32,342 bases of DNA from a virus: the IMG/VR virus record IMGVR_UViG_3300031839_002061, positions 1-32,342 of that record. One strand, given 5' to 3'. The position numbers and the translations under genes were made by a program. The notes under the pieces are model-generated. The model saw only the letters and a program-made list of their open reading frames with translations. It had not been told where the DNA came from and searched no databases. Below, piece after piece: positions 1 to 32,342 of this stretch (positions within the stretch are counted from its first letter, which is position 1; each line of letters opens with the position of its first letter).

Positions 1-1686
1 CGCCTGCGCCCCCGCCAGAAGACCTTCGTCGAGCGCAGCGTGGCTGCGCTCGCTTCCCGCGGCAACACGCTGGGCGTGGCGCCCACCGGTGCGGGCAAGA
101 CCATCATGCTCTCGGCGGTCACCGGCGAGATGATCGGCGACGGCGCCAAGGCTTGCGTTCTGGCGCATCGTGACGAGCTGACGGCGCAGAACCGCGCCAA
201 GTTCCAGCGCGTGGTGCCGGGCGTCGCCACCTCGGTCATCGACGCCACAGAGAAGTCCTGGGGCGGTCAGGTCGCCTTCGCCATGGTGCCGACGCTGGCG
301 CGCGCCTCGAACCTCGCCGACATGCCGCGTCTCGACCTGCTGGTCGTGGATGAGGCGCATCATGCCGTCGCCGACAGCTATCGCCGCATCATCGACCGCG
401 TGCGCGAGGCCAATCCAGACGCCCGCATCTTCGGGGTCACGGCGACGCCGAACCGGGGCGACAGGAAGGGCCTGCGCGAGGTCTTCGACAATGTCGCCGA
501 TCAGGTGCGGCTGGGCGAGCTTATCGCCTCGGGCCACTTGGTGCCGCCGCGCACCTTCGTCATCGACGTGGGCGTGCAGGACGAGTTGCGGTCCGTCCGA
601 AAGACCATGTCGGATTTCGACATGGCGGAGGTGGCGGGCATCATGGATCGCGCCCCCGTCACCGACGAGGTGATCCGGCACTGGAAGGAAAAGGCGGGCG
701 ACCGGCAGACCGTGGTGTTCTGCTCCACCGTCGCCCACGCCGAACACGTCACCGAGGCGTTCAGGGCGGCGGGCGTTTCCGCAGCGCTGATCCACGGCGA
801 TCTGGCGGCCGAGACCCGCAAGGCGATCCTCGCCGACTACGCGGCGGGCGACATCCGCGTCGTCGTCAACGTGGCCGTGCTGACCGAGGGCTGGGACCAT
901 CCGCCCACCTCCTGCGTCGTGCTGCTGCGGCCCAGTTCCTACAAGTCCACGATGATCCAGATGGTCGGGCGCGGCCTGCGCACCGTCGACCCCGAGGAAT
1001 ACCCGGGCATCGTCAAGACCGACTGCATCGTGCTCGACTTCGGCACCTCGAGCCTGATCCACGGCACCCTGGAACAGGATGTCGATCTCGACGGCAAGAC
1101 GGAAACCGGTGAGGCGCCGACCAAGACCTGCCCTGCCTGCGAGGCGGAGATCCCGCTGGCCGCCACCGAATGCCCGCTCTGCGGCGAGGCGGTCCCGCGG
1201 GAGGACGAAGAGACCGGTGAAGGTGGCGGTGCTGCGCCGCTGTCGGGCTTCATGATGACGGAAATCGACCTGCTGAAGCGGTCCAGCTTCGCGTGGGTCG
1301 ACCTCTACGGCACGGACGACGCGCTGATGGCCACGGGCTTCGCCGCCTGGGGCGGCATCTTCTGGCTGGACGGGGTCTGGTACGCCATCGGCGGGGCGAA
1401 GGGCGAGCGCCCCCACCTGTTGGGTGTCGGTGAGCGCACTGTCTGCCTCGCGCAGGCCGACGACTGGCTGAACACCCATGAGACCGACGAAAGCGCCTTC
1501 AAGACCCGGTCCTGGCTGCGCCAGCCGCCGACCGAAAAGCAGCTGCAGTACCTGCCGCCCGAGTGCCGCCATGACTTCGGCCTGACGCGCTACCGCGCCT
1601 CGGCGCTGATGACCTTCGGCTTCAACAAGCGCGCCATCCGCCAGCTGATCGACACGGCGGCCTCTCCCGAACGGAGGGCGGCATGA
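1..1686 (+). CDS. DEAD/DEAH-box superfamily 2 helicase, 5' end outside window
   Basis: ATP-dependent nucleic-acid helicase of the type found in phage replication blocks. The reading frame is open from base 1 and its first residues (LRPRQKTF) look like the Q-motif region, so the GTG at 40 is probably internal and the gene starts upstream of the window. Counting from that GTG: Walker A APTGAGKT at about 14-21, DEAH box at 104-107, TATP (motif III) at 134-137, and motif VI MVGRGLR near 308-314. A four-cysteine zinc-ribbon-like cluster (C364, C367, C378, C381) follows the second RecA-like domain. The C-terminal ~170 residues are of unassigned function; a W-rich stretch is followed by a short helical tail. 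The stop is 4 bases before the next start, indicating an operon. The helicase assignment is secure; its exact substrate is not known. Confidence 0.9.
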   Translation, partial: RLRPRQKTFVERSVAALASRGNTLGVAPTGAGKTIMLSAVTGEMIGDGAKACVLAHRDELTAQNRAKFQRVVPGVATSVIDATEKSWGGQVAFAMVPTLARASNLADMPRLDLLVVDEAHHAVADSYRRIIDRVREANPDARIFGVTATPNRGDRKGLREVFDNVADQVRLGELIASGHLVPPRTFVIDVGVQDELRSVRKTMSDFDMAEVAGIMDRAPVTDEVIRHWKEKAGDRQTVVFCSTVAHAEHVTEAFRAAGVSAALIHGDLAAETRKAILADYAAGDIRVVVNVAVLTEGWDHPPTSCVVLLRPSSYKSTMIQMVGRGLRTVDPEEYPGIVKTDCIVLDFGTSSLIHGTLEQDVDLDGKTETGEAPTKTCPACEAEIPLAATECPLCGEAVPREDEETGEGGGAAPLSGFMMTEIDLLKRSSFAWVDLYGTDDALMATGFAAWGGIFWLDGVWYAIGGAKGERPHLLGVGERTVCLAQADDWLNTHETDESAFKTRSWLRQPPTEKQLQYLPPECRHDFGLTRYRASALMTFGFNKRAIRQLIDTAASPERRAA

Positions 1687-1689
1687 CCC

Positions 1690-2100
1690 ATGCCCACATC
1701 CACACCCATCACCGCCGAGGACCGGCGGCGGCTCTGGCATCCGCGTGGGACGCTCTGTGCTGTCTGCCGGCAACCCACCCGTGGTTTTGGCTGGTTCGAT
1801 CCGCACCGGTCGAAGCAGCCCCGGCCCTCGGTCTGGTTCTGCTCGATGCCCTGCCAGTCCTTCTGGACGCGCTTGGCCAGGGAGCGTTTCGCGATGGTTG
1901 ACCTGACCGAGGAAGAGCGCGCCGCGATCACCGCCACCATGAAGCGCGTAGCGCTGCTGATGGACGAGATCGGCTGGGCCACTCCGCTTGCGGATCTGAC
2001 CGAGGCGCAGGTGCGCGCACTGATCGAGGAGGCCGTCGAGGGCTTCCGCGAGGCCATGTCCGACATCGCCCGGGCGCAGACGCCGGAGGTGCCGTTTTGA
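1690..2100 (+). CDS. small Cys-rich protein, DUF6511-like
   Basis: A 136-residue protein of unknown function. It has two CxxC/CxxxC-type pairs (C23/C26 and C51/C55) separated by a basic, aromatic stretch, which suggests a small zinc-binding fold. The C-terminal half is predicted helical and acidic (TEEERAAIT, TEAQVRALIEEAVEG). I recall proteins of this look annotated as DUF6511 in alphaproteobacterial prophages; that is memory, not a search. An ATG at 1683 overlapping the helicase stop is in another frame and gives only a 72-aa low-complexity product, so the start at 1690 is chosen. The stop overlaps the next start (TTGA). Its place between a helicase and a nuclease suggests a role in phage DNA metabolism. 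Confidence 0.75.
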   Translation: MPTSTPITAEDRRRLWHPRGTLCAVCRQPTRGFGWFDPHRSKQPRPSVWFCSMPCQSFWTRLARERFAMVDLTEEERAAITATMKRVALLMDEIGWATPLADLTEAQVRALIEEAVEGFREAMSDIARAQTPEVPF

Positions 2101-2867
2101 CCCTCGACTACAATCACCGGCCGAGTTTCGCAGAGCGGGTCAACGCCGCGGTCGATCTGGCGCTGACCGCCGATCAGGCGACACGGACGCCCCGCGACTA
2201 CCTCGGCGGATCCCGCCTCGGCCATGCCTGCGAGCGCGCCCTTCAGTTCGAGTTCACGGCGACGCCGAAGGACGAGGGCCAGGACTTCTCGGGCCAGTCG
2301 CTGCGCATCTTCGCCATCGGCCATGCGCTCGAGGATCTGGCCGTCGCCTGGCTGCGCGGCGCGGGGTTCGACCTCTACACGCGCAAGGGCAACCGACCCG
2401 ATGGCGGCCAGTTCGGCTTCTCGGTCGCGGGCGGACGCATCCGGGGCCATGTCGATGGCATCATCGCCGCCGGGCCCGAAGGTTTCGGTCTCGCCGTTCC
2501 CGCACTGTGGGAATGCAAGACGATGAACGCCAAGAACTGGCGGGCTTGCGTCAAGGATGGCGTGACCAAGTCGAAGCCGGTCTACGCCGCCCAGATCGCG
2601 CTCTACCAGGCCTACATGGAGGCGACGGTCCCCGGTATCTCGGCCGCGCCCGCCGTGTTCACCGCGATCAACAAGGACACGGCCGAGTTGCACCATGAAC
2701 TGGTGCCTATCGACGCCGATCTCGCGCAGCGCATGTCCGACCGGGGCGTGCGGATCCTGCAGGCGACCGATGCGGGCGAGTTGCTGCCGCGCGTCGCGAC
2801 CACGCCCGACTTTTTCGAATGCCGCTTCTGCCCGTGGTCCGAGCGCTGCTGGGGGCTGCCCGCATGA
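2097..2867 (+). CDS. PD-(D/E)XK nuclease, Cas4/RecB-like with putative Fe-S cysteines
   Basis: A 256-residue nuclease of the RecB/Cas4 type. Visible motifs, in order: C45 in LGHACERALQ; GHALE at 75-79; D120 in GHVDG; E139-C140-K141 as the (D/E)xK catalytic pair; Q166 in AAQIALY, the RecB-family QxxxY motif; and three C-terminal cysteines C242, C245 and C251. One N-terminal plus three C-terminal cysteines around a RecB nuclease core is the arrangement that holds a 4Fe-4S cluster in Cas4 and AddB-like proteins. The start is TTG, overlapping the previous stop as TTGA; no better start is seen in frame. The end overlaps the primase-helicase start (ATGA). Likely role: end resection or recombination on phage DNA. 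No cas1 or cas2 is nearby, so a CRISPR role is not supported. Confidence 0.85.
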   Translation: MTLDYNHRPSFAERVNAAVDLALTADQATRTPRDYLGGSRLGHACERALQFEFTATPKDEGQDFSGQSLRIFAIGHALEDLAVAWLRGAGFDLYTRKGNRPDGGQFGFSVAGGRIRGHVDGIIAAGPEGFGLAVPALWECKTMNAKNWRACVKDGVTKSKPVYAAQIALYQAYMEATVPGISAAPAVFTAINKDTAELHHELVPIDADLAQRMSDRGVRILQATDAGELLPRVATTPDFFECRFCPWSERCWGLPA

Positions 2868-5185
2868 GCGACGACGGCATCCTGCACTTCAACCCGTGGA
2901 TGGACTTCAACGACGGGCCGCCGTCCGAGAACCCATTCGGCTGCGACCCCGACCCCGAGCAGATCGCCGTCTTCCTCGACACCGTGTTCAGCTGGTGCGA
3001 GGGGCTGATCCCGCTCCGCGGTTTCGTTGACAAGGGTCAGGGCCGGGACGGCAAGCCGCACAACATCTGGATCCCCGCCGATGACACCGCGCCGGGAAAA
3101 CTCGCGACCTTCGCCGCGTGGGCGAACCGCGAGGGGGCGGCCGTCTATGTCATTCCCGGCACGGTCGAGGAACAGAACCAGGCCCGCGCCGCCGATGTGC
3201 TGCAGATGCAGGCCATCGTCGTCGATCTCGACGCAGGCGACATCCCGGCCAAGCTGGACCATGTCACCCGCCACCTCGGCACGCCCACGCTGATCATCGA
3301 AAGCGGCGGGCGCACGCCCGAGGGTGCTGCGAAGCTCCATGTCTGGTGGCAACTGACCGAACCCGCCGAGGGCGAGGACCTGGCCACCCTCTGCCGCCTG
3401 CGCGGCGAGATCGCGGTGAAGGTCGGCGGCGACACGCATTTCCGCTCGGCGCATCAGCCAATCCGGGTGCCAGGCACCGTCTATCACAAACACGGCCATC
3501 AACGCCTCGTGCAGATCCGCGAACATCGCGACATCGAGGTGGATCTTGCGGATTTCGCCGAAAAGGTCGCCGAGATGCTGCCGCTGCCCGGCGTGGGCTT
3601 CGCCAGCGACGTCTCGGCCCCGCAGGCCAAGCCCGGCATCGACGCGGTGCTCACCACGCCAGTGCGCGAGGGCGCGGTCGACGACTGGTCCCGGTTCCAG
3701 GGGGCAAGCGCCGCCATCGGCCATTACGTGCGCCTGGTGCACGAGGGCCGCCTCGACCCGTTCGCGGGCTGGGAGGCGATCTGCGGTTACAACGCCGCGA
3801 TGCTGCGCCCGTCCTGGCCGCTCGATCGGCTCATGGCCGAGTCCGAACGCCTCTGGGAGCTGCATGTGAAGCGCAACGGCCCGCCGCTCCTGCGCGCGGC
3901 CCATGTCGATGCCCCGGCCAGCCCGCTGCCGACCTTCAGCCTTGGCGCGCTCCTCGACGACACGAGCCCCATGCCCGAGGACGTCATCGGGCCGCGCGTG
4001 CTGACGCCGGGCGGTCTCCTAGTGCTGGGTGGCGCGCCCAAGGTCGGCAAGAGCGACTTCCTGATCTCATGGCTCGTGCACATGGCCGCTGGCGTGCCGT
4101 TCCTCGGCTTCACGCCGCCCCGGCCGCTGCGCGTGTTCTATCTGCAGGCCGAGATCCAGTATCACTATCTGCGCGAGCGCATGCAGCAGATCGCGCTGCC
4201 CGCCGCCGTGATCGCCGCCGCGCGCGACACCTTCATCGCCACACCGAAGCTGAAGCTGCTGCTGGACGCGGAGGGCGTCGCCCGCGTGGCCGAGGCGATC
4301 CGGGCCGCATTCGCCGACGCGCCGCCCGACATCATCGTCATCGACCCGATCCGCAATCTCTTCGACGGCGGACCTGAGGGGGGCGGCGAGAACGACAACA
4401 CCGCCATGATGTTTTTCCTGAAGGACCGGGTGGAGCTTCTCCGCGAGGCGGTCAATCCGGATGCGGGCGTCATCCTCGCCCACCACACCCGCAAGGCCAC
4501 CAAGCATCAGGTCAAGGACGATCCCTTCCTCGCGCTCTCCGGCGCCAGCGCGCTGCGGGGTTTCTACACCTCCGGGCTGCTCATGCACCGACCCGACGAG
4601 GACAGCACCCTCCGCAGGCTGGAGATCGAGCTTCGAAACGGGCCCGCGCTGCCGGGGAAGCTGATCGACAAAGTGAAGGGGGAGTGGGTCGAGCTGAACC
4701 CGATGAACGAGCGCCTGGTGCGCAAGGAGGTCGGCGCCAAACTCGATGCCGAACGGCTGCGCAAGCACGATGTCATCCTCGGCATGTTGCTTGATGAGGC
4801 GGCGAGCGAGCGCCTCTACACCGCGATGCAGTTCGCCGAGACCTTCGAGAACCGGGGCGGGCTGGGCAGCAAGCACACCATCCGCGAGCGCCTCAGCGTG
4901 CTGGCGACCAAGGGCTTCGTGAAGTTCCTGCGCGATCCTTCGGGGTTCGGCTTCCCCGTCACCCGGTCGCGGTTCGGCTATCTCTGCGTCGAGGGCATGC
5001 AGTTCGGCGCGCCCGTCGAGGAGGTCGATCCGGACACCGGCGAGGTCACCACAACCGCCCGTCCGGTCCTGCCCAGCCACTTCAAATGCCCCCAATCCGG
5101 GCTCTGCCTGCAGGTCGAAAACCCCGCCGTCTGGGTCTACCCGGAGGGGCTCGAGGACGACCTCACTCATATGAGTGAGGCCTGA
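2864..5185 (+). CDS. primase-helicase (AEP-like primase fused to RepA/RecA-like ATPase)
   Basis: A 773-residue protein that should prime and unwind phage DNA. The N-terminal part resembles archaeo-eukaryotic/RepB-type primases: DLD at 121-123 (candidate metal ligands), LHVWW with H149, and HQPIRVPGTVYHK near 197-209. A linker leads to a RecA-fold ATPase with Walker A GGAPKVGKS (389-397), Walker B IIVIDP (490-495) and HHTRK (540-544), as in hexameric RepA-type replicative helicases. The C-terminal ~130 residues look like a winged-helix region (SKHTIRERLSVLATKGFVKF). An upstream in-frame start at 2819 lies inside the nuclease gene; ATG 2864 overlapping the nuclease stop is chosen. The last codons lie in a 20-bp perfect palindrome (5161-5180). 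A primase/helicase role is strongly indicated; primer synthesis is inferred from motifs only. Confidence 0.87.
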   Translation: MSDDGILHFNPWMDFNDGPPSENPFGCDPDPEQIAVFLDTVFSWCEGLIPLRGFVDKGQGRDGKPHNIWIPADDTAPGKLATFAAWANREGAAVYVIPGTVEEQNQARAADVLQMQAIVVDLDAGDIPAKLDHVTRHLGTPTLIIESGGRTPEGAAKLHVWWQLTEPAEGEDLATLCRLRGEIAVKVGGDTHFRSAHQPIRVPGTVYHKHGHQRLVQIREHRDIEVDLADFAEKVAEMLPLPGVGFASDVSAPQAKPGIDAVLTTPVREGAVDDWSRFQGASAAIGHYVRLVHEGRLDPFAGWEAICGYNAAMLRPSWPLDRLMAESERLWELHVKRNGPPLLRAAHVDAPASPLPTFSLGALLDDTSPMPEDVIGPRVLTPGGLLVLGGAPKVGKSDFLISWLVHMAAGVPFLGFTPPRPLRVFYLQAEIQYHYLRERMQQIALPAAVIAAARDTFIATPKLKLLLDAEGVARVAEAIRAAFADAPPDIIVIDPIRNLFDGGPEGGGENDNTAMMFFLKDRVELLREAVNPDAGVILAHHTRKATKHQVKDDPFLALSGASALRGFYTSGLLMHRPDEDSTLRRLEIELRNGPALPGKLIDKVKGEWVELNPMNERLVRKEVGAKLDAERLRKHDVILGMLLDEAASERLYTAMQFAETFENRGGLGSKHTIRERLSVLATKGFVKFLRDPSGFGFPVTRSRFGYLCVEGMQFGAPVEEVDPDTGEVTTTARPVLPSHFKCPQSGLCLQVENPAVWVYPEGLEDDLTHMSEA
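5161..5180. repeat. 20-bp perfect palindrome at the 3' end of the primase-helicase gene
   Basis: CCTCACTCATATGAGTGAGG equals its own reverse complement. It encodes the final LTHMSEA residues and is followed at 5182-5190 and 5254-5262 by CTGACTCAT, close to its left half (CTCACTCAT, 5162-5170). No T tract follows, so a regulator or initiator site is likelier than a terminator. Confidence 0.75.
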
Positions 5186-5267
5186 CTCATATGACAGCGC
5201 CAACTGTGCACTCAACGAAATCAACGGGTTACGGGCAAACAAGAGTTAGGTCCCTGACTCATGCCCG

Positions 5268-5285
5268 AAGACTTCATGAAGTCTT
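5268..5285. repeat. 18-bp perfect palindrome
   Basis: AAGACTTCATGAAGTCTT is fully self-complementary with no loop. It lies in A+T-richer non-coding DNA about 90 bases after the 5161-5180 palindrome. A dimeric DNA-binding protein site is the simplest reading. Confidence 0.7.
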
Positions 5286-5339
5286 ATTCCCCAATGATTT
5301 CAGCCACTTGTTCTCCCCGGAACAGTTAGGTGTCAAACC

Positions 5340-5356
5340 CCCATACTACGTATGGG
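5340..5356 (+). repeat. short perfect hairpin (7-bp stem, 3-nt loop)
   Basis: CCCATAC (5340-5346), loop TAC, then GTATGGG (5350-5356). No T tract follows, so a classical intrinsic terminator is not supported. It could be an RNA structure ahead of the RuvC-like gene or a protein binding site. Confidence 0.5.
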
Positions 5357-5525
5357 AGGGCCACCCCACAGGGTTGGCCACTCCTCCCACACGTCCGGGC
5401 CAGCCGCGCGCGCCGCCGTGACGCTCCCTTGTGCTTTCCGATCCGACGACGGCGGCCCCGTACCGCCAAGCACCAGACCGCCGTCGTCTTCCACCACCAC
5501 AGGCCACCGGCAAAGGAGACCCATC

Positions 5526-6065
5526 ATGGCTCAGCCGACTCTGATCCCGAATTGCGACGGCGCAAGGCTTGAATCGCTGCCGCTCGACACGCCCCGCAAC
5601 CGCTGCATCCTCGCGCTCGACCTCGGCACCTCGACCGGCTGGGCGATCCGCGGCCATGACGGCCTGATCACCAGCGGCACCGTCTCGCTGCGTCCCGGCC
5701 GCTTCGATGGCGGCGGCATGCGCTACCTGCGCTTCACCAACTGGCTGACCGAGATCGACCGGCTGTCGGGGCCCGTCGCCGCGATCTGGTTCGAGGAAGT
5801 CCGCCGCCACGCGGGCACCGACGCGAGCCACATCTACGGCGGGCTCATGGCCACGCTGACCGCATGGGCCGAGCTGCGCGGCGTGCCCTACGAGGGCGTC
5901 CCGGTCGGCACGATCAAGCGCCACGCCACGGGCAAGGGCAACGCGCCGAAGGAGGCGATGATCGCGGCCGCGCGGGCCCGAGGCTTCAGCCCTGCCGACG
6001 ACAACGAGGCCGACGCCATCGCGCTCCTGCTCTGGGCGATCGAGACGAACGGGGGCGTCGCATGA
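5526..6065 (+). CDS. RuvC-like Holliday junction endonuclease (RNase H fold)
   Basis: A 179-residue nuclease expected to cut branched phage DNA during recombination or before packaging. RNase H-fold signatures: LDLGTSTGWA with D32, WFEEV with E90/E91, GKGNAPKEAM near 136-145, and DDNEADAIALLLWA with D158/D159 and D163. These are the four acidic positions expected of a RuvC-type active site. The start at 5526 follows a good ribosome site (AAAGGAGA at 5512-5519); longer upstream versions would read through low-complexity DNA and the hairpin region. Its stop overlaps the next start (ATGA). The size is normal for phage RuvC-like resolvases. Confidence 0.88.
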   Translation: MAQPTLIPNCDGARLESLPLDTPRNRCILALDLGTSTGWAIRGHDGLITSGTVSLRPGRFDGGGMRYLRFTNWLTEIDRLSGPVAAIWFEEVRRHAGTDASHIYGGLMATLTAWAELRGVPYEGVPVGTIKRHATGKGNAPKEAMIAAARARGFSPADDNEADAIALLLWAIETNGGVA

Positions 6066-6262
6066 GGTGGCATCCCAAGGGCTACGGCGGCCGACGCCGG
6101 GATCCCGAGCAGGTCAAGCGCGAGGGCTGGCACGAACAGGGCGTCCTCGCGGTCTCCGCCGATGACGACCGCCTCACCTGGCCCGAGCGTGAACTGGTCC
6201 GCCAGCTGGGCGAGAAGCTCTACGGCCCGCGTCCTTCCGACAGGGAGGCGCGCCATGGCTGA
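6062..6262 (+). CDS. small basic protein of unknown function
   Basis: A 66-residue protein starting at the ATG that overlaps the RuvC-like stop (ATGA) and ending 8 bases inside the next gene. It begins MRWHPKGYGGRRRDPEQVKR, is rich in Arg, and has no recognisable domain. Tight coupling on both sides argues that it is real. The only open frame reported here starts far upstream inside the RuvC-like gene; that longer form is a shadow. Function not known. Confidence 0.6.
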   Translation: MRWHPKGYGGRRRDPEQVKREGWHEQGVLAVSADDDRLTWPERELVRQLGEKLYGPRPSDREARHG

Positions 6263-6635
6263 TCGCGAATGGACCGCCGACTGCGTCGCCGATCATTTCG
6301 AGGAGGCGTTCCGCACCCTGCGCAAGCTGCCGCCGGTCAAGGCGCAGGGCTACTTCAACACCTGGCCCGACATCGTGCGGACCAGCCGCGAGATCGCGGC
6401 GATGGAGCCGCAACCGATGCGGGTCTGGCCCTCGGCCGCCGCCATCACCCGGCTCGAGCAGACCTTCGACTGGGTGCTCTGGATCGAGGAGGCGGAGCGC
6501 AAGCTGGTCTGGTCGCGCGCAGCCCGTGTGCCGTGGAAGCAGATCAGCGGGGAGCTGGGCTGCGACCGCACGACGGCGTGGCGTCGCTGGCAACTGGCGC
6601 TGACGAAGATCGCTGCGCGCCTGAATGCGCAGTGA
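6255..6635 (+). CDS. helix-turn-helix protein, DUF6362-like
   Basis: A 126-residue protein. Its C-terminal third (VPWKQISGELGCDRTTAWRR, about 92-111) has the spacing of a helix-turn-helix, similar to sigma region 4 or a resolvase-type HTH. The N-terminal part is helical with conserved-looking aromatic and Pro residues (YFNTWPDI, RVWPSAAAITRLEQ). I recall similar prophage proteins under the name DUF6362. The start at 6255 follows GGGAGGCG, a good ribosome site, and overlaps the previous gene by 8 bases. It is the last gene before a hairpin with T tract, so it may close the early operon. A regulatory role is inferred from the HTH only. Confidence 0.7.
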   Translation: MADREWTADCVADHFEEAFRTLRKLPPVKAQGYFNTWPDIVRTSREIAAMEPQPMRVWPSAAAITRLEQTFDWVLWIEEAERKLVWSRAARVPWKQISGELGCDRTTAWRRWQLALTKIAARLNAQ

Positions 6636-6642
6636 CTCCAAT

Positions 6643-6659
6643 GTGTTGCAACACTTTTT
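6643..6659 (+). terminator. candidate intrinsic terminator after the early operon
   Basis: GTGTTG/CAACAC (6643-6654) is a perfect 12-bp inverted repeat directly followed by five T (6655-6659), 8 bases after the DUF6362-like stop. The stem is short and has no separate loop, so strength is uncertain. Confidence 0.5.
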
Positions 6660-6662
6660 CCT

Positions 6663-6691
6663 TCGACATCTGCAACAGATCCATGCTATTC
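6663..6691 (+). promoter_or_regulatory. weak candidate sigma70-type promoter
   Basis: TCGACA (6663-6668) resembles a -35 box (5 of 6). After 16-17 bases comes GCTATT/CTATTC (6685-6691), a poor -10 match. It lies right after the terminator candidate and just before the 6704-6735 hairpin, so it could drive a short transcript or the methyltransferase genes. Confidence 0.25.
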
Positions 6692-6703
6692 CGAAGGCAA
6701 GAT

Positions 6704-6735
6704 GGGGAGAGTGCGCTGGAAGGCTCGCTCTCCCC
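6704..6735 (+). repeat. hairpin GGGGAGAG...CTCTCCCC
   Basis: GGGGAGAG (6704-6711) pairs with CTCTCCCC (6728-6735) across a 16-nt loop and is followed by TTT. It could be a weak terminator of a short RNA starting near 6700 or a leader structure. Confidence 0.45.
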
Positions 6736-6755
6736 TTTGCGTTGACGGGGGCCGT

Positions 6756-6795
6756 CTGGACCCCGGCATCCAGCGAGGGTCCGGCCGGGGTCCAG
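6756..6795 (+). repeat. 11-bp-stem inverted repeat in non-coding DNA
   Basis: CTGGACCCCGG (6756-6766) pairs perfectly with CCGGGGTCCAG (6785-6795) around an 18-nt loop. GGACCCCGG-type palindromes resemble the short intergenic palindromic repeats of alphaproteobacterial chromosomes. The stretch from 6796 to about 6930 has no gene that I can support. Confidence 0.55.
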
Positions 6796-6934
6796 CCCAC
6801 GGCAGTTTCCGGTTCCTTCCTGGCGATATTCGTATGCTGGCGGGCGAAGCGCGGGACTTCGCCAGCGACAGGGCCGGATTTTTGGGAAGCCACCCGGAAG
6901 CCTGACCACCCGACACCCGCGCAAACCCCAATGA

Positions 6935-7023
6935 ATGCTGGCCTTCGGGCCGGATACCCCGGACGCCGCTGGACCCCGCATGGAGTCCAGCGCGGCATCC
7001 GGTGTCCGGAATCCGGCCAGCAT
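6935..7023 (+). repeat. long nested inverted repeat overlapping the putative methyltransferase start
   Basis: Outer arms ATGCTGGCC (6935-6943) and GGCCAGCAT (7015-7023) are exact complements. Inside are GGCCGGAT/ATCCGGCC (6948-6955/7011-7018, alternative to part of the outer pair), CCGGAC/GTCCGG (6959-6964/7004-7009) and GCTGGAC/GTCCAGC (6968-6974/6985-6991). This resembles a REP-like palindromic element. It covers both ATG codons available to the downstream gene. Confidence 0.6.
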
Positions 7024-8428
7024 CCACCATCACATCGGAAACCACCCGACCCTGACGCTGAGCTTCGCCCCCGAGCGGATCGAGAGGTGGCCGCTGGCCA
7101 AGCTCCAGCCCTACGCGAAGAACGCGAAGGTGCACGGGCCCGACCAGGTCGCGAAGATCGCCGCCAGCATGGCCGAGTTCGGCTGGACCGTGCCCTGTCT
7201 CGTCGGCGAAGACGGCGAGTTGATCGCGGGCCACGGACGGGTGCTGGCCGCGACGCAGCTGGGGCTGACCGAAGCGCCGGTGATCGTGCTCGGGCACCTG
7301 ACCGAGGCGCAGCGGCGTGCCTACCGCATCGCCGACAACCGGCTGGCTGAAAGCCCGTGGGACGAGGCGCTGCTCTCGGCCGAGCTGCAGGACCTGCTGG
7401 CCGACGACTACGACCTGTCGCTCGTGGGCTTCTCCGATGGCGAGCTCGACAAGCTCCTGGCTTTCGATCCGGACGGGGGCGGTGAAGAAGAGGGTGGCAC
7501 CGGGGGCTCGGTACCTCCGGTGACCATCCCCGAACCGCCGCGCAATCCGGCCTCGCGCACCGGCGATCTGTGGATCCTCGGCGATCACCGTCTGCTCTGC
7601 GGTGACAGCACCAGCGCTGCTGACGTGCGCCGCCTGATGAACGGCGAGCGCGCGATCCTGTTCGCGACCGACCCGCCGTATCTGGTGGACTATGACGGTT
7701 CGAACCATCCGACGCGCAACAAGGATTGGTCTGCCTCCTATGGCACCACCTGGGACGACTCCTCGCAGGGTGCCGAGCTCTACGACGGGTTCATCGCTGC
7801 GGCCGTGGCCGAGGCCATTGCTGACAATGCCGCGTGGTATTGCTGGCACGCCTCGCGCCGCCAGGCGATGCTGGAGGCCTGCTGGGAGAAGGCCGGGGCC
7901 TTCGTCCATCAGCAGATCATCGGGGTGAAGGACCGCGGGGTTCTGACCCGCTCGCATTACCTCTGGAAACACGAGCCCTGTTTCATGGGCTGGCGCCGCC
8001 CGAACCGCCCGCCGAAGGTGGCCGAAGAAACTCTGCCGTCGACATGGGCGCTGCCCAGCTTCGCTAAGGACGAGCGGCCCGACCACCCCACGCCGAAACC
8101 GCTGGACGCGTTCGGGATCCCGATGCGCCAACATGTGGCGCGGGGCGGCCTCTGCTACGAGCCCTTCTCGGGCTCGGGTTCGCAGATCATGGCGGGCGAA
8201 GCCAACGGCCGCCGCGTCTTCGCGATGGAGATCAGCCCGGCCTACGTCGATGTCGCCGTGGAACGCTGGCAGGCCGAGACCGGCCGCGACGCGATCCTAG
8301 ACGGCGACGGTCGGACCTTCGCGCAGGTGAGAACCGAGCGGCTGGGCGACGATGCCGAGGCCCGGGCCGATACGCCGGACCCGGACGCCGTCCCCGAACC
8401 CGCGCGAAAGCGCCAGACCGCCGCGTGA
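6980..8428 (+). CDS. DNA methyltransferase with N-terminal ParB/Srx-like domain (beta-class, DPPY)
   Basis: Methylates adenine or N4-cytosine in phage DNA. Numbering from the alternative ATG at 6935 (497 aa): a ParB/sulfiredoxin-like domain at about 50-170 with GHGR (99-102), then a methyltransferase with DPPY (246-249, motif IV), HPTPKP (384-389) and FSGSGSQ (411-417, the AdoMet-binding motif I). The order motif IV before motif I marks the beta class. The fusion of ParB-like and methyltransferase domains is common in phages and prophages. The start is uncertain: ATG 6935 and ATG 6980 both lie inside a long inverted repeat with no clear ribosome site, and family-like sequence begins only near LTLSFAPERIE (about 7050). 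A non-ATG start there is possible. The next gene begins 1 base after the stop. Confidence 0.88.
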   Translation: MESSAASGVRNPASIHHHIGNHPTLTLSFAPERIERWPLAKLQPYAKNAKVHGPDQVAKIAASMAEFGWTVPCLVGEDGELIAGHGRVLAATQLGLTEAPVIVLGHLTEAQRRAYRIADNRLAESPWDEALLSAELQDLLADDYDLSLVGFSDGELDKLLAFDPDGGGEEEGGTGGSVPPVTIPEPPRNPASRTGDLWILGDHRLLCGDSTSAADVRRLMNGERAILFATDPPYLVDYDGSNHPTRNKDWSASYGTTWDDSSQGAELYDGFIAAAVAEAIADNAAWYCWHASRRQAMLEACWEKAGAFVHQQIIGVKDRGVLTRSHYLWKHEPCFMGWRRPNRPPKVAEETLPSTWALPSFAKDERPDHPTPKPLDAFGIPMRQHVARGGLCYEPFSGSGSQIMAGEANGRRVFAMEISPAYVDVAVERWQAETGRDAILDGDGRTFAQVRTERLGDDAEARADTPDPDAVPEPARKRQTAA

Positions 8429-8429
8429 C

Positions 8430-9527
8430 ATGCATGACCTGGCTTTACCTTCCTCCGGACGCGCTTCCGGGGCCGGAGACGCATGCCTGTTCGGCCTCTC
8501 CCTCTGCTCTGGCGCGGGCGGGCTCGACCTCGGGCTTGCCATCGCCATCCCTGGATATCGTGCTGTGGGCCATGTCGAACGGGAAACCTTCGCCGCAGCC
8601 ACTCTCGTGGCGCGGATGGAAGACGCGTCCCTGGATCAGGCTGTTGTCTGGGACGATGTTGCCACCTTCGACGGCCGACCGTGGCGCGGCGCGGTGGACA
8701 TCGTCACTGCGGGCTATCCGTGCCAGCCGTTCTCCGTCGCGGGCAAACGCCGGGGTGCCGATGACCCGCGCCACCTCTGGCCCCATGTCGCCCGCATCAT
8801 CGACGAGGTCGAGCCACCCTTCGTCTTCCTCGAGAATGTCGCCCATCATCTCCGCCTCGGCTTCCCCGAAGTCGCCAGCGGACTGGTCGGCATGGGCTAC
8901 CGCCTTGCGGCAGGCCTCTTCACGGCGGCGGAAGTCGGCGCGCCTCACAAGCGGGAACGCCTGTTCATCCTCGCCATCCGCGAGGGGGACGAGCTGGCCG
9001 ACCCCGCGCGCCTGCTCTGGGACCCGGTCGAGTGGCGGGAACCGGACGGAAATGATGCGGCTATGGCCGACGCCGAGGGCCAGCGCCAACGAGAACCGGC
9101 AGACGAAACCGACACCATCACAGGAAGCCGGTCAGCACGGGATGAACCTTGCGACCACGGCCGCAATGTGGCCGACACCTATGGCCAACGACGGATGCAA
9201 GCCAAGTGCGGGCAATCGCCGGTCGGCCGATCTGACCCATTCGGCGGGGATGTGGATGACGCCAACGGCTCGGGACCACAAGGATGGCGCGACGACACTG
9301 GCGAACACGCCGGTGAACGGCCTGCTTGGCCGCCAGGTCCTGGTGACGCCGATGGCTGGGAGCGATACCTCCGATGCGCGCCGGACCTTGAACCCGCTGT
9401 TCGTCGAGGCGCTGATGGGCTGGCCCACCGGGTGGACCGGCTTCGCCTCTGTGGTAACGGCGTGGTCCCCCTGGTTGCAGCGCATGCGCTGCGAACTTTG
9501 GCGGCTGAACTGCTGGCCGATGGATGA
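8430..9527 (+). CDS. DNA (cytosine-5-)-methyltransferase
   Basis: A 365-residue C5-cytosine methyltransferase. Motifs: LCSGAGGLDLG (25-35, motif I), GYPCQPFS with catalytic C98 (motif IV), FLENV with E135 (motif VI), KRERLF (174-179, motif VIII-like), a variable target-recognition region (~205-310) with repeated ADA/ADT elements, and CGNGVVPLVAAHALRTLA (341-358, motifs IX-X). ATG 8430 just after the preceding stop is chosen; longer in-frame starts lie in the upstream gene. Codon use changes in the last third: by rough hand count, G/C at third positions drops from about 80% to about 60% after base 9060, while the +1 frame there stays near 80%. All catalytic motifs are intact, so activity is likely. 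Probable role: protection from restriction. Confidence 0.88.
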   Translation: MHDLALPSSGRASGAGDACLFGLSLCSGAGGLDLGLAIAIPGYRAVGHVERETFAAATLVARMEDASLDQAVVWDDVATFDGRPWRGAVDIVTAGYPCQPFSVAGKRRGADDPRHLWPHVARIIDEVEPPFVFLENVAHHLRLGFPEVASGLVGMGYRLAAGLFTAAEVGAPHKRERLFILAIREGDELADPARLLWDPVEWREPDGNDAAMADAEGQRQREPADETDTITGSRSARDEPCDHGRNVADTYGQRRMQAKCGQSPVGRSDPFGGDVDDANGSGPQGWRDDTGEHAGERPAWPPGPGDADGWERYLRCAPDLEPAVRRGADGLAHRVDRLRLCGNGVVPLVAAHALRTLAAELLADG

Positions 9528-9540
9528 TGCAGCGGCATGA
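9052..9540 (+). CDS. alternative-frame 3' end of the C5-methyltransferase (WPTP-type region)
   Basis: The +1 frame over the last third of the methyltransferase is open and reads like the C-terminal region of another group of phage C5-methyltransferases: WPTPRASANE, MWPTPMANDG, MWMTPTARDHKDG, NGLLGRQV, then LNPLFVEALMGWPTGWTGF and a Trp/Arg-rich tail. From ATG 9052 it would be 162 residues. Third-position G+C looks higher here than in the main frame. Its stop overlaps the next gene as ATGA, as at most junctions in this block. It may be a separate internal product, a frameshift-derived alternative C-terminus, or a relic of an indel. The open frame extends further upstream (to 8425), but that part looks like a shadow. 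No start or shift site is proven. Confidence 0.4.
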   Translation: MMRLWPTPRASANENRQTKPTPSQEAGQHGMNLATTAAMWPTPMANDGCKPSAGNRRSADLTHSAGMWMTPTARDHKDGATTLANTPVNGLLGRQVLVTPMAGSDTSDARRTLNPLFVEALMGWPTGWTGFASVVTAWSPWLQRMRCELWRLNCWPMDDAAA

Positions 9541-9761
9541 AGCAGTCCCGCCTCATGTCGCTGGTCGAGTCCGTCGCCAACGTGATCGTCGGCTACGGCG
9601 TCGCGGTCGTGACGCAGATCCTGATCTTTCCGATCTTCGGACTGCACACCACGCTGGCCCAGAACCTGAAGATGGGCGCCATCTTCACCATCGTGTCGAT
9701 AGCTCGTTCCTTCGCCTTGCGGCGGGTGTTCGAGGCGATCCGGATGCGGAGCGCCAAATGA
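9537..9761 (+). CDS. small membrane protein, DUF7220-like
   Basis: A 74-residue protein with two hydrophobic segments (about 13-34, ANVIVGYGVAVVTQILIFPI; and about 45-58, KMGAIFTIVSIARSF) and a basic C-terminus (RRVFEAIRMR). It probably sits in the inner membrane. I recall near-identical small proteins in Rhodobacterales prophages labelled DUF7220; function is not known. The ATG overlaps the TGA of the alternative methyltransferase frame and is 9 bases after the main-frame stop. It is the last rightward gene before the convergent pair. Confidence 0.75.
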   Translation: MKQSRLMSLVESVANVIVGYGVAVVTQILIFPIFGLHTTLAQNLKMGAIFTIVSIARSFALRRVFEAIRMRSAK

Positions 9762-9765
9762 TCGA

Positions 9766-9788
9766 CCGCCGCCCCGGAGGGACGGCGG
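9766..9788. terminator. hairpin between convergent genes
   Basis: CCGCCG (9766-9771) pairs with CGGCGG (9783-9788), then one mismatch, then CCC/GGG, with a 3-nt loop GGA. It sits in the short gap between the rightward membrane protein gene and the leftward DUF3489 gene. No T tract is present, so a bidirectional terminator is plausible but not certain. Confidence 0.45.
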
Positions 9789-9814
9789 CCATCAACTTGG
9801 CGGGGTCCGGCGCG

Positions 9815-10390
9815 TCAGGCGGCGGGGAGCTTGTATACGCGCCCCCGGTTTTCGACCTTCTCCGAGGTCACCTCGAGCCCGAGCTTCTTCTTCAACGCCC
9901 CGGCCATCGCGCCGCGCACCGTGTGCGACTGCCAGCCCGTCGCGGCCATGATCTCCTCGATTGTCGCGCCGTCCGGCGCGCGCAGCATGGCGATCAGCGT
10001 GGCCTGCTTCGTTCCCTCGCGCGGCGTGCGCGTCTTGGGCCCAGCCTTCGGTTCGGTGAGGGTGTCCGGCGCGGGCTCCTCGGTCGGCGCGTCGGTCGCG
10101 CCCGCAGGCGCGGTGTTCGCGTCGTCCGGCTCAATGCCGATGGCGGCGAGGCCTGCGTCGGTGGCGACCAGCGTAAGGCCGTGGCCGTCGCCGGTCTCGC
10201 GCCACATTGGCTCGCCCTTGCGCATGTCGGCGTCGACCTCTTCGAGGAAGCCCTTGGCGAGCATTGCGCCGACCACCTTTGCGGCAGCGCCACCCCGCAA
10301 GCTCTCGGGCAGCGGCAGGGCAATGTGCTCGGGCCGCTGGACGGCGGCGCTCAGGATCATGGCTTGGGTGTCGGAAAGCTTGGTCATCAT
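9815..10390 (-). CDS. DUF3489 domain protein (predicted DNA-binding)
   Basis: A 191-residue protein. The N-terminal ~75 residues resemble a winged helix (KLSDTQAMILSAAVQRPEHI, AAKVVGAMLAKGFLEEV). A Pro/Ala/Thr-rich linker follows at about 90-125. The C-terminal domain (TKQATLIAMLRAPDGATIEE, GWQSHTVRGAMAGALKKKLG, YKLPAA) matches the DUF3489 pattern, itself helix-turn-helix-like. Two ATGs are adjacent; the second (10387) is better spaced from GGAG. Two DNA-binding-like domains on a linker suggest a regulator, but the family has no defined function to my knowledge. It lies second in a leftward pair facing the packaging operon. Confidence 0.82.
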   Translation of the reverse strand: MMTKLSDTQAMILSAAVQRPEHIALPLPESLRGGAAAKVVGAMLAKGFLEEVDADMRKGEPMWRETGDGHGLTLVATDAGLAAIGIEPDDANTAPAGATDAPTEEPAPDTLTEPKAGPKTRTPREGTKQATLIAMLRAPDGATIEEIMAATGWQSHTVRGAMAGALKKKLGLEVTSEKVENRGRVYKLPAA

Positions 10391-10439
10391 CGTCTCCGGT
10401 ATCGGGGCGCGCAGGATGCGGGCCCTTCTACGAGGTCGA

Positions 10440-10457
10440 GCCCGCCAGTCGGCGGGC
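10440..10457 (-). repeat. hairpin between the two leftward genes
   Basis: GCCCGCC (10440-10446), loop AGTC, GGCGGGC (10451-10457). It lies after the 90-aa gene and before the DUF3489 start on the minus strand. No T tract follows on that strand, so it may attenuate or protect the transcript. Confidence 0.4.
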
Positions 10458-10477
10458 GGGACCGGGAGCGGGTCGTG

Positions 10478-10750
10478 TCACTCGGCGTGTTCGCCTTCAT
10501 TGAAGGCCATGTCGGTGATGCGCTTCAGGAGGCTGGCGTAGTGTTCGAGGGTGCCGACCATGGCCCAGCCCGCCTCGTCGGGATGGCAGTTGAAATGGTC
10601 GTCGCTGAGCGCCTGCAGACGGGAGAGCATCTCGTCGATCTCGGCCTTCTTGCCGATGAAGGCGGCGAGTGCCGCTTCCTTGTTCCGCCGGGCCTTCTCG
10701 GCGCGGAGTTCGTGGCGCGGGGTGGTGATCGGGTTCAGGCGGCTGGTCAT
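10478..10750 (-). CDS. 90-residue helical protein of unknown function
   Basis: Begins MTSRLNPITTPRHELRAEKA, followed by a charged helical stretch, then HFNCHPDEAGWAMVGTLEHY and a short acidic tail. No domain is recognised. A strong ribosome site (AAGGAG read on the minus strand) precedes the ATG at 10750. It is the first gene of the leftward pair and would be transcribed from the divergent region at 10751-10861. Its short size and position suggest an early or regulatory protein, but this is inference only. Confidence 0.7.
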   Translation of the reverse strand: MTSRLNPITTPRHELRAEKARRNKEAALAAFIGKKAEIDEMLSRLQALSDDHFNCHPDEAGWAMVGTLEHYASLLKRITDMAFNEGEHAE

Positions 10751-10861
10751 CGTGGTGGCTCCTTGGTGAGTTGCATCGCTTCGCTGGAGTGACGTTCGCT
10801 CTCTCCGCCGCGCTTATCAACTCGATAAGCACATGATTCAGAATGATAATCGGAGCCGCCG
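10751..10861. promoter_or_regulatory. divergent control region with a 7-bp inverted repeat
   Basis: The only divergent intergenic region in the window, between the leftward pair and the packaging/head operon. It contains GCTTATC (10812-10818), spacer AACTC, GATAAGC (10824-10830), a symmetric candidate operator, followed by A+T-rich ATGATTCAGAATGATAAT up to the ribosome site of the terminase small subunit gene. Clear -35/-10 boxes could not be assigned. Confidence 0.5.
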
Positions 10862-11458
10862 ATGCAGGGCATGAGCGAGCGCCAGTACGCCGCGCATGTC
10901 GGGCTGTCACGGGGTGCGATCCAGAAGGCGAAGGCGGCCGAGCGGCTGGTGCTCCATCCCGACGGCAGCATCAACGCGGCCGCCAGCGACGCCAGGCGTG
11001 CCGAGACGACGGACCCGTCGAAGACCCGCAAGCCGCCCGCGCCGAAGCTGAAACCTGTCCCCGAGGCGGCAGTGGCCGCTGTCGGCGACACGCTGCGCGA
11101 ACAGGGTCTGGCGGTCCCGGCGGTCGGGGGCGGCACGACTTTCCTGCAGGCGAAGACCGCGAACGAGGTGCTGAAGGCGCAGGAGCGGCGCATCCGGCTC
11201 CAGAAGCTGAAGGGGGAGTTGATCGAGCGGGCTCGCGCGCTGGCGCTGGTGTTCCGGCTGGCGCGGGAGGAGCGGGACGCATGGGTGATCTGGCCTGCAC
11301 GCGCGGCGGCGCTGATGGCGGCTGAGCTCTCGGCAGCATCCAGCGACGCGACGGGCCAGCAGATCACCGTGGAGCCGGCCGCGATGCAGAAGGTCCTGGA
11401 GAAACATGTACGCGCCCACCTCGACGAACTCGCCGAGGTCCGGCCCGACTTCCGGTGA
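10862..11458 (+). CDS. putative terminase small subunit (HTH DNA-recognition protein)
   Basis: A 198-residue protein directly upstream of the terminase large subunit. Its N-terminus (MSERQYAAHVGLSRGAIQKA) is a helix-turn-helix, as in Nu1-type small subunits that bind the packaging site. A low-complexity Ala/Pro linker follows, then a coiled helical region (LKAQERRIRLQKLKGELIER) that could oligomerise. The ATG at 10862 follows CGGAG at good spacing; M4 at 10871 is a possible alternative. The 3' end overlaps the large subunit gene by 53 bases. The terminase role rests on position and fold; the family itself is poorly conserved. Confidence 0.7.
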   Translation: MQGMSERQYAAHVGLSRGAIQKAKAAERLVLHPDGSINAAASDARRAETTDPSKTRKPPAPKLKPVPEAAVAAVGDTLREQGLAVPAVGGGTTFLQAKTANEVLKAQERRIRLQKLKGELIERARALALVFRLAREERDAWVIWPARAAALMAAELSAASSDATGQQITVEPAAMQKVLEKHVRAHLDELAEVRPDFR

Positions 11459-13409
11459 GAGCGGCGATGGCCTGACGGACTTCGACGGCGCGGGCGAGAT
11501 CCTGCGCGCCTGGGGTAGCGGGCTGCGGCCCGACCCGGACCTGACCGTCTCGGAATGGGCGGACCGGCACCGCATGCTCTCGGGCCGCACCTCGGCCGAA
11601 CCCGGGCGGTATCGCACGGTGCGCACGCCCTACATGCGCGAGATCATGGACCGGCTGAGCCCCGGCGATCCCACGCAGCGGATCGTGTTCATGAAGGCCG
11701 CGCAGGTCGGCGCGACCGAGGCAGGCAACAACTGGATCGGCTTTGCCATCCACCAGGCGCCGGGGCCAATGCTTGCGGTCCAGCCGACGGTGGAGCTGGC
11801 CAAGCGGAACTCGCGCCAGCGGATCGACCCGCTGATCGAGGAAAGCCCGGAACTTCGCGAGCGGGTCAAACCGGCGCGCTCGCGCGACGCGGGCAACACG
11901 ATGCTGTCGAAGGAGTTCGCGGGTGGGATCCTGATCATGACCGGGGCGAACTCGGCGGTCGGGCTGCGCTCGACCCCGGCGCGGTACATCTTTCTGGACG
12001 AGGTTGATGCCTATCCGGCCTCGGCCGACGAGGAAGGCGACCCGGTCACGCTGGCGGAAGCGCGGTCGCTGACCTTCGCGCATCGGCGCAAGGTATTCCT
12101 GGTCTCGACGCCGACGATCCGCGGGCTGTCGCGCATCGAGCGGGAGTTCGAGGCGAGCGACCAGCGCCGGTTCTTCGTGCCGTGCCCGCATTGCGGTGCG
12201 ATGCAGTGGCTGAAGTTCGACCGGCTGCGCTGGCAGAAGGGCCGCCTGGAAACCGCGGAGTATCACTGCGAGGGCTGCGAGACGCCCATCGCGGAGCACC
12301 ACAAGACGGCGATGCTGGAGGGCGGCGAGTGGCGGGCGACCGCCACGGCTGCCGATCCGACCACGGTCGGGTATCACCTCTCGGCGCTCTATTCGCCGAT
12401 CGGCTGGCTGAGCTGGGAGCGGATCGTGCGGGCATGGGACGCGGCACAGGGGTCGGACGAGGCGATCAAGGCGTTCCGCAACACGATCCTCGGCGAGACC
12501 TGGGTCGAGACCGGGGAGGCCCCCGACTGGCAGCGGCTCTACGACCGGCGCGAGCGTTGGACCTCCGGCACCGTGCCTGCGGGCGGGCTGTTCCTGACCG
12601 CCGGGGCCGACGTCCAGAAGGACCGGATCGAGGTCGATGTCTGGGCCTGGGGCCGTGGTCTTGAGTCTTGGCTGGTCGATCACGTCGTCATCGAGGGCGG
12701 GCCGGATCGGCATGACGCCTGGTCGGAGCTGACCGCGCTGCTGGACAAAAGCTGGCTGCATGAACGCGGCGCGCATCTCAGGATCGCGCGGCTGGCCATC
12801 GACACGGGCTACGAGGCCCCGGCGGTCTATTCCTGGTCGCGGGCGCAAGGCTTCGCACAGGTGTCGCCTGTGAAGGGCGTCGAGGGGTTCAACCGCTCGA
12901 GCCCGGTATCGGGGCCGACCTTCGTCGACGCGACCGAAGGCGGGAAACGCCTGCGGCGCGGGGCGCGGCTCTGGACCGTGGCGGTCTCGACCTTCAAGGC
13001 CGAGACCTACCGCTTCCTGCGGCTGGCGCGCCCGACCGAGGAGGACCTGGCCGACGGGGCGGCGTTCCCGCCCGGCTCGGTGCATCTGCCGCACTGGGTC
13101 GAGAACGAATGGCTGAAGCAGTTGGTGGCCGAGCAGCTGGTGACGGTGCGCACGAAGCGCGGCTTCGCCCGGCTGGAATGGCAGAAGCTGCGCGAGCGGA
13201 ACGAGGCGCTGGATTGCCGGGTCTACGCCCGCGCCGCCGCCTGGATCGCGGGCGCGGATCGCTGGCCGGAAGCCCGCTGGGCCGATCTGGAAGACCAGCT
13301 TGGCGTGGCCAGCGCGGCGGACGCCGGTGCCGGAACCACGGGCAAGCCGCGCGCCGAGCGGCGGATGGCGCCGCGCCGACGCACGGTGCGGTCGCGTTAC
13401 ATGGGGTGA
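11406..13409 (+). CDS. terminase large subunit, GpA family
   Basis: A 667-residue packaging motor and nuclease of the lambda gpA type. ATPase: MKAAQVGATEA near residue 96 (deviating Walker A) and YIFLDEVDAYP near 194 (Walker B). A zinc-finger-like pair CPHC (~259) and CEGC (~288) is typical of GpA. The nuclease half shows AGADVQKDRIEVDVWAWG near 399 and AIDTGYEAPAV near 464, with acidic metal-binding residues. The Arg-rich C-terminus (PRRRTVRSRYMG) may contact the portal. No later in-frame ATG lies before the conserved part, so the 53-base overlap with the small subunit gene is accepted. Length is normal for the family. Confidence 0.93.
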   Translation: MYAPTSTNSPRSGPTSGESGDGLTDFDGAGEILRAWGSGLRPDPDLTVSEWADRHRMLSGRTSAEPGRYRTVRTPYMREIMDRLSPGDPTQRIVFMKAAQVGATEAGNNWIGFAIHQAPGPMLAVQPTVELAKRNSRQRIDPLIEESPELRERVKPARSRDAGNTMLSKEFAGGILIMTGANSAVGLRSTPARYIFLDEVDAYPASADEEGDPVTLAEARSLTFAHRRKVFLVSTPTIRGLSRIEREFEASDQRRFFVPCPHCGAMQWLKFDRLRWQKGRLETAEYHCEGCETPIAEHHKTAMLEGGEWRATATAADPTTVGYHLSALYSPIGWLSWERIVRAWDAAQGSDEAIKAFRNTILGETWVETGEAPDWQRLYDRRERWTSGTVPAGGLFLTAGADVQKDRIEVDVWAWGRGLESWLVDHVVIEGGPDRHDAWSELTALLDKSWLHERGAHLRIARLAIDTGYEAPAVYSWSRAQGFAQVSPVKGVEGFNRSSPVSGPTFVDATEGGKRLRRGARLWTVAVSTFKAETYRFLRLARPTEEDLADGAAFPPGSVHLPHWVENEWLKQLVAEQLVTVRTKRGFARLEWQKLRERNEALDCRVYARAAAWIAGADRWPEARWADLEDQLGVASAADAGAGTTGKPRAERRMAPRRRTVRSRYMG

Positions 13410-13414
13410 TCACG

Positions 13415-13630
13415 ATGGCCACGGTGTTGGAACTGCGCGCCCGCCGCGAGGCACTGGCCGCGCAACGGTCCTCCGGCGTGGCGCGGGTCAGCTATGACGG
13501 CAAGACCGTGGATTATCGCAGCGTGGCCGAGATCGACCGGGCGATCGAGGCGGTGGATCGCGAGATCGCCGATGCCGAGGGACGTCGCATCGTCCGCCAT
13601 GTGCGCATCACGACTTCCAAAGGGCTGTAA
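13415..13630 (+). CDS. gpW-like head-tail joining protein
   Basis: A 71-residue protein starting at 13415, between terminase and portal where lambda has gpW. It reads as two helices around a beta hairpin: VLELRARREALAAQRSSG, RVSYDGKTVDYRS, then VAEIDRAIEAVDREIADAEG, which is the gpW fold pattern. Longer upstream in-frame versions start inside the terminase gene and are shadows. The gap to the portal is 3 bases. Expected role: sealing the filled head and providing the tail attachment surface. Confidence 0.75.
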   Translation: MATVLELRARREALAAQRSSGVARVSYDGKTVDYRSVAEIDRAIEAVDREIADAEGRRIVRHVRITTSKGL

Positions 13631-13633
13631 TTC

Positions 13634-15160
13634 ATGGGGCTGTTTGATCGGTTTCGCCGTCCGGTCTCGGGCGGCCCCGCAGCCGTGCGCGCCCGCCTTG
13701 AAGGGGCGATGTCCAGACGCCGGTTGCGGGGTTGGAACCCGCCGCTGGAAAACATCAACTCGCTCGTTGCCTCCGGCGGTCCGCGCCTGCTGGCGCGCGC
13801 GCGGGAACTGGTGGTGACCAACGGCTATGCGGCCAATGCCTGCGAGGCTTTTGCCTCGAACCTGGTCGGCGATGGCATCAAGCCCTCGTCGCTTATCGAG
13901 GATGCAGGTTTGCGAGACCGCGTCCAGCGGCTTTGGCTGGCCTGGACCGACGAGGCCGATGCCGACGGGCTGACCGATTTCTACGGGCTGCAGGCCATAG
14001 TGGCGCGCGAGATGTTCGTCGCGGGCGAGTGTTTCGTGCGGATGCGACCGCGCCGAGCCGAGGACGGGTTGCTCGTGCCGCTGCAGATGCAGTTGCTGCA
14101 ATCGGAAATGCTGCCTTTCGAGAAGACCGAGACAGCGGCCAACGGCAACCGCATCCGCTGCGGCATCGAGTTCGACCTGATCGGGCGGCGCGTGGCCTAT
14201 CACTTCCGTCGCCGCCATCCGGGCGACAGCACCGATAAGCGGGTCGCGATGCCTGAAACGGTGCGCGTACCGGCCGAGGATGTGCGGCACATCTACCGGC
14301 CCATCGACGCTGGTCAGATCAGGGGTCTGCCGCATGTGGCCCCGGCGATGGTGCGGCTGTTCCTGCTCGATCAGTATGACGACGCGGAACTCGACCGGAA
14401 GAAGACGGCGGCGATGTTCGCGGGCTTCATCACCAAGACCGCGCCGGAAGATACGATGCTGGGCGAAGGGGCCGCCGATCTCGACGGGGCGGCAATCGCC
14501 AGCCTCGAGCCCGGCACGATGCAGGTGCTGTTGCCGGGGGAGGATGTGAAGTTCTCGTCGCCTGCCGATGTCGGCGGCGGCTACGAGGCGTTTCAGTACC
14601 GCACGCTGCTGGCGGTCTCCGCCTCGCTGGGGCTGCCCTATCACCTTGTCACTGGGGACGTCCGGCAGGCCAACTATTCGAGCCTGCGCGCCGAGCTTGT
14701 AGAGTTCCGTCGCCGGGTGCAGCAGCTCCAGCACGGGGTAATCGCGCATCAGCTCTGCCGTCCGATCTGGGCGCGCTGGATCGAGACGGCGCAATTGGCC
14801 GGACGACTGGAGCTGTCCGACCCGGCGGCGGCGCGGATGGTGCAGTGGATCCCGCCGCGGTGGGACTGGGTCGATCCGCTGAAGGACATCCAGGCGCAGG
14901 TGCTGGCGATGGAAGCGGGCATCACCTCGCGGCGCAAGGTGGTCGAGGCCACCGGCTACGATGTCGAGGAAGTCGACCGCGAGAACGCAGTGGATGCCGA
15001 ACGCGCCGAGGCGCTCGGACTGCGCTACCGCACCAGCCCCGGCGAGGCGCAGGGCGCGCGGGCCACGCCCTCGCGTCGGCCAGTGCCGCGCGATCGCGAT
15101 GACGGTCACGGTGACGGCGGCGACGAGACTGCCGCGCCCAACAACACCGAACGGGAGTAA
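13634..15160 (+). CDS. portal protein, lambda gpB family
   Basis: A 508-residue protein forming the dodecameric ring through which DNA enters and leaves the capsid. It shows the lambda-portal order: WNPPLENINSLVASGGPRLL, NGYAANACEAFASNLVGDGI, a WTDEADADGLTDFYGLQAIV segment, MLPFEKTETAANGNRIRCGIE, VRHIYRPIDAGQIRGLPHVA, and YSSLRAELVEFRRRVQQLQH near the end of the core. The C-terminus is disordered and charged (last ~60 residues). The gene is followed after 4 bases by the protease gene with GGGAG in the junction. Confidence 0.93.
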   Translation: MGLFDRFRRPVSGGPAAVRARLEGAMSRRRLRGWNPPLENINSLVASGGPRLLARARELVVTNGYAANACEAFASNLVGDGIKPSSLIEDAGLRDRVQRLWLAWTDEADADGLTDFYGLQAIVAREMFVAGECFVRMRPRRAEDGLLVPLQMQLLQSEMLPFEKTETAANGNRIRCGIEFDLIGRRVAYHFRRRHPGDSTDKRVAMPETVRVPAEDVRHIYRPIDAGQIRGLPHVAPAMVRLFLLDQYDDAELDRKKTAAMFAGFITKTAPEDTMLGEGAADLDGAAIASLEPGTMQVLLPGEDVKFSSPADVGGGYEAFQYRTLLAVSASLGLPYHLVTGDVRQANYSSLRAELVEFRRRVQQLQHGVIAHQLCRPIWARWIETAQLAGRLELSDPAAARMVQWIPPRWDWVDPLKDIQAQVLAMEAGITSRRKVVEATGYDVEEVDRENAVDAERAEALGLRYRTSPGEAQGARATPSRRPVPRDRDDGHGDGGDETAAPNNTERE

Positions 15161-15164
15161 TGCG

Positions 15165-16211
15165 ATGAACAGCTGGTACACGATCCGCGCCCGGGGCTCC
15201 GGCGCGGAAGTCATGATCTATGACGAAATCGGCGCCTATGGCGTCTCGGCCAAGGGGTTTCTGGCGGAGATCGGGGCATTGCCGGACGATGCCGCGATCG
15301 ATCTGCGTCTCAACAGCCCCGGCGGCTCGGTCTTCGATGCCGTCGCCATCCACAACGCCTTGAGCCGTCATGCCGGCCCGATCACCGTCTGGATCGACGG
15401 CATCGCCGCCTCGGCGGCCTCCTACATCGCCATGGCGGGCGACGAGATCGTCATGCCCGAGAATGCCTTCCTGATGATCCACGATCCCTCCGGAATGGTC
15501 ATCGGCACCGCCGCCGACATGCGCGACATGGCAGGAACGCTGGACAAGATCGCGGCCGGGATGCTGCGCGGCTATGCCGCCCGATCCGGAAAGCCCGAGG
15601 ACGAGATCGCAGCCCTGATGGCGGCCGAGACCTGGCTCACGGCCGCCGAGGCGCTGGAGGCGGGCCTTGCGACGCGCATGACGGAGCCGGTGCGGATCGC
15701 GGCCAGCTTCGACATCGGGCGCTTCCGCAACGCGCCGCCCGAACTGGTCGAGGTGGTCGCGGCGCCGGACGATGAGGCGCGCGGCATCGATGACGGCGAC
15801 GGTCAGCCGCCCGAGACAGCACCTGCGCCCAACGCTGATCCGTCGGTGAACGACGCCGATCCCGGCCCCTCTGACGTGGGTGTTGCAAACGACAACACCC
15901 AAACCGCGCCGCGCGATCCCGGCAGCACTGTTGCCGCCGCCGACACTGCGCTCGACGCCACCGCGATCCGCGCCGAGGCCATCGCGCATGCCCGCGCCGT
16001 CATCGATCTCTGCCGCCTTGCGGGTCAGCCGCAGATGGCGGGTCGGTTTCTCGAAGAGGACGCCAGCATCGAGGCGGTGCGCGCCAGCCTGCTGGACGCG
16101 AAGGCCGAGGCCGCGCCGCAGATCGCCGGGCATCACCCGCAACCGGGGCCGGGTCCGGCGACGCGCCCTTGGGGCGATGTCATCGCCCGCACGTTCAAAC
16201 TGAAAGGATGA
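15165..16211 (+). CDS. ClpP-like prohead protease (S49/gpC type), possible fused scaffold
   Basis: A 348-residue head maturation protease. The ClpP-like fold spans about 15-190: NSPGGSVFDA (50-59), GIAASAASYIAMAG with candidate nucleophile S83, and MIHDP with H106. A Pro/Asp-rich linker (~200-255) leads to a helical C-terminal part (IRAEAIAHARAVIDLCRLAG; ASIEAVRASLLDAKAE) that resembles the scaffold-like tail of lambda gpC, from which Nu3 scaffold is made. The start at 15165 follows GGGAG; longer starts lie in the portal gene. A perfect inverted repeat (15878-15900) lies in the linker. Protease assignment is firm; scaffold function is inferred. Confidence 0.88.
   Translation: MNSWYTIRARGSGAEVMIYDEIGAYGVSAKGFLAEIGALPDDAAIDLRLNSPGGSVFDAVAIHNALSRHAGPITVWIDGIAASAASYIAMAGDEIVMPENAFLMIHDPSGMVIGTAADMRDMAGTLDKIAAGMLRGYAARSGKPEDEIAALMAAETWLTAAEALEAGLATRMTEPVRIAASFDIGRFRNAPPELVEVVAAPDDEARGIDDGDGQPPETAPAPNADPSVNDADPGPSDVGVANDNTQTAPRDPGSTVAAADTALDATAIRAEAIAHARAVIDLCRLAGQPQMAGRFLEEDASIEAVRASLLDAKAEAAPQIAGHHPQPGPGPATRPWGDVIARTFKLKG
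15878..15900 (+). repeat. 8-bp inverted repeat inside the protease linker
   Basis: GGGTGTTG (15878-15885), loop CAAACGA, CAACACCC (15893-15900). It lies between the protease and scaffold-like parts and shares TGTTGCAA with the hairpin at 6643-6654. It may be chance, an RNA structure or a protein site. Confidence 0.4.
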
Positions 16212-16217
16212 TCTCCC

Positions 16218-16583
16218 ATGACCACGTTCACCGAAAGCACCCACCCCGGCGGCTTCCTCGTCTGGGAAGCCTTCCGCGACTATACCCGCGAGACGATCAC
16301 CATAGCTGCCGGCTCGCTCGAGCCCGGCGCCGTGCTTGGCAAGATTACCGCCTCCGGCAAATACGCCGCCCACGACCCCGCCGCCGTCGACGGCACCGAG
16401 ACCGCCGTCGCCGTGCTCTGGGGCAAGGCGGACGCCAGCGCGGGCGATGTCCCTGCCGTGGCCCTGATCCGCGGCCCCGCCATCGTCAATCGGCATGACC
16501 TCGTCTTCGCCGGAACGCCCAGCGAGGGCGAGATCACCGCTGCACACACGGCGCTGCTGGCTGTTGGCATCCTCGTGCGCTGA
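16218..16583 (+). CDS. head decoration protein (gpD-like)
   Basis: A 121-residue protein between the protease and the major capsid gene, the lambda gpD position. It is beta-rich: a flexible Thr/His/Gly N-terminus (MTTFTESTHPGGF), then RETITIAAGSLEPGAVLGKI, TAVAVLWGKADASAGDVPAV and HTALLAVGILVR, matching the decoration protein pattern. It should trimerise on the expanded capsid and stabilise it. The start has GAAAGGA nearby (16203-16209). Confidence 0.85.
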   Translation: MTTFTESTHPGGFLVWEAFRDYTRETITIAAGSLEPGAVLGKITASGKYAAHDPAAVDGTETAVAVLWGKADASAGDVPAVALIRGPAIVNRHDLVFAGTPSEGEITAAHTALLAVGILVR

Positions 16584-16627
16584 CAACGCGCCACCTCAAC
16601 CCCCATTCCTGAACAGGAGGCATCCTC

Positions 16628-17641
16628 ATGGCCACCATGGACATCTTCGAAGGCGATGCCTTCACCATCATCGAGCTGACCCGCGCTCTCGAGAACATCC
16701 CCTTCAAACCGGCGATCCTGTCGGGCGCGGGGCTCTTCGGCGCCCGCGGCGTGCGAGCCCGCACCGTGATGATCGAGAGCCGCGACGGCACGCTGTCGCT
16801 GATCCCGTTCTCGGAGCGCGGCTCGGCCTTCGAGTCGCAGATCCCCGAACGCCGCGAGATGCGGGCGTTTGTGTGCCGTCAGTTCAAGAAACAGGACGTG
16901 CTCTGGGCCTCGGAAATCCAGGCGATCCGCGACTTCGGTTCGGAAACCGCCGTGCAACAGGTGCAGACAGAGGTCGCGCGCAAGCTGGGCCGGCTCCGGA
17001 ACGACGCCGAAGCCACCTTCGAGTTCCACCTCTTCAACGGCATCCAGGGCGTGGTGAAGGACCCCCGCGACGGGGCCACGGTGATCAACTACTACACCGA
17101 GTTCAACATCACCCCAGCCGCGGAAGTTGACTTCGACCTCGACAACGCGACCCCCGCCTCGGGCGCGCTGCGCAAGCGCTGCCAGGCGCTGATCGAGAGC
17201 GTCGAGGACACGCTGGGCGGGCTGGCCGCCGGTCAGGTGCAGCTGCGCGCCGAATGCGGCTCGGCCTTCTTCGCCGATCTGGTCGCCCACAAGGAGGTGC
17301 GCGAGACCTACCTCAACACCGCCGCCGCTGCCGATCTGCGAGGGCGCGTGGGCGAAGAGGTCAGCTTCGGCGGCATCACCTTCCGGCGCTACCGGGGCGG
17401 GCTCGGTTTCGGCGTGCCGACCGACAAGGCGTACTTCTACCCCGAGGGCGTCGAGGGGCTGTTCGAGATCTACTATGCGCCGGCGGACACCTTCGAGACG
17501 GTCAACACCGTCGGACTGCCGCTCTACGCGCGGATGATCCCGGACCGGGACCGCGACGAATGGGTGAGGCTCGAGATCGAGAGCAACCCGCTGCCGATCT
17601 GCACCCGGCCGCAGGTACTGCGCAGCGCACGGCGGACGTGA
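16628..17641 (+). CDS. major capsid protein, lambda gpE family
   Basis: A 337-residue HK97-fold shell protein. Family-like features in order: MDIFEGDAFTIIELTRALEN at the start, LIPFSERGSAFE, RNDAEATFEFHLFNGIQGVV, a region with KRCQALIESVEDTLGGLAAG, ITFRRYRGGLGFGVPTDKAY, and YARMIPDRDRDEWVRLEIES near the end. Length is normal for the gpE family. A strong ribosome site (CAGGAGG at 16613-16619) precedes the ATG, in keeping with high expression. The stop overlaps the next start by one base (TGATG). Confidence 0.92.
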   Translation: MATMDIFEGDAFTIIELTRALENIPFKPAILSGAGLFGARGVRARTVMIESRDGTLSLIPFSERGSAFESQIPERREMRAFVCRQFKKQDVLWASEIQAIRDFGSETAVQQVQTEVARKLGRLRNDAEATFEFHLFNGIQGVVKDPRDGATVINYYTEFNITPAAEVDFDLDNATPASGALRKRCQALIESVEDTLGGLAAGQVQLRAECGSAFFADLVAHKEVRETYLNTAAAADLRGRVGEEVSFGGITFRRYRGGLGFGVPTDKAYFYPEGVEGLFEIYYAPADTFETVNTVGLPLYARMIPDRDRDEWVRLEIESNPLPICTRPQVLRSARRT

Positions 17642-17952
17642 TGTCTGCCGTCGCCGTGGCGCTCGACGCCCTCTTCGCGGACGGCAATATCGCCCGCGAC
17701 GCGGTCTACATCGCCGACGGCGGCGCGCCCGTCCTGGTGCGTGCCGTCGCCCGGCGTGCCGATGCGATCAGCGATTTCGGCGACGCGCGCCTATGGTCCG
17801 AAACCACCCGCATCGATCTGCGCGTCGCAGAGGTGGCAAACCCGCGTCCCGGCGACCGGATCGAGATCGACGGCGACGCCTTCCTCATCCAGGGCGAGCC
17901 CGCCCGCGATCGCGAGCGGCTCGTCTGGACCGTCGATCTGAGGCCCGCGTGA
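17641..17952 (+). CDS. putative head-tail joining protein
   Basis: A 103-residue beta-rich protein right after the major capsid gene, where lambda encodes gpFI/gpFII. It contains ARDAVYIADGGAPVLVRAVA, ETTRIDLRVAEVANPRPGDR and RDRERLVWTVDLRP, the look of small head-completion proteins. The start at 17641 overlaps the capsid stop by one base; longer in-frame versions are shadows of the capsid gene. The end overlaps the next start (GTGA). Role assigned mainly by position. Confidence 0.65.
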   Translation: MSAVAVALDALFADGNIARDAVYIADGGAPVLVRAVARRADAISDFGDARLWSETTRIDLRVAEVANPRPGDRIEIDGDAFLIQGEPARDRERLVWTVDLRPA

Positions 17953-18578
17953 AACTGAAGCTCGACATCGATCCCGACATCGTCGCGATGATGGCGGCCG
18001 AGGTCGCGGCGGGCGAACGCGCGGTGACGGCCGCCATGCGCGAGGCCGGGACCGGGTTGAAGTCGGCTTGGCGATTGCAGATCACCGGCGCAGGGCTCGG
18101 CACACGGCTCGCCAATTCGATCCGGAGCCAGAACTTCCCGAGGTCGGGCGAGAGCCTGGACGCGGCGGCGCTGGTCTGGTCGAAGGCGCCGGTGATCGTC
18201 GGCGCGCATGACACCGGTCCGCTGATCCGTTCGAAAAACGGGTTCTGGCTGGCGATCCCGCTGCCCGCCGCAGGCAAGTCCCTGCGCGGCGGCCGGATCA
18301 CGCCCGGCGAATGGGAACGGCGACGCGGGTTGCGGCTACGGTTCGTCTATCGCCGCACGGGCCCGAGCCTGTTGGTGGCGGAGAGCCGGCTGAACACGAA
18401 GGGTCAGGCGGTCGTGTCGCGCTCCAAGACCGGGCGCGGCAAGGTCACAGCGCCGATCTTCCTGCTGGTGCCGCAGGTCAAGCTGCCGAAGCGGCTGGAC
18501 CTCGCGCGGGACGCAGACCGGGCGTTGGATGGTGTGCCAGGGCTGATCGTGGCGAACTGGGTAGAGGAGCGCCTATGA
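17949..18578 (+). CDS. DUF6441-like minor tail / head-tail connector protein
   Basis: A 209-residue protein starting at a GTG that overlaps the previous stop (GTGA). It has helical N-terminal sequence (EVAAGERAVTAAMREAGTGL), then HDTGPLIRSKNGFWLAIPLP, and a basic middle (WERRRGLRLRFVYRR). I recall such proteins as DUF6441 in alphaproteobacterial prophages; the position matches lambda gpZ or a tail-completion protein. Its TGA lies within ATGA (18575-18578), the signature of a coupled next gene, but what follows is the reversed cargo gene. Its 3' end overlaps that gene by 6 bases tail-to-tail. Confidence 0.68.
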   Translation: MKLKLDIDPDIVAMMAAEVAAGERAVTAAMREAGTGLKSAWRLQITGAGLGTRLANSIRSQNFPRSGESLDAAALVWSKAPVIVGAHDTGPLIRSKNGFWLAIPLPAAGKSLRGGRITPGEWERRRGLRLRFVYRRTGPSLLVAESRLNTKGQAVVSRSKTGRGKVTAPIFLLVPQVKLPKRLDLARDADRALDGVPGLIVANWVEERL

Positions 18579-19319
18579 CTTCGGGCCGGCCACCAATTTC
18601 TTGTTCTTCCACAAGCGGAAGCTGGTACTTCCCGGCACGCTTGAACGCGCGTGTTTAAACGCAACTCGCGCGGTTTCTCCCTCCAGCAGATGGTAGACGA
18701 GGAATGTCTGCACGAACTGCGAAGCGATAGCCCCGTGCACACTATGGAACGGACCGATGAACCTTTCGCACGACGCGTGCGCCGACGCGGCCCCCCCGAA
18801 TGCCTTGTAATCAGTCTCGCAACACAGGCTAACGAAGGTCTTTGGCGAAACACCCGCGACATCAAAGGTGCTCATGAACGCATCGGTTTCTATCCAGCCG
18901 CCATTCGCAAATTTGATGCTCGCCTCGCTGCCGTGACCAATAAGAATGACATGCGAATAGGCCGCGTGAGCGCGACCCCACAGAACATCAATCTCGCTTA
19001 GTGAACGAACCTTATAGGCGTGAATGAAGTCGTCAGAAACGAGCAATCTGCAGAACTGCAGTATCGATTTCCCCAGGGGATCGAGAAGCGTCATTTCGGT
19101 CTCGAGGTCGCCGAGGTTCAGCAATAGGATCCCGATATTGCGATGGCAGAGGCTGCTTGCGATTAACTCGGTCGTTCCACCACCCACATCGACCCTGATA
19201 CTTCTGGCTTCGATTGCCAGAACCTCTTTCTCAACGAAAGAAGAGGGCGACTGAAGAGCAGCCTTCAATTTCGAAACGGGCACAAAAACTCGCTCACCAA
19301 CTTGTAGATTATTGGCCAT
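18573..19319 (-). CDS. CHAT/caspase-like protease, reversed cargo gene
   Basis: A 248-residue protein on the opposite strand to the head and tail genes. Residues ~1-60 look like a small beta domain (VGERVFVPVSKLK, RSIRVDVGGGTTELIASSL). Residues ~60-225 follow the CHAT/caspase pattern: a strand NIGILLLNLGD, then HVILIGHGS with H129, FVSLCCETDYKAFGGA with C166/C167 (C167 aligns best with the catalytic Cys), FIGPFHSVHGAIASQFVQTF, and LLEGETARVAFKHARSS. A His-Gly plus Cys dyad in this order and spacing marks the cysteine-protease fold. G+C is near 50% on the lines counted against about 70% beside it. GAGG precedes the ATG on its strand. No partner gene is adjacent. Likely role: accessory defence or host-effect protease; function is inferred, not shown. 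Confidence 0.65.
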   Translation of the reverse strand: MANNLQVGERVFVPVSKLKAALQSPSSFVEKEVLAIEARSIRVDVGGGTTELIASSLCHRNIGILLLNLGDLETEMTLLDPLGKSILQFCRLLVSDDFIHAYKVRSLSEIDVLWGRAHAAYSHVILIGHGSEASIKFANGGWIETDAFMSTFDVAGVSPKTFVSLCCETDYKAFGGAASAHASCERFIGPFHSVHGAIASQFVQTFLVYHLLEGETARVAFKHARSSVPGSTSFRLWKNKKLVAGPKS

Positions 19320-19407
19320 TTCGAACCTCGGCTCTCAAGACAAGCCTTACTCTCGGGACGAGAACGTTCGACGGCAAGCCCAAGATGAGAACCGGAGCAA
19401 AATTGAG
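19320..19407. promoter_or_regulatory. short gap upstream of the reversed cargo gene
   Basis: The promoter of the cargo gene should lie here, read leftwards. The stretch is A+T-richer than the tail genes and contains GAACGTTC, an 8-bp palindrome. No convincing -35/-10 pair is seen on the minus strand. The rightward tail gene has GGAG at 19394-19397. Confidence 0.3.
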
Positions 19408-19827
19408 ATGCCCACCCCACGGGAAACCATCCTCGCCGCGCTGCATGCGCTGCTCTCGGCGCTGCCCGCCACGGTCCTGCGCGGCGAGGTGCTGCCCGAG
19501 CGCGTGCCAGCCGGGGGGCTGCTGATCCTGCGCGATGGCGAGCCGGGCGAGCCGGAGGTGACGCTGTCGCCCCCGCGCTACCACTACCAGCACCGCGCCG
19601 AGATCGAGGCCGTCGTCCAGGGTGCCGCCCGTGACGCGGCCTTCGACACGCTGACCGCCAGCATCGGCGCGGCGCTCGCCGCCGACCGGACGATGGGCGG
19701 GCTCTGCGACTGGGTGGAGGCCGAAGCCCCGCGCCCTGTGGACCTGCCGGTCGAGGGCGCCGCCAGCCTGAAGGCCGCCGTGATCCCGGTGGTCCTGCAC
19801 TACACAACGGCCGACCCGCTGGCCTGA
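19408..19827 (+). CDS. putative tail terminator / tail completion protein (gpU-like)
   Basis: A 139-residue protein. The pattern is that of tail terminators: an N-terminal helix (RETILAALHALLSALPATVL), beta strands (GLLILRDGEPGEPEVTLS, HYQHRAEIEAVVQG), a second helix (RDAAFDTLTASIGAALAADR), and a final strand pair ending VIPVVLHYTTADPLA. It precedes the tail tube gene as in lambda (gpU before gpV). ATG 19408 is chosen; an earlier in-frame ATG at 19312 would overlap the cargo gene's start and add 32 non-family residues. The gap to the tube gene is 24 bases. Confidence 0.7.
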   Translation: MPTPRETILAALHALLSALPATVLRGEVLPERVPAGGLLILRDGEPGEPEVTLSPPRYHYQHRAEIEAVVQGAARDAAFDTLTASIGAALAADRTMGGLCDWVEAEAPRPVDLPVEGAASLKAAVIPVVLHYTTADPLA

Positions 19828-19851
19828 TCCCGACAACCCGAGGAGAACACC

Positions 19852-20793
19852 ATGGCACGAGCCCAGGGGGCGCGGGCGCTGATGGCGCTTGCGTTCGAGA
19901 CGACCTATGGAACGCCGCCCGTGAGCGGCTTTACCCGCATGCCCTTCGCCAGCACCTCGCTCGGCGCCGAGCAGCCGCTGCTGAACTCGGAACTTCTCGG
20001 CTACGGCCGCGATCCGCTGGCGCCGATCAAGGACGCGGTCACGGCAGACGGCGATGTCGTCGTGCCGCTCGACGCCGAGGCCTTCGGCTTCTGGCTGAAG
20101 GCAGCCTTCGGCGCACCGACGACCACGGGTGTGGAAGCGCCGTACACCCACGAGTTCCAGTCGGGGTCCTGGACGCTGCCCAGCATGTCGATCGAGACCG
20201 GCATGCCCGAGGTGCCGCGTTACGCGATGTACTCGGGATGCGTCCTCGACCAGATCACCTGGCAGATGCAGCGGTCGGGCCTGCTGACCGCGACGGCGCG
20301 GCTGGTGGCGCAGGGCGAGACGGTGGGCACGACCACCAGCGCCGGGACACCTGCCACGCTGGAGCTGAAGCGCTTCGGGCATTTCAATGGCGCGATCACC
20401 CGCAATGGCACCGCCCTCGGCAATGTGGTCTCGGCCGAGATCACCTATGCCAACAATCTCGACCGGATCGAGACGATCCGAAACGACGGCCGCATTGACG
20501 GCGCGGACCCAAGCATCGCGGCGCTCACCGGCCGGATCGAGGTGCGCTTCGCCGACCAGACGCTGGTCACGCAGGCCATCAACGGCGAGGCCTGCGAGAT
20601 GGAGTTCGCCTACGTCCTGCCCTCGGGCGAGAGCTTCACCTTCACCGTGCACGCAGTCTACCTGCCGCGTCCGCGCATCGAGATCTCCGGACCGCAGGGC
20701 GTCCAGGCGACTTTCGACTGGCAGGCCGCCCGCGACAGCGTCGTCGGCCGGATGTGCACCGCAACCCTGATCAACGACATCGAGGTGTACTGA
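19852..20793 (+). CDS. tail tube protein
   Basis: A 313-residue beta-rich protein in the gpV position. It includes LMALAFETTYGTPPVSGFTR, SIETGMPEVPRYAMYSGCVL, LTATARLVAQGETVG, FNGAITRNGTALGNVVSAEI and a long C-terminal beta part (YVLPSGESFTFTVHAVYLPR). This matches the phage tail tube family seen in alphaproteobacterial siphoviruses. It forms the stacked rings of the tail. GAGGAG precedes the ATG. The stop overlaps the next start by one base. Confidence 0.88.
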   Translation: MARAQGARALMALAFETTYGTPPVSGFTRMPFASTSLGAEQPLLNSELLGYGRDPLAPIKDAVTADGDVVVPLDAEAFGFWLKAAFGAPTTTGVEAPYTHEFQSGSWTLPSMSIETGMPEVPRYAMYSGCVLDQITWQMQRSGLLTATARLVAQGETVGTTTSAGTPATLELKRFGHFNGAITRNGTALGNVVSAEITYANNLDRIETIRNDGRIDGADPSIAALTGRIEVRFADQTLVTQAINGEACEMEFAYVLPSGESFTFTVHAVYLPRPRIEISGPQGVQATFDWQAARDSVVGRMCTATLINDIEVY

Positions 20794-21230
20794 TGCTGAC
20801 GCTCGACCTGACCAAGGCGCCACGCTGGCATGACCTCGCGCCCGGCGTCCAGGTGCAGCTGCGACCTCTGACGACCGCGCTGATGGTGGCGACGCGCTGC
20901 GATCCCGCCGTGGAGGCCATGCCCGAGGAGGCGTCCGACGAGGAGCGCGCGGTTGCCTTCGCCAAGGCGCTGGCCCGCCGCGCGGTGCTCGCCTGGGAGG
21001 GCATCGGCGATGCGGACGGCAAGCCCATCGACCCGAACCCGGCGGCCATCGACGCGCTGCTCGATGTCTGGCCGATCTTCGAGGCCTTCCAGCTGACCTA
21101 CGTCTCCAAGGGCCTGCTGCTGGAGCAGGAAAAAAACGGCTCCGCGCTCTCGCCGAATGGTCCTTCGGCGGGGGCGAGCGATACTGCGAAGCCTGCGCGC
21201 AAGCCTGCCCGGACTGCCCGGCGCTGCTGA
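20793..21230 (+). CDS. tail assembly chaperone, short form (gpG-like)
   Basis: A 145-residue protein between the tail tube and tape measure genes, the invariant place of the tail assembly chaperone. N-terminal sequence HDLAPGVQVQLRPLTTALMV and the helical core AIDALLDVWPIFEAFQLTYV fit the family. After residue 115 the zero frame becomes low-complexity and basic (DTAKPARKPARTARRC), typical of the unshifted short form. A slippery A AAA AAC at 21131-21137 allows a -1 shift into a longer product. The chaperone should coat the tape measure before tube assembly. Confidence 0.8.
   Translation: MLTLDLTKAPRWHDLAPGVQVQLRPLTTALMVATRCDPAVEAMPEEASDEERAVAFAKALARRAVLAWEGIGDADGKPIDPNPAAIDALLDVWPIFEAFQLTYVSKGLLLEQEKNGSALSPNGPSAGASDTAKPARKPARTARRC
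21131..21137 (+). promoter_or_regulatory. -1 ribosomal frameshift slippery site A AAA AAC
   Basis: In the chaperone frame the codons are GAA AAA AAC GGC, so A AAA AAC has exactly the X XXY YYZ phasing needed for tandem -1 slippage. The -1 frame is then open to a TAG at 21467-21469, overlapping the tape measure start. Downstream GC-rich DNA could form a stimulatory structure, which I could not fold. Confidence 0.72.
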
Positions 21231-21469
21231 ACCGTCCGGAAACTCCGGAAGCTTGGCAGGTCTGGGACCTCGTCGGCCGTCTCGGCGGTCAGCTGCGTGT
21301 GCTGCCCGGCGCGGTGATCGGCTGGGACATGTCGGCGGCGCTGGCGCTCGGTGACGCCCTCGGCGTGCCGCCGCTCGCCATGGCCGAACTGCTGCCCGTC
21401 ATCGAAGCGGTGATGGTGGCCAAACTCAACGAACAGATGGATCACTCCCATGGCGGAAAAACGGGTTAG
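21137..21469 (+). CDS. frameshift extension of the tail assembly chaperone (gpGT-type long form)
   Basis: After a -1 shift at A AAA AAC the ribosome would add 110 residues, giving a product of about 225. The extension begins RLRALAEWSFGGGERYCEAC, has a Cys cluster (CEACAQACPDC) that could bind zinc, then WQVWDLVGRLGGQLRVLPGA, PPLAMAELLPVIEAVMVAKL and a His-rich end. It has no good start of its own, so it is probably made only by frameshifting. It runs 20 bases into the tape measure gene. Lambda gpG/gpGT works in the same way; the two forms recruit the tape measure and tube protein. Expression is inferred from phasing, position and an open frame. Confidence 0.7.
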   Translation, partial: RLRALAEWSFGGGERYCEACAQACPDCPALLNRPETPEAWQVWDLVGRLGGQLRVLPGAVIGWDMSAALALGDALGVPPLAMAELLPVIEAVMVAKLNEQMDHSHGGKTG

Positions 21470-23867
21470 CGTCCGCCTCGCCGCCGTGGGCGGACGGCAG
21501 GTGCGCGCCGAACTGGAGGGTGTTGGCGAAGCCGGGTCGCGCGGCTTCGGACGGCTGAGCCGGGAGATGGAAGCGGCGAACGCTCGCCTCGCGGCGTTTT
21601 CTCGCCGTGTAGCAGTGGCTGCGGCTGCCGCCGTAGCGGCTGCAGCCGCCGCTGGGGTGGCGATGGTGCGCTCTGGGCTCTCGAGCGTCGATGCGCAGGC
21701 CAAGCTTGCGCAGTCGCTCGGCACCACCGTCGCCTCGATCCAGACGCTGGAGCGCGCGGGCGAACTGGCGGGCGTCTCCATGTCCGGCATCGAACAGGCG
21801 ACGAAGGACCTGACGCGCCGTCTGAGCCAGGCGGCCGCCGGGACCGGCCCTGCTGCCGATGCGCTGGACCGGCTGGGGCTCTCGGCCAACGAGCTGATCG
21901 CGCTGCCGCTGGATCAGCGTGTGGCGGCCATCAACTCCGCCATCGAGAGCTTTGTGCCCGCCGCCGAGCGCGCGGCCGTGGCAGGCCAGCTCTTCGGCGA
22001 GGAAGGCTCCATCGCCATAAGCCGGATCGACACCGCGACGCTGCGCCAGGCGACGGAGGACGTGCTTGCTTTCGGGGTCGTCGTCTCGGAGCAGGATGCC
22101 GACCAGATCGAGCGCACGAACGATGCGATCTCCCGGCTCGGGCTGATCTGGCGCGGGCTGTCGAACCGGCTCGCGGTGGCTGCAGCCCCCGCGCTGGAAG
22201 CCGTCGCCAACGCCATGGCGGCGGTCGCCAGCCGCACCGGGCCGCTCGGCATCGCCATTCGCGGTCTCTTCGACAATATCGGCCGCCTGACCACCTACGC
22301 GGCCACCTTCGCAGCATTCCTGGCTGGGCGCTGGGTGGCCGGCATGGCCGCCGCGGCGCTCTCCGTCCGTGGCCTCGCCACGGCGCTGGTCGTCCTGCGC
22401 GGTGCGCTGATCCGCACCGGCATCGGGGCGCTGATCGTGGGCGCGGGCGAACTCGTCTACCAGTTCACCCGCCTCGTCTCCGGCGCGGGCGGGTTTGGCG
22501 AGGCGATGTCGCTCCTGAAAGACCTCGCCGTCGAGGTCTGGGACCGTATCAACTTGGGCGCTGCGGCAGCGGGTGCTGCGGCCACGGCGATGTTCTTCGA
22601 CCTGAAGGCCGATGCGGCCTCTGGAATGCAGAGCGCCATCGAAAGCGTGGTGGCCTTCGGCAATACGGCCGCGAACACCTTCGAGGGGGCATATGAGGCG
22701 ATCAAGGCAATCTGGGGCATGCTCCCGGCGGCCATCGGCGATCTGACGTTTCAGGCGGCCAACAGCCTGATCGATGGCGTCGAAGCTATGCTGAACGGCG
22801 TTGTTTCCCGGATCAACACGTTCATTGGTGGGATCAATCAGGGGCTGGAAGCGCTCGGGTCCGAACGACGCATCTCGATCATCCCCGATCTTGAGCTGGG
22901 CCAGATCGAGAACCGGTTTGAGGGTGCCGCGACGGCCGCGACGACCGCTGCTCAGACTGCCTTTGACCGGGCTTTCGAGGACAATCCGCTCTCCGCGCCC
23001 GATCTCGGTCTGACCGAGGCGGCCAACACCGCACTTGCAACAGCCAACACCTATCGCGGGGCTGCACGCGACCTGGCCGAGGGCGCGCGTGCGCCACTCG
23101 CAAGCTGGCAGGCCCTGCGTGACGCGGTACAGGGCAGCAAGGAGGGTGGCATAGACGCGCTGACCGAAGCGACCGGCGCGGCGGACCGTCTGGAGACCGC
23201 CCTTGGCGATGCCGGACGGGCGGCCACTGGTGCGGGTACTGCGGCCGGGGCTGCTGCCGCTGCCGCCAAACCCGACACCGAAGCCGCCGTCACCGGCTGG
23301 CAGGCGGTCACCGCAGCACTTTCCGACTATGCCAGCAAGGCCCGGGATATCGGTGGCGATATTGGCCAAAGCCTCGTCAGCGCGTTCCAATCGGCCGAGA
23401 ATGCTGTGGGTGAGTTCGTGAAAACCGGCAAACTGGACTTCCGCGATCTGGTCACGTCGCTGCTCGCCGATCTCGCCAAACTGGCGGCGCGGCGGTTCAT
23501 CCTGGGACCGATCGCCAACGCGCTCTCCGGCGCGCTTGGGGGTGCGGGCGGGATCTTCGCGAACATTCTGCATGCGGGCGGCATGGTCGACTCGGCGAGC
23601 CCCTCCCGCATGGTTCCGGCGATGGCCTTTGCGGCTGCGCCCCGGATGCATTCCGGCGGTTTGGCGGGGCTGCGCCACGATGAAGTCCCCGCGATCCTGC
23701 AGCGCGGCGAGCGCGTGCTGTCGCGGCGCGAGGCGCAATCCTACGGAGCAGGCGGCGGCGTCAACGTCACCATCATGGCCCGCGATGCCGAAAGCTTCCG
23801 CCAGTCCCGCACACAGGTCGCGGCCGACATCGCCCGCGCCGTGTCCCTTGGGCGGAGGGGCATGTGA
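21450..23867 (+). CDS. tail tape measure protein, lambda gpH type
   Basis: An 805-residue Ala-rich helical protein that sets tail length. An N-terminal coiled region (residues ~25-50) is followed by a hydrophobic stretch (~53-72, AAAAAVAAAAAAGVAMV). A second hydrophobic region lies at ~277-330. The C-terminal ~150 residues (LDFRDLVTSLLADLAKLAAR, RMHSGGLAGLRHDEVPAILQ, GERVLSRREA, GGGVNVTIMARDAESFRQSR) match the lambda tape measure C-terminal domain. It is long enough for a long non-contractile tail. The start overlaps the chaperone extension; the stop overlaps the next start. Confidence 0.92.
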   Translation: MAEKRVSVRLAAVGGRQVRAELEGVGEAGSRGFGRLSREMEAANARLAAFSRRVAVAAAAAVAAAAAAGVAMVRSGLSSVDAQAKLAQSLGTTVASIQTLERAGELAGVSMSGIEQATKDLTRRLSQAAAGTGPAADALDRLGLSANELIALPLDQRVAAINSAIESFVPAAERAAVAGQLFGEEGSIAISRIDTATLRQATEDVLAFGVVVSEQDADQIERTNDAISRLGLIWRGLSNRLAVAAAPALEAVANAMAAVASRTGPLGIAIRGLFDNIGRLTTYAATFAAFLAGRWVAGMAAAALSVRGLATALVVLRGALIRTGIGALIVGAGELVYQFTRLVSGAGGFGEAMSLLKDLAVEVWDRINLGAAAAGAAATAMFFDLKADAASGMQSAIESVVAFGNTAANTFEGAYEAIKAIWGMLPAAIGDLTFQAANSLIDGVEAMLNGVVSRINTFIGGINQGLEALGSERRISIIPDLELGQIENRFEGAATAATTAAQTAFDRAFEDNPLSAPDLGLTEAANTALATANTYRGAARDLAEGARAPLASWQALRDAVQGSKEGGIDALTEATGAADRLETALGDAGRAATGAGTAAGAAAAAAKPDTEAAVTGWQAVTAALSDYASKARDIGGDIGQSLVSAFQSAENAVGEFVKTGKLDFRDLVTSLLADLAKLAARRFILGPIANALSGALGGAGGIFANILHAGGMVDSASPSRMVPAMAFAAAPRMHSGGLAGLRHDEVPAILQRGERVLSRREAQSYGAGGGVNVTIMARDAESFRQSRTQVAADIARAVSLGRRGM

Positions 23868-24493
23868 TGGCGTTTCACGAGGTCAGGTTTCCCGACAACA
23901 TCAGCCGGGGCGCGCGCGGCGGGCCGGAACGGCGCACGCAGATCGTCGAACTCGCCTCGGGCGACGAGGAGCGCAACGCCAGCTGGGCGAACAGCCGCCG
24001 CCGCTACGATGTCGCCTACGGCATCCGCCGCGCCGACGATCTGGCGGCGGTCGTGGCCTTCTTCGAAGCGCGGAACGGTCGTCTGCATGGCTTCCGCTTC
24101 AAGGACTGGGGCGATCACAAGTCCTGCCTGCCTTCGGGCACGCCGTCGCCGACGGATCAGTCGATCGGCACTGGCGACGGCACGACCACCGCCTTCCAGC
24201 TGGTCAAGCACTACGCCTCGGGCAGCCAGACCTGGACCCGCACAATCGCCAAGCCGGTCGCCGGCACGGTGAGGGTCGCGCTCGATGGCGCTGAGCAGAT
24301 CGACGACTGGTCCGTCGATACGACCACCGGGGTCGTGACCTTCGACATTGCGCCGGCCGCGGGCGTCGCCGTCACCGCGGGCTTCGCCTTCGACGTGCCC
24401 GTCCGCTTCGACACCGACGTGCTCGACGTGACGCTCGATCTCGAGCGGCTCGGCTCGATCACCTCCATCCCGCTTCTGGAACTGCGCCGATGA
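23867..24493 (+). CDS. DUF2460 distal tail protein (GTA gp12-like)
   Basis: A 208-residue distal tail protein of the DUF2460 family. Family signature: FHEVRFPDNISRGARGGPER, RRYDVAYGIRRADDLAAVVA, FFEARNGRLHGFRFKDWGDH, then a beta C-terminus (TGVVTFDIAPAAGVAVTAGF) ending ITSIPLLELRR. In Rhodobacter GTA the same family caps the tail tube. GTG 23864 is an alternative start; ATG 23867, overlapping the tape measure stop by one base, is preferred. It is the first gene of a four-gene GTA-like block, all coupled by overlaps or short gaps. Confidence 0.9.
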   Translation: MAFHEVRFPDNISRGARGGPERRTQIVELASGDEERNASWANSRRRYDVAYGIRRADDLAAVVAFFEARNGRLHGFRFKDWGDHKSCLPSGTPSPTDQSIGTGDGTTTAFQLVKHYASGSQTWTRTIAKPVAGTVRVALDGAEQIDDWSVDTTTGVVTFDIAPAAGVAVTAGFAFDVPVRFDTDVLDVTLDLERLGSITSIPLLELRR

Positions 24494-25374
24494 AGACCCT
24501 CGCTCCCGACCTGCAGGCCCATCTCGAAGATGGCACGACGACGCTCGCCTGGTGCTGGCGGATCGCGCGCGCCGATGGCGTCACCTTCGGCTTCACCGAT
24601 CACGACCGGACGCTCACCTTCGACGGAACGGACTTCGAGCCCGAGAGCGGATTGACGGCTTCCGAGGTCCGCTCGGGATCGGACTTGTCGGTCGATGCGC
24701 AGGACGCAGAGGGCGTGCTGACCTCGGACCGCATCACCGAGACCGACATTCTCGACGGCCGCTGGGACAACGCCGAGGTCGAGGTCTGGCGTGTGAACTG
24801 GGCGGACACGGGCCAGCGCGTGCTGATGCGGCGCGGGGCTATCGGCCAGATCCGGCGCGGGCGGCTCGCCTTCGTCGCCGAGGTGCGATCGCTCGCCCAT
24901 GTGCTCGGCCAGACGGTCGGGCGGACCTTCCAGGCGACCTGCGATGCCGCGCTCGGGGATGCGCGCTGCGGGGTCGATCTGGAGGACCCCGCCTACAAGG
25001 GGACGGGCGCCGTCATCGATCTCCTGCGCGACCGGGCCTTCACCGCCTCGGGCCTCGGCGGGTTCGTCTTCGGCTGGTTCACCTTCGGCACGCTGGACTG
25101 GACGAGCGGCGCGAATGCCGGGCGGCGCACCGAGGTGCTGGGCCATGATGTCACGGACGGCATCGCTGTGCTGATGCTCCTCGAAGCGCCGGTGCGCGCG
25201 ATCGCCGAGGGCGACGGCTTCACCATCCGCGCGGGCTGCGACAAGCGCATGGAGACCTGCGGGGCGAAGTTCGCCAACACCGCCAACTTTCGCGGTTTCC
25301 CGCACATCCCCGGCCAGGACGCCGTGCTGCGCTATGCCACCAAGGACGGCGGGCATGAAGGGTCCGTGCTGTGA
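24490..25374 (+). CDS. DUF2163 / BR0599-type tail hub protein (GTA gp13-like)
   Basis: A 294-residue tail hub component. The N-terminal DUF2163 part shows LAWCWRIARADGVTFGFTDH, LTFDGTDFEPESGLTASEVR and EVEVWRVNWADTGQRVLMRR. The C-terminal BR0599-like part has paired cysteines (ATCDAALGDARCGVDL; AGCDKRMETCGAKFANTANF) and FRGFPHIPGQD. Both are hallmarks of the family, in which the Cys-rich part is known in GTA to bind an iron-sulfur cluster in the hub. ATGA overlap with the previous gene; GTGA overlap with the next. Confidence 0.9.
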   Translation: MKTLAPDLQAHLEDGTTTLAWCWRIARADGVTFGFTDHDRTLTFDGTDFEPESGLTASEVRSGSDLSVDAQDAEGVLTSDRITETDILDGRWDNAEVEVWRVNWADTGQRVLMRRGAIGQIRRGRLAFVAEVRSLAHVLGQTVGRTFQATCDAALGDARCGVDLEDPAYKGTGAVIDLLRDRAFTASGLGGFVFGWFTFGTLDWTSGANAGRRTEVLGHDVTDGIAVLMLLEAPVRAIAEGDGFTIRAGCDKRMETCGAKFANTANFRGFPHIPGQDAVLRYATKDGGHEGSVL

Positions 25375-25805
25375 TCTCCGCCGATCCCACCCGCGTCATC
25401 GCCATCGCGCGGTCCTGGCTGGGCACGCCGTATCACGACCAGGCGAGCCTGCGCGGCGTCGGCTGCGATTGCCTCGGCCTCGCGCGGGGCATCTGGCGCG
25501 AGGTCGTCGGCACCGAACCCTTCCTGATCCCGCCCTACAGTCGCGACTGGGGCGAGACCGGCCCGCGCGAGGTTCTGGCCGAGGGGGCGCGGCGCATGAT
25601 GATCGAGGTGGAACCGGCGGCAGCCGGTCCCGGCACGCTGGTGCTCTTCCGCATGAAGCCCCGCGCCATCGCCAAGCATGTCGGGATCCTGACCGGGCCC
25701 GAGCGCTTCCTCCATGCCTATGAGCGCCTCGGCGTGATCGAGGAACCGCTCACCCCATCCTGGCGGCGGCGCATCGCCTTCGCCTTTCTCTTCCCGCAAC
25801 GCTGA
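25371..25805 (+). CDS. NlpC/P60 peptidoglycan hydrolase of the tail tip (GTA gp14-like)
   Basis: A 144-residue cysteine peptidase that should open the host cell wall during DNA entry. Motifs: WLGTPYHDQ, GCDCLGLARG with catalytic C34, KHVGIL with H103, and FLHAY with H115, the Cys-His-His triad pattern of NlpC/P60. The start is GTG, overlapping the previous stop (GTGA). It sits between the hub and the megatron, exactly as in GTA clusters. Confidence 0.92.
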   Translation: MISADPTRVIAIARSWLGTPYHDQASLRGVGCDCLGLARGIWREVVGTEPFLIPPYSRDWGETGPREVLAEGARRMMIEVEPAAAGPGTLVLFRMKPRAIAKHVGILTGPERFLHAYERLGVIEEPLTPSWRRRIAFAFLFPQR

Positions 25806-25814
25806 GACCCGAAC

Positions 25815-28800
25815 ATGGCCACCCTCGTTCTCGGTGCCGCAGGCGCTGCCATTGGCGGCAGCATCGGCGGCGCGATCCTCGGCGTCAGCGCCGCGACCAT
25901 CGGCGGCTTCATCGGCTCCACCATCGGATCGGTCGTCGACAGCTGGATCATCTCGTCGCTGGCGCCCACCCAGCGCATCGAGGGCGCGCGGCTCGACACG
26001 CTGCGCATCACCTCCGCCACCGAAGGCGCAGTGATCCCGCGGCTCTATGGTCGAATGCGGATGGGCGGCAACATCATCTGGGCGACCGATTTCCGCGAGG
26101 AGACGAAGACCACCACGCAGGGTGGCGGCAAGGGCGGCGGGGGCGGCAAGGTCAAGACGACCGAGTATCTGTACTATGCCAGCTTCGCCGTGGCGCTTTG
26201 CGAAGGCCCGGTTACCGGCATCGGGCGCATCTGGGCCGACGGCAAGCCGATGGACCTCTCCGGCGTCACCTGGCGCTGGTATCCGGGAGACGAGGCGCAG
26301 ACGGCGGACCCGTTCATCGCGGCCAGGATGGGCGCGGCCAACACCCCCGCCTATCGCGGCACGGCCTACGTGGTGTTCGAGGAACTCGCGCTGTCCACCT
26401 ATGGCAACCGCCTGCCGCAACTCTCCTTCGAGGTCTTCCGGCCACTCGCCGATCCCGACACGGCCGAGGGGCTGACCCGTGCCGTCACCATGATCCCGGC
26501 CTCGGGCGAGTTCACCTACGCGACGACCGGCATCCGCAAGGGCAGCGGCGGCGCGCAGATCCCCGAGAACCTGAACGCGCTCTCGGATACCGCCGACATG
26601 GTGGTGGCGCTCGACCGCCTGCAGGCCATGGTGCCCAAGGTCGAGAGCGTCAGCCTCGTCGTCGCGTGGTTCGGGAATGACCTGCGCGCGAGCGACTGCA
26701 CGATCCGTCCTGGGGTCGAGGTCTCGGCGAAGACCACCAGCCCGGAGACCTGGTCCGTCGACGGCGTCTCACGCGCTGCAGCCCATCTCGTCAGCCGAGA
26801 CGACCAGGACCGGCCCGTCTATGGCGGCACGCCGTCCGACTTCGCCGTGGTCCAGGCGATCCAGGAGATGAAGGCGCGCGGTCTGCGCGTGACCTTCTAT
26901 CCGTTCATCCTGATGGACGTGCCGCCCGGCAACAGCCTGCCGAACCCCTATTCCGACGACGCCGCCGGGACGGGTCAGCCCGCCTTTCCCTGGCGGGGGC
27001 GGATCACCTGTTCGCCCGCTGCGGGTTACGCAGGAACGGTAGACAAGACCGCCACGGTAGCCACGCAGGTATCGGCGCTGTTCGGCGCGGCCACGCCGGG
27101 CAGTTTCAGCGTCTCGGGTGAGAGCGTCAGCTGGACCGGATCACCAACCGACTGGGGCCTCCGTCGCATGGTGCTGCATTATGCCCACCTCTGCGCGGCG
27201 GCGGGCGGCGTCGATGCCTTCCTGATCGGGACCGAGATGCCGGGGCTGACCACGATCCGCTCGGGCGCGTCAACCTATCCGGCCGTGCAGGCCTATCGGG
27301 ATCTGCTCGCCGATGTGCGCTCGATCCTCGGGTCCGGGACGAAGATCGGCTATGCCGCCGACTGGTCGGAGTATTTCGGCCACCAGCCCGGCGATGGCTC
27401 GGGCGACGTGTTCTTCCACCTCGATCCGCTCTGGGCGGATCCGGAGATCGATTTCGTCGGCATCGACAACTACATGCCGCTCTCCGACTGGCGGGACGGC
27501 TTCGAGCATGCGGACGCGGCCGAGGGCTGGCCCGCGATCTACGACCGGGCCTACCTGCAGGGGAACATCGCGGGCGGTGAAGGCTTCGACTGGTTCTATG
27601 CCAGCGCGGCGGGCCGATCCGCGCAGGTCCGCACCGCGATCACGGATGGCGCGGCGGCCAAGCCGTGGGTCTTTCGCTACAAGGATCTTCGCGCCTGGTG
27701 GTCGAACGCACACTACGACCGTCCGGGCGGTGTGGAGAGCGCGACGCCGACGGCGTGGGCGCCGCAGTCCAAGCCGATCTGGTTCACCGAGCTGGGCTGC
27801 CCGGCCATCGACCGTGGCACCAACCAGCCCAACGTCTTTTTCGATCCGAAGTCCTCGGAGAGCTTCACGCCGCATTTCTCGCGGGGCTGGCGCGACGACG
27901 CCATCCAGCGTGCCTATCTCGAGGCGACGTATCTCTGGTGGAGCACCCCGGCGAACAACCCGGTGTCCTCGGTCTACGGCGGCCGGATGGTGCATGTGCC
28001 GGAATGCGCCGCCTGGACCTGGGACGCGCGGCCCTATCCGTTCTTTCCGGCGCTGACCGATGTCTGGACGGACGGCGCGAACTGGCGGCTCGGGCACTGG
28101 CTGACCGGGCGGCTCGGGGCGGTGTCGCTCGCAGCGCTCGTCCGCCACCTCTGTCTGCGGGCGGGGCTCCCCGAGGACCTGATCGATGTCACCGGGCTTT
28201 GGGGCGCGGTCGAAGGCTACGCCATCACCGCGCTGGAGAGTCCGCGCGCCTCGATCACCACGCTGTCGCGCCACTTCGGCTTCGACGCGGTGGAAACCGA
28301 GGGCGTGATCCGCTTCGTCATGCGCGGCCGGGCCTCCGTCGCCATCCTTGCGCCCGACGATCTGGTGGCCGCCCGCGAGGGCGATGTGCTGGAACTGACG
28401 CGCGGCCAGGAGACGGAGCTGCCGCAGGCGTTGAAGTGGCAGGTCGCACGCGCCGACGAGGATTACGACGCGGCCCTCGTCGAGGCGCGGCGCATCACCG
28501 TGGATACGACGCGCATCGCCTCGGAGTCCTTCCCGATGGCGGTGCCGCCCGAGGAGGCCGAGCGCCGTTGCCGCCGCGCGCTGATGGAGGCGTGGGTGGG
28601 TCGCGAGACCGCAGCCTTCCGATTGCCGCCCTCGCGGCTCGCGCTCGATCCGGCCGACGCGATCCGCCTGGAGCATGACGGGCGGTTGGTCGATCTGCGG
28701 CTCGTCTCCATCGCCGACGCCGAGGCGCGCGGCATCGAGGCGGTCCGTCAGGACCGGGCGACCTATGATCTGCCGCCTGGCGATCCCCGCGCTGCGTCAC

Positions 28801-29780
28801 TGACGCGGGCTGTCGTGTTCGGCGCGCCGGATGCGGTGCTGATGGACCTGCCGCAGCTGACTGAGGACCAGTCCGCGCATCGACCGCTGGTCGCCGCGCA
28901 CGCGGTGCCCTGGCCGGGCGAGATGGCGGTGTTCCGCAGCCCTTCGACGGACGGGTTTGAGTTGCTGACCACCTTCGGCAGTCGCGCCCGGATCGGGGTG
29001 CTGGTGTCGGACTTGTACGCGGGGCCCACCTCGCGCTTCGACCTCGGCAATGCGCTGGTGGTCGATCTGCTCACTGGCACGCTGGAAAGCGTCACCGACC
29101 TGACGCTGTTCGGCGGCGCCAACGCGCTGGCCATCGAGAACGCGCCCGGCACGTGGGAGATTGTGCAGGCGGGCGCGGCTGAATTGTTGGCGCCCGGTCG
29201 ATATCGGCTGACACGGCTCCTGCGCGGACAGCGCGGGACCGAGGGCGCCATAGGCAACCCGGCGCCCGCCGGCGCGCGAGTCGTGGTGCTCGACACTGCA
29301 CTCGCGTCACTACCAGTCGCCGAGGCGGACCTTGGGATCCCGTGGAACTGGCGCATCGGCCCGGCGAGCCGTCCGGTCAGCGACGAGACCTATGTGGCGC
29401 AGACCTTCACGCCTGCGGGCGTCGGGCTGCGGCCGTTCTCCGTCGCCCATGTCGAACAGCCGTGGCGCACGCCGCGCTCGCCCGGCGATCTGACGATCCG
29501 CTGGACGCGCCGCTCCCGTGCGCTCGCCGCCGACAGCTGGGGCGGGCTCGAGGTGCCGATGGCCGAGGAGCTCGAAGCCTACGAGGTCGAGATTCTCGAC
29601 GGCGCCACAGTAAAGCGGGTGCTGAGCACCGCCACCACCAGCGCGGTCTACACCGCCGCAGACCAGACCGCCGATTGGGGCGCGCCGCTTGAGCCCGGCG
29701 ACACGCTCGACCTCCGCATTTACCAGCTCTCCGCCCTCGTCGGGCGGGGCGCACCCAAGATTGTCACGCTAAGCTTCTGA
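25815..29780 (+). CDS. GTA-type baseplate megatron with TIM-barrel domain (gp15-like)
   Basis: A 1321-residue tail tip protein. The N-terminal ~45 residues are Gly/Ala-rich and hydrophobic (GAAGAAIGGSIGGAILGVSA). A structural region follows with IPRLYGRMRMGGNIIWATDF and a Gly/Lys loop (GGGKGGGGGKVKTTEYLYYA). A glycoside-hydrolase-like TIM barrel lies at about 440-750 (KIGYAADWSEYFGHQPGDGS, FVGIDNYMPLSDWRDG, KPIWFTELGCPAIDRGTNQP). The acidic residues in DNYM and TELG are at positions where hydrolases have catalytic acids. A tail-hub domain occupies ~780-1000 and a beta-rich C-terminus follows (VYTAADQTADWGAPLEPGDT). It matches GTA gp15. It joins the tail tip and probably contacts the envelope. 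Confidence 0.9.
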   Translation: MATLVLGAAGAAIGGSIGGAILGVSAATIGGFIGSTIGSVVDSWIISSLAPTQRIEGARLDTLRITSATEGAVIPRLYGRMRMGGNIIWATDFREETKTTTQGGGKGGGGGKVKTTEYLYYASFAVALCEGPVTGIGRIWADGKPMDLSGVTWRWYPGDEAQTADPFIAARMGAANTPAYRGTAYVVFEELALSTYGNRLPQLSFEVFRPLADPDTAEGLTRAVTMIPASGEFTYATTGIRKGSGGAQIPENLNALSDTADMVVALDRLQAMVPKVESVSLVVAWFGNDLRASDCTIRPGVEVSAKTTSPETWSVDGVSRAAAHLVSRDDQDRPVYGGTPSDFAVVQAIQEMKARGLRVTFYPFILMDVPPGNSLPNPYSDDAAGTGQPAFPWRGRITCSPAAGYAGTVDKTATVATQVSALFGAATPGSFSVSGESVSWTGSPTDWGLRRMVLHYAHLCAAAGGVDAFLIGTEMPGLTTIRSGASTYPAVQAYRDLLADVRSILGSGTKIGYAADWSEYFGHQPGDGSGDVFFHLDPLWADPEIDFVGIDNYMPLSDWRDGFEHADAAEGWPAIYDRAYLQGNIAGGEGFDWFYASAAGRSAQVRTAITDGAAAKPWVFRYKDLRAWWSNAHYDRPGGVESATPTAWAPQSKPIWFTELGCPAIDRGTNQPNVFFDPKSSESFTPHFSRGWRDDAIQRAYLEATYLWWSTPANNPVSSVYGGRMVHVPECAAWTWDARPYPFFPALTDVWTDGANWRLGHWLTGRLGAVSLAALVRHLCLRAGLPEDLIDVTGLWGAVEGYAITALESPRASITTLSRHFGFDAVETEGVIRFVMRGRASVAILAPDDLVAAREGDVLELTRGQETELPQALKWQVARADEDYDAALVEARRITVDTTRIASESFPMAVPPEEAERRCRRALMEAWVGRETAAFRLPPSRLALDPADAIRLEHDGRLVDLRLVSIADAEARGIEAVRQDRATYDLPPGDPRAASLTRAVVFGAPDAVLMDLPQLTEDQSAHRPLVAAHAVPWPGEMAVFRSPSTDGFELLTTFGSRARIGVLVSDLYAGPTSRFDLGNALVVDLLTGTLESVTDLTLFGGANALAIENAPGTWEIVQAGAAELLAPGRYRLTRLLRGQRGTEGAIGNPAPAGARVVVLDTALASLPVAEADLGIPWNWRIGPASRPVSDETYVAQTFTPAGVGLRPFSVAHVEQPWRTPRSPGDLTIRWTRRSRALAADSWGGLEVPMAEELEAYEVEILDGATVKRVLSTATTSAVYTAADQTADWGAPLEPGDTLDLRIYQLSALVGRGAPKIVTLSF

Positions 29781-29787
29781 GGCTCCG

Positions 29788-30864
29788 ATGTCCGACGCCA
29801 CCACCCATCTCCTGCTGCCCTACATCCTGGCGGCGCAGGCCCAGAAGCATGTCACCCACAACGAGGCGCTGCGAATCCTCGACGGGCTCGTGCAGCTCTC
29901 CGTCCTTGACCGGGATTTGACGGCTCCGCCCGGTTCGCCCGCCGATGGCGACCGCTACATCGTCGGGTCAGGCGCGACCGGCGACTGGGCGGGCTGGGAC
30001 CTGAACGTCGCGCTCTGGACCGACGGCGCATGGCTGCGCCTGCCACCGCGGACCGGCTGGCGGGCATGGGTGGAGGACGAAGGACTGCTGCTGGTCTACG
30101 ACGGCGCGGGCTGGATCGGCACCACACCGTCCGCGCTGCAGAACATGGCGCTGGTGGGGCTGGGGACAACGGCGGATGCGTCGAACCCGTTCTCGGCCAA
30201 GCTGAACGCCGCGCTCTGGACCGCGAAGACCGTGGCCGAGGGTGGCACCGGCGATCTCTTCTACACCATGAACAAGGAGGCTGCGGGCGACGACCTCGGC
30301 CTCACACTGCAGACCGGCTTCGTGACAAAGGCGCTGGTGGGGCTCTTCGGCTCTGACCGGTTCCGGCTTGCCGTCTCGGCCGACGGCAGCACCTTCTTCG
30401 ACGGGCTCAGCGTCGACAACGCCACCGGCATCGTCGATCAGCCCCGGCTGCCACGGTTCAAGGCGTACACCAACTACGACAACTATGTCGGCGTCGGGAC
30501 TTGGACGAAGATCGGCCTGAACAACACCGACTACAACGATCAGGGCGCCTTCGACGCCGCGAACAACCACTTCGTGGCGCCCGTGGACGGGACCTACCTG
30601 TTCGGCGCGACGCTGCTCTACAAGATCAACGCCAGCGCCACGGCCCGCATGCGCGGACGACTCGTCCTGAACGGCACGACCGAAATCCGCGGCTCCCTCG
30701 GCGAAATCTCCGCCACGCATGTCTCGCTCGCCACCGCGATCTGGCTGCAGACCATGGTGCCGCTGACCGCGGGCGATACCGTCGAGCTGCAGGGGTATTT
30801 CCGGGTCGCGGACGGCTACTTCGCGGCCGACCACACGTCCTTCTGGGGCTGCAAGATCGGCTGA
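29788..30864 (+). CDS. DUF2793 tail fibre protein with C1q-like C-terminal tip
   Basis: A 358-residue protein, likely the receptor-binding part of the tail. The N-terminal ~110 residues are DUF2793 (LLLPYILAAQAQKHVTHNEA, WAGWDLNVALWTDGAWLRLP), common after GTA-type megatrons. A middle segment (KTVAEGGTGDLFYTMNKEAA) leads to a C-terminal ~130 residues with a C1q/TNF-like signature: GAFDAANNHFVAPVDGTYLF, LTAGDTVELQGYF, and a final DHTSFWGCKIG. C1q folds form trimers that bind ligands. It is the last tail gene, so this tip probably decides host range. The C1q call is by pattern. Confidence 0.78.
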   Translation: MSDATTHLLLPYILAAQAQKHVTHNEALRILDGLVQLSVLDRDLTAPPGSPADGDRYIVGSGATGDWAGWDLNVALWTDGAWLRLPPRTGWRAWVEDEGLLLVYDGAGWIGTTPSALQNMALVGLGTTADASNPFSAKLNAALWTAKTVAEGGTGDLFYTMNKEAAGDDLGLTLQTGFVTKALVGLFGSDRFRLAVSADGSTFFDGLSVDNATGIVDQPRLPRFKAYTNYDNYVGVGTWTKIGLNNTDYNDQGAFDAANNHFVAPVDGTYLFGATLLYKINASATARMRGRLVLNGTTEIRGSLGEISATHVSLATAIWLQTMVPLTAGDTVELQGYFRVADGYFAADHTSFWGCKIG

Positions 30865-30883
30865 GCGACGGAAGGAGGACCCG

Positions 30884-31171
30884 ATGACACCACCCCGATC
30901 CGAGGGCTACGTCCGCATGCCCGACGCCGAGTTCGAGGCGATCCTGACCCGGGCGGCCGAAGGAGGCGCGAAACGCGCGCTGGCCGATGTCGGCCTCGAC
31001 GGCGACGAGGCCGCGCTCGACATCCGTGATCTGCGCTCCCTCGTGGATTGCATCCGGCTGGTGCGCCGCACCGCCATGCAGACCGCCGTCCGCATGATCA
31101 CCACCGGCGTCATGCTGGCGCTGCTGGCGGGCATCGCCATCAAGCTCAAGATCTTCGGCGGCAGCCCATAG
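30884..31171 (+). CDS. small membrane protein, DUF6127-like
   Basis: A 95-residue protein with a soluble N-terminus (EGYVRMPDAEFEAILTRAAE) and one C-terminal membrane segment (about 71-88, ITTGVMLALLAGIAIKLK). I recall similar proteins as DUF6127. It lies between the tail fibre and lysis genes, so a holin-like or membrane-anchoring role is possible but unproven; a single late segment is atypical for a holin. GGAAGGAGGA precedes the start. Confidence 0.7.
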   Translation: MTPPRSEGYVRMPDAEFEAILTRAAEGGAKRALADVGLDGDEAALDIRDLRSLVDCIRLVRRTAMQTAVRMITTGVMLALLAGIAIKLKIFGGSP

Positions 31172-31204
31172 CCGCGCCCCATCCTCATTCATCAGCCCGC
31201 AATG

Positions 31205-31227
31205 ACCCGCCCTTGAGGCGGGTTTTT
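31205..31227 (+). terminator. strong intrinsic terminator
   Basis: ACCCGCC (31205-31211), loop CTTGA, GGCGGGT (31217-31223), then TTTT to 31227. A GC-rich 7-bp stem with a short loop and T tract is a classic intrinsic terminator. It lies after the DUF6127-like gene and 17 bases before the endolysin start. Confidence 0.85.
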
Positions 31228-31244
31228 CGTTTTCGGAGGACCCC

Positions 31245-31919
31245 ATGACCACGACTTTCCACCGCCACTGGCGCGACGTGCCTGAGGGCACCTGGCGCTG
31301 GCCCAACTTCTCCCCCGCCGAGATCGCCTGCCGGGGCACCGGCAAGCTGCTGGTCAACGAACCCGCGCTCGACAAGCTGCAGGCGCTGCGCGACCGGCTC
31401 GGCAAGCCGCTGATCGTCCGCTCCGCCTATCGCAACCCCGAGCACAACCGCGCCGTGGGCGGCGCCACTCGGTCGAAGCACCTCGACGGCGCCGCCTTCG
31501 ACATCGCCATGGCGAACCACGACCCTGCGGCATTCGAGGCGGCGGCACGGGAGGTCGGGTTCCTCGGCTTCGGCTTCTATCCGCGCACGGGATACATCCA
31601 TGACGATCTCGGGCCCGCTCGCCAGTGGGGCGAGCGCTTCCCGATCCGGGCGACGGCCTTCGCGGCTGAAACGCCGCCTGCGCGCGAAGTGCTGGCCGAC
31701 AGCCGCACCATGAAGGGCGGCGGGGCCGCCGGTGTGGCTACGCTGGGCGCCGCGGGCGTCGAGGTCGCCCAGAGCGTCCTGGCTGAGACCCAGTCCGCCA
31801 TCCTGCCGCTGGTGCCGTATCTCGACACGCTCCGCTGGGTGTTCATCGCCGTGGCGCTCGGCGGGATCGCGATCACGATCTACGCGCGGCTGGACGATTG
31901 GAAGCGGGGCCGCCGATGA
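31245..31919 (+). CDS. peptidase M15 endolysin with C-terminal membrane segment
   Basis: A 224-residue cell-wall peptidase of the M15A (D-Ala-D-Ala carboxypeptidase/Peptidase_M15_3) type. Zinc ligands fit the family: H79 and D86 in SKHLDGAAFDIA and H119 in GYIHDDLG. RSAYRNPEHNRAVGGATRSK is the family segment before the first ligand. After ~145 the protein is Ala/Gly-rich, with a hydrophobic segment at ~196-214 (LRWVFIAVALGGIAITIY) and a basic end (DDWKRGRR). No N-terminal signal is seen. GGAGGA precedes the ATG, just after the terminator. It cuts peptidoglycan cross-links at lysis. Confidence 0.9.
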   Translation: MTTTFHRHWRDVPEGTWRWPNFSPAEIACRGTGKLLVNEPALDKLQALRDRLGKPLIVRSAYRNPEHNRAVGGATRSKHLDGAAFDIAMANHDPAAFEAAAREVGFLGFGFYPRTGYIHDDLGPARQWGERFPIRATAFAAETPPAREVLADSRTMKGGGAAGVATLGAAGVEVAQSVLAETQSAILPLVPYLDTLRWVFIAVALGGIAITIYARLDDWKRGRR

Positions 31920-32173
31920 TTGGTGCGCTCCTCGCTGGGTTCGCCACCAACCCGTGGGCCCGGACGGCTCTCCGCTACGGCGCCATCGCGCTCACAGTGC
32001 TCCTGTTCCTGTTCGCACTCCGGCGCTCCGGTGAACGCACGGGCCGCCTCGCCGAACGTCTCGAAACATTGGAGGAAACCAATGATGTTCAACGCCGGAT
32101 GCTGGATGCTGCGGCGCGTCGCCCTCGTTCTCGCGACGATCTGGCTGAGCGGCTGCGCGACGGTCGGTTCTGA
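31916..32173 (+). CDS. putative inner-membrane spanin (Rz-like)
   Basis: An 85-residue protein with one membrane segment at about 20-36 (RYGAIALTVLLFLFALRR) and a charged helical tail (RLAERLETLEETNDVQRRML, RSRDDLAERLRDG), the build of an inner-membrane spanin. ATG 31916 overlaps the endolysin stop (ATGA); M1 of a longer version at 31898 is in the endolysin gene. The last 92 bases overlap the next gene in another frame, as in lambda Rz/Rz1. Role: outer-membrane disruption at the end of lysis, together with its lipoprotein partner. Confidence 0.72.
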   Translation: MIGALLAGFATNPWARTALRYGAIALTVLLFLFALRRSGERTGRLAERLETLEETNDVQRRMLDAAARRPRSRDDLAERLRDGRF

Positions 32174-32342
32174 TGGGGGCAGTTCCAGTGCATGTCCGCC
32201 GGTCGTCGAGTACAGCCGGGAGTTCCGGGCACGGGCCGCCGATGAGGTCGCCCTGCTGCAGGAGGGATCGATGATCGCGGAAATGCTGAGCGATTACGCC
32301 GTCATGCGCGACCAGGCGCGGGCGTGTGTCGACGGTGGCTGA
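32082..32342 (+). CDS. putative outer-membrane lipoprotein spanin (Rz1-like)
   Basis: An 86-residue lipoprotein. A basic-hydrophobic signal (LRRVALVLATIW) ends in the lipobox LSGC with C25 as lipid-bearing residue. The mature part is acidic (CPPVVEYSREFRARAADEVA) with no second membrane segment. GGAGGA (32071-32076) lies 5 bases before ATG 32082; ATG 32085 is an alternative. The gene begins inside the Rz-like gene and ends exactly at the window end with TGA. The overlapping pair strongly suggests a two-component spanin, though the sequence family itself is not proven as such. Confidence 0.75.
   Translation: MMFNAGCWMLRRVALVLATIWLSGCATVGSDGGSSSACPPVVEYSREFRARAADEVALLQEGSMIAEMLSDYAVMRDQARACVDGG

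Follow-up and report, generated by a model that had tools for sequence, protein, structure and literature searches.

A phage cargo gene in a variable late-operon hotspot encodes a predicted CHAT/caspase-like protease, a candidate single-gene anti-phage system

The window analyzed here is the whole of one IMG/VR record, 32,342 bp, and its genes include those for terminase, portal, a ClpP-type head maturation protease, and the major head protein, together with a DUF6441-type minor tail gene (phrog_6367) and genes for the tail terminator, a tail tube-like protein, the tape measure, and tail proteins; a DNA methyltransferase gene lies at 8352-9527, upstream of the terminase genes. Between two late genes of this tailed phage, and antisense to the late operon, is a gene for a predicted CHAT/caspase-like protease (the CHAT gene). 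The features of the locus are as follows.

17949..18578, plus strand: left anchor of the hotspot, a DUF6441-type / gp10-like minor tail gene (phrog_6367, E 6.9e-81, function unknown)
18573..19319, minus strand: CHAT/caspase-like protease gene, 248 aa, ATG start, single-gene cargo
18579..19407, no strand assigned: cargo hotspot interval, occupied in relatives by 0.5-2.8 kb of variable low-G+C DNA
19370..19387, minus strand: conserved 18-bp block upstream of the CHAT gene, an inferred candidate promoter of the cargo gene
19408..19827, plus strand: right anchor, the tail terminator gene (phrog_4204, E 2.9e-43)

The stop codon of the CHAT gene meets the end of the upstream gene; on the other side, the tail-terminator ATG at 19408 lies 88 bp from the start of the CHAT gene. 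With a G+C content of 0.54, or 0.54-0.58 when measured in centred 500-bp windows, the insert stands apart from its flanks (0.67-0.73) and from the late operon (0.69-0.70). The gene is a maintained one, and not a chance open reading frame, because i) the putative catalytic His and Cys are invariant in 19 homologues; and ii) the closest homologues have dN/dS of about 0.03-0.07 relative to one another, indicating strong purifying selection. The values 0.035 and 0.073 come from two homologue pairs with unsaturated dS; for pairs that include the window gene, dN/dS is near 0.03 and dS is saturated. CHAT-bearing phages keep the 18-bp block upstream of the gene; loci with different cargo lack it there. 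It may serve as the promoter of the CHAT gene, a role that is inferred; a sigma-70-type promoter was sought and none was found. As a common recombination site of the hotspot the block can be ruled out, since loci have it there only when they carry the CHAT gene.

Scans of the CHAT protein against Pfam, PHROGs, and PADLOC returned no family at E values up to 10; the Pfam CHAT profile PF12770 matched neither the protein (E up to 10) nor any of 13 homologues, and a single-sequence search of PDB sequences gave nothing significant. We regard PF12770 as a tool for detection and not as a definition of the structure, and CHAT membership rests here on the fold and the catalytic dyad. An AlphaFold2 model built from 13 homologues (pLDDT 90.4, pTM 0.90) has as its top Foldseek match in the PDB the SAVED-CHAT protein 8tl0 (E 7e-8), followed by separase (E 5e-5), Csx29 (E 7e-5), and caspase-7 (E 3e-4), and a Foldseek probability of 1.00 to SAVED-CHAT, separase, Csx29, and caspases satisfies what is expected of a caspase-hemoglobinase fold. 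A family profile run against 177,635 PDB sequences likewise ranked the same SAVED-CHAT protein first (E 0.15) and GPI transamidase second (E 0.54), although these ranks are not significant alone. The parts of the protein map to the window as follows.

18576..19133, minus strand: CHAT protease domain, residues 63-248 (model and Foldseek)
18819..18821, minus strand: Cys167 codon (C-C-E-T), putative nucleophile, invariant in 19 homologues
18933..18935, minus strand: His129 codon (GHG), putative catalytic His, invariant in 19 homologues
19134..19319, minus strand: SH3/Tudor-like small beta-barrel, residues 1-62 (model), putative sensing or substrate-binding domain

H129 is the His of GHGS, and of the two Cys residues in SLCCET the second is C167; in an alignment of the 19 homologues, extending down to 34% identity, 24 positions do not vary, G128-H129-G130 and C167 among them. 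In clan CD proteases the His belongs to an H-G motif and the Cys comes after the next core strand, a criterion that H129 and C167 together meet. Because the model (pLDDT 90) matches SAVED-CHAT, separase, Csx29, and caspases, we consider a CHAT/caspase fold with an intact dyad to be well supported, bearing in mind that the fold is predicted by a model and that catalysis is inferred. No SAVED or TPR sensor domain is present; only the 62-residue barrel precedes the CHAT domain, with weak Foldseek matches (E 0.03-0.2) to the myosin N-terminal SH3 domain, the PHF20 Tudor domain, and other barrels. An earlier, sequence-only reading of the window fares well against these results. Its coordinates (the open reading frame is exactly 18573-19319 on the minus strand), its low G+C relative to the flanks, and its choice of H129 and C167 all held, as did its description of a short protein without a repeat domain and a gene without an adjacent partner at the window locus, and its assignment to the CHAT/caspase fold. 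Homologues keep the His and Cys, as it would have them do, in 19 of 19 cases. Its placement of a trigger or substrate site in the N-terminal ~60 residues is plausible, as these are predicted to form a separate SH3/Tudor-like barrel.

The CHAT gene occupies an interval that is variable among related phages. Loci were collected through relatives of the tail terminator, 80 being kept of at least 584, and a few of these are duplicate views of one record; the relative of the left anchor is annotated as DUF6441 family, and in Rhodobacter phage RcKai as a minor tail protein. Of the 80 loci with both anchors, 77 have 0.5-2.8 kb between the DUF6441-type gene and the terminator; the distance is close to zero, leaving the hotspot empty, in the other 3 (L051, RcKai, and Nostoc phage Nsp-JY21); at a control junction, that between the terminator and tube genes, the gap is about 24 bp (21-28 bp in 81/90 loci). 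The longest cargo open reading frames fall into 53 sequence clusters in 72 loci, mostly unrelated and many without a recognized domain; mean cargo G+C is 0.564 vs 0.707 in the flanks, and in 45 of the 72 loci the longest open reading frame runs antisense to the late operon. Cargo frames were called mechanically, and some on the plus strand may be spurious. The phages concerned are alphaproteobacterial siphophages, mainly of Rhodobacterales. The interval is thus a high-turnover accessory-gene hotspot between two conserved phage genes.

The CHAT gene fills this hotspot in the window, in L002, L006, and L009 (Paracoccus), and in L103 (the chromosome of G102). Cargo elsewhere includes Schlafen/AlbA_2 (L053), RES (L091), YaaC (L095), T5orf172 (L018), NYN nuclease (L026), PLD (L030), and RelA/SpoT domains, as well as PADLOC candidate families such as PDC-M09A (L029) and PDC-S33 (L082), but also genes of metabolic or transport-related appearance (sulfate permease, chromate transporter, SBP56, cation efflux). 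The hotspot therefore carries defense-type genes but is not limited to them, and we claim no enrichment over background; because part of the cargo looks metabolic or transport-related, position in the hotspot does not by itself prove a role in defense.

Two further observations concern the hotspot. At L072:1599-2654 (minus strand) the cargo is MuF-like followed by a CdiA-CT RNase A toxin domain, with MuF relatives in L031, L038, L048, and L092 (Pfam Phage_Mu_F is matched in L031 and L072); the five related open reading frames are unequal in length, suggesting variable C-termini. MuF polymorphic toxins are already known (PMC5576092), and the MuF-like proteins seen here are mostly antisense cargo in a late-operon hotspot. 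Separately, the late genes of Nostoc phage Nsp-JY21 (L107) and Synechococcus phage Sc-Yong805-1 are about 68% identical to those of the window, and the true host of these phages, recorded from cyanobacteria, may possibly be an alphaproteobacterium.

Homologues of the CHAT protein were gathered from viral contigs and from phage, plasmid, and genome collections. A first genome scan with the single CHAT sequence gave no match, and an alignment was required to find the genome homologues. The 19 homologues span Pseudomonadota, Actinomycetota, and Acidobacteriota, and members are rare, occurring in 4 of 397 genomes from the Paracoccus strain's family and, in other groups of 200-397 genomes, in 1-3 each; these counts take in the genomes used as group centres. 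We found no report of the CHAT family or of the hotspot in the open-access literature searched.

Several homologues adjoin known anti-phage systems. Specifically, i) in an actinomycete (L118) the homologue faces a Gabija-like pair of genes, GajA-like and UvrD helicase (L118:9795-13513), the GajA-like protein matching GajA structures at E 1.7e-7; ii) in L104 the open reading frame of the homologue overlaps the end of an hsdR gene; and iii) on a mobilizable Pseudohalocynthiibacter plasmid (L004) the homologue directly follows an operon for ubiquitin-like, DUF7665, JAB, and ThiF/E1-like proteins (L004:4980-7812), a closely similar E1-like gene being found at the same place in Primorskyibacter (L013). 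The DUF7665 protein of this operon could be an E2, and at this locus ubiquitin-like conjugation might be functionally linked to a caspase-like protease. Other homologues adjoin a phage integrase (L010), lie near terminase genes (L097), or follow a gene for a pentapeptide protein (L011), and Gordonia phages CarolAnn, Blino, and Lilas carry homologues, with Fic near Lilas gp33. No defense gene immediately adjoins the homologue in L010, L012, L119, or L120; no cas genes were seen among annotated homologue neighbors, the window neighbors being phage late genes; and no conserved partner or antitoxin gene was found beside the homologues.

The CarolAnn homologue is gp35. Published RNA-seq data show expression of CarolAnn genes 34-36 during lysogeny (PMC6426606). 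The CarolAnn lysogen also resists, without needing gp43/44, infection by Woes, Monty, Huffy, Vendetta, UmaThurman, Utz, Blueberry, and Wizard; the authors state that a further system, beyond the gp43/44 they identified, must be present (PMC6426606). The sections of PMC6426606 consulted report no test of gp35. We suggest gp35 as a possible, untested candidate for this unexplained defense; genes 36, 38, and 39 are equally untested and could serve as well.

We propose that the CHAT gene is prophage cargo and represents a new family of CHAT-based proteases, each acting as a single-gene defense against phages, a reading to which we assign a probability of about 0.68 and in which protective activity is inferred. 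It rests on the cargo position in the hotspot together with CHAT relatives that adjoin known anti-phage systems: the gene, its conserved dyad, the hotspot, and neighborhoods with defense systems are shown, and the fold is predicted by a model. The sequence-only reading had likewise inferred a lysogenic anti-phage protease, and it is supported by homologues beside Gabija, HsdR, and the ubiquitin-like operon, protection remaining an inference, and by the published lysogenic expression of the CarolAnn 34-36 block; its own ground for refutation, that the gene might be a conserved tail gene in all relatives, was not borne out, as only a handful of relatives carry the gene and nearly all others hold different genes at this junction. 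Against the defense reading it must be said that there is no phage-resistance assay for any member of the family and that the evidence is one of association only. The metabolic part of the cargo, the homologue loci that lack an immediately adjacent defense gene, the absence of a recognized sigma-70-type promoter, and the rival candidate genes in CarolAnn also weigh against it.

In mechanistic terms, what we consider most likely is an abortive-type defense: the gene would be expressed in the lysogen from its own promoter, antisense to a silent late operon, and the protease would be held inactive there; a component of a superinfecting phage, or an infection-induced ligand, would engage the CHAT protein, probably through the barrel, and switch on the His129/Cys167 protease, which would then cleave a host or phage protein and so abort the infection. 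Expression in the window lysogen, protease activity, trigger, substrate, and abortive outcome are all inferred.

Four other explanations deserve consideration. The first is counter-defense, in which the protease would disable a host defense in lytic growth and the homologues would regulate the neighboring Gabija, HsdR, and ubiquitin-like systems rather than act as effectors. Proteases can inactivate defense proteins, and defense systems do adjoin the homologues in L104, L118, and L004; however, the CHAT gene is antisense to the late operon and has its own conserved upstream block, CarolAnn genes 34-36 are expressed in lysogeny and not only in lytic growth, and some homologues occur without any such defense system, so that we consider this explanation unlikely. 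The second is host-fitness or lysogeny-control cargo, the protease cleaving a host regulator or the prophage repressor for reasons unrelated to superinfection. Some hotspot cargo is metabolic, and repressor cleavage by proteolysis is a known route of induction, but the family is spread over unrelated phages, a plasmid, and chromosomes of three phyla, which makes a protease specific for one repressor improbable; this explanation too we judge unlikely. The third is a toxin component, of toxin-antitoxin or polymorphic toxin type, that only stabilizes the prophage. The hotspot also holds RES, RelA/SpoT, and MuF-RNase cargo of toxin type, and caspase-clan proteases can be lethal, but no conserved partner or antitoxin gene adjoins the homologues, and we regard this as very unlikely. 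Finally, a virion assembly or maturation protease, that is, an ordinary late gene, is suggested only by location among head and tail genes and is all but excluded by the opposite strand and different G+C, by the lack of the gene in nearly all relatives (some with an empty junction), and by the head maturation protease, of ClpP type, that the phage already has.

If the anti-phage reading is correct, a self-contained protein of about 250 aa would stand apart from the CHAT proteases of bacterial immunity, most of which work with CRISPR or gasdermin partners, and such a compact protein would offer a minimal system for asking how caspase-like immunity is triggered. The family occurs in three phyla and has a homologue in a sequenced, tractable phage (CarolAnn, in G. 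terrae 3612), where gp35 can be tested as the possible source of a prophage defense that has been published but not explained; the many cargo clusters of the hotspot without a recognizable family are in turn candidate new defense genes. A bolder reading, which we offer only as a possibility and as a joint claim, is that these proteins are undescribed caspase-like, single-protein, phage-triggered death switches across three phyla; that the SH3/Tudor-like barrel senses infection directly, with no nucleotide second messenger; that some plasmids and chromosomes couple the switch to ubiquitin-like conjugation; and that it explains the gp43/44-independent defense of CarolAnn.

Both one-gene CHAT defense (Borvo) and phage defense hotspots (P2/P4) were known beforehand; the CHAT protein matched no known family. 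Borvo, the single-gene CHAT defense system of Millman et al. 2022 (listed in PMC10952713), resembles the window system in consisting of one gene with a CHAT protease domain, although an anti-phage role is reported for Borvo only; no PADLOC-DB family matched the CHAT protein at E up to 10, inclusion of a Borvo model being unconfirmed, and the N-terminal part of the window protein is a predicted SH3-like barrel, a point on which we have not compared the architecture of Borvo. The CRISPR type III-linked SAVED-CHAT protein (8tl0) has the solved structure closest in fold, a similarity that extends to the GHG and Cys regions and to the C-terminal helix, but the window protein lacks the SAVED sensor domain and is about half as long, and no CRISPR locus is seen beside the window gene or its relatives. 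Csx29 (TPR-CHAT, of the type III-E Craspase) shares the CHAT fold, but the window system is without TPR repeats, Cas7-11, and Csx30. Bacterial gasdermin-activating proteases are caspase-clan members of prokaryotic immunity, the clan to which the window protein is assigned; unlike theirs, its neighborhood and those of its homologues contain no recognized gasdermin-like gene. The CarolAnn defense region carries the gp35 homologue in a block transcribed in the lysogen, whereas the defense identified in PMC6426606 is gp43/44. Lastly, the P2/P4 hotspots (PMC9122126) are likewise small, high-turnover loci between two conserved phage genes that hold both defense genes and genes of unknown function; the hotspot described here differs in belonging to alphaproteobacterial siphophages and in lying inside the head-tail late operon.
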